DNA of 54,789 bases. Source: Calothrix sp. FI2-JRJ7 (GTDB lineage: Bacteria > Cyanobacteriota > Cyanobacteriia > Cyanobacteriales > Nostocaceae). The stretch lies in contig JAHHGX010000025.1 in the NCBI GenBank assembly GCA_019359675.1, positions 1 through 54,789 of the forward strand, in the 5' to 3' direction. The position numbers were made by a program, and so were the translations under genes. Every line of letters starts with the position of its first letter. Positions within the stretch are counted from its first letter, which is position 1. Positions 1 through 54,789 of this stretch are shown in pieces. The notes beneath the pieces are model-generated. The model was given only the letters and a program-made list of their open reading frames with translations, did no database searches and was not told the DNA's origin.

Positions 1-144
1 GCTGAAGAAACGACTGCCATTGATGCACTTGATGGTGCAGAGTGGATGGGACGTGATTTGAAGGTCAATAAAGCTAAACCTAGAGAAGAAAGAGGCTCAT
101 TTGGTGGTAATCGTGGAAATAACAGTTCCCGTAACCGCTACTAA
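1..144 (+). CDS. RNA-binding protein (RRM), C-terminal part
   Basis: The gene enters from the left edge and only its last 47 codons are present, so its start is unknown. The visible part contains the end of an RRM domain ([20 protein letters not shown]) followed by a short Gly/Asn/Arg tail ([13 protein letters not shown]). It is nearly identical to the complete RRM protein encoded at 1265-1570, so the two are tandem paralogs. Cyanobacterial proteins of this RbpA type bind RNA and are often cold-induced. A matching hairpin terminator follows the stop codon. Family assignment is firm; the specific RNA targets cannot be inferred. Confidence 0.93.
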
Positions 145-190
145 TCTTTAATTAGCCCATTAAAAAAGCAAATTAATTAGATGGTAGCAG

Positions 191-220
191 TGGCTCAGGC
201 AAGAATGCTTGAGCCATTTT
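191..220 (+). terminator. Intrinsic terminator of first RRM gene
   Basis: An inverted repeat with a 10-bp stem (TGGCTCAGGC / GCTTGAGCCA) and an AAGAAT loop is followed by TTTTG. It lies 47 bases after the stop codon. The same hairpin, slightly diverged, follows the second RRM gene at 1704-1733, so gene and terminator were duplicated together. Confidence 0.8.
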
Positions 221-332
221 GATGTAACATTTCAACAATTAATAAACTACATTTTTGTTTATTTGTAAAGGCTGCCAATACTAGACGTTATTGCTGTCAA
301 CAGTATCCGTTATCGTTACAAGCTCTTGTATC

Positions 333-401
333 CACTCTTGTGGAGTGGACATCCTGCAAAAGCCCGGTATGGACCGACTAGGACCTTATCCCACAAGAGT
401 G
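333..401. repeat. CTTGTGG/CCACAAG inverted repeat
   Basis: The arms CACTCTTGTGG (333-343) and CCACAAGAGTG (391-401) flank a spacer with a diverged GGACATCC core. The arms and core match the short element GGGCAAGGATGCCC flanked by CCACAAG found at 4918, 48196, 50903 and 51534, so this looks like a longer or decayed member of that dispersed family. Confidence 0.6.
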
Positions 402-485
402 ACAACGTAGTACCGATTTACGTACTGTTTGTTATTGATATCAGATATGAAGAGAATTTTATTTGATTTGATTTAAAAACCTTTG

Positions 486-514
486 GTAGAGATGCGATTC
501 AATCGCGTCTCTAC
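486..514. repeat. GTAGAGACGCG palindromic repeat, copy 1
   Basis: GTAGAGATGCGAT and ATCGCGTCTCTAC form a near-perfect hairpin. Related copies lie at 9809-9845 and 50858-50885. Small interspersed palindromes of this kind are common between genes in Nostocales genomes. Confidence 0.75.
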
Positions 515-572
515 ATTTTGATTCATACAATAATTGAGCAACGCCGATATTTTAAATACTAGAATAAAAAAT

Positions 573-881
573 TTAGCTTTCTTTATCTACAGTAACAAGG
601 TTCGAGTCAGAATTTTTGTTCACACTACTTACACACGATTTAATATGCGCTCTAATTGCCTGCTCATAAATTACTGTTTGCTGTGTTCGTATCCCTATCG
701 GCTGATAGACTAAGGTAATTTCTGGAAATTCTCCCCAAGACATTAAAAATATGTCACTAGCTGGAGTAATTATCTCATAATTATTTTCTTGTTTTTTCTT
801 TTTGAGTTTACAGTTATTCAGTTGTAATTTTTGTCTAAATAATTTTTCAAAGTCAGAAATGAGATTTGAAGTTACTATCAT
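573..881 (-). CDS. Hypothetical protein, 102 aa
   Basis: I do not recognise this protein. The reading frame encodes 102 residues: a basic N-terminal half (KLKKKKQENNYE around residues 26-37) and a central segment with alternating hydrophobic residues (ITPASDIFLMSWGEFPEITL) that could be beta strands. There is no signal peptide and no membrane segment. It stands alone between repeat-rich spacers, with RRM genes on the opposite strand on both sides. Length and composition suit a genuine small soluble protein, but no conserved motif supports a function, so the call rests on the open frame alone. Confidence 0.5.
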   Translation of the reverse strand: MIVTSNLISDFEKLFRQKLQLNNCKLKKKKQENNYEIITPASDIFLMSWGEFPEITLVYQPIGIRTQQTVIYEQAIRAHIKSCVSSVNKNSDSNLVTVDKES

Positions 882-1038
882 ACATAATACACGTTAAAAC
901 GTGGCATTGAGGAAATGAATATCCCGTGATATTAGTAAGTATAACATCTTAGCTACTGCCACAGAGTTAATTCTTTACAAATAGGCTCTACAACGCTCAT
1001 GTAGCATGGGTTATACTAAATTCGGCTCTCGGCGGTAA

Positions 1039-1054
1039 TTATACCGTGGTATAA
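1039..1054. promoter_or_regulatory. Palindrome TTATACC-GT-GGTATAA, possible operator
   Basis: Two perfect 7-bp arms are separated by GT. The site lies about 210 bases upstream of the RRM gene and directly before a tandem repeat. The symmetry suggests a dimeric regulator, but no partner can be named. Confidence 0.35.
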
Positions 1055-1090
1055 ATTTTACATAAATTTACATAAATTTACATAAATTTA
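1051..1090. repeat. 10-bp tandem repeat (CATAAATTTA)
   Basis: Three perfect copies of CATAAATTTA at 1061-1090 are preceded by a diverged fourth (ATAAATTTTA). The period is close to one helical turn, so the array could bend DNA upstream of the RRM promoter. Confidence 0.8.
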
Positions 1091-1264
1091 TATAACAATT
1101 TTTAGAACTTCCACACAAAAGTTCTCCGCTATGCCATAATGGGTGTAAGGTTAATTCGGTTAACAGCGTTTGTTTTTAGTAGTGACAGGTTTTGTTCTTG
1201 GTATTTACAAACTTCAATCTCCGAAACCTAAATCTCTATAAATTTATTAGTTCGGAGACAATCT

Positions 1265-1570
1265 ATGTCAGTTTATGTAGGCAATCTTTCTTACGATGTT
1301 ACAGAAGAGAGTTTAAATGCAGTATTTGCGGAATACGGTACTGTTAAACGGGTTCAGCTACCCACAGACCGTGAAACTGGTCGTTTACGCGGCTTCGGAT
1401 TTGTTGAAATGGGTACAGATGCAGAAGAAACAGCTGCGATTGATGCGCTTGATGGGGCAGAATGGATGGGACGTGACTTAAAAGTGAACAAGGCTAAACC
1501 CAGAGAAGAAAGAGGTTCATTTGGTGGTAATCGTGGTGGAAACAACAATTTCCGCAACAACCGCTACTAA
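1265..1570 (+). CDS. RNA-binding protein, RRM type (RbpA family)
   Basis: This 101-residue protein has one RRM domain: RNP2-like VYVGNLSYDV at residues 3-12 and RNP1 RGFGFVEM at about 42-49. A Gly/Asn/Arg tail (GGNRGGNNNFRNNRY) follows. These features define the cyanobacterial RbpA-type RNA-binding proteins, which act on mRNA in the cytoplasm and are frequently induced by cold. The start is supported by the upstream GGAGA (TTCGGAGACAATCT before ATG). A long AT-rich leader with a tandem repeat precedes it, and an intrinsic terminator follows at 1704-1733. It is a tandem paralog of the gene cut by the left edge. Confidence 0.95.
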   Translation: MSVYVGNLSYDVTEESLNAVFAEYGTVKRVQLPTDRETGRLRGFGFVEMGTDAEETAAIDALDGAEWMGRDLKVNKAKPREERGSFGGNRGGNNNFRNNRY

Positions 1571-1703
1571 TTTTCAGTCTTCGCCAAGCAACCGGGATTT
1601 TCATATAGATTATCCCACGCAACATTAGAAACACTTATCTCTCGTAAAGATGTCCGGTTTCTAATTGCATGGTAGCTAGCAAATTAATTTCTATGCACGT
1701 AGT

Positions 1704-1733
1704 GGTTCAGGCAAGAATGCTTGAGCCTTTTTG
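1704..1733 (+). terminator. Intrinsic terminator of second RRM gene
   Basis: The hairpin GGTTCAGGC / GCTTGAGCC with loop AAGAAT is followed by TTTTTG. It is the diverged twin of the terminator at 191-220. Confidence 0.8.
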
Positions 1734-1761
1734 ATTTAAGCCTATATTCGAGTTTACTCTT

Positions 1762-1986
1762 TTACGTGAACTGTCTCTCTAAAAAACGTTCTGGCTTAAA
1801 CTTCTTGGGTTCTGGGTATAAATCCTTACGTTGATGTGCCAAGTAAATGCTACCGTATAATAATGTGCCGGGTTCTAAATCCCATCCACATAGCTTTACT
1901 GGTTTTTCGACTCTGCGCGTCCAAGTAAGCATTGCGACTGGATAAATACGCAACGTCTCGCAACAAACAGCATTGAGGTAAGGCAA
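1762..1986 (-). pseudogene. Cytochrome P450 fragment
   Basis: Seventy-four residues match the K-helix to PERF region of a bacterial P450: ETLRIYPVA carries the ExxR motif and FKPERFLERQ is the conserved PERF segment. The N-terminal two thirds and the haem-binding Cys region are missing. The frame stops just before where FxxGxRxC should begin, and no continuation is visible in other frames. The fragment resembles the corresponding part of the broken P450 at 49085-50100 (ETLRIHPVA, FRPERFLERQ), so it is probably the remnant of a related gene. It cannot encode a working enzyme. Confidence 0.85.
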
Positions 1987-2308
1987 TTTATTTAGCGTGC
2001 TTACATCAGCATTGGCGGCGTTTAACTGAGCTATCTTAAAAAGAGACTCAAAATTATAATCTTACCTTGAAAGACAAGCTGATACACTTAACTAAATTTA
2101 AGTTGTTAGCCTAAAAATTATTAACGCTTGTAAATTCTGGTTGATTTCATAAATTTATTTAATATTCGTCTATCTAAAGGTAGATAAACGTTAATATCAG
2201 ACAAGGAACAGAGATTTTAGTATCGCTTAACTGCATAACAACGATGGAATGATGCCTATTGGTATTAAGTAGCTTGTTGTAATTTGTTAAGACGAATCGC
2301 ATACCGTT
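1987..2308. other. Intergenic region upstream of the NarL-type regulator
   Basis: No gene is visible. The stretch is AT-rich and separates the P450 remnant from the response regulator. Apart from a weak TATCT/AGATA hairpin near 2175-2187, I see nothing definable. Confidence 0.5.
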
Positions 2309-2935
2309 ATGAGTGAATCAAACTTCATCCGTATTATAGTAGCCGATGACCATCCGGTAGTAAGGCAGGGTTTGGCGACAATCATTGAGCGTGAACTAGA
2401 TATGTCTGTTGTTGGGCAAGCTAGTAACGGCTGGGAAGCAAAAGAACTTTTTTGCAAAAAGCGACCAGATGTTGTAGTTATGGACTTACGAATGCCTAAA
2501 CTTTCTGGCGCCGCAGCAATTCAGAATATTTGTACTGATAACAGCGCAAACGTTATTATCTTAACTACTTACGATGGCGATGAAGATATTTATAATGGCA
2601 TACAAGCAGGCGCCAAAGGGTATTTACTCAAAGACACAGAACCAGAGGAAATCCTCTACGCAATAAGAACAGTTGCTAATGGTCAAAAGTATATTTCTAA
2701 AGTTGTCGCTACCAAGCTTAAAGAAAGGATGGAAAAACCTGAATTAAGTCAACGTGAGTTAGAAGTACTTCAACTTATTACCAATGGCAACACTAACCAG
2801 CAAGTAGCAGCAGCTTTATTTATTACCGAAGGTACCGTCAAGTATCACGTCAATAATATTTTGGGTAAATTAGGAGTGAGTGACAGAACACAAGCAGTAG
2901 TAGCTGCTGTCAAACGTGGAATAGTCAAGTTTTAA
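2309..2935 (+). CDS. NarL/FixJ-family response regulator
   Basis: The 208-residue protein has an N-terminal receiver domain (about 7-122) with the acidic pair DD at residues 13-14, the phosphoacceptor Asp in VVVMDLRMP (about D59) and the conserved Lys in YLLKD. A LuxR-type helix-turn-helix follows (about 145-208; LSQRELEVLQL and TEGTVKYHVNNILGKLGV). It is a full-length phosphorylation-dependent transcription factor. No histidine kinase is adjacent, so its partner is encoded elsewhere. The stop codon overlaps the end of the convergent flavin-binding protein gene by four bases, which leaves no room for a conventional terminator between them. Confidence 0.95.
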   Translation: MSESNFIRIIVADDHPVVRQGLATIIERELDMSVVGQASNGWEAKELFCKKRPDVVVMDLRMPKLSGAAAIQNICTDNSANVIILTTYDGDEDIYNGIQAGAKGYLLKDTEPEEILYAIRTVANGQKYISKVVATKLKERMEKPELSQRELEVLQLITNGNTNQQVAAALFITEGTVKYHVNNILGKLGVSDRTQAVVAAVKRGIVKF

Positions 2936-3591
2936 CGAACTCGACTGTAATTTTTGACGTGAGCAGGAATTTCTATACCCGATTGTAACCGAGAGTCAGC
3001 AATGGCATTACCTGCCACTAACTGTAATGGTAAAACACCTGCCCATACAGGTAAATTATAATCAGCTTCATCATCGTTCGGCGCCCCCGTTCTAATTTTG
3101 GCTGATGCTTCGGTTATTGGTAACGATAATACTAAAGTACCTTGTAGTTCTTGGCGAGTTGGTTGTCGCACTTCATCCCATCTTCCGGGTACAACATGCT
3201 CTGTGAATGCTTGTAATGCTTCAAGTTTCTCAGATTCGGCGCCTACTATTTCAGCTTTGCCAAATATTACAACTGAGCGATAATTCATTGAGTGGTGGAA
3301 TGCAGAACGCGCTAGTACTAAACCATCAAGTAGCGTAACTGTAACACAAACTTCGATGGCGCCGACCAAAGACCGTAACATTCGACTAGCAGGTGAACCA
3401 TGAATATAAAGCTTGTCATTTATCCTGCCGTATGCTGTAGGAATTACAAACGGTTGATTATTTACAACAAAACCGACATAACATATTAAGCCTTCATCTA
3501 ATATATTATATATAGTTTGAAGCTCGTAATCAGCGCGCTGCGGTAATCTTTTAACTTGACTGCGTTGAGTAGGAATTAATTTTTCATCCAT
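2932..3591 (-). CDS. Pyridoxamine 5'-phosphate oxidase-like flavin-binding protein
   Basis: This protein of about 219 residues has the split-barrel fold signature of the PNPOx-like/NimA group: an N-terminal RADYELQTIYNILDE segment, then GFVVNNQPFVIPTAYGRI and LYIHGSPASRMLRSL, typical of small FMN- or haem-binding oxidoreductases. I chose the second in-frame ATG because AGGAG lies six bases before it. The gene follows a GNAT acetyltransferase by nine bases on the same strand and diverges from a MocR-type regulator, an arrangement often seen for MocR/PdxR targets. Substrate is unknown; a role in detoxification or vitamin B6-related chemistry is inference. Confidence 0.85.
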   Translation of the reverse strand: MDEKLIPTQRSQVKRLPQRADYELQTIYNILDEGLICYVGFVVNNQPFVIPTAYGRINDKLYIHGSPASRMLRSLVGAIEVCVTVTLLDGLVLARSAFHHSMNYRSVVIFGKAEIVGAESEKLEALQAFTEHVVPGRWDEVRQPTRQELQGTLVLSLPITEASAKIRTGAPNDDEADYNLPVWAGVLPLQLVAGNAIADSRLQSGIEIPAHVKNYSRVR

Positions 3592-3600
3592 AACCATCTC

Positions 3601-4089
3601 CTACGAATCATTAATTAAATCTATATGCATTGCATTGCTTTCAACAAAACCAAGGCTTGTATAAACAGGTTTACCCGCAGGTGAAGCATTTAATACAACC
3701 CTTGTACACCCAATATTCTTCAAATAATCAGTTGCTGTATTGGTTAATAGCTTGGCTATACCCTGCCTGCGATATGCTGGTTCAACATAAACACCCCAGA
3801 TGTAACCTAACTTACGATGATTAGGTTTAATTGCATTTGGATATAAACCTGCGTATAACTGACAGCTTGTAGAACCAACGACAACACCATCAACTTCTGC
3901 AATAAAAGGTTGATATTGCAAATTATCCCGCGCGTTTTGAATAAACTGAAGAATTATCTCTTGCCAGTTTAGTTCAATTGCATCTTCAGGAACACCAACA
4001 TCAATCCACATTTTGTAGAAGTGTTCAGCAATTAGCGGTTCTTTCTCTAAATGTATTTTTCTGATTAGAATATTCGATTTAGTTTGCAT
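3601..4089 (-). CDS. GNAT-family N-acetyltransferase
   Basis: The 162-residue protein carries the acetyl-CoA binding motif A of GNAT enzymes (GVYVEPAYRRQGIAKLLTN, about residues 98-116), preceded by the usual beta strands (PFIAEVDGVVVGS) and followed by VVLNASPAGKPVYTSLGF, the C-terminal strand-turn region. An upstream TTG is in frame, but the ATG preceding QTKSN is the better start. The gene is the first of a two-gene unit with the PNPOx-like gene, and both diverge from the MocR regulator at 4633. The acetylated substrate cannot be predicted. Confidence 0.88.
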   Translation of the reverse strand: MQTKSNILIRKIHLEKEPLIAEHFYKMWIDVGVPEDAIELNWQEIILQFIQNARDNLQYQPFIAEVDGVVVGSTSCQLYAGLYPNAIKPNHRKLGYIWGVYVEPAYRRQGIAKLLTNTATDYLKNIGCTRVVLNASPAGKPVYTSLGFVESNAMHIDLINDS

Positions 4090-4458
4090 GGAAAGCAGAA
4101 GTAATTCCAACTAACGACAGCATAGCTTGAAGATTGGTATGCGCTCAAGAGCCAATTCTGTAATTTTACACCAGTCCACTTTCTGCTCATGTTTACGGTG
4201 GGTAAGCTAGGCGCCATGCAGTAATCAAGCATGATACTTTTGAAGTATTGCTATTTGCTGTTATAAAATACAAGCATAAATATTTTAATTGATATTACTA
4301 CGCTCTTACCCGCATGTTACTTTTAGTCCCCATGCTAATAGTAAAAGTCTTCTATAAGAGGACTAAAACTGAATGTTACTTTTACTACTTTATATTAGCT
4401 AACATGTATTTTATATTTAGATACACAAGATATGAGTCAGTAAATATACACAACAGCT
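4090..4458. other. Intergenic region between GNAT and ParD-like remnant
   Basis: No convincing gene is present. An open frame at 4314-4523 has membrane-protein-like composition but lies across the ParD remnant in another frame and has no support. The region should contain the promoter of the GNAT-PNPOx pair. Confidence 0.5.
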
Positions 4459-4605
4459 ATGAAAGACAACCTTCAAAAAATACGGTTACAAGAATTAAGG
4501 CAAGAAATTCAATTAGGACTTGATAGTGGAAACTCAACCGAGTTAAATATGCAATAAATTAAACAGAAGGCGAGACAACGGCGCCAAAAAAGGCAGAGTT
4601 CATAA
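4459..4605 (+). pseudogene. ParD-like antitoxin remnant
   Basis: The frame reads MKDNLQKIRLQELRQEIQLG, then LDSGNSTELNMQ, an in-frame TAA, and IKQKARQRRQKRQSS. The pattern (R.EIQ.GLDSG...IK..AR.R) is that of ParD/CC2985-type antitoxins that neutralise ParE toxins. The stop falls where the family usually has an acidic residue, consistent with GAA changed to TAA, and the frame is otherwise intact. No parE-like gene follows: the next gene is the MocR regulator. The family assignment is by pattern only. Confidence 0.65.
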
Positions 4606-4632
4606 TTACTTAGAAGTGTTTCAGCTAAAAAT

Positions 4633-6126
4633 ATGGATATAGCAGTAACTCTAAATACAAATTCCCTACCGCTACATCAACAACTTTACGAACAACTGCG
4701 TGGGTACATTCTTACTGGAAAATTACTTCCAGGAACACGCATTCCTAGTACGCGCGCTATGGCAAAATCTCTAAATATATCTCGTAGTACAGTTACTTTA
4801 AGTTACGAACAGCTTTTGAGTGAAGGGTATCTTGAAACTGTTATTGGTTCAGGGACTTATGTTTGTACTCAACTGCCTGATGATTTATTAAATTCTAAAC
4901 CTGTGGAACTGATGTTAGGAACGGGCAAGGATGCCCATTCCACAAGAGTTAGATTATCTAAGTATGGAAGAATACTAGCTGATACAGGAAATGTACCAAG
5001 GGTTCATGAGGGGAAAGAAGAAATTAGCTTTAGATACGGGCGCCCTGCTTTTAATGAATTTCCTATTAAACTGTGGCGTTCTTTACTTTCGCAATACTGT
5101 GGCGCCAGTTTAAATTGGTTAGATTATTCAATAGAACCGTTAGGGTACAAACCTTTACGAGGCGCCATTGCTAATTATATTTCTCGTGCGCGCGCTGTTA
5201 ATTGCACGCCTGAACAAATATTAATTACCAATGGTACGCAACAAGCACTCGATTTAATTATGCGCTTGTTGATAGAACCAGATAATACTATTGCTCTTGA
5301 AGACCCTGGTTATTTGAGCGCACGCTTAATTTTTCAAACGCATGGTGCAAAATTACTACCTATTCCTGTAGATGATAATGGTTTAGTAGTAAGCAAATTA
5401 GAAAGTTATTCAAATCAAGATATTCGACTTGTTTATGTTACACCTTCGCATCAATTCCCAACAGGCGCCGTTCTTTCATTACCTAGACGCTTAGAATTAT
5501 TAGCATGGGCAACACAAACAGGCGCCTTAATTATTGAAGATGATTATGATAGTGAATATCGTTACGGTGATAGACCCATTCCCGCTTTACAAGGTTTAGA
5601 TAAAAGTGAGTCAGTACTATATATTGGTACATTTTCAAAAGTTCTGTTTCCATCACTGCGAATTGGTTATTTAGTACTACCCAAAAATCTAGTACCTATT
5701 TTTACGCGCGCAAAATGGTTAAGCGATAGGCATTTACCTATATTAGAGCAGCAAGTACTTACTGAATTTATTGAACAAGGACATTTAGAACGTCATATCC
5801 GAAAAATGCGGTCAATATATGACCAACGTCGTCAAGTTCTGGTGCAAGCACTATATTCACACTTTGGAGAAAAAGTAACCGTGTTTGGTGACAAAGCAGG
5901 GTTACATGTAATGGTACACCTGCAAACACATTTATCAGAAAACGAAATTATTGAGCGTGCGGCTTCATTCGGAGTCGGAATGATGTCAGCTTCTACACAA
6001 TATCTGATACCCACATGCAAAAACAAATTTATTTTTGGTTACGGTGAACTTAATAAACAGCAACTTATTGAAGGTGTTCGTAGATTAAAAACGGTGCTAG
6101 ATACAAATGTATTTAAATCTATCTAA
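4633..6126 (+). CDS. MocR/PdxR-type regulator (GntR HTH plus aminotransferase domain)
   Basis: The 497-residue protein joins a GntR winged helix (about 8-78; QQLYEQLRGYILTGKLLPGT, STRAMAKSLNISRSTV) to a fold-type I aminotransferase domain (about 125-490). The PLP-binding Lys sits in IGTFSKVLFPSLRIGY (about K335), and EDDYDSEYRY is also typical. Such regulators sense pyridoxal phosphate or an amine and control vitamin B6 or amino acid genes. It is divergent from a PNPOx-like/GNAT pair, its probable targets. A dispersed genomic repeat (4918-4948) lies in frame in the linker at residues 96-106, lengthening the linker without breaking the frame. Confidence 0.93.
   Translation: MDIAVTLNTNSLPLHQQLYEQLRGYILTGKLLPGTRIPSTRAMAKSLNISRSTVTLSYEQLLSEGYLETVIGSGTYVCTQLPDDLLNSKPVELMLGTGKDAHSTRVRLSKYGRILADTGNVPRVHEGKEEISFRYGRPAFNEFPIKLWRSLLSQYCGASLNWLDYSIEPLGYKPLRGAIANYISRARAVNCTPEQILITNGTQQALDLIMRLLIEPDNTIALEDPGYLSARLIFQTHGAKLLPIPVDDNGLVVSKLESYSNQDIRLVYVTPSHQFPTGAVLSLPRRLELLAWATQTGALIIEDDYDSEYRYGDRPIPALQGLDKSESVLYIGTFSKVLFPSLRIGYLVLPKNLVPIFTRAKWLSDRHLPILEQQVLTEFIEQGHLERHIRKMRSIYDQRRQVLVQALYSHFGEKVTVFGDKAGLHVMVHLQTHLSENEIIERAASFGVGMMSASTQYLIPTCKNKFIFGYGELNKQQLIEGVRRLKTVLDTNVFKSI
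4918..4948. repeat. GGGCAAGGATGCCC repeat inside the MocR gene
   Basis: The sequence GGAACGGGCAAGGATGCCC followed by ATTCCACAAG is the same as the intergenic element at 50903-50931 and close to that at 51534-51565. Here it is translated as LGTGKDAHSTR in the linker between the DNA-binding and aminotransferase domains. Confidence 0.85.
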
Positions 6127-6228
6127 TATTATTCTTCTTGTGGTTTTACCTTATTAAAAACATGATTCACAAATTTTGTTATCTAGGGCGCCAAATATAA
6201 TGTTTTCTGACTTTTTCGTTGTGCGGCG

Positions 6229-6295
6229 AGAAACCTGGTTTCTTTTCGTAAATTTTGAAAATTCTTATGTTCACTGTCAAAGAAACCAGGTTTCT
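6229..6295. repeat. AGAAACC(C/T)GGTTTCT paired repeat, copy 1
   Basis: Two palindromes, AGAAACCTGGTTTCT and AGAAACCAGGTTTCT, are separated by about 38 bases. Related paired copies lie at 19463, 27233, 39877 and 42591. The element sits just after the minus-strand DsbA-like gene and may act as a transcript end. Confidence 0.8.
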
Positions 6296-6299
6296 GATT

Positions 6300-7031
6300 T
6301 TAGCTTTTAATTATTTTTTCTATTTCTGATAGTTCTATTCCACCTGAATATTTGTCGGTATTGAGTACAAAGAATGGTGTTCCTGAAACTCCTAGCTGTG
6401 TTGCTAATAAAACGTCTTTTCTAATGGTGTCATTAGCAATGGCTCTATCTTGGGCAAATTTATCTAAATCTAAATTTAGATTTTTTGCAGTCTCTATATA
6501 AAATTCTTCACCTAGTTTATTTTGATTTGTGAACAGTGCATCTTCATATTCCCAGAATTTACCTTGTTGTTGTGCTGCCCATGCTGCTTGCGCTGCTGCT
6601 ACTGCTTGGGGATGTGTATTGGGTAGAGGAAAATGTTTGTAAACTAGTGTGAATTTATCGGGATATTTTGCTAGTAATTTTTTCAATGTCTTATGCGCTT
6701 CTGCACAGTAAGGACATTGAAAATCAGAAAACTCAACTAATATTGCTTTAGATGCAGCGTCTCCAGTAGCGGGAGACTCACCTATCACCTGTTGAGGATT
6801 CATTCTTAAGTCTTGTAAAAATGCTTGTCGCGTTTGTTGGAGTTTTGATTGTTGTTCTTGTTGATATCTTTGTACTGAGTCAATTAGTGCTTCTGGATGT
6901 TCTTTTATGATTTTTAGTACTTGTTCTTCTAAGCGGCTTGCTGCTTGAACAGGCGGCGCCCATAATAGTACAGTAAAGCAAATGATTAGAACTGCGATAC
7001 GAAGAACCCTGGTTTGGATGAAATTGTTCAT
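6300..7031 (-). CDS. DsbA-family thiol-disulfide oxidoreductase, exported
   Basis: The 243-residue protein begins with a signal peptide (about 1-30; VLIICFTVLLWAPPVQAAS) and has a thioredoxin fold with an inserted helical part. The active site is CPYC in FSDFQCPYCAEAHKTL (about residues 103-118), and VSGTPFFVLN supplies the cis-Pro loop. It should form or rearrange disulfides in the periplasm. It lies 40 bases downstream of a TetR regulator on the same strand, so the two probably share a transcript. A dsbA-like gene belongs to the Nostoc punctiforme scytonemin cluster; none is present in the block at 17-39 kb here, so this gene is a candidate displaced member, by inference. Confidence 0.92.
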   Translation of the reverse strand: MNNFIQTRVLRIAVLIICFTVLLWAPPVQAASRLEEQVLKIIKEHPEALIDSVQRYQQEQQSKLQQTRQAFLQDLRMNPQQVIGESPATGDAASKAILVEFSDFQCPYCAEAHKTLKKLLAKYPDKFTLVYKHFPLPNTHPQAVAAAQAAWAAQQQGKFWEYEDALFTNQNKLGEEFYIETAKNLNLDLDKFAQDRAIANDTIRKDVLLATQLGVSGTPFFVLNTDKYSGGIELSEIEKIIKS

Positions 7032-7071
7032 AGTTACAACTTTCCTATTACAACTTTTCTAATATAAGCGC

Positions 7072-7671
7072 TTAATTTCTTTTGGCTAAACCTTTCATCA
7101 CGACATCAGGTAGATGTTCGGCAAAATCATCATCTATAGGTAAATGTCCAACCATCAACCGATAGTAAAGCGAACCGTACAGAACATCTAAAGCTAGTTC
7201 GGGGTTAAGTGACTCATCGAACTCGCCCAATTTTATACCTTTTTCAATCAAAACTTTTGCAGCTTCGCGTCTAGGAAGTATAAACCTGTCTCGAAAACTC
7301 TTTAGTGCTTCACTCGAAGCTTGCCCCTCTGCAATAATTTCGGCGACAATTCGACCATTATCACCTGTAAAAGCTTTAATAAGGAGTGTAATCTGTTCTT
7401 TTAACCCTACAATTGCTGACTCTACCTCTGTCGTTGGTATGTCCAGTTCTACTTGTGCCATAAAAGCATCGACTATTACCGCTGCTTTACTCGACCACCA
7501 ACGATATATCGTTGTTTTCCCAACTCCTGCTTCCCTTGCTATTGCTTCTATCGATAAATCTTTTACCGTTCCAGCTTGTAGCAACTTCCATGTCGTATTC
7601 AATATGGCTTCTTTTGACTGCTCAGAGCGTGGTCTTCCAGAACGCTTACTTGGTTTTATCTCATCCGTCAT
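7072..7671 (-). CDS. TetR/AcrR-family transcriptional regulator
   Basis: The 199-residue protein has an N-terminal TetR helix-turn-helix (about 17-64; ILNTTWKLLQAG and IAREAGVGKTTIYRWWSSKA) and an all-helical C-terminal half that would bind a small ligand. It is divergent from an APH-like kinase gene with a 63-base gap holding an inverted repeat (7687-7704) suitable as its operator, and 40 bases upstream of a DsbA-like gene on its own strand. It therefore probably represses itself with dsbA and perhaps the kinase gene. The ligand is unknown. Confidence 0.93.
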   Translation of the reverse strand: MTDEIKPSKRSGRPRSEQSKEAILNTTWKLLQAGTVKDLSIEAIAREAGVGKTTIYRWWSSKAAVIVDAFMAQVELDIPTTEVESAIVGLKEQITLLIKAFTGDNGRIVAEIIAEGQASSEALKSFRDRFILPRREAAKVLIEKGIKLGEFDESLNPELALDVLYGSLYYRLMVGHLPIDDDFAEHLPDVVMKGLAKRN

Positions 7672-7686
7672 ACGATTTTATATATT

Positions 7687-7704
7687 TAGTATTGTCTAGT
7701 ACTA
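7687..7704. promoter_or_regulatory. TAGTA-N8-TACTA inverted repeat, candidate TetR operator
   Basis: The arms TAGTA (7687-7691) and TACTA (7700-7704) lie in the short divergent gap between the TetR gene and the APH-like gene. Position and symmetry fit autoregulation by the TetR protein; this is inference. Confidence 0.4.
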
Positions 7705-7734
7705 TTTATATAATACGCTACGTATAGCTTTATT

Positions 7735-8451
7735 ATGCAACAGCAAGAAATTCTTTTAACAGGTGGCAAAACCAATCTTGGCAGCATCGTTCGTGTCGGA
7801 GATACTGTAAGGCGCCCACTTAATAATAACAGTACTTTTGTTCATAAGTTCTTACAGTATCTAGAAAATATTAACTTTGATGCATCACCACGTTTCCTAG
7901 GTATCGATCAAAAAGGAAGAGAAATAATTAGTTACATAGAGGGAGACGTACCATCAAACCTGGGATACTATTCAGATAAGCAGTTAATTGTAGCAGCAAA
8001 ATTAATTCGACGCTTTCATAATGCTACACAAGGATGTGAACTAGCTAATCACGAAGAAATTATTTGTCATAACGATTTATCGCCATGTAACTTTGTATTT
8101 ATAGATGATATGCCAATATCAATTATAGACTTTGAGATGGCGGCGCCGGGAACGCGAATCTTCGATTTAGCCTACGCCGCATGGTTATGGTTAGATATTG
8201 GTAACGAAGAAATTAGCGCAAACAACCAAAAGCGCAGATTAGTACTATTTACAGAAGCTTATGGTATATCTGAGATAAACTTGCTAATTGAAGTAATGAC
8301 CAAGCGGCAGAGTATTTTAATAAAAGAAGGACATAGGCGCCAAAAACCCTGCATGGTAAAATGGGCAAAATCAGCATTACAATGGACAAAACGTGAATTT
8401 TGCCATCTTATTTCTACGGCAAATTCTCAATCTACCATACATTCTAGTTAA
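7735..8451 (+). CDS. Aminoglycoside phosphotransferase (APH)-family kinase
   Basis: The 238-residue protein shows the APH/choline kinase catalytic signatures: CHNDLSPCNFVF (catalytic loop HxDxxxxN, about residues 117-128) and IIDFEMAAPG (metal-binding D, about 135-144). The N-terminal lobe is short (VGDTVRRPLNNNSTFVHKFL), as in many small APH-family members. Such enzymes phosphorylate small molecules; many are unrelated to antibiotic resistance. It is divergent from a TetR regulator. The substrate cannot be told from sequence. Confidence 0.88.
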   Translation: MQQQEILLTGGKTNLGSIVRVGDTVRRPLNNNSTFVHKFLQYLENINFDASPRFLGIDQKGREIISYIEGDVPSNLGYYSDKQLIVAAKLIRRFHNATQGCELANHEEIICHNDLSPCNFVFIDDMPISIIDFEMAAPGTRIFDLAYAAWLWLDIGNEEISANNQKRRLVLFTEAYGISEINLLIEVMTKRQSILIKEGHRRQKPCMVKWAKSALQWTKREFCHLISTANSQSTIHSS

Positions 8452-8628
8452 AATGGATACTTGCTGCTAAAATAAAAAGGCGAGTTTTAATAAATAAAAA
8501 TACTTATTTTTATAATTTAACGTTATAAAAGATACTAAAACACCACTGCGGCGCCAAATGTCCACCATTAGTGGACATTTGCTATAATCAAAAAAATTAA
8601 ATGTGTTGCCCAATTTCAAACATTACTT

Positions 8629-8961
8629 TCAAAATTGCTGTGCCATTGCTTCAATTGTGGCTTCTAATCCTGGTAAATAATTTTAGATTACATTCCAAAC
8701 AATATCTAAGTCAACATCAAGATACTCATGTGTTAATCTGTTGCGGAAGCCAGCAATACGATTCCATTCAATATCAGGGTAGGCATTTTTCCAATCGGAT
8801 AGTAATTTTTATACAGATTCACACATAACCTGAACCTTTCTTAATACAGCGTCTTAAGTTTTAATGTCATTGAAGAAAACTTCTTTCCCTTCAAGCGTAT
8901 ATTGGTTAATTCGATTAATATAATCACGAATATGGATGAGGTAAACACGACCTTCTTTCAT
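8629..8961 (-). pseudogene. HepT-like (DUF86) toxin with three in-frame stops
   Basis: Reading 111 codons on the minus strand gives a full HepT-like protein: MKEGRVYLIHIRDYINRINQ at the start, NRIAGFRNRLTHEYLDVDLD carrying the R-x4-H-x-Y motif of HepT RNases, and EATIEAMAQQF at the end. The frame is interrupted only by three TAA codons, with no frameshift. The start codon overlaps the stop of the MntA-like remnant (ATGA), as in intact mntA-hepT pairs. The stops should prevent production of a full toxin unless they are read through. Confidence 0.85.
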
Positions 8962-9096
8962 AACACAATAGCCTCACTCAATGCTTTATCTCTAATTAAA
9001 TAATGTAAAGAATTAAATGTGACTACATCTACTCGCCGCTTTAACAAATTTTCTAAATCCTCAACTAATCCACTAGGAAACCAAGATGAGATTTTA
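8958..9096 (-). pseudogene. MntA-like nucleotidyltransferase remnant
   Basis: Only the C-terminal part remains: WFPSGLVEDLENLLKRRVDV then VTFNSLHYLIRDKALSEAIV. This matches the end of the MNT-domain antitoxins that pair with HepT and AMPylate it. The nucleotidyltransferase motif (GSxxxGxxxxxSDxD) is missing because the gene is cut at about 9096, where a truncated DJ-1/PfpI gene begins on the other strand. It is non-functional. Confidence 0.82.
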
Positions 9097-9584
9097 TCTG
9101 TGTTCCAGGTGGTGGAATGGGACAAGTAGAGATGATGCGTGATACACAGGTATTAAAATTTCTACAAGCGCAAGCGCAAACTACAAAATATGTAACATCT
9201 GTTTGTACAGGTTCACTTATTTTAGGCGCCGCAGGTTTGTTACAAGGTTATAAAGCAGCGTGTCACTGGGCATTTCGCGAGAACTTAGCATTTATGGGAG
9301 TTGATCTAAGCACAGAACGAGTTGTAATTGACAGAAACCGTATTACAGGTGGAGGTGTAACAGCAGGTATTGATTTTGCGTTAGTTTTAGCAGCAGAACT
9401 ATGTGGTGAAAACACAGCCAAATTCATTCAACTGCTTCTCGAATATAATCCGGCGCCACCATTTAACGCTGGTTTACCAGAAGGGGCGGGTGAAGAGTTG
9501 GTAGCAATGGTCAAAAAGTCCGGGTCAGAATTAATAGCCGCATCTCTAGAAGCTTCTAAAGAAGCAGCACAATATAATTTTTAA
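9096..9584 (+). pseudogene. DJ-1/PfpI-family protein, 5' truncated
   Basis: The visible protein matches the last two thirds of DJ-1/PfpI enzymes of the isonitrile hydratase-like or AraC-linked type. VPGGGMGQVEMMRD is the conserved loop, SVCTGSLILGAAGLLQG carries the nucleophile Cys elbow, and CHW and GGGVTAGIDFALVLAAEL follow. Family members have about 60 further residues before VPGG, absent here because the MntA remnant abuts directly. The ATG at 9117 lies after the GGG loop and is unlikely to give a folded protein, so I treat the gene as a remnant although the frame stays open for 155 codons. Confidence 0.75.
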
Positions 9585-9906
9585 GACAATCAGAAAAAAT
9601 GGTGTTATACTACAGTGTAGTGTACATAAGTCACTAAGACTGGCAAAATAGTTCACAATTTGTAATTCAGTAAGAAATAAGAAAATGAAGTACTAGAAAT
9701 TACTTTTATCTATTGGTTCATATATATTAAGTAATGTCAATTAGCGTATCGCTATGAATTGATATTAGATATAGTGCGAGAATAATACTTATAGATAAAA
9801 GTAGATAAGTAGAGATGTATAGTGCGGTTGAAAGCGCGTCTCTACAAGATAAAGAAATTTATGCAATTGAAATAAAAATATAATTTTGCGCTTAGGAGAA
9901 TAATTT
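9585..9906. other. Intergenic region upstream of the ABC-F gene
   Basis: No gene is visible. It holds a hairpin with arms TCAATT/AATTGA and AGCG/CGCT (about 9735-9761) and a GTAGAGA...TCTCTAC palindrome (9809-9845). Leaders of ABC-F genes often carry attenuators, but no leader peptide is evident here. Confidence 0.5.
9809..9845. repeat. GTAGAGACGCG palindromic repeat, copy 2
   Basis: GTAGAGATG and CGCGTCTCTAC flank a diverged centre. It belongs to the same family as 486-514 and 50858-50885. Confidence 0.7.
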
Positions 9907-11505
9907 ATGTTGCATGTAAAAGCGCTGCAAGTTAATTTTGGTTTGCAATCCGTTTTGCATAATATATCATTTGGATTGACAAGTGGTGAAGTTCTAGCTA
10001 TTACAGGCGCCAATGGTGCAGGCAAGTCTACGTTACTCAAGTGTATTACAGGTATAATGGCGCCGACTTCAGGAGAAATACAGCGTCAAAAAGGTCTTAG
10101 TTTTGCTTACTTACCACAAAATACACCTGACTCAAATAACTCAGTAATAGAATTTTTACTTTCTGATTTTCCTGATATTTACGAAAATTATCAAAAGATA
10201 TATTCTGCTAATTCGGAAACAATAGAATATGCGAATGCTATCAGCGAGTATATGGAAGTCGGTGGATATGAGATGGAAGTGAAACTTCAGCGACTTATCA
10301 AATCATTTGCTTTCTCTGAAAACGATTTATTTAAGTCATTAGGGTGTTTTTCTGAAGGTCAGAAGCGAATTTTTGCTTTACTACGATTATTTTTGACAGA
10401 AGCACAGCTATTAATTTTAGATGAGCCTACAAATCATCTAGATATTTCAATGCGACTTTACCTTGAAGAAGTTATTATTGCAGAAAAACATAAAGGGCGT
10501 ACTTTTATCGTTGTTAGTCATGACCGAGCTTTTGTAGATAAAATAGCTGACCGTACTCTTTATATTCAGCGTGGTGAGAGTGTTTTAGTTCAAGGGGGAT
10601 ATTCTCAGATACAAGTACATCTTGAGCAAGAGTTTCAAAGTCGGCGCCAACTATCAATGGAAATTCAAGATAAAATTAATAAACTTGAACGTGAAGCTCG
10701 ACGAAAGAAAGTTTGGTCGGGTCGTAAGGAGAAAGAAAAAATAGGTGCCGCTGATAAAGGTTTTGTTGGTGCGCGCGCTGCTGCTTTAGCCAAACGTGCC
10801 AAAGAAGTAGAACGCAAGCAACAGCAGATGATGGATAAACTTAAAGTTGAAAAGCCATTCGTTGAAAAAAGACTAAATCTATCTTTTGCAAACTATACTG
10901 TTGTGAATAAAGAAATTTTATCAACGAAAAATTTATCTAAATCATTTGAGAATCGTAAAATCTTTGAAAATTTAACACTGGAAGTTAGTACACATGACCG
11001 ATTAGCTATTATTGGTTCTAATGGTAGCGGCAAGACTACATTGATGAAATGCTTGTTAGGGCGCCTACAACCTGATAGCGGTAATGTATATCGCAATGAC
11101 TACGTGAAATGGCTCTATCTTCCCCAAAATATTCAAGATTATTTTCAGGCAGAGATTCTACTTGATAATTTGATGATATATGGAGCCGAAGAAACAATAG
11201 TACGTCAGTTTTTAGGTGCCGCTTCTTTACGACGCGATAGAGTATTACAACCTGTTTCTACTCTAAGTTATGGAGAACTAATGCGCGCGGCAATAGTTAG
11301 TGCTATTCTTGCTAAAGCTGAGTTTCTTTTCTTAGATGAACCTACCAACCATTTAGATATCGAGTCACTGGAAGTTTTAGATCAATTACTTGAAGATTTT
11401 CCTGGCGGTATGTTGTTTATTAGCCATGACCGCCAGTTTATTGCTAAAAACGCACGTACTATTTTTTCATTTGAGTCATCAATGTTAGTACCCGTCGAAT
11501 TTTAA
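9907..11505 (+). CDS. ABC-F family ATPase (ribosome-associated type)
   Basis: The 532-residue soluble protein has two ABC domains and no membrane segment. Walker A motifs are GANGAGKST (about 34-42) and GSNGSGKTT (about 370), and both Walker B motifs read LDEPTNHLD. The signature motifs are degenerate, FSEGQ in the first domain and LSYGE in the second. The interdomain linker is charged and helical (about 240-320; KINKLEREARRKKVWSGRKE). ABC-F proteins act on the ribosome as translation factors or antibiotic-protection proteins. A good ribosome-binding site (AGGAG) precedes the ATG. The sequence does not decide between housekeeping and resistance roles. Confidence 0.92.
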   Translation: MLHVKALQVNFGLQSVLHNISFGLTSGEVLAITGANGAGKSTLLKCITGIMAPTSGEIQRQKGLSFAYLPQNTPDSNNSVIEFLLSDFPDIYENYQKIYSANSETIEYANAISEYMEVGGYEMEVKLQRLIKSFAFSENDLFKSLGCFSEGQKRIFALLRLFLTEAQLLILDEPTNHLDISMRLYLEEVIIAEKHKGRTFIVVSHDRAFVDKIADRTLYIQRGESVLVQGGYSQIQVHLEQEFQSRRQLSMEIQDKINKLEREARRKKVWSGRKEKEKIGAADKGFVGARAAALAKRAKEVERKQQQMMDKLKVEKPFVEKRLNLSFANYTVVNKEILSTKNLSKSFENRKIFENLTLEVSTHDRLAIIGSNGSGKTTLMKCLLGRLQPDSGNVYRNDYVKWLYLPQNIQDYFQAEILLDNLMIYGAEETIVRQFLGAASLRRDRVLQPVSTLSYGELMRAAIVSAILAKAEFLFLDEPTNHLDIESLEVLDQLLEDFPGGMLFISHDRQFIAKNARTIFSFESSMLVPVEF

Positions 11506-11557
11506 ACTTATCTTAAAAGACTAAGGCGCCAACAAGCCAATTCAAATAATACTGATT

Positions 11558-11890
11558 TCATGAGGTAATTCTTTGAAGCTCAAGGTAAACAATTTTTTCT
11601 TCAAGATTGGTACTATTCAAAGCAATTTGCCTCTTACTCTCAAGAACGTCTCTTGCCCTTACCAGCACAAGCCAAATATTTAACTCATTGCTTAATTCTT
11701 CAAAAACTGCTTCATAAGACTTCAGTTCACTTAAGAGCGAATCTGGAAAAAATATAACTGCAAGTAATTCCCATTCTCGATATTCTGGCTCTGTAATTAC
11801 GTGTATAAAACATTCTTCTAATAGCTCTCGAAGCCTGCCATTACAATGGTTTTTTACTTTGGTGGACTCTTTTAAATAACGCAGAGTCAT
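11558..11890 (-). CDS. Hypothetical protein, 110 aa
   Basis: I do not recognise this protein. It is predicted mostly helical, acidic and soluble (RELLEECFIHVITEPEYREW, ELKSYEAVFEELSNELNIWL), with no signal peptide or membrane segment. It lies 92 bases after another small minus-strand gene (11983-12159) and converges with the ABC-F gene. Codon use and composition look like real coding sequence, but no catalytic or binding motif is visible. Confidence 0.6.
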   Translation of the reverse strand: MTLRYLKESTKVKNHCNGRLRELLEECFIHVITEPEYREWELLAVIFFPDSLLSELKSYEAVFEELSNELNIWLVLVRARDVLESKRQIALNSTNLEEKIVYLELQRITS

Positions 11891-11982
11891 ATTACCTCGT
11901 GCAATAATTGTAACTTTTGGTAGTAGTTGTTATAACATAATTATCACGCACTAAACTAGTACAAGACAAATTAATATAAATC

Positions 11983-12159
11983 TTATAAAGAATAATTATT
12001 TAACTGCCAATTGAGCAGCCTGTTTTCATAGCGACGGTTACGACGGCGCCGTTTTGCCGCATTCGCACGTTTGTGCGCGCGCTTGTCTACAACAATAAAA
12101 TCTAAGTCTTGAGCATCATCCCAAGCTTGAACATCATTATCAGAAGTACGCTTTGCCAT
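11983..12159 (-). CDS. Small basic hypothetical protein, 58 aa
   Basis: The 58-residue frame begins MAKRTSDNDVQAWDDAQDLD and continues through a strongly basic helix (DKRAHKRANAAKRRRRNRRY) to NNYSL. It has an acidic N-terminal third and an Arg/Lys-rich centre that could contact nucleic acid. I do not recognise the family. The clear domain-like charge segregation and good coding appearance make it more likely than not a genuine gene. It lies upstream of the 110-residue hypothetical gene on the same strand. Confidence 0.55.
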   Translation of the reverse strand: MAKRTSDNDVQAWDDAQDLDFIVVDKRAHKRANAAKRRRRNRRYENRLLNWQLNNYSL

Positions 12160-12251
12160 ATTTCTAAGATGATTTTACTGTCTAGGTTTTCTCCCATTAT
12201 CTAAAGTTTTATTTAGTAATGTCAATAGGTGTTGGGAAAGTCAAAAGTAAA

Positions 12252-12277
12252 GTGCAGTCACGCGCTTGTAACTGCAC
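12252..12277 (-). terminator. Hairpin terminator after the GNGNW-repeat gene
   Basis: GTGCAGT and ACTGCAC form a 7-bp stem 31 bases past the stop codon of the minus-strand gene; on that strand the hairpin is followed by a T-rich run (TTTACTTTTGACTTT). Confidence 0.6.
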
Positions 12278-12307
12278 ATCAGAACATTAGGGTTGAGCGG
12301 ATAGAGT

Positions 12308-14389
12308 TTAAACGCTTGCTAAGGATGCAAATGGATTTTGCATAGTATAAGCATCTTTATTGCGAATTACTTTATCAAAAGTTGCTTTCTCGGAAGAGTC
12401 AAAGTCGTCTGTTAAACCATAAAAGACATTGCCCATTTTTGTAACTGTTGTACTAACTAAGTCGTCAACAACACTCTTGATTTCTGCACCAAGCGCTAAG
12501 TTGTTAACTTTTTCAAGTAAGCTGGAAACGGTGAGTTGATTAGCGGGTGTGTTGTCAAGAACAACAGACCAGTTACCATTACCAATGACAATACTGTTAC
12601 TTGTAAATACCCAGTTACCATTACCAATGACTAGGTTGTTATTTCCGAAGTTGTAGTTACCATTACCTAGCGTTGAGTTATCGCTTCCAATATTCCAGTT
12701 ACCATTACCAAAAGTGTTACTTCCACTACTGTAATCTAAATTCCAGTTACCATTACCAACTGTTTTATTGTCACTTGAAAAATTCCAGTTACCATTACCA
12801 ATGGTAGCGTTATTAGTGGCGGTATCCCAGTTCCAGTTGTTGTTACCGATACTGGCATTGTTTGTTCCATAGTCTCTATTAGCATTACCAATAGTAGCGT
12901 TACCGGAACCAAAGTCTCTGTTGCCGTAACCTAAAGGAATTTCGCCTTCGGGAGTTTGAAAGATGTTGGCGGTACCTGTCAAAGGTAATAATCCTTCAAG
13001 TGCCCATCCCAAGAATTTGAAGAGTCTGCCATCAAGTTTTTCTATTGCAGTCTCGTTCTCGTTACTAGCAAATGGGTTTTCACCAGCAAAAGGATTGTTT
13101 GTACCTGCAAACGGGTTATTCTCACCAACAAAATTGGTAAAAGATTCAACGGTGAGACCAAAGCCAGCCATATCTGACCGGAAAAGCGTTAAAAGTTCGG
13201 AAGGAGAATTTAGTGGGGATTGGTTACCAGAATTACCACCAAACAGGCTGTTAGAACCCATACTTCTAAAACTTTCTCTCAAGTCTAGTACAAAGTCTAA
13301 GGTTCCTGAAAGAGTCTCATTTACAGAGGCGCCTGCAAATGGATTATTACCACTGCCACCACCAGTTATAGGATTACCACCAGCTCCACCAGCACCGCCA
13401 CCAAATGGGTTGCCGCCACCAGCTCCACCAGCTCCACCAGCACCGCCACCAAATGGGTTGCCGCCACTAGCTCCACCAGCACCGCCACCAAATGGGTTGC
13501 CGCCACCAGCTCCACCAGCTCCACCAGCACCGCCACTAAATGGGTTGCCGCCACCAGCTCCACCAGCTCCACCAGCACCGCCACCAAATGGGTTGCCGCC
13601 ACCAGCTCCACCAGCACCGCCACCAAATGGGTTGCCGCCACTAGCACCGCCAGCTCCACCAGCACCGCCACTAAATGGGTTGCCACCGCCGCTACCGGAG
13701 CCACCAAATGGGCTACCACCGCTACTACCGGAGCCACCACCAGTTAATGAGTTACCACTACCAGGACTTGGGGGTGGATTACCAGCGTCAGCAGCGGCAA
13801 TTAGGCTAACGTCACCAGTATCAACAGTTGGACTATTACCAGTCAGATACAGATCACTGACACCTGTAGACGGATTGCTGCTACCATCAACAGATACATT
13901 ACCACCGTTAACTGGTGAACTGCTGCCATTAGTAGGCATCGGATAGTTTTCACCAAATTGCGACACCAAAAAGTCTCTAGCTGGCAGTTCAGGCATATTG
14001 CCTTCACCAAAAGGATTGTTACCATTCGCAAATGGGTTTTCATTTGCAACTGTGTAAGTCTTTTTATCACCCCCCTCACTTACAAATTTATCATTCAGTC
14101 TATTAAAAACTACGGTTACAAAGTTATCAAGAGCGTTTCTTGCCTGTGTTGCAAACCTCTGTGGATTATCTCCTGGAATTACTGATGCTGCGTTACCAAC
14201 TATTATGTTGCCACTAAGGGAGAGACCTCCAATATTACTGCTACTTTTACCAAGTGAAACCCCACCAAGTAAAGAATTACTGTTACTAGTCGATAGTGAG
14301 TTACTAGTTTTTAGAACATTGGCGCCAGTAGGTGTACCAAGTGTGTTGTTATTCAGATTAAGAGATGTAGTTGAAAATCCGGTTTCCAT
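12308..14389 (-). CDS. Gly-rich NPF-repeat protein with GNGNW repeats, 693 aa
   Basis: I do not recognise the family. The protein has four parts: a Ser/Asn-rich N-terminus with a helical patch (about 75-105; RFATQARNALDNFVTVVFNR); a low-complexity region (about 217-354) of GGAGGAGGGNPFGG-type units repeating NPF; a less repetitive part with further NPFAG motifs (about 410-450) and a hydrophobic helix (FKFLGWALEGLLPLTG); and eight or so 14-residue units (about 489-617) of the form IGNGNWNFSSDNKT. The last repeats resemble beta-solenoid rungs. No classical signal peptide is evident. A paralog lies immediately upstream. A role in sheath or surface structure is plausible but only inference. Confidence 0.8.
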   Translation of the reverse strand: METGFSTTSLNLNNNTLGTPTGANVLKTSNSLSTSNSNSLLGGVSLGKSSSNIGGLSLSGNIIVGNAASVIPGDNPQRFATQARNALDNFVTVVFNRLNDKFVSEGGDKKTYTVANENPFANGNNPFGEGNMPELPARDFLVSQFGENYPMPTNGSSSPVNGGNVSVDGSSNPSTGVSDLYLTGNSPTVDTGDVSLIAAADAGNPPPSPGSGNSLTGGGSGSSGGSPFGGSGSGGGNPFSGGAGGAGGASGGNPFGGGAGGAGGGNPFGGGAGGAGGAGGGNPFSGGAGGAGGAGGGNPFGGGAGGASGGNPFGGGAGGAGGAGGGNPFGGGAGGAGGNPITGGGSGNNPFAGASVNETLSGTLDFVLDLRESFRSMGSNSLFGGNSGNQSPLNSPSELLTLFRSDMAGFGLTVESFTNFVGENNPFAGTNNPFAGENPFASNENETAIEKLDGRLFKFLGWALEGLLPLTGTANIFQTPEGEIPLGYGNRDFGSGNATIGNANRDYGTNNASIGNNNWNWDTATNNATIGNGNWNFSSDNKTVGNGNWNLDYSSGSNTFGNGNWNIGSDNSTLGNGNYNFGNNNLVIGNGNWVFTSNSIVIGNGNWSVVLDNTPANQLTVSSLLEKVNNLALGAEIKSVVDDLVSTTVTKMGNVFYGLTDDFDSSEKATFDKVIRNKDAYTMQNPFASLASV
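12541..12925 (-). repeat. 42-bp coding repeats (GNGNW 14-residue units)
   Basis: The coding strand repeats GGTAATGGTAACTGG-like blocks about every 42 bases, giving IGNGNWNF, VGNGNWNL, FGNGNWNI, LGNGNYNF, IGNGNWVF and IGNGNWSV. Spacing is regular, with occasional two- or three-residue insertions, as expected for solenoid rungs. Confidence 0.85.
13366..13740 (-). repeat. NPF/Gly coding repeats of the 693-aa protein
   Basis: About nine units encode GGNPFGGGAGGAGG with variable numbers of GGA blocks (unit length about 36-54 bases). The DNA units are nearly identical, pointing to recent expansion or gene conversion. Confidence 0.85.
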
Positions 14390-14528
14390 TAAAAATAACC
14401 CTTTCTATTTAAGAAAACAAAAGTTTGTAGTAGAAATTAACCTTGAATAGAGAAAAGCCTGCTACGCGAATATTTATTCGATCGTTACTCTATTTTTTGA
14501 TCCAGGCTCGTTGTCAGACTTTTAGCAG

Positions 14529-14552
14529 AAACGCTCTTTAGAAAAGAGCGTT
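14529..14552. terminator. Hairpin terminator between the two NPF-repeat genes
   Basis: AAACGCTCTT and AAGAGCGTTT form a 10-bp stem just past the stop codon of the 654-residue protein. The stronger T-run is on the plus-strand side, but its position suits termination of the minus-strand upstream gene, so it may act in both directions. Confidence 0.55.
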
Positions 14553-14564
14553 TTTAGCTATAGT

Positions 14565-16529
14565 TTATTCTGCTGGAATTGCTGGAATATTATCTAGAAA
14601 AGACAAGTTTCCTCCTGGGTTAACAGAAGTCAAGAATTCTCTAACAGCTTCAACTGTTGGCTTGTCATTATCAGGATTGTCATCAGTAAATGGGTTGCCA
14701 GTACTGAATGTTTGAATAATGTTATTCAAGCCTTGTGAATTACTCCCAATCGCGCTGGCAATATTATCTGGTACTTGGTCAGGCAACTCAAAGCCAGAGC
14801 TACCGCCACCTGCGAAGCCGCTACCACCGGAACCACCTCCGAAGCCGCCGCCTCCAAATGGGTTTCCGCCGCCGCTACCAGAGTCGCCACCGCCGAATGG
14901 GTTTCCGCCGCCGCTACCAGAGCCGCCACCGCCAAATGGGTTGCCGCCGCCGCTACCAGAGCCGCCACCGCCGAATGGGTTTCCGCCGCCGCTACCAGAG
15001 CCGCCACCGCCGAATGGGTTTCCGCCGCCGCTACCAGAGCCGCCACCGCCGAATGGGTTTCCGCCGCCGCTACCAGAGCCGCCACCGCCAAATGGGTTGC
15101 CGCCGCCGCTACCAGAGCCGCCGCCTCCAAATGGGTTGCCGCCGCCACCGCTACCGGAACCACCTCCACCGAAGCCGCCGCCTCCAAATGGGTTGCCGCC
15201 GCCACCGCTACCGGAGCCGCTACCTGTACTATCGGTTGTAGAGCCAACTAGACCGCTAACAGCACTGCTTACCATACTAGGTATTCCCAAGTAACTACCA
15301 CCATTTTGTAGGTAGGTTTTGATGCTGTTAGTCAACTCACTAGCAAATGCGCTATTGTCCACAGTTCCACTGCCTGTGGCTGTGTCACTGTTAGAGGTTG
15401 GTATCGTTGAATCACCTATACCACTAGGAATATCGGATGATTGCTGTGTTGGGATGCCACCACCTGCCAGAGGATTGCCGCCACCTGAAGAGTTGCCGCT
15501 TCCACCACCAGATGTGTTATTACCTGCTGGATTTCCTACATTTTGTAATACTCTCCAAGGGTTTCCACTGCCAGCAAATGCTTGAAGGAATGGGTTATCA
15601 GGTGCATTTGGGTTGCCTAAATTCTGAAAAGGACTACCCATTGAGGCGCCGCCACCACCTCCAGATGGGCCACCGCCTCCGAAGCCGCCACTGGAGCCGC
15701 CGCCAGATGAACCACCGCCTCCGAAGCCGCCACTGGAGCCACCGCCAGGTGCGCCACCGCCACTAGAGCTATCGCCTCCGGCAACACCTAGAAATGGGTT
15801 GTTTTCACCCAAGCGCGAAAATACTCCAATTACGCCGCCAGCTGCGCCACCACTGGAGCTACCACCGCTACCTAAGCCGCCACCTGTACTGCCGCCACTT
15901 ACTGAGCCTGGTGTAGTGGCGCCACCTGTACTGCCGCCACTTACTGAGCCTGGTGTAGTGGCGCCACCTGTGGAACCACCGTTGCTAAGAGGATTTTGAC
16001 CAGGAACACCTACATTCCCAAATATATCTTCTGGCCCATCTATACCTGGTATACTAAGCAAGCGACCGAAAGGGCTTTGACTCAAGTCTGGGGTACCTGT
16101 GCCGCCGCCTCCAAATGGACTTCCGCCGCCGCTACCACCGGAGCTTCCGCCACCTCCAAATGGGCTTCCGCCGCCGCTACCACCGGAGCTTCCGCCACCA
16201 AAGCCGCCGCCTCCAAATGGACTTCCGCCGCTACCACCGGAGCTTCCGCCACCAAAGCCGCTGCCTCCAAATGAACTTCCGCCGCTACCACCGGAGCTTC
16301 CGCCACCAAAGCCGCTGCCTCCAAATGGACTTCCGCCGCTACCACCGGAACCTCCACCAAAGCCGCCGCTACTGGAGCTACGACCTCCGAAACCGCCCAT
16401 TGATCCGGCGCCACCAAAGCCGCCACTTCCCAGTGAACTACCACCGCCACCTAAATCAGTTGTCAAACTGACACCAGGTATTTGATTGTTGTTGTTACTA
16501 ACACCATCGGTTATTGCCACAACATTCAT
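14565..16529 (-). CDS. Gly-rich SPF/NPF-repeat protein, 654 aa
   Basis: I do not recognise the family. After a short N-terminus (MNVVAITDGVSNNNNQIPGV) nearly the whole protein (about 27-577) is Gly/Ser-rich low complexity. It has SPFGG units in the first third and about eight near-perfect 13-residue units GSGSGGGNPFGGG in the last third. The C-terminal 75 residues are non-repetitive and acidic, with a helix and conserved-looking NPF (STGNPFTDDNPDNDKPTVEA). There is no obvious signal peptide, membrane segment or catalytic motif. It precedes its paralog at 12308-14389 on the same strand, 175 bases apart, with a hairpin between. It is most likely disordered and structural; extracellular placement is inference. 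Confidence 0.8.
   Translation of the reverse strand: MNVVAITDGVSNNNNQIPGVSLTTDLGGGGSSLGSGGFGGAGSMGGFGGRSSSSGGFGGGSGGSGGSPFGGSGFGGGSSGGSGGSSFGGSGFGGGSSGGSGGSPFGGGGFGGGSSGGSGGGSPFGGGGSSGGSGGGSPFGGGGTGTPDLSQSPFGRLLSIPGIDGPEDIFGNVGVPGQNPLSNGGSTGGATTPGSVSGGSTGGATTPGSVSGGSTGGGLGSGGSSSGGAAGGVIGVFSRLGENNPFLGVAGGDSSSGGGAPGGGSSGGFGGGGSSGGGSSGGFGGGGPSGGGGGASMGSPFQNLGNPNAPDNPFLQAFAGSGNPWRVLQNVGNPAGNNTSGGGSGNSSGGGNPLAGGGIPTQQSSDIPSGIGDSTIPTSNSDTATGSGTVDNSAFASELTNSIKTYLQNGGSYLGIPSMVSSAVSGLVGSTTDSTGSGSGSGGGGNPFGGGGFGGGGSGSGGGGNPFGGGGSGSGGGNPFGGGGSGSGGGNPFGGGGSGSGGGNPFGGGGSGSGGGNPFGGGGSGSGGGNPFGGGGSGSGGGNPFGGGDSGSGGGNPFGGGGFGGGSGGSGFAGGGSSGFELPDQVPDNIASAIGSNSQGLNNIIQTFSTGNPFTDDNPDNDKPTVEAVREFLTSVNPGGNLSFLDNIPAIPAE
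14850..15230 (-). repeat. 39-bp tandem coding repeats (GSGSGGGNPFGGG)
   Basis: Nearly identical 39-bp units encode 13 residues each. Six to eight are almost perfect, flanked by more diverged units. The DNA on either strand is so biased that several shadow frames stay open across it. Confidence 0.9.
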
Positions 16530-17083
16530 CCTTTAATTTCAAGTTAGAAAAATTTCACAAACACTAATATCAGACGCACAAATTAAGCCTGTTCTGTAAC
16601 TTCCTAGCTTTGTGTTTGATTTACTCAAGCTAGTTAGTTCTAAATTAGTTAGTAGCGTAATTAAGCTAGTAATTCTTTAAGCTGGCTAAATAACTGTTGA
16701 GTTACTAATATTTAACAGTAACATACGCTACCATCACACCAAAACTTTAATATATATAGATAGCGATTACAATGAATAATATTTTGATATACCTATCAAT
16801 TTTTTCGAGATTTTGTTTGAACTGTACCCTACAAGTTTTTTCAGGCATAAATAAATTTACAAAAAGCATATTAAATTAATTAAATAATAATGTGATACAT
16901 CTCACTATATATCTTAATAATTAAAATATTTAATCACAAATGCAATTTTTTCTTATGTAAATTAATTGTTTGATTAAGTAAGCCAAAAAAGCATCACAAA
17001 AAGCACAACCTGCCTTAATTAGGTAGGGCTTTTTGTAATGCATTTATGGAAAGATGAAATGAATAAATTTTAATTTATACTTG
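16530..17083. other. Intergenic region between aroF and the NPF-repeat genes
   Basis: No gene is visible. The right end holds the terminator of the scytonemin block (16996-17035). The AT-rich remainder should contain the promoter of the 654-residue protein gene, read on the minus strand. I see no further defined element. Confidence 0.6.
16996..17035 (-). terminator. Terminator at the end of the scytonemin/trp block
   Basis: ACAAAAAGC pairs with GCTTTTTGT and an inner CCTGCC/GGTAGG stem adds to the hairpin, 49 bases after the aroF stop codon. On the minus strand it ends in GCTTTTTGTG followed by another T-run (CTTTTTTGG). Confidence 0.75.
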
Positions 17084-18151
17084 TTACACCAATGCTGGTA
17101 TTAACGATGTTTCTTCCCAACGTTCAACAGCTTTACCAAAAACTGAAATTTCTTTAACCAGCTTGTCGAAACTGTCGGGAGTTAAAGATTGAGGACCATC
17201 AGATAATGCTTTAGCTGGGTTTGGATGTACTTCAATCATTAATGAGTCGGCGCCTGCTGCGATAGCTGCTTTTGCCATTGGCGCCACGTATTCTGATTTA
17301 CCAGTTGCATGACTGGGGTCAACCATAATTGGTAAGTGTGTTAGCTGACGCAGTACTGGAATTGCTGATAAATCTAAAACGTTGCGGGTGTATTTATCAT
17401 CGCATGTTCTAATGCCGCGCTCACAGAAGATTACATTGGGGTTTCCTGCTGCAAGAATATATTCTGCTGACATTAACCATTCATCGATGGTGGCAGATAA
17501 ACCGCGTTTTAACAACACAGGCTTATTTTGGGCACCGACTTTTTTAAGCAGCGAGAAGTTTTGCATGTTGCGGGCGCCAACTTGGATAATGTCCGCAACA
17601 CTACTAATAGCTGGTAAGTCAGCAGTATCCATAACTTCAGTAATGATGCCTAAACCAGTCGCTTTACGTGCTGCATCTAATAATTGCAGTGCGCTTTCAC
17701 CGTGTCCTTGGAATGCATATGGTGAAGTACGAGGCTTAAAGGCGCCTCCTCGTAAAAACTTAGCTCCCGCAGCTTTGACTCGTTGTGCGGTTTCAACAAT
17801 CATCGCTTCGTTTTCAACTGAACAAGGCCCTGCTACTAAGACAACAGGATGGTTTTCACCAAAGTAAACATCACCATTGGGAGTAGGAACGATAACTTCG
17901 CTTGCTTCACCATAGCGAAATTCACGACTCGCACGCTTGAATGCTTTCTCGATATGCAATACTTGTTCAATCCAAGGGCTTATTTTTTGGATGTGGAATG
18001 GGTCAACAGTGGCAGTATCACCAATAAGTCCTAGCACAATTTTATGCTTACCAACACTTTTCTCGATTGTAACGTTCAAAGATTGGTTAACTTCTTCAAC
18101 GATATGCTCAATTTCAACTGCTGGAGTACCAGATTTAAGAACTACTAACAT
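17084..18151 (-). CDS. aroF: 3-deoxy-7-phosphoheptulonate (DAHP) synthase
   Basis: The 355-residue enzyme is a type I-beta DAHP synthase: an N-terminal ferredoxin-like regulatory domain (about 1-85) precedes the TIM barrel. Barrel motifs include VAGPCSVE, RGGAFKPRTSPYAFQG, LLKRG and MVDPSHATGK. It condenses phosphoenolpyruvate and erythrose 4-phosphate as the first step of the shikimate pathway. As the last gene of the scytonemin block it is a dedicated copy that pulls carbon towards tryptophan and prephenate. A T4G3-type repeat (18161-18189) lies between it and trpB. The symbol aroG is used for the corresponding gene in other scytonemin clusters. Confidence 0.95.
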   Translation of the reverse strand: MLVVLKSGTPAVEIEHIVEEVNQSLNVTIEKSVGKHKIVLGLIGDTATVDPFHIQKISPWIEQVLHIEKAFKRASREFRYGEASEVIVPTPNGDVYFGENHPVVLVAGPCSVENEAMIVETAQRVKAAGAKFLRGGAFKPRTSPYAFQGHGESALQLLDAARKATGLGIITEVMDTADLPAISSVADIIQVGARNMQNFSLLKKVGAQNKPVLLKRGLSATIDEWLMSAEYILAAGNPNVIFCERGIRTCDDKYTRNVLDLSAIPVLRQLTHLPIMVDPSHATGKSEYVAPMAKAAIAAGADSLMIEVHPNPAKALSDGPQSLTPDSFDKLVKEISVFGKAVERWEETSLIPALV

Positions 18152-18160
18152 AAGATTTTA

Positions 18161-18189
18161 GGTTTTGGGTTTTGGGTTTTGGGTTTCGG
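18161..18189. repeat. TTTTGGG tandem repeat before aroF
   Basis: GGTTTTGGG, TTTTGGG, TTTTGGG and TTTCGG follow one another on the plus strand, the template strand of the operon. It separates trpB from aroF and lies about ten bases before the aroF start codon, so the transcript leader is C-rich. Confidence 0.85.
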
Positions 18190-18192
18190 TCT

Positions 18193-19428
18193 TTACATGA
18201 CTTTTGCAACAGTTTGGACATCTTTATCACCTCTACCAGAGCAGTTGATAACGATGCGCGCATTGTCATGAATTTGCGGACAAAGTTTGTCTAAGTAAGC
18301 AATTGCGTGTGCTGTTTCTAAGGCTGGAATGATGCCTTCAAGTTTTGCTAAACGTTGGAATGCAGCTAGTGCTTCTTTGTCGGTGACGCTGTAATATTCT
18401 GCACGTCCAATATCTTTTAAATAGCTGTGTTCAGGCCCAACACCTGGATAATCTAAACCAGCGCTAATTGAATGTGCTTCGATTACCTGACCGTCATCAT
18501 CTTGCAGCAAATAACTCATTGCACCGTGCAAAACTCCTACACGTCCATATGTTAAAGTTGCAGCGTGTTTATCGGTATTAACTCCTTCACCTGCTGCTTC
18601 AACACCGATAATACGCACTGTTGGTTCATCAACAAATTCGCTAAATAAGCCAATTGCATTGGAACCACCTCCTACACAAGCAAGTAAGATATCAGGCAGT
18701 CCACCCCATTTTTCCTGACATTGAACGCGAGTTTCTTTACCAATTACTACATGAAAGTCACGTACTATCATCGGGTAAGGATGAGGACCTGCAACTGAAC
18801 CTAATATGTAATGAGTAGTTTCAACGTTTGTAACCCAGTCGCGAATTGCTTCTGATGTTGCATCTTTTAAAGTGCCTGTACCTGCTTCTACTGGACGAAC
18901 TTCGGCGCCCATCAAACGCATTCTAAACACGTTTAATGCTTGACGCTCCATATCTTGAACACCCATATAAATGATGCACTCAAGACCGAAACGCGCGCAC
19001 ACAGTCGCAGTTGCAACTCCATGCTGTCCCGCTCCAGTTTCTGCAATAATCCGCTTTTTGCCCATGCGTTTTGCTAACAAAACCTGTGCTAAAGCATTAT
19101 TGATTTTATGGGCGCCTGTATGATTTAAATCTTCGCGCTTTAAGTAAATTTGGGCGCCACTACCGTCTGGACGGGCATAGTGTTCTGTCAGACGTTCAGC
19201 AAAATACAATGGGCTAGGTCTGCCTACATAATCGCGAAGTAAACCTTGCAGTTCTGCTTGAAAGTCAGCTTGATTACAATAGTCGTAATATGCTGTTTCT
19301 AGCTCTGCAAGTGCAGGCATTAAAGTCTCTGGTACGTACTTACCGCCGAATCTGCCGAACCTACCGTTTTTACCAGGACGTTGTGTTGTGTCTGAATCAG
19401 ATGTTGTAATATTGGCAATACTGACCAT
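18193..19428 (-). CDS. trpB: Tryptophan synthase beta subunit
   Basis: The 411-residue protein is a full-length TrpB1-type subunit. The PLP Lys lies in [20 protein letters not shown], with ETGAGQHG after it and the phosphate-binding loop in [10 protein letters not shown]. It makes tryptophan from indole and serine in complex with TrpA. I chose the ATG before VSIANITT because GGAGG stands ten bases upstream; an upstream ATG would add seven residues. It lies downstream of trpA in the scytonemin block, separated by an AGAAACCCGG-type repeat. Confidence 0.96.
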
Positions 19429-19462
19429 TTTTTGACATCCTCCATTCATTGCAATCTGTAAC

Positions 19463-19529
19463 CAGAAACCGGGTTTTTTGTAATAACTTTGAGTTCTATT
19501 GAAATCTATAACGAAAAACCCGGTTTCTT
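19463..19529. repeat. AGAAACCCGGTTTCT paired repeat, copy 2
   Basis: CAGAAACCGGGTTTTTT and AAAAACCCGGTTTCTT flank about 35 bases between the trpA stop and trpB start. It is one of several palindromic elements sitting in the gaps of the biosynthetic block. Confidence 0.75.
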
Positions 19530-19530
19530 T

Positions 19531-20343
19531 TTAACCAACTGTTTGTAGTGATGGAGAAACAGCAGCTTTTAGTTCTTGACATAGTTGTTTGACTGCTTGA
19601 AGACCATCTTCAGGATTTTCAGCAGCAAGACGTTGAACAAAAGCACTGCCTACAATTACTGCATCTGCTCCCCATTCACGTACTTGTTTAGCTTGTTCTG
19701 GGCTTGATATTCCAAAACCTACACCAATTGGTTTGTTTGTAATATCTCGCATTTCTATAATTAAATCTTTGACTCGCTCTTGGATTTGATTTCGCATACC
19801 TGTTACCCCTGTCAAGCTAACTAGATATATGAACCCTTGTGAGGAATGAGCAATTGCTTCAATTCTATCTTTTGAGCTTGTCGGCGCCACAAGTAAAATC
19901 ACTTCAATTCCAAATTTTGTTGCAGCTTGAATTAAGGGTGAAGATTCTTCAAGAGGTAAATCGGGAACGACTAATCCTTTAACTCCTACTTTAGCTATTT
20001 CTTGTAAGAATGTCTCAGTCCCAAGGTTGAGAATGGGGTTGTAATATGTGAACAAAATGATTGGCGCCTGCAAATCAGGAGTTACTTCTGCTAGCATTTC
20101 TAGCACATGTTCTAATTTTGTTCCTTGTAAAAGTGCGCGAGTTGCCGCAGCTTGAATAACCGGACCATCTGCTAATGGGTCAGAGTAGGGAACACCTAAT
20201 TCAATAAAGTCAGCACCATTACTGTCTAAAATCCGAAGTGCTTTTGCGGTGGTGGCTATATCAGGGTCTGATGCTGTAATGAAGGGAATCAGCGCACATT
20301 GATTGCGATTTCGTAAAGCTTGAAAGCGATTAGATATTATCAT
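19531..20343 (-). CDS. trpA: Tryptophan synthase alpha subunit
   Basis: The 270-residue TIM-barrel protein shows the TrpA active site: catalytic Glu in [20 protein letters not shown], catalytic Asp in [11 protein letters not shown], and the phosphate loop GFGISSPEQ. It cleaves indole-3-glycerol phosphate and channels indole to TrpB. Its start overlaps the end of trpC by 14 bases, suggesting translational coupling. It is part of the tryptophan supply of the scytonemin block. Confidence 0.96.
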
Positions 20344-21166
20344 TTGATGTGTTACCTAAGAGATGACGTACTGCTTGTTTGATATCAGGTTGTTTAACTA
20401 GTGATTCGCCTACTAAGACGGCACGGGCGCCTGCCTTTTTAACGAAGCTTAAGTCTTCAGATGTATATATCCCAGACTCACTGACAATAGTTATATTTAA
20501 ATCTTGAATTTGTTGCTGTCGCTGCGTTAATAATTGTTCAGTAACATGAATGTCTAGACTAAAATTTTCGAGATTACGGTTGTTAATACCGACTAAAGAC
20601 ACACCATCAAGTTTCAGTACTCGGTCGAGTTCCTCTAAAGTGTGAACTTCTACTAAAGCTGTCATTCCTAAACTATGAATTGTTTGTAGAAATGACTGAA
20701 GTTGAGAATCACTTAGTATTGCCGCAATTAGCAATACAGCATCGGCGCCATTATTTCGCGCCAGGTATATTTGATAAGGTTTGATAATAAATTCTTTACA
20801 TAGTAGAGGTAGTTTGACCGCTGAACGAACTTTGCGAAGATTATCAAAACTACCTTGAAAAAACTTCTCATCAGTTAGCACGGAGATGCAAGCTGCACCA
20901 TTATCTTCATAAGCGCACGCTATCTCAACTGCATCAAAGTCTTCTCTAATTACTCCTTTACTTGGAGAAGCTTTTTTTACTTCTGCAATTAAACTTGGAT
21001 GATGAGGACTTTGCTGTAGTGCCTGCAAAAAATTCTGTACTGGTGAAGATTGATTTAATTGCTGCTGTAAAGAAGTTAATGGCAGTTCTTCTTCCATTTG
21101 TGCGACTTCTTTTGTCTTATGCAGCACAATTTCTTCAAGAATATGACGAGTGACTGATTTTGTCAT
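20330..21166 (-). CDS. trpC: Indole-3-glycerol phosphate synthase
   Basis: The protein of 278 residues has the IGPS signatures [36 protein letters not shown] and IVSESGIY, and no fused phosphoribosylanthranilate isomerase domain. It closes the indole ring in tryptophan synthesis. An upstream ATG at 21247 would add 27 residues, but these lie entirely within a palindromic repeat (21176-21256), so I start at the ATG before [13 protein letters not shown]. It overlaps trpA by 14 bases. Confidence 0.95.
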
Positions 21167-21175
21167 GTTTAAAGT

Positions 21176-21256
21176 GTAGGTTGGGTGGAGGCTTTGCGGA
21201 ACCCAACATGTTAAATAAGGATATGATGTTGGGTTCCGTCCCTCCACCCAACCTAC
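21176..21256. repeat. GTAGGTTGGGTGGA long palindromic repeat
   Basis: GTAGGTTGGGTGGAGG with GGAACCCAACAT forms an inverted repeat with ATGTTGGGTTCC and CCTCCACCCAACCTAC, giving an 81-base hairpin between trpEG and trpC. Related shorter copies lie at 46482-46516, 50939-50968 and 54221-54275. Confidence 0.85.
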
Positions 21257-21262
21257 TGTTGA

Positions 21263-23461
21263 TTACGTGTTAACTATTAACTCATTGTACTGTGTATATT
21301 TAGCAACTACATTTTTAATGATTGCCAAACCGACACTTCCTGTTAAAGTCATTATTGACTCAGGATGAAATTGCACTGCTGCTATGGGTAATGATTGATG
21401 CTCAATTCCCATAATTACTTCGTCTTCAGTTATTGCTGTTACCTTGAGTTGGGATGGTAATTTTTCTGGGTTAGCGTATAACGAGTGATAACGACCGACG
21501 GGGAAAGTTTCGGGTAAACCTTTAAACAGTACGCTGTTGCTATCTGTGACTATAAGTTGCGATGGTTTACCATGTTGCGGGTAGTCAAGAACATTTAGTT
21601 CACCACCGAATGCTTCAACTATGCCTTGCAAACCTAAACATACACCAAATATTGGAATATTACGTTTAACACAAGCGTGTACTGTTTCTGGAACCTTGAA
21701 ATCTTTTGGTCTACCAGGTCCAGGAGATAATACCACCAAATCAGGGCGTTCATCATCAAAGACTGATTCCGAAAACCCGTGTCTTAAGGTTTTAACTGTG
21801 GCGCCGCAGGAGCGAATATAGTTAGCAAGGGTATGAACGAACGAGTCTTCGTGGTCTATAAGTAAAATATGTTTTCCAGGTTTAACATCGGGTATAGTGT
21901 CGATTACGTTAAAACTAGAGTTGATTTTTACTATCTCTTCTATGTCCTTACTACGACGAATTGTTTCAAATAATGCTGCCGCTTTTGTAATTGTCTCCTG
22001 TTCTTCTGCCTGTGGTATTGAGTCGTAGAGTACTGTGGCACCAACTCTAACTTCTGCAACAGTATCTTTTAATCGAATTGTTCGCAAAATTAACCCGGTA
22101 TTGAAATTACCGTTAAAGGTTAACCAACCAACGGCACCGCCATACCAACGTCTAGCGCTACGTTCGTGCTGTTCAATAAATTGCATTGCCCAGCGTTTTG
22201 GGGCACCTGTTACAGTTACAGCCCATGTATGCGTTAAAAATGCGTCTAAAGCGTCAAACTCTGGACGTAATATCCCTTCAACATGGTCTACGGTGTGAAT
22301 CAAATGACTATACAATTCAATTTGGCGCCGACCGATAACTCGTACTGAACCTGGTTCACAAATACGCGATTTATCATTACGGTCAACATCGGTACACATC
22401 GTTAACTCTGACTCATCTTTATATGAGTTGAGCAGTTGACGTATTTGGTCGGCATCGTCAATCGCATCTTGTCCTCGTGTAATAGTCCCACTGATAGGAC
22501 AAGTTTCGATCCGCCTACCTTCAACTCGCACGAACATTTCTGGAGAGGCGCCAATTAAAAATTCACCACCAAGGTTAAATAGAAACCCGTAAGGACTAGG
22601 ATTAATTTGCCTTAAAGTTTGAAATAACTTGCTTGGCAACTCATCACAACTCTCAAAGAAGCTTTGACTGGGAACAACTTCAAACAAATCGCCACGTTTA
22701 AAATAATCGAGCGCGACTGTTACTAAAGAAGCATACTCTCCTGGTGCGTGGTCTGCCTTGGATGTGACTTGAGTATTTTTACCGCGATAATTAATTGATT
22801 CACCGACTCGCGCTAAAGTGTTTGTACTACGCCCGTTGATTTCAAATTCATATTCTACCCGGTACGCTTTCTGCTGGTAATAATCAACTACTACAAGCTC
22901 ATCAGGCAAATATAGTACCAAATCGCGCTGGTCACTTGGACGTTGCAAGGTTTGCTCGATTGGTTCAAACTGAAAAACTAAATCATAACCAAAGGCGCCG
23001 TAAAGCCCTAAATGTTCGTCATCATCACTGGCCAAAACATGTAAAATCTCGCGAACGACACTAAACGCCGAGGGTTGCTTACTGCGTTCTTCTTCTGTGA
23101 ACGTTTTAGTAGCAGCTTTTATATTTCCAGTAATACAGTTATGGCTTTGAACAACTTCGCATAACTGCTCATGCGCTGATAAATGTTCGTAAAGTAGCGG
23201 GATGAAAACTTGACCTCGCTCGTTAAGCGCTGTAAACGTAAAACTTTTTTCTCGTGTCGCTAATTCCAACGGTGGGTTTACAAAGCCAATTGCCCATCGT
23301 CGATATCGACCTGGGTATTCATAACTACTATTAAGTAATCCGCCACGCTGCGAATCTAAACGAAATAGTATATCATCTAGCGCAGTATCCATTTTAACCT
23401 CGGTAATGCAGCGTGAGACGCGAACACCACCTTCTGTTACATAGGAGTAATTATCAGTCAT
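21263..23461 (-). CDS. trpE: Anthranilate synthase, fused TrpE-TrpG
   Basis: The 732-residue protein joins a chorismate-binding TrpE domain (to about 510) and a class I glutamine amidotransferase domain (about 535-725). TrpE motifs include FEVVPSQ, PSPYGFLFNLGGEFLIGASP, ISGTITRG and TGAPKRWAMQ. The amidotransferase has the nucleophile Cys in FGVCLGLQG and the His-Glu pair in FHPESIMT. It makes anthranilate from chorismate and glutamine. Fused enzymes of this kind occur in some cyanobacteria and rhizobia. The ATG at 23461 is preferred to an upstream TTG. It is the first trp gene of the block, 330 bases after eboE. No trpD gene follows. Confidence 0.95.
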   Translation of the reverse strand: MTDNYSYVTEGGVRVSRCITEVKMDTALDDILFRLDSQRGGLLNSSYEYPGRYRRWAIGFVNPPLELATREKSFTFTALNERGQVFIPLLYEHLSAHEQLCEVVQSHNCITGNIKAATKTFTEEERSKQPSAFSVVREILHVLASDDDEHLGLYGAFGYDLVFQFEPIEQTLQRPSDQRDLVLYLPDELVVVDYYQQKAYRVEYEFEINGRSTNTLARVGESINYRGKNTQVTSKADHAPGEYASLVTVALDYFKRGDLFEVVPSQSFFESCDELPSKLFQTLRQINPSPYGFLFNLGGEFLIGASPEMFVRVEGRRIETCPISGTITRGQDAIDDADQIRQLLNSYKDESELTMCTDVDRNDKSRICEPGSVRVIGRRQIELYSHLIHTVDHVEGILRPEFDALDAFLTHTWAVTVTGAPKRWAMQFIEQHERSARRWYGGAVGWLTFNGNFNTGLILRTIRLKDTVAEVRVGATVLYDSIPQAEEQETITKAAALFETIRRSKDIEEIVKINSSFNVIDTIPDVKPGKHILLIDHEDSFVHTLANYIRSCGATVKTLRHGFSESVFDDERPDLVVLSPGPGRPKDFKVPETVHACVKRNIPIFGVCLGLQGIVEAFGGELNVLDYPQHGKPSQLIVTDSNSVLFKGLPETFPVGRYHSLYANPEKLPSQLKVTAITEDEVIMGIEHQSLPIAAVQFHPESIMTLTGSVGLAIIKNVVAKYTQYNELIVNT

Positions 23462-23790
23462 GAGCAATGTTTTGAGATTAGTTATTCGTCATTCAAATAT
23501 TCAGATTTAAATAACTATAGCATTTCTAAATCATTCGTAAACTCTGCATTGTAGAAACGCTTTTTACTGCGCTTTTACAGCTACAAAATGAAATGTTTAA
23601 TCGCTATTTTATATTAGTTCAATATAGCTAAATTACTTACGCCTATTTTATGAACATTTTTTTGCTAGATGTATCAGTTTTTTCGATAATTCTGCAAATA
23701 ATATTTTGGGATTTTTTGGCGCTAGATTAACTAAATTTTGCTTCTTCCTAAAGTTAGATATAAAAAAAGATATTCAATTTTAATCTACAC
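23462..23790. other. Intergenic region between eboE and trpEG
   Basis: No gene is visible in this AT-rich gap, the largest inside the 18-gene block. It could hold an internal promoter for the trp-aroF segment on the minus strand. No clear promoter or palindrome was seen. Confidence 0.5.
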
Positions 23791-24993
23791 TTATAAAAAC
23801 CTTAATATCCATTCGTACTCACGTCTAATCGAAGCTAACAAATCTAACTTCATAGTCGATGGTAAAACTTCCCATGTGTAAGTCTCTATCTCTAGATGGG
23901 TGCAAAAATTATCTTTTTTTAGTAGATCCAGAACATCAATAATATCATCTTGAGTCGATTGCAAACCTTCATAATCACGTATAAAAATTGGCACATGGAA
24001 GTGTACCCGCCATTCCTCGGCGCCTTCAAAATCTGCCAAAGCTACATCTAAATCGGAGTAATGACTCATTTGACCATCAGCTTTTCGTGCGATTGCCTGA
24101 TGTAGATACGTAGACTCCGCAAAGGTTTGTAACTTGCGTTTTAACGTACTTCTTTGCTCAACATCCTTTGGTAAATTAACTTGTAATGCCGCACTAATTT
24201 GAATTTTGCTTATTTTTATACCTTCCTCCTCAAACTGTTTTATAACAGAAACAGGATTTTCGTATTCAACAGCAAAATGACATGTATCATAGCACACCCG
24301 CACATGCTCAAGTACAAGTGTTTTTGCTTCAGATTCGGAAATTTCCAATTCTTTTGCTAAGTATGAACTTCCAATAGGTATCAAATACTCTTTAAAATAC
24401 TGAACAACTTCTACGGCGTTTTCAATTAATCCATCTGGCTCTGGCTCCAAACCCAAATGCAATATTTTTCCAGTTGCTTCCTTGATGCGAACCATTTCCG
24501 CGACAACTTGCACAAGATTATGTGTTGCACTCACCGTTACCGATGATAAATCTGATTTATTATTCTTAAACCAAGGTTTATACGAAAGTGGTAGCGTCGA
24601 AATGCTTCCTTCAACTCCATTAGGCAAAAGCGGCGCCAAAATTCTTGCTAATCTTAATGTATATTCGAGCCTTTCAGGTTTCGTCCAATCTGGCGCATAA
24701 ACTTTGTCTTTCACAACCGAGAAGTGAAAACCACCGTAAGGAAAGCCATTTAGGGTAAATACGTATAAATCATTTTGTTGTAACCAAGCTTGGAAATTTG
24801 CTAAAGTGTCGGATTCCAATAGCTCGTGCGTTGCTACATTAGCTAATCGTAAACCGATACCAAAAGGTTTATCCCAGCCAAGTTGCGCTTTTAATTCGGG
24901 TATGTACTGCTGTAAATTTGCAAATACTTCATGCCAATGTTCACCGGGATGAATGTTTGTGCAATAGGTGAGATGGTTGTTATTTAGTTTCAT
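23791..24993 (-). CDS. eboE: Metabolite traffic protein EboE (sugar isomerase-like TIM barrel)
   Basis: The 400-residue protein begins MKLNNNHLTYCTNIHPGEHW and shows a xylose isomerase/AP endonuclease-like TIM barrel with probable metal ligands in HLGLEPEPDGLIE, VCYDTCHFAVEYE, VHFHVPIF and HLEIETYTW. This matches EboE of the ebo cluster, which is required to move the scytonemin precursor monomer to the periplasm in Nostoc punctiforme. The biochemical reaction is not known. It follows eboD and precedes the trp genes. The start is the only reasonable ATG. Confidence 0.88.
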   Translation of the reverse strand: MKLNNNHLTYCTNIHPGEHWHEVFANLQQYIPELKAQLGWDKPFGIGLRLANVATHELLESDTLANFQAWLQQNDLYVFTLNGFPYGGFHFSVVKDKVYAPDWTKPERLEYTLRLARILAPLLPNGVEGSISTLPLSYKPWFKNNKSDLSSVTVSATHNLVQVVAEMVRIKEATGKILHLGLEPEPDGLIENAVEVVQYFKEYLIPIGSSYLAKELEISESEAKTLVLEHVRVCYDTCHFAVEYENPVSVIKQFEEEGIKISKIQISAALQVNLPKDVEQRSTLKRKLQTFAESTYLHQAIARKADGQMSHYSDLDVALADFEGAEEWRVHFHVPIFIRDYEGLQSTQDDIIDVLDLLKKDNFCTHLEIETYTWEVLPSTMKLDLLASIRREYEWILRFL

Positions 24994-25000
24994 ATATTTA

Positions 25001-25084
25001 TTAATGCGTAGGGTGCGTGAAAGCTATTACTATCAATCAATGTAACGCCAAATCATAATGCTTTCACGCACCATTAATACGTTA
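25001..25084. repeat. GGGTGCGTGAAAGC inverted repeat
   Basis: TTAATGCGTAGGGTGCGTGAAAGC and GCTTTCACGCACC then ATTAATACGTTA are complementary arms around about 35 bases, between eboD and eboE. It is related to the GTGCGTGACGC elements at 29633 and 51141. Confidence 0.75.
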
Positions 25085-25090
25085 AGTAAG

Positions 25091-25170
25091 TGCGATTCAT
25101 ACGTATGGTGGGCAGTGCCCACCTTACAAATGCGATTTATACGTATGGTGGGCAGTGCCCACCTTACAAG
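25091..25170. repeat. Two tandem 40-bp units with GGTGGGCAGTGCCCACC
   Basis: Units 25091-25130 and 25131-25170 differ at about two positions. Each carries the palindrome GGTGGGCAGTGCCCACC. They directly abut the eboD stop codon. Confidence 0.9.
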
Positions 25171-26367
25171 TTATTTCTCTTCGCTCAGAACTTTCACAGC
25201 TTCTCTATATAAAGACAGATTGACTTCATGAACCTCAACCCCACTTCCGATGGACTCTAAGAGCGTTATAGTTAACTTGCCTCCAAGATGCTCACGGAAT
25301 TCTTCCAACCCTCGGAAAATACAGCGTGGGTTTTCAAAATTGAATAGTTCTTCGCTAAGTTCAGGAACGTATAAGGTAAAACCTAAAACTTTGAGCGTAT
25401 TTATTATTTGCTGCCAATCTTTACGGGGAAGTAAGCCAAGTAAGTACGAATAAGTACTATCTAAAGCAATACCAATAGCTACGGCTTCACCATGACGCAA
25501 ATTGTAATATGTAAGTTGTTCAAGTTTATGTGCTGCCCAATGTCCAAAATCTAAAGGACGGGATGAACCCATTTCAAAAGCATCACCGCTTGTGGCAATA
25601 TGATTTAAATGTAATTGCGCGCATCGGTAAATAACTGATTGCATGGCACCCATATCACGATTCGCAATTTTATGAGCGTTCATTGCTATTAAATCAAAAA
25701 AGTCACCATCTTTAATTAAAGCCACTTTAATAGCTTCAGCAACACCCGAACGCCAATCTGCATCTCCTAAAGTCGTTAAAAAACTAAAGTCGTTCAATAC
25801 TGCGTATGGTGGTGCAAAAGTACCATAAAAGTTCTTTTTCCCAAATGCGTTAACGCTGTTCTTGACACCAACACCCGAATCATTTTGTGCAAGTACAGTG
25901 GTTGGAATACGAATGAGACGGATACCGCGATGTGCTGTAGCAGCAGCATATCCAACCATATCAAGAACGGCGCCGCCACCAATAGCTAATATATATGAGT
26001 GACGACACAACCCTACATCATTAATCAAGCCATGAACTTGGTCTATTAACTTAGTATCGTTTTTCGCTGCTTCACCACCAGGGACAACCATTGGTTTCGC
26101 CATTAATGTCATAATGCTGGCGTAACGTTTCGCGTATATATTAATTTGAGATATTAATCCTTTGTGGCACTCTAATAAACCATCATCAATAATGATGATA
26201 ACTTTTTTAGGTTTACTTTCATCACCAGCTATAACACTTGCAAGTAAAGAATTTTGCAGGTGAAATAACCCTGTGGTGAAATGCACTGGATAGTTAAAGC
26301 TAACCGCAACACGCTGCTGAATTGGTTGTAAGCTCAGTATATTTTTTGGTCTAACATCTACTACCAT
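25171..26367 (-). CDS. eboD: Sugar phosphate cyclase EboD (dehydroquinate synthase-like)
   Basis: The 398-residue protein is a sugar phosphate cyclase. NAD-binding motifs are PGGEAAKND and AIGGGAVLDMVGYAAAT; catalytic and metal residues appear in SGVAEAIKVALIKD, RPLDFGHWAAHKLE and YYNLRHGEAVAIGI. Genuine dehydroquinate synthases have LNFGH where this protein has LDFGH, and its C-terminal extension (LTITLLESIGSGVEVHEV) is also unusual for AroB. This and the neighbouring eboE favour EboD over a housekeeping AroB. The gene at the equivalent position in the Nostoc punctiforme scytonemin cluster is annotated aroB. Its product is unknown, so the exact reaction is open. Confidence 0.8.
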   Translation of the reverse strand: MVVDVRPKNILSLQPIQQRVAVSFNYPVHFTTGLFHLQNSLLASVIAGDESKPKKVIIIIDDGLLECHKGLISQINIYAKRYASIMTLMAKPMVVPGGEAAKNDTKLIDQVHGLINDVGLCRHSYILAIGGGAVLDMVGYAAATAHRGIRLIRIPTTVLAQNDSGVGVKNSVNAFGKKNFYGTFAPPYAVLNDFSFLTTLGDADWRSGVAEAIKVALIKDGDFFDLIAMNAHKIANRDMGAMQSVIYRCAQLHLNHIATSGDAFEMGSSRPLDFGHWAAHKLEQLTYYNLRHGEAVAIGIALDSTYSYLLGLLPRKDWQQIINTLKVLGFTLYVPELSEELFNFENPRCIFRGLEEFREHLGGKLTITLLESIGSGVEVHEVNLSLYREAVKVLSEEK

Positions 26368-26376
26368 TTTGACTCT

Positions 26377-27204
26377 CTATTGTTTGCTAAAAAAGTTTTG
26401 AGTGAATTCAATTTCTTTGACTAATCCTTCGCGGTCTTTAGTTTCTATAAGTCGTGCCAAACGGTTATAAGTATCGGCAAGTAATTTTATGGCTTGACAT
26501 CGCTCTTCAGTAGCAAGCATGATATCAATACACAATTGCGGGTTTTGATTGAGCAAACGTTTGAGAATATCGATTTCTTGACGATAGACAGGACTTGACA
26601 TTGATAAACTTTTGTCGATATCGATTTTTTCTTGCGCCAAATATACAGCTTGAGTTAAACGACAAAAATGTCGTGTCGCTTGAATCATCACCATCATTTG
26701 GTCGTGTTCTTCTGGTGTAGAAAATATTAGTTCCGCTTGCTGATTTCGCATCAAATCTAATAACCAATCGAATGCTTCATCATTTCTTCCCGAACACACC
26801 ACTACCTTTTGTTGTGCAAACGATTCAACGCTAGGTCCAAACATTGGATGTAATCCCATTACGGCACCTGAATGATGTTCTAGCATTGCTCTAACAGGTT
26901 CTATTTTAATGCTAGTAATATCAGCTAAAGCTGTATTGGGTGTTAAATATTGAGCCGTGCGTTCAATTATTTCACAAGTAGATTCTATGGGAACACTAAT
27001 TAATACTAAATCAGCTTGAGGAAGTAAACTATCGGCGCCTTGCCAATTGCTTCCTACTATATTTACTCGATGCCCTGCTGCGGTCAATTGGTTATTGAAG
27101 AACTTACCCATTCTACCATTTCCACCAACTATGGTGATAACTTTAGGAAGATTATGGGAGGCGCCTGCGCGAGCAGTTAAAGTAGAAAAAACTTCATGTA
27201 TCAT
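26377..27204 (-). CDS. tyrA: Prephenate dehydrogenase-like protein (TyrA)
   Basis: The 275-residue protein has an N-terminal Rossmann fold (VITIVGGNGRMGKFFNNQL) and the TyrA catalytic region with GLHPMFGPSVESFAQQ and the helical C-terminal dimerisation part. It resembles the dehydrogenase half of the bacterial T-protein and lacks a chorismate mutase domain. It would convert prephenate to 4-hydroxyphenylpyruvate, the partner that ScyA condenses with indole-3-pyruvate. It lies between the glycosyltransferase and eboD, nine bases before the latter. Confidence 0.92.
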   Translation of the reverse strand: MIHEVFSTLTARAGASHNLPKVITIVGGNGRMGKFFNNQLTAAGHRVNIVGSNWQGADSLLPQADLVLISVPIESTCEIIERTAQYLTPNTALADITSIKIEPVRAMLEHHSGAVMGLHPMFGPSVESFAQQKVVVCSGRNDEAFDWLLDLMRNQQAELIFSTPEEHDQMMVMIQATRHFCRLTQAVYLAQEKIDIDKSLSMSSPVYRQEIDILKRLLNQNPQLCIDIMLATEERCQAIKLLADTYNRLARLIETKDREGLVKEIEFTQNFFSKQ

Positions 27205-27232
27205 TGTATGACTCTTTACTACAGAGGCGCAG

Positions 27233-27296
27233 AGAAACCAGGTTTCTGTCGAAATTATATTTAAAAATGTAGCTTATCGTAAGAAACCCGGTTTCT
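27233..27296. repeat. AGAAACCCGGTTTCT paired repeat, copy 3
   Basis: AGAAACCAGGTTTCT and AGAAACCCGGTTTCT are spaced by about 34 bases in the gap between tyrA and the glycosyltransferase gene. Confidence 0.85.
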
Positions 27297-27303
27297 AGTA
27301 TAT

Positions 27304-28587
27304 TTAAACATCAACAACAGATTTAGTAGTACTCAATGGTAAAACTTCTAATTCATTAACTTTACTAGCTACTGCATTACTGAATAAAGCTTCGTATTGA
27401 GCTATTGCACTTTCAAACGAATATTTATCAACGGCAAACTTTCGTCCTCTTGCACCTAACACTGCTGCTTTTGCAGGATTTTTATATAAGTCCATCACAG
27501 CATGAGCTAAGGCATTTGGTGACTCAGGCGCCACAACTATACCACCTCCACTTTTTTTAATCGATGATGCTGCTGTACCTAATTTGGGAACTGATGCAAT
27601 AATCGGGCGCCCACTTGCTAGCAATAAGGGAATTTTAGAAGGCATATTAAAGCAAACAACGTTTCGTTTTTGCAATATCAAACCAACATCTGCTGCTGCT
27701 AACATTCTTGGTAGTTCGGAACGCTGCTGTAAGGGTAATAACATTACATTATCGGCGCCGTACTTGTAACAGCATTTTCTCAATTCCTCTAATGCTTTAG
27801 TTTCGCCAGCTATAACAAAGACAATATCTTTAACTTGACGCAGTTTCGCTGCGGCAGCAATGGCAGTTTCTAAACCCTGTGTTAAAGCAATATTTCCTGA
27901 ATAAAGTACAACAAACTTATTTTCTAAATTATGAGTTCTACGGAACTTATTTTCTTTAGGCAAAGGACGAATAAAATTAATATCTACCCAGTTATATATA
28001 CAAGCTATTTTATTTGCGCTTACGCCTTTTTTAGTTAAATTATCTACAAACCCTTCTGCAATAACACTGATTGTATGAGAGTTTTTGTAAGCAAATTTCT
28101 CTAATGCCGATAAAACGCGAATCATGAACTTATTTTTAATTAATCCAATCCGCTCGGCTGCTTCTGGTAATATATCTTGTACGTTCAATACTACCGGACA
28201 ATTATAAAGCCAACCCAAAAAACATGCAGGCAATGTTACAAATAGCGGAGGTACTGTTAATAATATTACATCTGGGCGCCAACCATTGAGTGCTTGTGGT
28301 AAACTGCTAACTACAAAACTTAACTCCAGTAAAAGTCTATCTAACAAGTTAGGTTTTGATTTAATCCGCAGAAAACAGCGCTGAATCGTTACACCATTCT
28401 TTTTTTCTGTAACGTACCATTTATTTTTATACCCTTCGTAAATTTCTCGCTCAGGGTAATTTGGCATTCCTGTAATGACTCGAACTTCATGTCCCCGTTC
28501 CACTAACCCTTCTGCCAACTCGGTCATTAGTGGAGCAATACCGATTGGTTCAGGATAGTAGTTGTAGGAATAAATCAGAATATGCAT
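27304..28587 (-). CDS. Glycosyltransferase family 4 (WcaI-like)
   Basis: The 427-residue protein has the GT-B fold of family 4 glycosyltransferases. The N-terminal domain starts MHILIYSYNYYPEPIGIAPL, the motif VVLYSGNIALTQGLETAI starts the second domain, and the C-terminal nucleotide-sugar site is represented by PSKIPLLLASGRPIIASV. WcaI-type enzymes take part in exopolysaccharide assembly. A glycosyltransferase follows scyF in other scytonemin clusters; here eboA-C are inserted between. It might glycosylate scytonemin or sheath polysaccharide, or both; the acceptor is not evident. Confidence 0.92.
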   Translation of the reverse strand: MHILIYSYNYYPEPIGIAPLMTELAEGLVERGHEVRVITGMPNYPEREIYEGYKNKWYVTEKKNGVTIQRCFLRIKSKPNLLDRLLLELSFVVSSLPQALNGWRPDVILLTVPPLFVTLPACFLGWLYNCPVVLNVQDILPEAAERIGLIKNKFMIRVLSALEKFAYKNSHTISVIAEGFVDNLTKKGVSANKIACIYNWVDINFIRPLPKENKFRRTHNLENKFVVLYSGNIALTQGLETAIAAAAKLRQVKDIVFVIAGETKALEELRKCCYKYGADNVMLLPLQQRSELPRMLAAADVGLILQKRNVVCFNMPSKIPLLLASGRPIIASVPKLGTAASSIKKSGGGIVVAPESPNALAHAVMDLYKNPAKAAVLGARGRKFAVDKYSFESAIAQYEALFSNAVASKVNELEVLPLSTTKSVVDV

Positions 28588-28698
28588 GGGACAGAATCTT
28601 TGTGAAGAGAACTAGATAGTTAAAATAATTAGAATGTACAATCCGAATTATTTATATTTTTGAGAAAATAAGTTTTAAATATCAAAGTTATACTCCTA

Positions 28699-29628
28699 TT
28701 AAGTAACCGCGAACACCTGTGCTAATTTCATTGAAATTGGCAGTAAAAGCAACACTAGCAAGCCATATGGTAAACCAGCGAAACTTGTACTCAATGTAGC
28801 ATTTAAAACAATCATTGACAAGACACATGCACGTACAGCCAATCGAATTTGCGCTGCACTAGGTTCCCGAAGCACCTTAACTAAAGGTACAAAGACCCTA
28901 ATTGCCAAAAGTAAAGCGAATGGTAAAACTGCGAGTAAGCTATATTCCAGCAACCCCAACCCCAAAATTGCAACGAAAACAGTACTCATTAAAACCATAC
29001 TAATAACCGAGTTAGCTGTGCTACCACCTGTAACCTCACCTCGACTTAAGTTCGTAATGGCAGCGATATAAGTAATTGGAATTAAAGCTAAAAACCAATA
29101 GTCACTAACCATTCCTGATACTATGCTGACACCAAGTAGTAAATTCGCACCTCGACACATACCCATATTGAGCGGTCCCCAAAACGGATGGTGTTTACCA
29201 AAAGCATCGTACAGAACAGCAGCAACCGCAACCAACGCAGCTAAAATACCACTTGACCAAGAAACCAAACAAGCACAAACTATACCTACAAACAATAATG
29301 AGCCACCAACAACGAAGGCGCCTTGACGTGAAGCTCTACCGCTGGGTATAGGACGCTCAGGTCGTTCAAGTGCATCTAAACTAGCATCAAAAGCGTCGTT
29401 TAACACAACACCACCACTATATAAGCAACTAGTAGCAATAAGTAAATACCCCAAAGGTAGAAAATTACTTAGTATTACTCCCTGTTCAACTTCTTCATAA
29501 AATGTAGTAATAAACCCAGAAGCAGCAACCCCAGCGAGTATATCAGCCCATGCAGTAATAACATTAGCAGGTCGCATCAACTGCAAATAAGCCCAAACAC
29601 GATTAGTTCCACCAAAAGTAATAGTCAT
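28699..29628 (-). CDS. eboC: UbiA-family prenyltransferase EboC
   Basis: The protein of 309 residues is an integral membrane prenyltransferase with about nine hydrophobic helices. The first Asp-rich motif is NDAFDASLDALERPERPIPSG and the second lies around YDAFGKHHPFWGPLNM. This matches EboC of the ebo metabolite-trafficking cluster. An upstream ATG at 29733 would add 35 residues, but these come from a palindromic repeat (29633-29698), so I begin at the ATG before TITFGGTNRVW. The prenyl acceptor is unknown; a lipid-linked carrier is a working idea in the field. It follows eboB. Confidence 0.9.
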   Translation of the reverse strand: MTITFGGTNRVWAYLQLMRPANVITAWADILAGVAASGFITTFYEEVEQGVILSNFLPLGYLLIATSCLYSGGVVLNDAFDASLDALERPERPIPSGRASRQGAFVVGGSLLFVGIVCACLVSWSSGILAALVAVAAVLYDAFGKHHPFWGPLNMGMCRGANLLLGVSIVSGMVSDYWFLALIPITYIAAITNLSRGEVTGGSTANSVISMVLMSTVFVAILGLGLLEYSLLAVLPFALLLAIRVFVPLVKVLREPSAAQIRLAVRACVLSMIVLNATLSTSFAGLPYGLLVLLLLPISMKLAQVFAVT

Positions 29629-29632
29629 AAAT

Positions 29633-29698
29633 GTAGGGTGCGTGACGCCATAAAAAAACTTCAACGTAGTAACAAGACTTGTAGCGTCACGCACCGAC
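29633..29698. repeat. GTAGGGTGCGTGACGC inverted repeat
   Basis: GTAGGGTGCGTGACGC and GCGTCACGCACC flank about 38 bases containing AACTTCAACGTAGT. An almost identical element in inverse orientation lies at 51141-51206. Here it fills the eboB-eboC gap and creates a spurious N-terminal extension of eboC. Confidence 0.9.
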
Positions 29699-29738
29699 TC
29701 TTCATAAATTGTGACAAGTCTCATATCAAACAAATCCC

Positions 29739-30641
29739 TTATTCAATCAACGCTAACTCACGGTCAACAACAGGTTTCTGCCCCCGCAATACTGAATTAC
29801 CCTGAAACAGTTGACGTTGGTCAATAGGCAACGGATTAACCCAATCAGACTCATTAAACTGCCCGCTTTGCCCATACGCTTTCAAAGCATTCTCATAACA
29901 AACGGCGCCAATATGACTTTCAGGTATACCGCGTTCGCGCATTAACGCAGCAGTTTTAGGAACAGCCAAAGGATCACTTACACCCCAATCTGCACTACTA
30001 TCAACAATAATGCGCTCACATCCATACTCACGAACAATCTCAACCATACGCGCATTACCCATTTTTGTATGCGGGTAAATCGTAAATGCTGCCCAGAAAC
30101 CTCTATCAAGTACTGACTGAACAGTTTCTTCATTATTATGGTCAACAATTACGCGCGCAGGGTCTAAGCCATGTTCGATACAAACATCCATACTGTGGTT
30201 TGTACCTGCTTTCTTATCGCGATGTGGTGTATGAATTAGCACCAACATATCAAGCATTCTTGCTAACTCAAGCTGTTGACGAAAATACTTATCTTCAGCA
30301 GGTGTCATATCGTCGTAGCCAATTTCGCCAATAGCTACCACACCCTCTTTACAAGCATATAGCGGTAAAAGCTCCATAACTTGCTCGGCAAGAGCTTCAT
30401 TATTAGCTTCTTTAGAATTTAAACCAATAGTGCAGTAATGTTTAATACCAAATTGCGAAGCTCGAAACCTTTCCCAACCTACTAAACTACTTAAGTAATC
30501 TTGAAACGAACCAATATTAGTACGCGGTTGCCCGAACCAAAACGCGGGTTCAATAACAGCAACAATACCAGCATCACGCATCCGCTCATAATCATCGGTA
30601 GTGCGCGAACTCATGTGAATGTGAGGGTCAATGTACATCAT
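29739..30641 (-). CDS. eboB: TatD-like metal-dependent hydrolase EboB
   Basis: The 300-residue protein is an amidohydrolase-fold TIM barrel. The metal site starts with HIH in YIDPHIHMSSRTTDDYERM; further ligands appear in GEIGYDDMTPAEDK, LIHTPHRDK, VIVDHNNEETV and IVDSSADWG. This is the TatD-like component EboB of the ebo cluster. Its substrate is not known. It follows eboA by about 65 bases, a gap filled with short direct repeats, and precedes eboC. Confidence 0.9.
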   Translation of the reverse strand: MMYIDPHIHMSSRTTDDYERMRDAGIVAVIEPAFWFGQPRTNIGSFQDYLSSLVGWERFRASQFGIKHYCTIGLNSKEANNEALAEQVMELLPLYACKEGVVAIGEIGYDDMTPAEDKYFRQQLELARMLDMLVLIHTPHRDKKAGTNHSMDVCIEHGLDPARVIVDHNNEETVQSVLDRGFWAAFTIYPHTKMGNARMVEIVREYGCERIIVDSSADWGVSDPLAVPKTAALMRERGIPESHIGAVCYENALKAYGQSGQFNESDWVNPLPIDQRQLFQGNSVLRGQKPVVDRELALIE

Positions 30642-30642
30642 A

Positions 30643-30712
30643 AGTTAGGAGTTAGGAGTTAGGAGTTGTCATTCTGAACGTAGTGAAGAATCTCAATGTG
30701 AAGAATCTCAAT
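30643..30712. repeat. Short direct repeats between eboB and eboA
   Basis: A GTTAGGA unit is repeated three to four times (30643-30668), then a 15-bp unit TGAAGAATCTCAATG occurs twice (about 30684-30712). The second array provides the stop codon of eboA. Confidence 0.8.
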
Positions 30713-31415
30713 GGCATTTTTCTACTAATTGCCAAAGTTCAGGCGCCACAGTACGTTTTGCTGCTTGACGCTCGCTGGCATAATCATTTAACATTTGTGC
30801 AAGTTGAGAATTTGCACGTTTTTCTAAACCCTGAATTTCAGATAAGGGACTGCCAACAAACAGCGCTTTTAACACCATTTGATTCCAAGCTTGGTTATCG
30901 AAATACTCACTTGGATAAGGATTATTCAAAGCCACAGCATTAAATACAGCAGTCATATTGCTACGAACACCTTCTGCCGCGCGCTTTTGTAATCGTCCAG
31001 GATAAGATAAAAGCGGTAAAGCTTGGTATAAAGCAACAAGTTCACCAACATCAGCAGCATTAAATAATTGCTCTAATATATGTAAATATTGCTTTTGATT
31101 GCTGTATGGTAAAGATAATACAAGTAAAGTCCGTGCGGCTTGGTCTACACTCCAATTGCTTGGAAACCAACCCTTGTGTACATTTGAAGCCGCTTCCAAT
31201 TCTTCACTTGTTAAATCTAAATCTTCCTTGCCTGTATAACGTGGCACTGCGCTAAATGCAGCATAGAATATACTTACTTCGGCGCCTGATTTTATTGCAT
31301 TACACTTTGTCTCAAGCCAATTAAATGCTTCTTCGCTAACTCGCGCGACTAACCAACTTTGTAAAAGGTTAGCGACAACAATATTATTTATGTTTGAATC
31401 AATTGTAGCTAACAT
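30708..31415 (-). CDS. eboA: EboA family protein
   Basis: The 235-residue protein is mostly helical, with no signal peptide or membrane segment (LLQSWLVARVSEEAFNWLET at about 17-36; SVDQAARTLLVLSLPYSN in the middle; MVLKALFVGSPLSEIQGLEKRANSQLA near the end). It is the first gene of the embedded ebo segment and its sequence fits the EboA family, whose molecular role is unknown. Identification rests on sequence impression and on the following eboB and eboC. The last codons (CH and stop) overlap a short direct repeat. Confidence 0.85.
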   Translation of the reverse strand: MLATIDSNINNIVVANLLQSWLVARVSEEAFNWLETKCNAIKSGAEVSIFYAAFSAVPRYTGKEDLDLTSEELEAASNVHKGWFPSNWSVDQAARTLLVLSLPYSNQKQYLHILEQLFNAADVGELVALYQALPLLSYPGRLQKRAAEGVRSNMTAVFNAVALNNPYPSEYFDNQAWNQMVLKALFVGSPLSEIQGLEKRANSQLAQMLNDYASERQAAKRTVAPELWQLVEKCH

Positions 31416-31458
31416 AATTATTAACTTGTGATGAAGAGCATGATTTATATTTAGGATT

Positions 31459-31575
31459 TGATCCCCCCAACCCCCCTTATTAAGGGGGGCTTTAATATTT
31501 GTTATCTCGCAATTTATTTAAGTGTTTGAACTCGCTTTTATTCCCCCCCTTATTAAGGGGGGTTAGGGGGGATCA
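31459..31575. repeat. GATCCCCCC inverted repeat element
   Basis: GATCCCCCCAACCCCCCTTA with TTAAGGGGGG and, at the other end, CCCCCCTTATTAAGGGGGG with TTAGGGGGGATC make a double hairpin of about 117 bases between scyF and eboA. Elements of this type are abundant in filamentous cyanobacteria. Confidence 0.9.
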
Positions 31576-31576
31576 A

Positions 31577-32791
31577 TTAGACTAATTCCACTTTTGCAAG
31601 TAAATCTTCGCCCAACTTACGCTGGCGCCGACGCTTGATTACTGATTTACTAGCAACAAGTCCAAGCAACCCAAAGCCAACTAATGCACCTGGTTCCGGT
31701 ACTTTTGTGCTACCTTTGTCAACATTCAGTACTTGAACGCGACCTTGGAAGAAGTCACCCACGTAAAGCTTTCCTCTGTCATAATGGGCGCCACCAGTCC
31801 AGTTAAACACACCAGGTGTAAGGTCGAGGGGGTTACCAAATGGAGGGCCTCCGAACGCAGGAGGTGGTACTATAGAACCATCAGCGTTACGAGCGGGTTG
31901 ACCATACGCAGTTAAGAAATTTCCATCTTTATCAAACACTTGGACACGGCTATTGACTGAATCAGCGACGTAAACATTGTCAGACTCGTCTAATTCAATA
32001 CCAATTGCCTCTTGTAACTGTCCTGGTCCAGAACCTGGGGAACCAAAGGCAAATAGAGGTGTACCTTCTGGACTGAGTACTTGAACTCGGTTATTGTATT
32101 GGTCGGTTACATAAATATTGCCAGTATTTCGGGATATATTTAAGCCTGCAGGTCCAGTGAACTGCCCGAGACCAGTACCAGGACTACCAATAGTTTGAAC
32201 TAGTTCGCCAGTCGTGCCGTCATATTTTTTGATTACGTCTCCGCTAAAATCTGTGACGTACAAATTATTATTCTTATCGAATTGCATACCTCCAGGTCCA
32301 AAGAACAGTCTGTTTGGTACTGGACCACTAAATGAGCCGTATGACCTTACATACTCACCTGTGTTGGGATTGTATACATCGATTTCGCTGTTATAAACGT
32401 CACCCATGTGCAGTTCGCCAGTTACTGGATGAAATTTAAGGTCAGCTGTTTGATCTAAACCTGGGCCTTTTTGTTGGCTACCAAAACTGATTGCTCTCAA
32501 GTGGTTACCTTGAGGGTCATATACTTCGATACGATTACCTAGGGCTGGGTTAAAGCTGCCGTCTTGGTTTACACCTCGACCGTTGGCTACAAAAATCTGA
32601 TTGGTTGAATCCTGTACCGCGATACCTTGAGGAACAAATAGTTCGCCAGGGGCGCCAACTGGTGGTCCAAAGCCGGGTGAACCAATTTGACTGTTGAAGC
32701 TTAATGAAACAGCGGACGCTTGGCTGGTTGCTGCTAGGAACATGCAACCAGTACTAGCGATTGTTAGAGACAGATTTTTTACTAATCCCAT
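31577..32791 (-). CDS. scyF: ScyF, secreted NHL-repeat beta-propeller with PEP-CTERM
   Basis: The protein of about 404 residues has a signal peptide (about 1-28; LTIASTGCMFLAATSQASA), six NHL-type blades with motifs such as LYVTDFSGDVIKKYD, IYVTDQYNNRVQVLSPEG and VYVADSVNSRVQVFDKDG, and a C-terminal sorting tail: VPEP, a hydrophobic stretch and KRRRQRK. A further segment LGEDLLAKVELV follows and resembles that of ScyE. It should act outside the cytoplasm; a periplasmic part in late scytonemin assembly is the accepted view, without a known reaction. The ATG at 32791 is preferred to an upstream TTG. Confidence 0.92.
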   Translation of the reverse strand: MGLVKNLSLTIASTGCMFLAATSQASAVSLSFNSQIGSPGFGPPVGAPGELFVPQGIAVQDSTNQIFVANGRGVNQDGSFNPALGNRIEVYDPQGNHLRAISFGSQQKGPGLDQTADLKFHPVTGELHMGDVYNSEIDVYNPNTGEYVRSYGSFSGPVPNRLFFGPGGMQFDKNNNLYVTDFSGDVIKKYDGTTGELVQTIGSPGTGLGQFTGPAGLNISRNTGNIYVTDQYNNRVQVLSPEGTPLFAFGSPGSGPGQLQEAIGIELDESDNVYVADSVNSRVQVFDKDGNFLTAYGQPARNADGSIVPPPAFGGPPFGNPLDLTPGVFNWTGGAHYDRGKLYVGDFFQGRVQVLNVDKGSTKVPEPGALVGFGLLGLVASKSVIKRRRQRKLGEDLLAKVELV

Positions 32792-32899
32792 AGTCAATAC
32801 TTGGTTTTGTAGGTATACTCTTTCTTTGGTTAACTTAGTTCCCGATCTAGTCTGGGAACTTTTTCATGCACTTTATGCAACAGTGTGAGGAGTAAAAAA

Positions 32900-34279
32900 T
32901 TAAAGCGTCTCTACTTTCGCTAGCAACTCTTCGCTTAATTCTTCTTGGTGTTTGCGTTTGCGAAATTTGGTTGCCAGCGCGCTAAATGCAATTAATCCTA
33001 GAACAGAAGCGGGTTCAGGAACTTTCTTATTGTCACCAGCAGCTTTGGGGTCAATTCTGATAATTTGCCCGGTATCTGCTAGTCGTGCGCGGTTAGCAAT
33101 GATTAAACTACCATCGGGAGCAGTGGTAATGCCAGAAGCTGCTTCAAGTCCATTTCCAGTCCAAATTGTTTCGCGCGTACCGTCTTTGCCAATTTTGATT
33201 AGAGAACCACTGATATCACCAACAATCACACCACCTTGCAGAATTTCTTTCCACTCAGAAGTATTGATGTGTTGCAGAGCATACAAATTACCCTCTGCGT
33301 CGTATGACACACCGGTTAACTGTGTAAAACCATCAGCGATTTGTTTAATTTCCAGAGTATTAGGGTCAACGCTAAAGATGCGTGCTTCGTTTTCTGGGTA
33401 AGGGAAATAACTGTATTCTGCTACTGTTAATGTTCCATCAGGAGCAGTTGTAATGGCAGTAGGTACTGATTGGAATGTGATTGGGAAATCTTGTACTGCT
33501 GTTACACCAGTTCCAGGTGCAGGTAATCCACCATTTGGAATATCTCCAGGTATTTCCCCAGCTGGTGGCATCGATGGAAATTCAAGTTTACTTGGATCTG
33601 TTTGTAAAACAGGGAACGCAACTACTTTTTGAATACCGCTACCATCAAGTGCCACTTTTGAAATCGTGTTTGCACCACCATCAATTACATAAGCAATATC
33701 ACCCATAATTTCAAAAGAATATGGGTTGCTAATCAAGTCAGAGCCATCGGTATTATTGTTGGTTTCATACAATGCAAGGTCAGCAAGACTTGTTAGGGAC
33801 TTAGTATTTAAGTCTACTTTAAGTAGTTTTCCTAGTTCAGGTGTTCCTAAAGTAGTATCACGGTTTGTTGGGTTGCCAGCTACACCCATTAAAAGATACA
33901 TGTTGCCTTTAGCATCAAATTTGATGTCCGCAGGTCCAGCACCTTGTTCCCCAGAAGGTGTTAATGCCAAAGATGGAAGATTATTGAGTACTGTCTCTTT
34001 CTGACCATCGGGTGTAATTCTGATTAAGCTACCAGTATTACCAGCACACAAAGGAATATATTGCGCGCTAGGGGATGGAATACATCTACCGTCTGCTCCA
34101 TCACCACCACGACCGGTTTCGGCTATATATAGATTGCCGTCTGGACCATATGCAGTACCGCGTGGATTATTTAAACCGTTAGCTAGTACTGAAAGTGATG
34201 CTGCTTGTGCTGTTTTTGGTACGGCTAGCCCAGCCACACAAAGAGTAAGAAATGTAAGAGTAAAATGCTTGAGTTTCAT
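32900..34279 (-). CDS. scyE: ScyE, secreted ScyD/ScyE-family propeller with PEP-CTERM
   Basis: The protein of 459 residues begins with a signal peptide (MKLKHFTLTFLTLCVAGLAV then PKTAQA) and continues as a beta-propeller (LNNPRGTAYGPDGNLYIAET, GAGPADIKFDAKGNMYLLMG, AEGNLYALQHINTS, GTRETIWTGNGLEAASGIT). It ends with PEP-CTERM (VPEPASVLGLIAF, then RKRK) plus an unusual EELSEELLAKVETL tail. It is a paralog of ScyD. An upstream GTG would extend it by 13 residues, but the ATG gives a textbook signal peptide. Periplasmic role in scytonemin assembly; the chemistry is unresolved. Confidence 0.9.
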   Translation of the reverse strand: MKLKHFTLTFLTLCVAGLAVPKTAQAASLSVLANGLNNPRGTAYGPDGNLYIAETGRGGDGADGRCIPSPSAQYIPLCAGNTGSLIRITPDGQKETVLNNLPSLALTPSGEQGAGPADIKFDAKGNMYLLMGVAGNPTNRDTTLGTPELGKLLKVDLNTKSLTSLADLALYETNNNTDGSDLISNPYSFEIMGDIAYVIDGGANTISKVALDGSGIQKVVAFPVLQTDPSKLEFPSMPPAGEIPGDIPNGGLPAPGTGVTAVQDFPITFQSVPTAITTAPDGTLTVAEYSYFPYPENEARIFSVDPNTLEIKQIADGFTQLTGVSYDAEGNLYALQHINTSEWKEILQGGVIVGDISGSLIKIGKDGTRETIWTGNGLEAASGITTAPDGSLIIANRARLADTGQIIRIDPKAAGDNKKVPEPASVLGLIAFSALATKFRKRKHQEELSEELLAKVETL

Positions 34280-34319
34280 GTTTTGTAAATTAAATATTTG
34301 GATACTCGTACTAAGCACT

Positions 34320-35453
34320 TCAGTGCTTTATTTCAATGCGGATGACTTGCCCAACACCTGGGCGCCCACCTCGATTTATTAAATAAAAGGCATTATCAGA
34401 ACCAATAACTAAAGCAGCAGGCGCCTCTAACCCTTCACCACTCAAAAGAGTTGTGCGAGTGCCATCGGGTGCTATTCTTATTAGTGAGCCTTCATTCTTT
34501 CCTTTCCAGCCTGATTGATTCATATGCTGTAAGGCGTATAAATTACCCTTAGCATCAAAAGCTAAATCAATCAGTTGTGTAAAGCCATCCGCGAAAACTG
34601 TTATCTGTCCGTCAGCATCAATACGATAGATTTTTGCTTCACCTTCAGGAAAAGGAAAACCAGTAAATGTGCTGATGTAATAAGCTTTATCAAGACCTTT
34701 GACAATACTTGTAGGGACTGGTGCTATTTTTATTTGTGATGGTCGTATATCACTATAAGCACCGGGTGGTGGTGTATGTCCCTTGTCAAAATTTAGGGCG
34801 CCAGAACCTGGAAATATTGGATTAGTTAATACTTGAGAAGGAAGTACAGCTTGAAGCTTAAGATTATTTCCTTCAGTACATACACTGAGTATATCATTAG
34901 CTCCCGCATCCGCAATAAGAAGATTCTGTAAAGTTTCTTCTTCATCAATAATGAAGGCTAAAGGATTGCTAACTATATCATTTCCATCTGGGTTGTAAAT
35001 GAGTTCGTAGTCAGCAATGTCAGCAATAGAACTCCAAGAATTTGTATTAAAATCAACTTTTACAATTTTGCCAAGCTCGGTATCACCTAATACATGGCGG
35101 AACTCCGGATTCGCAGCATAGCCAAGTAAAACGTAAGCTAAACCATTAGAATCAAATTTAATATCGTGAGGGCCTGCTGCTCCAGTTCCGTCTGCAAACG
35201 CAACAGAAGGTAGTCCCGTGATTACACGTTGAGTTTTACTATTTTCACTACCAATTTCAATTTTTGTAACGGCGCCTGTTGTACCATAATGTAAATTACC
35301 TTGACCGCTTGCTGCGGGTATGGAAATTCCATTACCTCCTATTCCTGCTTCTGTTACATAAAGATTACCGTCGGGACCAAAACAAAGACCCTTCGGATTG
35401 TCAAGTTTATCAGCAAGTACTGTAAACTGTGTTTTTGTAAATTCTTGAATCAT
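34320..35453 (-). CDS. scyD: ScyD, ScyD/ScyE-family propeller, no visible export signal
   Basis: The 377-residue protein is a paralog of ScyE with the same propeller blocks (LDNPKGLCFGPDGNLYVTEA, GAAGPHDIKFDSNGLAYVLL, AKGNLYALQHMNQSGWKG, GTRTTLLSGEGLEAPAAL). Unlike ScyE it begins directly with MIQEFTKTQFTVLADKLDNP: no signal peptide is visible and there is no PEP-CTERM tail. No upstream in-frame start offers one. Either the protein stays in the cytoplasm or it leaves by another route. It lies between scyC and scyE in the usual order. Assignment of D versus E is by gene order. Confidence 0.88.
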   Translation of the reverse strand: MIQEFTKTQFTVLADKLDNPKGLCFGPDGNLYVTEAGIGGNGISIPAASGQGNLHYGTTGAVTKIEIGSENSKTQRVITGLPSVAFADGTGAAGPHDIKFDSNGLAYVLLGYAANPEFRHVLGDTELGKIVKVDFNTNSWSSIADIADYELIYNPDGNDIVSNPLAFIIDEEETLQNLLIADAGANDILSVCTEGNNLKLQAVLPSQVLTNPIFPGSGALNFDKGHTPPPGAYSDIRPSQIKIAPVPTSIVKGLDKAYYISTFTGFPFPEGEAKIYRIDADGQITVFADGFTQLIDLAFDAKGNLYALQHMNQSGWKGKNEGSLIRIAPDGTRTTLLSGEGLEAPAALVIGSDNAFYLINRGGRPGVGQVIRIEIKH

Positions 35454-35536
35454 AATTCATCAAATATTGCGAGCAATATATCCTACAGATAAAAGTTACA
35501 AAGCTATAAGCTTTGTAACAAGAGTGTATTCATAAT

Positions 35537-35562
35537 GTATGGTGGGCAGTACCCACCCTACC
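35537..35562. repeat. GGTGGGCAGTACCCACC repeat overlapping the scyC stop
   Basis: TATGGTGGGCAGTACCCACC followed by CTACC resembles the units at 25091-25170 and 45073-45098. The last codon and TAG stop of scyC fall inside it, so the present C-terminus was set by the repeat. Confidence 0.75.
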
Positions 35563-36529
35563 TAGCAGCTGCTAATTCTCGCTTTGCAACTGGGATATAA
35601 CTTTGACCACGGTTAAACGCATCTAAATTACCAGCTTTAGCTTCAGTTAAACGCTTAATATTCATGCTTTCGGCGCCAAAGTCTTCAATTTGAAGTTTAC
35701 CGTGAGGTAATTGTTCGCCGTGTTTCCAAAATGTGATACGGTGCAGAATAAAACCAGGCGCCTCTGGGTCGCCAAAAGCATAAGATGCTGGTATCAACAT
35801 GCTAGGACAGCGCTGATAAAAGTTTTGGTCTGGATAAAAGAATTCATGCTCGACCAAATACCATTTGCTAGTAGGTTGAACTCGCAAAGTAGCTTTTACT
35901 TTTTGGTCGTATTCATCAAGATAATTACCTTCAAAGGCAGAAACTTCCCCATCTGGTCTTAGCAAGTGTGCCCAGTCATTCATGTTATTGAGGTCAGATA
36001 AATATTCAACCCCAACTTCAATAGGAGCATCAACATAAATGGTGTCAGTATCTATATAGTACTTACCTTTAGCGGCGCTGTTTAAACCAGTTTTACGTTC
36101 TAAATGACCTTTGAGCGAGCGACATTCAGAGGTATGTACAGTATGAATACCTTGCATAATCATTTGAGTTTGTCGTTTTGGATCAACAAAACTCAACCAA
36201 TGAAAGTAAACACCTTTTTCATCGGTTCCCGGTTCGATGTAATCGCTAGGGAAAAGAAGAACAGGGTAAACTTGATAATATTTTTGATACTCAAGTCCAC
36301 AGTGCCATTCAATACCATAGAAAAAAGGATGCTCTAGTTTCTTAACATGATAGTACAAGGGTTTGTGATACCCAGAAGCTGTCCCCATCCAGGTATTTTC
36401 ATCAACTTGTTCTGTCATTCGGCTATATAGCGTCCACTCATCCAAATTTTTAAGACTACAAAGATAGTCGAAAGCTGTATCGGGTGAGGTCGCAATATAA
36501 GCTGATGTCGCAAATGTGTTTTTTTCCAT
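35558..36529 (-). CDS. scyC: ScyC, scytonemin monomer cyclase
   Basis: ScyC catalyses ring closure and decarboxylation of the ScyA product to form the monomer moiety of scytonemin. The 323-residue protein appears to be made of two related halves: SPDTAFDYLCSLKNLDEWTL near residue 15 and APIEVGVEYLSDLNNMNDWA near 175 have the pattern of the start of SRPBCC/START-like domains, and both halves later contain an EHPFFY or EHEFFYP motif. No signal peptide is present. It lies eight bases after scyB. The extreme C-terminus and stop lie in a dispersed repeat. Confidence 0.92.
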   Translation of the reverse strand: MEKNTFATSAYIATSPDTAFDYLCSLKNLDEWTLYSRMTEQVDENTWMGTASGYHKPLYYHVKKLEHPFFYGIEWHCGLEYQKYYQVYPVLLFPSDYIEPGTDEKGVYFHWLSFVDPKRQTQMIMQGIHTVHTSECRSLKGHLERKTGLNSAAKGKYYIDTDTIYVDAPIEVGVEYLSDLNNMNDWAHLLRPDGEVSAFEGNYLDEYDQKVKATLRVQPTSKWYLVEHEFFYPDQNFYQRCPSMLIPASYAFGDPEAPGFILHRITFWKHGEQLPHGKLQIEDFGAESMNIKRLTEAKAGNLDAFNRGQSYIPVAKRELAAAR

Positions 36530-36537
36530 GTTTTTCC

Positions 36538-37602
36538 CTATGCAGCAATAGGTTGATAACTACTCTTTCTTGCCTTCATAATTCTGTCTTCAGCTATGAG
36601 CTTAGAAGCATCATTAGTTGTGATACCTCTCTCGTGGGCACGAGTGAATATTTCTAGTAAAGTATCGTAAATATTATTTACTTGTTGGAAAGCTTTCTCT
36701 TCGTTATAACCTATCATTTCGTTATAAACGTTGATAAGTCCACCCGCATTAATTACGTAATCTGGACAATATGTAATACCTTTATCGGTTAACATTTGAC
36801 CATGAAGTTTTTCTTGCCCAAGCTGATTATTTGCGGCGCCTGCTATAATTTTCGCGCGCAATTGTGGTATTGTTTGACTATTCAAGATACCACCCATCGC
36901 ACAAGGTGAGAAAATATCTACATCTTGTGAAAAAATCTCGTCTGGTTCCACTACTGTTGCACCATACAAGTTTCTGACTTCTTCAGCTTTTTCGGGACTT
37001 ATATCAGTAACATATAATTTGGCGCCGTTTTCATATAAATGCTGACAAACATTCTTGCCAACATTTCCTAAACCTTGCACGGCAACCTTAATGCCTTGTA
37101 AATCTACAGTTTTTAATTGAAACTGTGCGGCAGCTCTAATACCTAAGAATACTCCCCAAGCAGTTACAGGAGCGGGACCACCCGATTTTTCCTCTACTCC
37201 AACAACGTGTCTCGTTTCTTGACTAATTGTACGTACATCGTCTGGAGTGAGATTTATATCTTGTCCAGTGATAAAACGTCCATTTAATTTCTCAATAAAT
37301 CGCCCGTAAGCACGGAGCAGTTCATCGGTTTTTTGTTCGGGTTTAGCAATAATTACAGCTTTACCACCACCCGCAGGAATATTGGCACACGCGGCTTTGT
37401 ACGTCATCCCACGACTTAGACGCAATGCATCATTAAGTGCAGCTTCTTCGTTTGCATAGGGGTACAAACGTGTTGCTCCCATTGCTGGACCTAAAGTTGT
37501 GTCATGAATAGCGATTATTGCTTTGATATCTGGGTCTTTACCATGACAAAAAAGTACTTGCTCATGACCCATCTCGCTGACGTTTTCAAATAAATTAACC
37601 AT
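36538..37602 (-). CDS. scyB: ScyB, leucine dehydrogenase-like tryptophan dehydrogenase
   Basis: The 354-residue enzyme belongs to the Glu/Leu/Phe/Val dehydrogenase family: GPAMGATRLYPYANEEAALN, the catalytic Lys region SRGMTYKAACANIPAGGGKA, and the Rossmann motif VAVQGLGNVGKNVC. In scytonemin synthesis ScyB oxidatively deaminates tryptophan to indole-3-pyruvate. It lies between scyA (40 bases) and scyC (8 bases). The neighbouring trp genes feed its substrate. Confidence 0.95.
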   Translation of the reverse strand: MVNLFENVSEMGHEQVLFCHGKDPDIKAIIAIHDTTLGPAMGATRLYPYANEEAALNDALRLSRGMTYKAACANIPAGGGKAVIIAKPEQKTDELLRAYGRFIEKLNGRFITGQDINLTPDDVRTISQETRHVVGVEEKSGGPAPVTAWGVFLGIRAAAQFQLKTVDLQGIKVAVQGLGNVGKNVCQHLYENGAKLYVTDISPEKAEEVRNLYGATVVEPDEIFSQDVDIFSPCAMGGILNSQTIPQLRAKIIAGAANNQLGQEKLHGQMLTDKGITYCPDYVINAGGLINVYNEMIGYNEEKAFQQVNNIYDTLLEIFTRAHERGITTNDASKLIAEDRIMKARKSSYQPIAA

Positions 37603-37642
37603 TTTTTCGATTGCTAGTTGCTACTCACTACTCACTATTTAC

Positions 37643-39484
37643 TTAAATATTGGGGAATGAAACTTGTTCTGTTGTAGATTTGGTTGGAGTTGATTTGACT
37701 CCTTGCGCTGCTAAACCTTGGTTACGTCCTTTTGAAGGCGCCCTTCTATTTGGGTCTATCATCACATCAATCACGAAGGGTTGAGATGATTTCATCGCCA
37801 TTTCAAGTGCGCTTTCTAAATCTGATTCTTCCTCAACACGAACACCTTCGGCGCCCATACCACGAGCAACCATTACAAAGTCAGTTTCGGGCATTGTCGC
37901 ATCGGCGCCTGTCATCCCCAACATTTGCATACCTTGATAACACATGTTGTAGCGGGCATCGTTGAGTACAATCCACACAGCAGGAATTCCATATTTAACG
38001 GCAGTGTTGATTTCGTTATTCATCAACATCGAACCGTCGCCAACTATTGCAACTGCTTTACCTTTACGTGCAAATGCGGCGCCTACGACTCCAGTCGCAA
38101 CATGACCCATTGCACCAACACCAGTACTAACGCGGTAACGATTTGCTTCAGGAAATCTCAGACAATGTGTTGACCAAGTGAAAGAATTTCCTGACTCCGC
38201 CATCACAATCGCATCACTACCTTCGACAATTACTTTTTGAATTGCTTCCATCAACACTTCAGGTCGTACAAGTGGTACTGTGGCTTCTGCAATTTCGTCT
38301 TTTTCAGGGTTGGGAAGTGTCAACGTCGATGTTGAAGGAAAATCAGAAGGCAAGCGGTCGAGAAGTGCTTGCACAAAAAGTTTGATGTCACATTGAATCG
38401 GAAAAGTTGGAGCATTTGGAAAAGCAACTCCAGGTACTTCAGCGTCACTATCTACGTGAATAAAACCGCCAGGAGGAACCATTGTCGGATTCCAGAACGA
38501 TGTTGGCTCACCTAAACGAGTTCCTAGTACTAAGGTATGTAAAGGAGTTTGCTCTTGCATGTGGGTCATAACTGAACCATGCCCACCTAATCCTGTTACA
38601 CCAATAAATTGCGAGTGGTTTTCCGGAAAAATACCTTTTCCACGTGGTGAACACATTACAGCAGCCCCAGTACGTTCGGCAAGTTCAAGAATTTCTTTAC
38701 TTGCATGACGGGCGCCAAACCCTAGCCAAATAGCGAAGGGTCCTTCACTAAGCATCTGGATTGTTTGCGTAATTACATTTTCACTCACTGCCATTGAAGA
38801 ACAGTTTGTTGTCATTTGAGGAATGACGACGCTATCAACGGGGGTATTTTGAACCGCTGTGGGAATACTTAAATGCGCTACAAAACCGCCTGGTTGTGCT
38901 AAACCTAATGCTAGTCGACGGAAAATTTGTGGTAGTTGAGCGGGTGACTCAATTGTAATTGCGTAATTAAATAGTGTACCTGACGTAAAGATGCCGTCGG
39001 TAGGTAAACTATGACTACTCGTTTCTTGTATTGCCCAGCGTCCACGTTGTGGAGCAGAAGTACAAGCTGAGAGTAAAATAACTTTTGCTCCTTCACCGCG
39101 CGCTGCGAATAATCCAGTTAGGGCATTGGTAATACCAGGTCCTGCCGTGGTAAAAGTCACAGTTGGACAGTCTGAAGCAAAGTATGCTTCCGCAGCAGCA
39201 AATGCGGCGCCTGTCTCATGGCGGTAGTTAAGAACTTGCACCTTGCTGTTTGATAGCGCTCCCCATAATGACGCCATTGCTCCACCAGCAACACCGTGCG
39301 CGCTTTCTATTCCTAAATTCTCTAGCATTTGTACAACTGCTTCTGCAACGTTAAGCGGTTGTATTGCTAAAGTTTCTTTTAAATTACTAGTTCTTGGTTC
39401 TATTGAACCGCCATCACCTGATGCATATCTTGTACTTACCTGGATTTTAGAGGCAATTGCAGATGTGGTGTTGTTATGGCCCAT
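37643..39484 (-). CDS. scyA: ScyA, thiamin diphosphate-dependent acyloin synthase
   Basis: The 613-residue protein is an acetolactate synthase homologue: N-terminal Pyr domain (LNVAEAVVQMLENLGIESAH, with HETGAAFAAAEAYF holding the catalytic Glu), central domain, and PP domain with the ThDP motif GDGSMLMNNEINTAVKYGIP. In scytonemin synthesis it couples indole-3-pyruvate with 4-hydroxyphenylpyruvate. It is the first gene of the 18-gene block and is divergent from its presumed regulator genes over a 1.2-kb gap. A TAGGA site lies ahead of the ATG. Confidence 0.95.
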   Translation of the reverse strand: MGHNNTTSAIASKIQVSTRYASGDGGSIEPRTSNLKETLAIQPLNVAEAVVQMLENLGIESAHGVAGGAMASLWGALSNSKVQVLNYRHETGAAFAAAEAYFASDCPTVTFTTAGPGITNALTGLFAARGEGAKVILLSACTSAPQRGRWAIQETSSHSLPTDGIFTSGTLFNYAITIESPAQLPQIFRRLALGLAQPGGFVAHLSIPTAVQNTPVDSVVIPQMTTNCSSMAVSENVITQTIQMLSEGPFAIWLGFGARHASKEILELAERTGAAVMCSPRGKGIFPENHSQFIGVTGLGGHGSVMTHMQEQTPLHTLVLGTRLGEPTSFWNPTMVPPGGFIHVDSDAEVPGVAFPNAPTFPIQCDIKLFVQALLDRLPSDFPSTSTLTLPNPEKDEIAEATVPLVRPEVLMEAIQKVIVEGSDAIVMAESGNSFTWSTHCLRFPEANRYRVSTGVGAMGHVATGVVGAAFARKGKAVAIVGDGSMLMNNEINTAVKYGIPAVWIVLNDARYNMCYQGMQMLGMTGADATMPETDFVMVARGMGAEGVRVEEESDLESALEMAMKSSQPFVIDVMIDPNRRAPSKGRNQGLAAQGVKSTPTKSTTEQVSFPNI

Positions 39485-39876
39485 GTTGTTGATTCCTAAA
39501 TTACTTGCCGTCGCTTGTTATCTATCATCCAAGCTGAACCTACACTTACAGCCAAAACATCGGCGCCGTGAACTGCTTGACGCTAACGAGCGTAAAAACA
39601 GCTTGAATTAATCTGAAGAAAACTGTAACACCCGCTACATTTGGGTAGTGAGTGAAAAACTTAACAATTGTTTTAATTTGTTTTCACACTAGTAACAGTA
39701 CAAGAGCTTCATTCTTAAGTGCAATGAATTTTCTTTTGATTGGGTTATCAATTCTTTCTGTGTATGCCCTGTAACAACAACTATCATTTTGAATTAGATA
39801 TACATCTATACATGGAATGATACTACTATTTATACCATCTACTACTCGTAATATACGCAAAAGTGTATTATCACTA

Positions 39877-39943
39877 AGAAACCCGGTTTTTAAGCAAAAT
39901 TCTGATTTTCATTACAAGTTATCGACTAAAAAATCGGGTTTCT
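39877..39943. repeat. AGAAACCCGGTTTCT paired repeat, copy 4
   Basis: AAGAAACCCGGTTTTTA and AAAAAATCGGGTTTCTA are spaced by about 35 bases in the scyA promoter region. Confidence 0.8.
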
Positions 39944-40393
39944 ACAATTTTGTGTTAATGTTCTACTCCTGAGCTTAAGCCATAAGTGAATGTGATAATG
40001 CACACATTATATCTACACACAATGTATGTCTTTGGATAGATGCATAATCAAAACTCAGTATATTCATGCTTTCCCGTATTTCTTACGATAGATGACTCCG
40101 TAAACATATTTGTAGTTAAATCCCAAAGAAGGCAATTACAGAGGCAAAAATGTTTATTATTTTACTAGCATTTAAGCTAAGCACCCTTATTGAATCTGTA
40201 CGCACACAGGTATATCAGTAAAAGTACGCTTAAATTTTTTATAAAATAGAAATTTATTTTATCGAAACTAATAAATATCACGAATTCTACAATGATTTAT
40301 ACAAAGATTTATTTTTGCATTTGGATTTCCGGCTTAAATTTATATTATTGATAATTTTAATTTAATACTAATTTTTTAAACTATATAAAGTCT

Positions 40394-40435
40394 GCACAAC
40401 GGGTTTGTTTAAAGAGCAAACGCCGTATTTTGTGC
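40394..40435 (+). promoter_or_regulatory. Stem-loop in the region upstream of the kinase gene
   Basis: GCACAA/TTGTGC outer arms and GGTTTG/CAAACGCC-like inner arms form an imperfect hairpin about 250 bases before the kinase start codon. It could be a leader structure or the terminator of an unseen transcript; function is unknown. Confidence 0.35.
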
Positions 40436-40686
40436 ATTCAAAATATTGTCAAAATGCAAATATAAAGAAATTGTGAATTTTATGTTGAAGAACTATATAT
40501 TTATTTTAATATTGTTTATAGTATTCGTAAGTGTTACCCACATCGGCTAGGTTCCAACAACTGAATTAACTGTAAATCTCCATTAGCCCAAGGCTAGATA
40601 AATCTAAAACTAGATTTTTTCTAAGCTAGAGGCAAAAGAGGTACAAAAACCTGTGTCTATTAACCATTAAGTGCTGGCTCGACAGA

Positions 40687-42579
40687 ATGTTTGTATTAGA
40701 AAACCGATTATTCGCTGATTTAATATTAAATCGAGCCGCTGATGCAGCATTTTGCATCAATGATTCAGGGTCTTTTCTGTATGTTAATGACGCGATGTGT
40801 CATTTAAGCGGATACTCGCGCGACCAGTTAATGAAAATGTCTTTATTCGATATCGATGCGGAGATTGTTCAGAATTGGGAAAACATATGGCAAGAGTTGC
40901 AGCATACGAGAGTAAATTTAGCTTCACAATTCATAACTCAAATTGGTCAACTAATTCCAATTGAGATGTCGATTGTTTATGCTGAAGAAAATGGGCTAAG
41001 TATTGGATGTGGATATGTACATCATCCAAAATATTTAGACCAGGTAAATACAAACTCATATTCTCCTACTGAATTTTCATCAACTGAATTTTCTTCTGCT
41101 TATAAAAAGAAAGAAGCAGAGTTGGAGGCCTCGCTTGCACTTTTGCGTTCGACCTTTGAGTCTTCGGCTAACGGAATACTTGCCGTTAATTTTGAAGGTG
41201 AAATTCTCTGCTACAACCAAAAATTTATGGATATGTGGCGCCTGCCTTCAGAGGTTCGTTTGACTAAAGGTTGTGGACGCGCAAAAGAATTTTTCGAGTC
41301 TCAGGTTAAAGACGTAGAAGTTTTTCGTTCCTCTGTTTGGGAGATGCCAGCGCAATTAGAAATAGAGCGTTATGATTTAATTGAACTCAAAGACGGCAGA
41401 ATTTTCGCACATTATTCCGAACCGCATCGTTTAGACAAGAAAATTATTGGTCGGGTATGGAGTATATGGGATATTACCGAGTCCCAAAAAACTGAGCAAG
41501 CGCTACGATTCAATGAAGCTCGTTTTCGGGTTTTAGCAGAAACTAATCAAGCTAGCATTTTTCTAATTAAAGATTCAAATTTATGTTACGTTAACCCAGC
41601 GGCTGAAACTCTTACTGGATATACACTCGAACAACTGTTACATGAGGTTCCTCTAAATGAACTGCTAGTAAACAAACGCTTACGACAGGTTAATAAGTCT
41701 AGCGGAGGTGCAAGTGAATATCAGGAAATGCAGGTTGTTACTAAAAGTGGAGTCAAAAGATGGTTAGCTTGTACTGTTGCATTAACTAATGGCGTTTTTG
41801 ATTTCAGCGACGAATCTGTAGAATTAATTACAGCAATCGACATTACCGATTACAAGCAAGCTGAGTCAGAAGTGCGTCAAGCTTTGGAACAAGCAAAACA
41901 TCTTAGCGAGTTACGCGAACGGTTTGTTTCAATGCTCTGCCATCAATTTCGTACACCGCTGAATATAGTTTCGTTTTCAGCAGATTTGTTGAGACGACAC
42001 ATTCACCAGTGGAACGAAGAAAAAAATCGTTCTTATTTAGATTTAATTTTAACTGCTGTTGAACAACTAAGTCATTTATTAGATGATATTCTTTTATACG
42101 GTAAAGCAGATGCAGCTAAGTTAGAAATTCATCCTAGTGAAATTGACTTAGATAAATTCTGTCGTGACATTGCTATACAAGTTCAAATAGCTAACGGCAA
42201 CCAGAAATTTATTAACGTTATCAGCCACGAAAACTTTACAGCAGTTTGCTTAGACCCCAAATTTTTACACCACATTCTCAATAATTTATTGTCGAATGCT
42301 ATTAAATACTCTCCGCTAGGTAGTACCGTAACCTTAGAAATTATGCAAAAAGGTAAAAGTATTCTCTTTCAAGTAAAAGACATAGGTATTGGTATTCCAG
42401 CCATTGATAAACCGCACATATTTGAGCCATTTTACCGAGGCAGCAATATTGATAGTATTGCGGGTACTGGGTTGGGCTTATCAATTGTAAAAACTCTTGT
42501 TGAGTTACACAGCGGTGAAATTAGCGTTGAAAGTCAGGTGGGTACTGGAACTCAGTTTGTAGTCACCTTACCTACTTAG
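40687..42579 (+). CDS. PAS-domain sensor histidine kinase, probable scytonemin regulator
   Basis: The 630-residue soluble kinase has three PAS domains (about 10-115, 150-270, 280-395), a HisKA domain with phosphorylatable His in MLCHQFRTPLN (about residue 419) and a HATPase domain (N box NNLLSNAIKYS about 530; G boxes DIGIGIP and GTGLGL). No membrane segment and no receiver are present, so it senses an internal signal. It diverges from scyA and precedes the AraC-type regulator, as the two-component genes next to the Nostoc punctiforme scytonemin cluster do. Control of scytonemin synthesis in response to UV-A or redox is therefore likely by context. The PAS1 domain is duplicated as the separate gene at 43813. 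Confidence 0.94.
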   Translation: MFVLENRLFADLILNRAADAAFCINDSGSFLYVNDAMCHLSGYSRDQLMKMSLFDIDAEIVQNWENIWQELQHTRVNLASQFITQIGQLIPIEMSIVYAEENGLSIGCGYVHHPKYLDQVNTNSYSPTEFSSTEFSSAYKKKEAELEASLALLRSTFESSANGILAVNFEGEILCYNQKFMDMWRLPSEVRLTKGCGRAKEFFESQVKDVEVFRSSVWEMPAQLEIERYDLIELKDGRIFAHYSEPHRLDKKIIGRVWSIWDITESQKTEQALRFNEARFRVLAETNQASIFLIKDSNLCYVNPAAETLTGYTLEQLLHEVPLNELLVNKRLRQVNKSSGGASEYQEMQVVTKSGVKRWLACTVALTNGVFDFSDESVELITAIDITDYKQAESEVRQALEQAKHLSELRERFVSMLCHQFRTPLNIVSFSADLLRRHIHQWNEEKNRSYLDLILTAVEQLSHLLDDILLYGKADAAKLEIHPSEIDLDKFCRDIAIQVQIANGNQKFINVISHENFTAVCLDPKFLHHILNNLLSNAIKYSPLGSTVTLEIMQKGKSILFQVKDIGIGIPAIDKPHIFEPFYRGSNIDSIAGTGLGLSIVKTLVELHSGEISVESQVGTGTQFVVTLPT

Positions 42580-42590
42580 GAGTTACGCTC

Positions 42591-42656
42591 AGAAACCGAG
42601 TTTATAGCCAAAATCGTTATTTTTATGATAAAATTTGAACTAAAAACCCGGTTTCT
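42591..42656. repeat. AGAAACCCGGTTTCT paired repeat, copy 5
   Basis: AGAAACCGAGTTTAT and AAAAACCCGGTTTCT are spaced by about 35 bases, just after the kinase stop codon and before the response regulator gene. Confidence 0.7.
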
Positions 42657-42713
42657 AGACTTATCAATTACAAAAGTCAAGAATTAACTATTTACACAAT
42701 TTGATTACTAACT

Positions 42714-43544
42714 ATGAAACCATTACCAAAAACAGTCTTAATCATCGAAGACGACAGAACCACTCGTAATCTATATTTAGATGGGTTATCTGCTGAAGGC
42801 TTCAACACAATTGGCGCCGAAAACGGTATAATTGGCATTCAAAAAGTGCAAACGCATCTCCCCGATGTTATTATTTGCGATGTCGTAATGCCAGATATCA
42901 GCGGTTATGATGTTTTAAGCGTATTACAAGAGGATCCAGTAACCTCAATTATTCCATTCATCTTTTTAGCTGGAAGTGGCGCCAAAACAGACATTCGCAA
43001 AGGTATGGAAATGGGAGCGGATGACTACGTTACGAAACCATCAACCTTAGATGAGTTGACACGAACAATTACAGCTCAGTTAAGAAAGCAAAAGCATTTG
43101 AAAGAATGGTACACGCGCGAATGCAACCAAATAGTAGAAAATGTTTCGCCAGATAAAAACGCAACCTCAAAGGCAGAATCTATATTTCCCAAAAATACTC
43201 AGCTTCAGGAAGTATTCGATTATATCGAAGCTAATTTCCATTTAGGCATTACATTATGCGACGTAGCTAGCGCAGTCGGTTATTCAGCAGCATACTTAAC
43301 GCACCGAGTTGCAAAACAAACCGGAGATACCGTAAACGGCTGGATTGTTAAACGGCGAATGTCTGCTGCACGCGAATTACTTCAAGAAAGCAAACAAACT
43401 ATTGAGCAAATTTCTACCGCTCTTGGCTATCAAAATGCTTGTCACTTCTCACGTCAATTCCGTCAACATCATGATATTCCCCCACAAACTTGGAGAAAAA
43501 AGCATCAGTCAATGCGTAGATTAAGAAATATGTTGACAGGTTGA
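42714..43544 (+). CDS. Response regulator with AraC-type DNA-binding domain
   Basis: The 276-residue protein has a receiver domain (about 6-120) and an AraC HTH domain (about 168-270; YIEANFHLGITLCDVASAVG, IEQISTALGYQNACHFSRQF). Acidic pocket D13-D14, phosphoacceptor about D56 (ICDVVMPD) and Lys about 108 (VTKP) are present. The switch Thr/Ser expected after beta-4 is replaced by Ala (FIFLAGSG, about A86). It follows the PAS kinase by 134 bases and is the probable activator of the divergent scytonemin block. The Ala substitution suggests altered coupling of phosphorylation to output. Confidence 0.93.
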   Translation: MKPLPKTVLIIEDDRTTRNLYLDGLSAEGFNTIGAENGIIGIQKVQTHLPDVIICDVVMPDISGYDVLSVLQEDPVTSIIPFIFLAGSGAKTDIRKGMEMGADDYVTKPSTLDELTRTITAQLRKQKHLKEWYTRECNQIVENVSPDKNATSKAESIFPKNTQLQEVFDYIEANFHLGITLCDVASAVGYSAAYLTHRVAKQTGDTVNGWIVKRRMSAARELLQESKQTIEQISTALGYQNACHFSRQFRQHHDIPPQTWRKKHQSMRRLRNMLTG

Positions 43545-43812
43545 GTTGCTTGCTGAAATCAAAATATAGCTTTTATATATCAAGTGGTAGATTTCTAAAT
43601 TTAATATATATGCATTGGCACCTCAATCTACTACTTAAGATAGATGACACTGCTAATACATGTATAAGTAGAATTTAGTAACGATGATACTAAGTAATGT
43701 CCATATATACTTACAACTTTGTTAAGGACTCCAATGCTTTTAGCTTGCGACTCAAAGTACATATGCTCAACTTACGTTACTATCTCTTCACAAAATAAGG
43801 TAACCTACTACA

Positions 43813-44256
43813 GTGGATTTTTACGATAACAGCTTGTTAGAAATTAATTTGCATTTACGATATGGACTAGATGAAAATTACTTATCTAATAATTTTAGTA
43901 TAGGTTGTGCTATCCAAGCTGAATTTTGTGTAAATGAGTATGGGCAATTTACCTATATCAATGATGCCATGTGTTGTCTAAGCGAATACTCACGTGAAGA
44001 ACTTTTAGGAATGACATTATTCAATATAGATACTTCCCTTGTCTCGCAAAACTGGGATGATATATGGAAGCTTCTTAAGAAAAATGGTTCAACTAAATTA
44101 TTATCACATTACCAGACAAAGACTAATTTAACCGTAAACGTCTCGGTCTCAATCTGTTATGTTAAACAAAATTTCGTTGACTTTGCTTGTGCATTTGTAA
44201 GTCATACAATTTTGCAACAATCTTCTAAACAATCAACACCAGCTTTATTCGTATAG
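43813..44256 (+). CDS. Stand-alone PAS-domain protein, 147 aa
   Basis: The protein consists of one PAS domain (about 30-135): FCVNEYGQFTYINDAMCCLS, EYSREELLGMTLFNID and NWDDIWKLL. It closely parallels the first PAS domain of the kinase at 40687 (FCINDSGSFLYVNDAMCHLS, FDID, NWENIW). No output domain is attached. The start codon is GTG at 43813. It lies 268 bases after the response regulator on the same strand. It may modulate the kinase by binding the same ligand or dimerising with its PAS1, or it may be the remains of a duplicated kinase; the intact frame and stop favour a functional gene. Confidence 0.85.
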   Translation: MDFYDNSLLEINLHLRYGLDENYLSNNFSIGCAIQAEFCVNEYGQFTYINDAMCCLSEYSREELLGMTLFNIDTSLVSQNWDDIWKLLKKNGSTKLLSHYQTKTNLTVNVSVSICYVKQNFVDFACAFVSHTILQQSSKQSTPALFV

Positions 44257-44596
44257 TCACTATGTTAGCATTCAAGGCGCCTAGTATGAAAATACACTTG
44301 TGACAGTTTTTGGTCTGGCACCATTTATTCGAGTAAACCTTATCTAAAACCCAATAACTTACTATATATATACGTATATCCCCACGCGCTTTGTATTAAA
44401 AGGCTTTCAACCCAGCGAGAGATTTATAAGTACTACTGAAGCACGATGTAATTTTTCTGGAATGGGCGACAATGGTACTGTAGCAAATAAGTACGAGGTT
44501 GAAAAACCCAGCAAAATAGTACTATCGTGTTGATTTCAACCAGCCTACAGTACTAGTTGTTTATACAAAGTGTTAGATAGCGTGGAGGAGAAAAAC
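44257..44596. other. Intergenic region before the pentapeptide-repeat gene
   Basis: No gene is visible. It should contain the promoter of the exported pentapeptide-repeat protein. I see no repeat or hairpin of note. Confidence 0.5.
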
Positions 44597-45058
44597 ATGA
44601 AAACTAAATTTTTTGCGGCAGTTGCTCTAATGAGTGCTTTTGCTTTTGTATCTCCTGCTGGAGCGCAAGGCAGTACTAGAAATACAAATACAAGCGTCAG
44701 CACTAACGTCCGGAAATTAATTGAAACAAGAGAATGTAGCGGATGTAACCTCAGTGGTGCAAATCTTCAAGGCGCCCATTTGATAGGGGCAGATTTGCGA
44801 AACGCTAACTTAAAAGGTGCCAACCTCAAAAACGCAAACTTAGAAGGAGCAGATTTAACAGGTGCGAATCTCCAATCTGCCAACCTCACATCAGCATTTA
44901 TCAACAGCGTTAGCATGAACAACGCTAACTTAACTAACGCAAACCTTACAAACGCGCATTTTGTTAGCAATGACCTCGATGGCGCCACCGCTGTTGGTGT
45001 TAACTGGACAGGAACCGAAATTTACAACGTTAACATCGGCATTGGTGGAGAATATTAA
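44597..45058 (+). CDS. Exported pentapeptide-repeat protein
   Basis: The protein of 153 residues has a signal peptide (MKTKFFAAVALMSAFAFVSP, cleavage near AGA-QG) followed by a Cys pair (ECSGCNLSGANL) and about 14 pentapeptide repeats of the A(D/N)LxG type (ANLKGANLKNANLEGADL). These fold as a right-handed quadrilateral beta-helix. The start is set by GGAGGAG seven bases before the ATG; an upstream GTG is less likely. The function is unknown. The Cys-x2-Cys at the cap may form a disulfide or bind metal. Confidence 0.92.
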   Translation: MKTKFFAAVALMSAFAFVSPAGAQGSTRNTNTSVSTNVRKLIETRECSGCNLSGANLQGAHLIGADLRNANLKGANLKNANLEGADLTGANLQSANLTSAFINSVSMNNANLTNANLTNAHFVSNDLDGATAVGVNWTGTEIYNVNIGIGGEY

Positions 45059-45072
45059 TTTAGCAAGTACTT

Positions 45073-45098
45073 GTAGGGTGGGCACTCCCCACCTTACT
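45073..45098. repeat. GTAGGGTGGGCACTCCCCACC repeat
   Basis: Palindromic GTAGGGTGGGCACTCCCCAC continuing CTTAC, similar to the units at 25091-25170 and 35537-35562, between the pentapeptide-repeat gene and convergent pmbA. Confidence 0.75.
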
Positions 45099-45114
45099 TA
45101 GCACTCAGCACTCA

Positions 45115-46461
45115 TTACTCTCCAGTAATTGAAAGTCCTTCAACCCAAACTCGTGGGCAAACACCAGAGGGAGTTAGTTCAGGTTCTTTCTCTATATATA
45201 TAATCGAATTCAAAACTGACAGAAAATCACCTGCAACAGTTGCTGATTCGATACTCGTCTTCACACCTTTATTGACCATCCATCCGTCAAAAGGTAATGA
45301 AAACGAACCTTGAAGCGCCTTCACACCTGCATGAAGTGCTTGCAAATCATCTATTAAAATGACATTTTCAGCAGTTTCCAAGCTGTATTCTTTCTCCGCA
45401 GGCGCCCCAGAGTAAACATGGTAGAAATTGGGGCTAACACTAACTTTGGCGCCGATACTCGCATTTCCTGTAGGTTGAGCATTGAGTCGCTTTGCTGTAC
45501 CTGCACTATGAAGGAATCCTTTTAAAACTCCATTTTCGATTAAAGAAATTTTACGTGTTGGAGTTCCTTCACCATCAAAAGATTCGGCGCCAACATTCGC
45601 TGGATGCAATCCATCATCATATACGCTAAGTAAAGGTGATGCTATTTGCTTGCCGATATCATCGGGAGTTGAAAGGCTTTGCTTATCGAGAATACTTTGA
45701 GCATTGTATAAGTTAGAGAAGGCGCCAAGCAAACTCAAAAAAGCTTCGGGTGAAAATACGACGGTGTATTTACCAGTTTGAACTTTATCGTAATTGAGAT
45801 GGCTAATTGTTTTATCGGCAGTTTCTTGAATACAGCCATCGACATCTAAATCTTTGACACTATGACTAATTCTAAACGCTCCACCGCTACGAGGTTTTTT
45901 ACCTTCCTCTTCTGTCTTACTATATAGATACACAGAAGCCAACGAGTGTGACTCAGTTCTCAAGGCGCCATCACTATTAAGGTAAAATCTATCGACATCA
46001 CGCTGCGATAAATTATTGTACGGTACACCCTTAATTGCAGGATGCTTCGCCATTAACTCTTTTTCGGCTGATATCAAGCTTTGAATTAACTCATTAACAG
46101 GCGCCTGTTCAACTTTCTCTGTGGAAGAATTATCTATATTTAAAGGTGCTGTTGCTTCTGGGCTAAAGTCAGGAACATTTTCTTTTACGCCAAAAAAGCT
46201 TGCTTCATACGCTGTTTTCAGAGCCAACTCTAAACCTTTGGGGTCAACATCAGTAGTACTAGTGACACCAACGGTATTCTCTTCATTCCAAACCCGCACA
46301 GTCACACCCGATAAATTAGAAGCCTTAACTTGTCTAGGTTCACCTTGATCTACCTGTACACTGGTAGAATCAACACTCGAACCATAAATATCAAACTTCT
46401 TAATTCCAAGTTTGTTCGCGCTATCCTTCGCCGCAGATGCGATTTCTTGAATTTTTGCCAT
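45115..46461 (-). CDS. pmbA: TldD/PmbA family protein, PmbA type
   Basis: The 448-residue protein is the PmbA (TldE) partner of the TldD/PmbA protease: N-terminal SANKLGIKKFDIYGSSVDS, middle GVTVRVWNEENTVGVTSTTD and C-terminal GDFLSVLNSIIYIEKEPELT. It lacks the HExxxH zinc motif, as expected for this subunit. With TldD it forms a heteromeric metalloprotease that digests unfolded peptides and in some bacteria matures peptide natural products. It lies 62 bases downstream of tldD on the same strand. Confidence 0.93.
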   Translation of the reverse strand: MAKIQEIASAAKDSANKLGIKKFDIYGSSVDSTSVQVDQGEPRQVKASNLSGVTVRVWNEENTVGVTSTTDVDPKGLELALKTAYEASFFGVKENVPDFSPEATAPLNIDNSSTEKVEQAPVNELIQSLISAEKELMAKHPAIKGVPYNNLSQRDVDRFYLNSDGALRTESHSLASVYLYSKTEEEGKKPRSGGAFRISHSVKDLDVDGCIQETADKTISHLNYDKVQTGKYTVVFSPEAFLSLLGAFSNLYNAQSILDKQSLSTPDDIGKQIASPLLSVYDDGLHPANVGAESFDGEGTPTRKISLIENGVLKGFLHSAGTAKRLNAQPTGNASIGAKVSVSPNFYHVYSGAPAEKEYSLETAENVILIDDLQALHAGVKALQGSFSLPFDGWMVNKGVKTSIESATVAGDFLSVLNSIIYIEKEPELTPSGVCPRVWVEGLSITGE

Positions 46462-46481
46462 ATTTGTATATTAGATGAATA

Positions 46482-46516
46482 GTAGGTTGGGTGGAGCTAA
46501 GAGCGCAACCCAACAC
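46482..46516. repeat. GTAGGTTGGGTGGAG repeat
   Basis: GTAGGTTGGGTGGAGC and GCGCAACCCAACACC make a shorter version of the hairpin at 21176-21256, here between tldD and pmbA. Confidence 0.75.
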
Positions 46517-46523
46517 CAAATTA

Positions 46524-47999
46524 TTAACGTCCACCAACAGTAATGGAATCAACTTTGATATGAGGTTGACCCACAGTAGTATAAATACTGCCACTTACAG
46601 AACCACAGAAACCAGGCGCCAAAGACAAATCTTGTGAACACATCGAAATCTTGTTCATAATTTCCTTAGCTTCCCCAATCAAAATGGCGCCTTTAAGCGG
46701 CTTAGTAATTTTGCCATTCTCAATTAAATAAGCTTCATCAACACCAAAGTTGAATTGTCCAGTGGCGCCAACGCTACCACCACCCATTTTTTTACAGTAA
46801 ATACCTTTGTCAACAGAGGCAAAAACCTCATCAAGAGTGTAATCACCAGTTGCAATATAAGTATTTCGCATTCTACTAGCAGCCGCAAACGTGAAATTTT
46901 GTCGTCTACCACTACCTGTACGGGGGTGTCCAGTACGCATAGAACCTGCTCTATCTGCCAAGAAATTCTTCAAAACGCCTTTTTCAATTAATAAAGTGCG
47001 TTGTGCAGGCATACCTTCGTCGTCCATATCAATAGTACCGAAGGCATTCTCAGAGCGACCTTCATCCCATGCTGTTAAACTTTCGTGAGCTATCTTCTCA
47101 CCTTTTTTGTCTGCAAAGGGGGTTGTTTTGCGTTCAATTTGAGTAGTTTCGAGTAAATGTCCACAAGCTTCATGGAAAATAACACCACCAAAATGGTTCG
47201 CCATGATGATTGGATAAGTACCTGATTCTACATAATCGGCATACAGCATTTTACCCGCCGACTCAGAAATATGTTCCGATGCTTCTTTATAATCCCAAGT
47301 ACGCAAGAAATTAGGGTCACTTGTATTACCTGCACGTTCGGCAATAGAAGTGCGGTTGGCGCCATCAGCACACAACAAATTGAAACCTACCGACTGAGTA
47401 AGGCGAATATCGCGAGCAAAAGTACCATCGCTAGCGGCAACTAAAACTTCTTGCCAGTCACGGAAATAAGTCGCGCGACGAGATTGAATATGGCTAGCTG
47501 TCTTTTGAAGTTGTCCAGTACCATCAAGGAGAACTTCACCCATCTCGCGTATTTCACTACACAACGGCAACCAGCCATCTTTACCGCGCTTAGTAGCGTA
47601 GTCTCGTAAAAGTTCTAAATTAATTTCAGGAATAAAAGCATTAGGAGCAGGCAACTGCAAACCCATAATTCCAAGAGCTTTTTCTAACGCAGCTTTCAAA
47701 CCATTAAAAGAAAGGTCGTTAGTTGTAACATAGCAATCAGCTTTGCCCAAAAACACACGCACACCCGCACCAGTAGAAAGGCGAGGAGTAATGCTTGTGA
47801 TAGTATCATCCTCAGCAAGACAACTTATATAGTTAACGCGCTCTAGAAAAAACTCAAGAAAATCGGCGCCTGCCGCACGTCCCAAACCCAGAAGGGTAGA
47901 CAAAGGCGCCTCCCAAGTATCGTCGAATCTTTCCTGCGTCGAGGAATATTCGAGAGTCGGGAGTTGCTTAGAAACAAGTAAATTATCGGTAATTAGCAT
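46524..47999 (-). CDS. tldD: Metalloprotease TldD
   Basis: The protein of 491 residues carries the TldD zinc-binding motif HEACGH (about H276-H281) in [20 protein letters not shown], and the downstream metal-ligand region [20 protein letters not shown] and [14 protein letters not shown]. It is the catalytic subunit of the TldD/PmbA protease. An upstream start would add 24 residues, but the ATG before [13 protein letters not shown] matches the family length better. It is followed by pmbA, with a palindromic repeat between. Confidence 0.94.
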
Positions 48000-48408
48000 A
48001 AGTTGCTCTACTAGAGGAGTGGTTTTGTTAAGATTGCTTGCTGTTGTGATTAGTCTAACAAATCCGTACAACCCGCAAAGCCAAACCCAAGGTAGAAGAA
48101 ACCGAAAACCTGTCAGCTATCTCAACCACCATGCATAGAATAAACCTCTTGTGATAAAAAACCTCTTGTAAAACAAATCTCTTGTGAAATAAACCTCTTG
48201 TGGAATCGGCATCCCTGCCCGTCACTAACATCTATACATAATTAATATCTCTGTAGCATAGTGAGCTACAAAATTATATTTTCCTGTAGGATAGGCACCT
48301 TGGCTATCCTTCATATTGATAGGCGCCAGTAATGAATGAATTCGGGGTATTATAAATTTGTCTTATGTGTTGTTATAGTGTTGACAGGGGTGGATTCAAG
48401 TAAACTCC
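48000..48408. other. Repeat-rich intergenic region
   Basis: No gene is visible. Four diverged copies of AAACCTCTTGTGAAATA lie at about 48131-48205 and run into a GGGCAAGGATGCCC-type element (48196-48223). A GATAGGCACC...GATAGGCGCC element follows at about 48284-48326. Confidence 0.65.
48131..48223. repeat. CTCTTGTGA tandem repeats joined to a GGGCAAGGATGCCC-type element
   Basis: Successive blocks ACCTCTTGTGATAAA, ACCTCTTGTAAAACA, ATCTCTTGTGAAATA and ACCTCTTGTGGAATC lead into CGGCATCCCTGCCCG. The tandem unit is the outer arm of the dispersed repeat itself, suggesting local amplification of one end. Confidence 0.7.
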
Positions 48409-48663
48409 ATGAAGCCAATTCGTTTTACCAAACACGCTTTATCGCAATGCATAGAATGTGGTACAAATCAACTATAAGGCACTGAAGCAATTCTTAATGG
48501 CAATCAAAAGCCAGCCAAGAAAGGTAGACTTGAATATCGTTACGACTTTCAGTTTGATAGAGAATGGCAAGGGCGCTTCTATGCTATCAAACGAGTTTCG
48601 CCAATCGTTGCCGAAAGCGATACAGAAATTGTAGTTATTACTGTGTATACATTTTATTATTGA
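48409..48663 (+). pseudogene. DUF4258-like toxin with one in-frame stop
   Basis: Reading 85 codons from the ATG gives MKPIRFTKHALSQCIECGTN, QL, a TAA stop, GTEAILNGNQKPAKKGRLEY, RYDFQFDREWQGRFYAIKRV and a terminal IVVITVYTFYY. The core (RFTKHAL, then GR.EYRY, YAIKRV, IVVITVY) is that of DUF4258 proteins, which resemble RelE-type mRNA interferases. The only defect is a TAA at codon 23. The DUF2283 gene follows after 13 bases, the usual partner in putative toxin-antitoxin pairs. Confidence 0.82.
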
Positions 48664-48676
48664 GGAAAGTGACACT

Positions 48677-48907
48677 ATGAAAATTAGTTATGATCAAGAA
48701 ACTGACTCACTTTATATTCGTCTAGTCGATGGATACCATGAATGTCGTACTTTGCGCTTAAACGATGACATAGCACTAAATATTGGTGCAGGTGAAGTTT
48801 TAGTTGGTGTAGAAATTCTTGATGCAAAAGAGGTTCTTGGATCAGGTCAGTTGCCACAAGTAGTTCTAGAGAATATACCATTTCAGGTTGTATCAAAGGC
48901 AGCTTAA
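48677..48907 (+). CDS. DUF2283 family protein (putative antitoxin)
   Basis: The 76-residue protein matches the DUF2283 family: MKISYDQETDSLYIRLVDGY, then DIALNIGAGEVLVGVEILDA. Such proteins commonly lie directly downstream of DUF4258 genes and are taken to be antitoxins. A GAGGAAAG site precedes the ATG. The gene is intact although its presumed toxin carries a stop codon, so it may persist as a neutral remnant or as a solitary antitoxin. Confidence 0.88.
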   Translation: MKISYDQETDSLYIRLVDGYHECRTLRLNDDIALNIGAGEVLVGVEILDAKEVLGSGQLPQVVLENIPFQVVSKAA

Positions 48908-48971
48908 AGCATAAAATCATTTCAAAAGTTAACTTGTTAATAATTGCCTCAAACAAAGCTTTCAGTATTAG

Positions 48972-49042
48972 TAGGATAGGTGCCTCGCCTGTCCCTTATA
49001 TTTATAAATGTCTTGCCTGTCCTTCAGATTTAATAGGCACCA
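48972..49042. repeat. GTAGGATAGGTGCCTCGCCTGTCC repeat
   Basis: GATAGGTGCCTCGCCTGTCC, a second CTTGCCTGTCC and a terminal AATAGGCACC form a degenerate inverted repeat after the DUF2283 gene. Related fragments occur at 48284-48326 and 50513-50543. Confidence 0.6.
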
Positions 49043-49084
49043 AAAATAGGTGGTAATATTACACTTAATGCCAATAATATCACG

Positions 49085-50100
49085 CTACATAGCTGCTATT
49101 GGTTGTTCTTGACGTACTCGTTGCCCAGTAATAATCATTTTTACTCCATTAGCAGGCGCCAGTGTAATTCCGCGACGCTGGGGTTTTTCATTTGCAGCAG
49201 GCAACTTCATCTCATAGCGTGAGAGAATAGTAGCCATAACCAACTTCATTTCAAACATTGCTAATGCATCACCAATGCAACGACGGGCGCCAGCTCCAAA
49301 AGGCATAAATTCATACTGTGAATACTGCCGTTCTAAAAAACGCTCTGGTCTGAATTGGTTAGAATTTGGGTATAAATCTTCTCTATGATGTAAAAGATAT
49401 ATACAACCTCCTACCCGTGTACCTGGTTCTAGTGATTGTTCTAAAATTTCAACAGGTTCTTGGACTACTCTACTAAAAGTTAACATTGCTACAGGGTGAA
49501 TGCGTAAAGTCTCATTACAAAAAGCACCCAAATAGGGTAGCCTGAAAATATCCATTGGGTCTGGAGAGTTACCTAAACAGTCTACTTCTTGTAATAATTT
49601 TTTCTGAACTTCAGGCAAATAGTGACTCCAATACAAACCCCAAGCCATTGCTGTTGCTGTAGTTTCATGTCCGACAAATAGGAGAGTTAGTAACTCATCC
49701 CGTAATTCTTCGTCAGTCATTGGGTCGCCATTTTCATCGCGTGCTTGCATTAGTAAAGAAAAAATATCAACACCTTGCTCACTTTGTTTAGATGAGCGAC
49801 GCTCAGAAATTTCAGCGTAGAGTAACTCATCTATTTGCCGACGCTGACGCAAAAAATACCCCAAGGACTCCAGGCGCCTAAATCTTGGCGTAAAATTGCG
49901 TAAAGGAGAAAGGCAGAACTCAAAGGTGAGCTAAAAACATTTAGCATCGTTCTTAGTAGCTGCTTTATTTTTTGGAAACGTTCTCCCTCATATAGCCCAA
50001 AAACAGTTTGTAAGATAACTTCCAAAGAAATTTGCTGCGTGACTCGATGAGCCACGAAAGGTGTGTTAATAGTTATTTGGCTTAAAACTTCTTCTGGTTT
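49085..50100 (-). pseudogene. Cytochrome P450, frameshifted and 5' truncated
   Basis: The C-terminal portion is well preserved: I-helix LLFVGHETTATAMAW, K-helix ETLRIHPVA, FRPERFLERQ and the haem loop FMPFGAGARRCIGDALAMFE with its Cys. A frameshift near 49860 (run GGGGTATTTTTT) separates it from the upstream part (TPFVAHRVTQQISLEVILQT). The N-terminal third is gone: at about 50100 the sequence changes to the remnant of a reverse transcriptase on the other strand. The gene resembles the fragment at 1762-1986. It cannot make a functional P450. Confidence 0.9.
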
Positions 50101-50507
50101 TGACCACTTCATCAAAGAAAAGCTCAAAGCTAGTAAATATGTTCGTTATGTCGATGATTTTGCCTTATTTTCAGATGTATAGAGAGTTTTTAGCAGAAGC
50201 AAGACAGGCAATGGAAGAATACTTAGCAAGTCTCAGACTAATACTGCACCCTGCCAAAAGCCAACTATTTGAAACCCGTCATGGAGCAAACTTCTTAGGA
50301 TTTTGCATACTCCCAGATAGAATTAGGGTGCGAACCGAGAACCTACGACGCGCGAAGCGAAGATTAAAAAGGCTTAAGGCTGAGTATGAGGAGGGTAAAA
50401 TTGAGCTAGAACAAATATCTCACTCCATTAGAAGTTGGATAGCTCATTTAAAACATGGGGATACCTGGCGCCTGCGTACAAAGATTTTTGAAGATTTTGC
50501 ATTATAG
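50097..50507 (+). pseudogene. Diversity-generating retroelement reverse transcriptase, C-terminal remnant
   Basis: The sequence first reads FDHFIKEKLKASKYVRYVDD, continuing FALFSDV, then a stop; a one-base frame change recovers REFLAEARQAMEEYLASLRL, LHPAKSQLFETRHGANFLGF and RVRTENLRRAKRRLKRLKAE, ending SIRSWIAHLKHGDTWRLRTK. The YVDD box is the catalytic motif, and the C-terminal part matches RTs of diversity-generating retroelements rather than group II introns, which have YADD and a maturase domain. About 200 N-terminal residues are missing at the junction with the P450 gene. It is inactive as it stands. A template-repeat-like sequence follows 66 bases downstream. Confidence 0.8.
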
Positions 50508-50573
50508 ATTTCCAATGAACAGGCATTCTTGCCTGTCCTACCAAGAAATTGAACATGGGGTGGGCACTCTTTG

Positions 50574-50708
50574 ATGCTGCGCGGCGGTTCGTGGAACAAC
50601 AATCCTCAAAACTGTCGTTCGGCGTATCGCAACTACAACAACAACGACAACAACGTTGGTTTTCGGGTTGTGGTTGGTGGAGCGAGCGCTCTTCTACTCG
50701 TGAGTTAG
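50574..50708 (+). other. Template-repeat-like sequence of a diversity-generating retroelement
   Basis: The sequence would translate as [20 protein letters not shown] followed by [20 protein letters not shown]. This is the C-terminal variable region of formylglycine-generating-enzyme-like (C-type lectin fold) target proteins. The codons at variable positions are almost all AAC, as expected of a template repeat, in which adenines direct mutagenesis. No target gene body is attached upstream, so this is the TR, not a VR. It lies just downstream of the RT remnant, the normal place. Confidence 0.8.
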
Positions 50709-50857
50709 CAGATGGGAATTTGTTAGGAGAGATAAAAAGAAGAGTCCAGAACCTGCTCCAGTGTGTTGGTGACAATATTGCGAATATAAAGCTTAGTTGG
50801 GCAGCTTGGTAAGTATTTTTGCTGAACAGTTGCCCGACTAATAATAATTCACACGTA

Positions 50858-50885
50858 GTAGAGACGCGATATATAGCGTCTCTAC
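50858..50885. repeat. GTAGAGACGCG palindromic repeat, copy 3
   Basis: GTAGAGACGCGAT and ATAGCGTCTCTAC form a hairpin like those at 486 and 9809. Confidence 0.8.
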
Positions 50886-50902
50886 ATTTAGATATTTTTA
50901 CT

Positions 50903-50931
50903 GGAACGGGCAAGGATGCCCATTCCACAAG
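50903..50931. repeat. GGGCAAGGATGCCC repeat
   Basis: GGAACGGGCAAGGATGCCC with ATTCCACAAG, the same element as inside the MocR gene at 4918-4948. Confidence 0.85.
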
Positions 50932-51007
50932 AATAATTGTAGGTTAGGTGGAGTCGCCTCGGTTCCCAACTACAAATTTTTAGAAAACTCTAAGGTCATA
51001 AAAGTAT

Positions 51008-51124
51008 TTAAGCAAAAGTAATCAAAAATTTAATAGCTTCAGCCCTATCCTGAAATATTGCATGAATAAGATCACCATTATTGTAACGAATATCAACCTC
51101 ATACTTTAGAATAGGCGCCATCAT
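51008..51124 (-). pseudogene. Short frame of unknown origin (possible gene remnant)
   Basis: A 38-residue frame reads MMAPILKYEVDIRYNNGDLI and HAIFQDRAEAIKFLITFA. It looks like coding sequence (alternating beta pattern, then an amphipathic helix), but its upstream side ends in the GTGCGTGACGC repeat at 51141-51206, so it is probably the tail of an interrupted gene. I do not recognise the family. It may or may not belong to the restriction-enzyme remnant beyond the repeat. Confidence 0.4.
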
Positions 51125-51140
51125 AGTCACTTCGACGCGA

Positions 51141-51206
51141 GTCGGTGCGTGACGCTACAAGTCCTATAACTACGTTGAAGTTTTTTCGTAGCGTCACGCA
51201 CCCTAC
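51141..51206. repeat. GTGCGTGACGC inverted repeat
   Basis: GGTGCGTGACGCTAC and GTAGCGTCACGCACCCTAC flank a spacer with AACTACGTTGAAG. It is the inverse copy of the element at 29633-29698. It interrupts the restriction-enzyme-like frame. Confidence 0.9.
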
Positions 51207-51309
51207 TTTTTTCATGTGCCAAAGCTACTTCTTGAAGGGTTTCGCGAATGAACTCTTGGATAAGATTTCCAATAATTTGCCCCCATTTATGTGAATATGA
51301 TTCTGTCAT
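51207..51309 (-). pseudogene. Restriction endonuclease-like N-terminal remnant
   Basis: The frame begins MTESYSHKWGQIIGNLIQEF and IRETLQEVALAHE, then runs into the repeat at 51141-51206, where homologous-looking sequence ends. The start resembles N-termini of type II restriction enzymes encoded beside adenine methyltransferases (SYSHKWGQIIG), and a methyltransferase remnant lies directly upstream on the same strand. The assignment is tentative and based on memory of the pattern plus context. Confidence 0.5.
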
Positions 51310-51318
51310 AAAGCCTTT

Positions 51319-51530
51319 TCAATTACCCATCAACCCATAAATAACCCTCACAAAGAGGAACTTGATGCTTACGATTTTTCCATTTAACGTTACGGTTGCG
51401 AATTTTTTAAACTCAAAAGATTTAAATCCTGCACTACAAGCTAATAATCCTAGCCACTCAATAACAGGAATATAAATACCATAGGGGGCAGAATCTCCAA
51501 TTACAAAATAAATCTTTGCATTGTGAATTT
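51319..51530 (-). pseudogene. DNA adenine methyltransferase C-terminal remnant
   Basis: The first part reads YFVIGDSAPYGIYIPVIEWL and GLLACSAGFKSFEF. After a one-base frame change it continues KIRNRNVKWKNRKHQVPLCE and GYLWVDG, then stop. The NVKWKNRKHxVPLxEG end is characteristic of a group of site-specific adenine methyltransferases. The catalytic and AdoMet motifs are missing, cut off by a dispersed repeat at 51534-51565. The gene is frameshifted, truncated and non-functional. It overlaps in context with the restriction-enzyme-like remnant. Confidence 0.65.
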
Positions 51531-51533
51531 TGT

Positions 51534-51565
51534 GTAGGGACGGGCAAGGATGCCCATCCCACAAG
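51534..51565. repeat. GGGCAAGGATGCCC repeat
   Basis: GTAGGGACGGGCAAGGATGC followed by CCATCCCACAAG, next to the stop codon of the metallophosphoesterase gene and at the broken end of the methyltransferase remnant. Confidence 0.85.
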
Positions 51566-51569
51566 ATTT

Positions 51570-53144
51570 TTAAAACTCAAATGGTTCTAAACTAATATTG
51601 CTCCACTTATTTTGATACCATTCAGCTATAAAAGGACGTGCAGTAAACTTAGGTGGATTTCCAGCTTTTACATCAATTCGCACAAATGAGTAAGGCAGAC
51701 GCCGCATTTCATGGTGTCCATTTCGACCAGCAAATAAATATGACTCAGCGACTTTACGGTTGTCAATTCCTGTGGGAGTCATGAATTTTTCCATTAATTC
51801 GTTGCCTTCTTTACGTTGGCGCCTCGGACGATGACCACTGCCACCAGAGACGATACAGTTTATATTGGAGTCTGCATGTCCAGTGTTAGTAGTTCGTAAA
51901 TGTTCAAGGCAGTGAGCATGACCATTTAGAATTAAGTCAACAATTGGACGTTCGCTGTTTCGTGAACCTAGTGTTCGTGCAACTGCATCGAATACTTCTC
52001 GTAAGCGATGACGCATTGCTAAGGTTTGCGCTTGATGCCATTTTGTTGCTTCTGTAACGTAGGGGGGATGGTGGAAAAATATAATTCTTCCGCGTACTTC
52101 GTCACTATGCCAAGATTCTATGAGACGTTTTTTGAGCCAGTCAAGTTGTTCCCAGTCAATTAAGTTGCTTCTTGAACTGGATGTAAGTTGCTTTTCAATA
52201 TCTATTTTGACTTCATCAATTTGATTTAATTTAGCGTTGAGTTCATCTAGCTGTTGTGCATGGTTACAGTTTTCAGGATTTAGCTTGGTAATATTGTCGA
52301 GAATTTGAATTTGCTCTGCTTCTATATCATGACGCTGTTTGGAAAGTTGGCGCCGTTTTTCGTCTCCCTGTCTAGTTGAGGGTATTGGTGATGGCATGTT
52401 GAACGTGTCGGAGTCAAGCGCAAAAAAGTCAATTCCACTATAGCGAAAGGTGTAATAACGATTTGGAATACGAGTGAAAATGCCTGGTTCATAGCGCAAG
52501 CAGACTCCTGCATCGGTTTTAGCGGTATAGTGTGTATCTAAATGTTCTGCTAGCATTTGCTCGGAGTCGATATTGCCCAAGCAGTCGATAAATGCTTGTG
52601 CGAATGCGTTTCCTTGCTCTGAACCATGCCAACCAATTTCAATATCTTTATAGCGGAAAAATTGTCGTAGTAACTTAGTACTACCTGCCACTAAACGTGA
52701 CATCAAGGGAACATCATAATAATCGTGGTTGCCTAATACGGGTAATATTGGTGTTTCATTGAAGGTAATACGGTTATAAGGGATGCATTTGTAATTTTCC
52801 CCTCCTTGTATAAATTCACGATATGGTTCAATAAAATTACGTGGGTAGTATTCTTGTGACCCCACAACGTATATTACATCACCTGTATGGAGTACAAAAC
52901 TACATTCTTCGCGGTGGGGAAGCATCATTTCGGCAACTTTTCTTTGAGGGTGGAATCCTGGATATGGTTTGGTTCCACTATCTCCAATTACCATGAATGA
53001 GAAATCTGGGTTGTCTTTGCCGTTATCTAGCACCATGCTGGTTTGGTCAATGCCGCGCGCAGTTATGCTAGAGTGGCGCCAGCGTACTCGTTCTTTCATT
53101 TTCTGAATTTTGACCGAGGTGGATGCTTCAGATATGAATTTCAT
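51570..53144 (-). CDS. Metallophosphoesterase (calcineurin-like)
   Basis: The protein of 524 residues has the calcineurin-like phosphoesterase motifs in order: FMVIGDSGTKPYPGF, VLHTGDVIYVVGSQEYY, PVLGNHDYYDVP, IIFFHHPPY and LNGHAHCLEHL. A long insertion between the GNHD and FHHPPY blocks contains a coiled-coil-like stretch (ILDNITKLNPENCNHAQQLD, LNAKLNQIDEVKIDIEKQL). No signal peptide is seen. The ATG before KFISEAST is chosen because AGGAG lies ten bases upstream. Its substrate is unknown; the overall form recalls purple-acid-phosphatase-like enzymes. Confidence 0.9.
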   Translation of the reverse strand: MKFISEASTSVKIQKMKERVRWRHSSITARGIDQTSMVLDNGKDNPDFSFMVIGDSGTKPYPGFHPQRKVAEMMLPHREECSFVLHTGDVIYVVGSQEYYPRNFIEPYREFIQGGENYKCIPYNRITFNETPILPVLGNHDYYDVPLMSRLVAGSTKLLRQFFRYKDIEIGWHGSEQGNAFAQAFIDCLGNIDSEQMLAEHLDTHYTAKTDAGVCLRYEPGIFTRIPNRYYTFRYSGIDFFALDSDTFNMPSPIPSTRQGDEKRRQLSKQRHDIEAEQIQILDNITKLNPENCNHAQQLDELNAKLNQIDEVKIDIEKQLTSSSRSNLIDWEQLDWLKKRLIESWHSDEVRGRIIFFHHPPYVTEATKWHQAQTLAMRHRLREVFDAVARTLGSRNSERPIVDLILNGHAHCLEHLRTTNTGHADSNINCIVSGGSGHRPRRQRKEGNELMEKFMTPTGIDNRKVAESYLFAGRNGHHEMRRLPYSFVRIDVKAGNPPKFTARPFIAEWYQNKWSNISLEPFEF

Positions 53145-53250
53145 GTTTTGAAAACTCCTGTATCGCACCACGATTCTATCTATTTATTGGGTGTATACAA
53201 AATGAACATGCTTTACATATTGGCTATAATTGCCGTTTTATTCGCTTTAT

Positions 53251-54195
53251 ATGAAATTTTTTGGCAAGCATTCATTAATTCGGGTAGTGTGGTTGTTTTC
53301 TCTAGTGGTTGCAATTACAGCTATTTGGACTTCCCAAGTTACAATGGCAATTTCTTCTTACCAAGCTATTGATGTTAAACAGGATGCTGGTTTGTATAAA
53401 AAGATGTTAAGTAGTGGTAATGAGGCTTATTTGCAGGTCATCAACCTTCAAAAAATGCAAATAGACCAGATATTGGGGACTGAAGAGAGTAAAGGTGTAA
53501 ATCAAGGCAAGTATTACCGAGGACAAGGTAAGTATAACAGTCCGTTTTTTATTAGGGAGCCGTTTGAGGAAGTACAAAAAAAGTATCAAAAATTACATAA
53601 AGGTAAGGTTTTTTCAATTGTTAACTGCGCTTTTTTTGAAGAGTATAAGCCTAGTACACAGTTATCATTTCCAGTCAAGCTTAATGGTAAGGTGGTTACT
53701 GCTGGAAGTAGTCCGTATGGTCCTGTGCGTAAACCTGCGACTACGTATTATCGCAATATTCGTTTGAAAGCTTTGGTTTGGGATGATTATCGTGCATATA
53801 TTACACATTACAACCCAACTAGTGGGGCGCCTTTGAATAAACCCATTGTCAAAAATGCAATTGTTACCTATGCTGCTATTGACCATCCTGCCAAAGTACT
53901 AGGTAGAAATCAAGTTAACCGATATCACGTTATAGGTACTTTAGATAAAGATGGTAAAAAAGGCGATGAGTTGGTCTTAATTTTAACAGTCAATCGAGCT
54001 ACTCTTGACGAAGCTTCTCGCCAATTGCGCTTACTCGGTGTAAAAAGTGACATTATTACTATTGATGGTGGTAGTTCAACTTATTTGTTTAATTCCCGTT
54101 TAGGAAATATTATGCTGCCGTTTGCGGCTGATAATTCGTCTGGTCTTGCGATTCGTAACCTTCCTCACTATTTGGGTGTTCGCTACAAATATTAG
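53251..54195 (+). CDS. Phosphodiester glycosidase family protein (DUF2233/NAGPA-like), membrane-anchored
   Basis: The protein of 314 residues has an N-terminal hydrophobic anchor (about 9-33; VVWLFSLVVAITAIWTSQV) and a C-terminal domain with the hallmarks of the NAGPA/DUF2233 family: IVNCAFFEEYKPSTQLSFPV near the start and IITIDGGSSTYLFN near the end, where family members have D-G-G-x-S. Related proteins remove GlcNAc from phosphodiesters or act on exopolysaccharides. The ATG at 53251 is preferred to an upstream TTG. It is divergent from the metallophosphoesterase gene with about 100 bases between. Confidence 0.88.
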   Translation: MKFFGKHSLIRVVWLFSLVVAITAIWTSQVTMAISSYQAIDVKQDAGLYKKMLSSGNEAYLQVINLQKMQIDQILGTEESKGVNQGKYYRGQGKYNSPFFIREPFEEVQKKYQKLHKGKVFSIVNCAFFEEYKPSTQLSFPVKLNGKVVTAGSSPYGPVRKPATTYYRNIRLKALVWDDYRAYITHYNPTSGAPLNKPIVKNAIVTYAAIDHPAKVLGRNQVNRYHVIGTLDKDGKKGDELVLILTVNRATLDEASRQLRLLGVKSDIITIDGGSSTYLFNSRLGNIMLPFAADNSSGLAIRNLPHYLGVRYKY

Positions 54196-54220
54196 TGACT
54201 TTGTTTTTATAAGGACTTAT

Positions 54221-54251
54221 ACCCAACGAAAAGCTTATATATATGTTGGGT
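54221..54251 (+). terminator. Hairpin after the phosphodiester glycosidase gene
   Basis: ACCCAAC and GTTGGGT form a stem followed by TTTTGTT. Together with the CAACCCAGCCTAC that follows it belongs to the GTAGGTTGGGTGGA repeat family, which may serve as terminator here. Confidence 0.55.
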
Positions 54252-54435
54252 TTTGTTCCTCAACCCAGCCTACTAATAACTAAAACTGGGAGCAGTATTG
54301 CGGCGCCTGGGAAACTATCTATGATTACTATGAAAGTTAAATTGCGACTTGGAATTGCTCTAGAGGCTAAAACTAAGACGGGATAAGCTTTTGAACGGGT
54401 CGGACAAATATTTTCAATTTTTTTTGAAAAAAGTG

Positions 54436-54464
54436 TTGACAATACTATTTACGCTCGCTATATT
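54436..54464 (+). promoter_or_regulatory. rRNA operon promoter
   Basis: TTGACA (54436-54441) and TATATT (54459-54464) are separated by exactly 17 bases, a near-consensus sigma-70-type promoter, about 208 bases upstream of 16S rRNA. Confidence 0.75.
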
Positions 54465-54625
54465 AAATAAGTCGCTGATGAGCGAGCGCGAGAGAGCGCA
54501 GTTCTAAAGGCGGTCGAACCTTGAAAATTATATAGTTTGATAGCCAGTATAACATTTGCGTTAGCAATGTAAAGAAATTAACCAGAGCTGAGGTTTAAAT
54601 CAGCTATTTAGAGCTAAACAAACAA

Positions 54626-54665
54626 ATGCCTAGTAATAAGTGATTCATCACTTATTACTAGGCAT
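54626..54665 (+). other. Perfect 19-bp inverted repeat in the 16S leader
   Basis: ATGCCTAGTAATAAGTGAT and ATCACTTATTACTAGGCAT are perfect arms separated by TC. It ends six bases before the predicted 16S start and probably forms a processing hairpin or terminator-like structure in the precursor. Confidence 0.8.
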
Positions 54666-54671
54666 AAATCC

Positions 54672-54789
<118 letters not shown>

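Follow-up and report, generated by a model that had tools for sequence, protein, structure and literature searches.

The window, the whole stretch of 54,789 nucleotides that was analysed, is contig 25 of the genome of Calothrix sp. FI2-JRJ7 (G000 in our survey), a draft of 8.66 Mb in 91 contigs with a completeness of 99.92%. In it the remains of a cytochrome P450 gene adjoin the C-terminal part of a reverse transcriptase (RT), which is followed by the template repeat (TR) of a diversity-generating retroelement (DGR). The features are given below; VRs are sequences that match a TR except at adenine positions, and the relatives named are Calothrix strains NIES-4105, PCC 7103 and HK-06 NIES-2101 (G003, G005 and G006, respectively).

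49085..50094, minus strand: cytochrome P450 pseudogene, 5'-truncated and frame-split, forming the left side of the deletion junction
50094..50096, no strand: predicted deletion junction, from the blastn end points (P450 homology to 50094, RT homology from 50096)
50096..50507, plus strand: remaining C-terminal part of a DGR reverse transcriptase (about residues 223-358), with a frameshift near 50179
50573..50693 (about), plus strand: TR, adenine-rich and well kept; the same stretch matches the VRs of NIES-4105, PCC 7103 and HK-06 NIES-2101
50685..50790, plus strand: 3' segment downstream of the TR, predicted to be part of the DGR RNA and conserved in relatives

The P450 model of Pfam matches 49085-49864 with 2e-63 and, below the cut-off, 49831-50127 (0.015). 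The fragment is 91.6% identical to the 462-aa P450 frame of PCC 7103. About 136 C-terminal residues of the RT remain; in the 358-residue RT of PCC 7103 they correspond to residues 223-358. Upstream of the frameshift near 50179 one frame reads ...GFDHFIKEKLKASKYVRYVDDFALFSD, and downstream the other frame continues with REFLAEARQAMEEYL...HPAKSQLFETRHGANFLGF...WIAHLKHGDTWRLRTKIFEDFAL to a stop at 50507. A profile of the RTs of the three relatives matches 50121-50504 with E 8.7e-69 and 50093-50194 with E 9.1e-12. The remnant keeps the YVDD motif, while the N-terminal ~222 residues including motif 4 are gone. The description of this RT as frameshifted and 5' truncated in an initial annotation could thus be confirmed, with the first ~62% missing. 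Matches to other RT classes are weak: PADLOC, which showed no DGR model, returned three matches, all to weak DRT models (best RT_UG17, 1.5e-7), and the NCBIfam group II model matches far under its cut-off (2.1e-5).

At the DNA level the RT tail is 92.5-94.6% identical to those of NIES-4105, PCC 7103 and HK-06 NIES-2101. Against these relatives dN amounts to 0.016-0.028 and dS to 0.17-0.33, giving a dN/dS of about 0.07-0.10. This is comparable to the same region among the relatives themselves (dN 0.024-0.030, dS 0.31-0.34), and the break of the gene is therefore probably recent.

In translation the adenine-rich TR stretch corresponds to the end of an FGE/C-type-lectin domain. Its density of AAC codons, nine per 28 codons, was rejected as stand-alone evidence, being not beyond chance: another place in the window reaches eight per 28 codons, and the case for a DGR consequently rests on homology. 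Thirteen loci possessing RT, avd, FGE and TR share 88 invariant columns in this region, and the TR plus 3' segment of the window retain 87 of them. The earlier description of the TR as intact holds true in this respect, but the TRs of its four relatives in the genus are 3 bases longer. Positions 50685-50760 (76 bases) are 94.7-97.4% identical to three relatives, and the same range applies to the TR plus these 76 bases, apart from the 3-base gap in the TR. At least 35 bases are missing from the spacer between RT and TR. For the predicted fold of 50571-50790 a z value of -2.28 was obtained, and 6 of 200 shuffled sequences were as stable.

Further to the right, remnants of two neighbour genes that are longer in relatives are located at 50968-51564 (minus strand). 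The pieces correspond to an unnamed 287-aa protein (NIES-4105) and to the end of an N6/N4 DNA methylase (PCC 7103), and perhaps represent a decayed restriction-modification pair. The contig ends with the start of a 16S rRNA gene (54672-54789, plus strand).

The complete element in related genomes

The RT tail and TR were used as query in a DNA search of a survey set of 150 genomes including the own one. Matches were obtained in 78 of the 150 (the own genome counted in both numbers), among them four of the six other genomes of the genus. A search of a named genome collection with the RT tail returned four loci, belonging to Calothrix sp. HK-06 NIES-2101 (96%), NIES-4105 (94%), PCC 7103 (94%) and a Cyanomargarita MAG (64%).

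Comparison of the locus across strains revealed that the three Calothrix relatives carry an AAA ATPase, an FGE-domain target with VR, avd, RT and TR. In PCC 7103 the order is P450 (462 aa), CHAT-EAD1, iSTAND, AAA ATPase (MoxR-like), vWA-FGE target, avd, RT, TR, DNA methylase and a phosphoesterase homologue. The ATPase matches AAA_5, with the bpMoxR model just below the cut-off, and the protein with vWA and FGE domains ends in the VR. The avd gene is recognised by NCBIfam NF033474 above the cut-off (1.8e-37) and by Pfam bAvd (1.4e-15). NIES-4105 and HK-06 NIES-2101 show the same avd-RT-TR arrangement with different FGE target proteins. In the present assembly of HK-06 NIES-2101 the target frame ends ahead of its VR, and the NIES-4105 frame is shifted at its end by a one-base gap within the VR, so that of the three relatives only PCC 7103 has an uninterrupted target frame.

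Local TR/VR pairs were found in all three relatives with the locus. Mismatches affect 15 of 29 adenine positions in HK-06 NIES-2101, 8 of 29 in PCC 7103 and 12 of 24 in NIES-4105 (3, 0 and 4 gap columns, respectively), and not a single non-adenine position (0/84, 0/84 and 0/85). When a VR is compared with the TR of another strain, 1 to 8 non-adenine mismatches appear. Each pair hence shares strain-specific non-adenine letters, as is characteristic of TR-to-VR copying.

The RTs of all three relatives contain VGNLTSQ and YVDD; the VGNLTSQ region belongs to the part lost in the window. Motifs of this GxxxSQ type are described as typical of DGR RTs in a passage of PMC3521204. Against the group II intron RT family the RT of PCC 7103 reaches 139 bits at a cut-off of 300, and it has GxxxSQ where a group II RT would combine QGxxxSP with a score above the cut-off. 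All its matches to the retron/Drt models of NCBIfam are below cut-off. PADLOC, for which no cut-offs are shown, matched it with 89 models, the best being generic RT (2.8e-49), followed by RT_UG17 (1.9e-37). Among solved structures, a relative's RT is best matched by 8ub7 with E 5.9e-56, and the next is a group II RT (2e-17). The entry 8ub7 is itself labelled reverse transcriptase; we take it to be the DGR RT of BPP-1. To the brt protein of BPP-1 the RT of PCC 7103 is 35.1% identical over 97%. From these sequence comparisons the RT of the relatives is assigned to the DGR type. The initial annotation had named two observations that would speak against its proposal, namely the lack of any VR-like match and RT homologues grouping with group II introns or retrons. 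The former was indeed made within the own genome (see below); the latter was not, since the RT homologues are DGR RTs.

Homology of the window to PCC 7103 is confined to both sides of a gap. Compared with PCC 7103 the block missing at the junction measures 9,475 bp, and compared with NIES-4105 it measures 11,033 bp. Both flanks are syntenic with these two strains, which places the remnant at an orthologous position. With HK-06 NIES-2101 only the right flank can be compared, because its contig of 10.6 kb ends before the P450 gene. Between 50094 and 50096 homology switches from P450 to RT, in agreement with the proposed interruption of the P450 gene at the left end of the element. The pattern argues for one deletion that fused the truncated P450 gene to the RT tail. 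With homologous DGR parts at the same place in relatives and adenine-specific differences between their TRs and VRs, the assignment of RT tail and TR as the remains of a DGR is well founded.

Partners in the own genome and orphan template repeats

The suggestion that the TR could still serve a remote target with the help of another RT in trans found no support in the 8.66-Mb genome, where no VR, avd or other RT of DGR type was detected. A blastn search with 50000-50800 against the whole own genome returned only the query itself; a similar search with 50110-50720 recovered the local VRs in all three relatives. Adenine-freed patterns with up to 3 mismatches, and a pattern of the constant end, matched only the TR in the own genome. 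The adenine-freed pattern is not fully sensitive, as it found two of the three known local VRs in the relatives and missed one with an indel. It also detected two remote VR-like sites in NIES-4105. These are the ends of FGE genes at C1:10780825 (L075) and C1:9604861 (L076), which match the TR pattern of the genus with 1-2 mismatches. The gene at C1:10780825 is a putative fusion to a nucleoside-phosphorylase-like N-terminus.

The best match of the avd profile in the own genome had E 0.48 and contained a stop. A profile search revealed no second RT of DGR type besides the window, and two RT matches of other kinds. Both were rejected as helpers. The RT on contig C38 carries the motif QGGVCSP, and the group II model scores it at 277.5, below the cut-off of 300. 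The RT on C7 is matched over its full length by the PADLOC model RT_UG35 with 1077 bits, yet possesses a GxxxSQ-like stretch (GRGISQ). The latter gene (C7:4356-7766, L066) encodes a 1018-aa protein with an RT domain, a defence RT of UG35 type.

Five FGE domain matches were found in the own genome, and each was rejected as a VR of this TR. The second FGE of contig 14 is nearest, with mismatches at 10 of 85 non-adenine positions (25 gap columns). The first FGE of the same contig has 18/84 such mismatches, that of C67 25/82, and that of C79 17/65 with 63 gap columns. The FGE of C65 did not align (22 non-adenine bases placed). None of the five FGE ends is a recent copy of this TR. Since these searches returned no VR, avd, DGR-type RT or near FGE copy, a working trans system is unlikely.

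Contig 14 appears to be a second former DGR locus. It contains trypsin-iSTAND, AAA ATPase, vWA and two FGE genes, and neither RT nor avd was found there by tblastn at 0.01. At related loci of HK-06 NIES-2101 (C13) and of a further genome, G004 (C6), avd and a DGR-type RT lie between two FGE genes. Up to the VR, the first FGE gene of contig 14 (L077:7491-7900) resembles the VR region of HK-06 NIES-2101 (79% over bases 1-233 of 410); from the VR on, it resembles the sequence around and after the TR (84% over 98-410). The same picture is obtained with G004 (69% over 1-231, 81% over 140-410). In the simplest reading for this one genome, recombination between VR and TR as direct repeats apparently removed avd and RT.

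TRs without a local full RT were also encountered in related genomes. At the window's locus in G004 (C13, L044) a TR is accompanied by only the last 15 residues of the RT and adjoins an IS200/IS605 insertion and an AAA ATPase fragment. This genome has a DGR-type RT elsewhere, and no other site in it matches its own TR pattern. G028 (L081, L082) and G053 (L084) hold TR and 3' segment without a full RT nearby; G053 retains the last 37 RT residues. Of the 88 invariant columns of the TR segment, 87 are kept in G000, 82 and 81 in G028, and 88 in G053. A profile search at 1e-10 gave no RT match in G028 and a single one in G053 (1.8e-12, covering part of the model and lacking the SQ motif), so that, the window's stub aside, no RT of DGR type was returned for G000, G028 and G053. 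A possible further orphan TR is present in G059 (L083), which has two full-length DGR RTs elsewhere. A pattern search in G004, G028, G053 and G059 yielded 10 sites, three of which are the orphan TRs already noted for G028 and G053. An extra decay of the RT stub of G053 relative to its TR was considered and rejected, because the RT tail is about as similar to its relatives as intact ones are. The orphan loci of G028 (two), G053 and G059 are four of 14 retrieved loci and were picked for their missing full RT, the other ten having RT, avd and FGE. As TRs were part of the query, these numbers allow no inference on how often TRs outlive RTs.

History of the locus and known systems

Most likely, the locus is an inert and recent relic. 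With high confidence we regard it as the right-hand end of a former DGR, the rest of which was lost by deletion, leaving the TR as a relic without function. The role of the former element would have been to vary the C-type-lectin/FGE end of a protein belonging to a MoxR-type conflict system. Going by known DGR biology and the pattern of TR/VR differences, in the relatives the TR would be transcribed and copied by RT and Avd with errors at adenines, and the cDNA would then take the place of the VR, which lies at the target gene's 3' end. The synteny with PCC 7103 and NIES-4105 shows that a single deletion took the 5' region of P450, the genes that the relatives have between P450 and RT (the target with its VR, avd and the conflict-system genes) and the initial ~62% of the RT. 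A frameshift broke the leftover RT part. We infer that the TR is now inert, the absence of RT, Avd and VR holding within the limits of the searches. That the loss is recent is suggested by the low dN/dS of the RT tail (about 0.07-0.10) and the little changed TR.

The good conservation of TR and 3' segment (87/88) is also what continued use would produce, with an RT acting in trans and copying the TR into a remote VR. Remote targets of cyanobacterial DGRs are reported in a section of PMC7517822, two remote VR-like sites occur in NIES-4105, and under the looser remote-target rule given there (50% nucleotide identity) the FGE gene of C14 could qualify. We nevertheless consider this use very unlikely, because VR, avd and DGR-type RT were not found in the own genome and the nearest FGE end (C14) shows 10/85 non-adenine mismatches where the relatives' own pairs show zero. 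Because the genome is a draft of 91 contigs, a gene not found here may fall into a gap. The draft state also bears on the idea that unrelated loci were wrongly joined at 50094-50096 in a strain that has an intact DGR. Such an artefact is hardly to be expected: the junction lies inside the contig, both flanks are syntenic with PCC 7103 and NIES-4105, the P450 fragment is frame-split, the RT tail frameshifted and the neighbour genes are decayed too, and no further piece of this RT or of avd turned up in the own genome.

The weak match of the group II model to the RT tail (2.1e-5) could be taken to indicate a group II intron or retron RT remnant beside a stray FGE gene end. There is next to no probability left for this, since the relatives have avd, the SQ motif and TR/VR pairs with mismatches at adenines only, and the three pairs already refute it. 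Moreover, the TR is preceded by the end of an RT, not by FGE coding sequence, and followed by the conserved segment. TRs without a local full RT recur (G000, G004, twice in G028, G053, perhaps G059), which would fit the thought that TR and 3' RNA segment are kept for an RNA role independent of RT, or await a regained RT; we regard this as improbable.

The locus documents the loss of a targeted-mutation system with its template left behind, in a genus where relatives retain the system. Together with contig 14 it suggests simple routes of DGR loss, by long deletion versus recombination between two repeats. For annotators it is a caution that a TR-like sequence by itself does not imply an active DGR. 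The DGR of Bordetella phage BPP-1 has a homologous RT (35.1% identity over 97% of the PCC 7103 RT). It is phage-borne and functional, with a different target and gene order.

Degraded DGRs have been described before. The parts of the literature considered here report RTs that were inactivated while their repeats stayed intact (PMC3521204), a remnant made up of the RT only and a TR-VR relic lacking the RT (PMC7517822), as well as DGR loci in which RT or TR was replaced or deleted (PMC10907252). The window is therefore one more decayed member. As far as these excerpts go, it shares with the published cases an RT lost or broken, apparently recently, and a repeat kept without random decay. It differs in its composition: the published examples comprise broken RTs with TR/VR, RT alone, a VR relic lacking the RT, or target-bearing loci whose RT gene was replaced or deleted, and the window instead consists of a TR and an RT stub, with no VR found. 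In a literature search with partial coverage, based on titles and abstract openings, no work devoted to orphan TRs or to VR x TR recombination was recognised.

Passages of PMC10907252 and PMC7159879 describe DGRs of cyanobacteria that have FGE/C-type-lectin targets and are linked to MoxR-vWA ternary conflict systems. The locus of PCC 7103 likewise has a MoxR-like AAA ATPase, a vWA-FGE target with VR, iSTAND, CHAT-EAD1, avd, RT and TR, and NIES-4105 and HK-06 NIES-2101 share FGE targets with avd, RT and TR. The window differs in lacking target, avd, conflict genes and the initial ~62% of the RT, and what it preserves is the tail of the same element.
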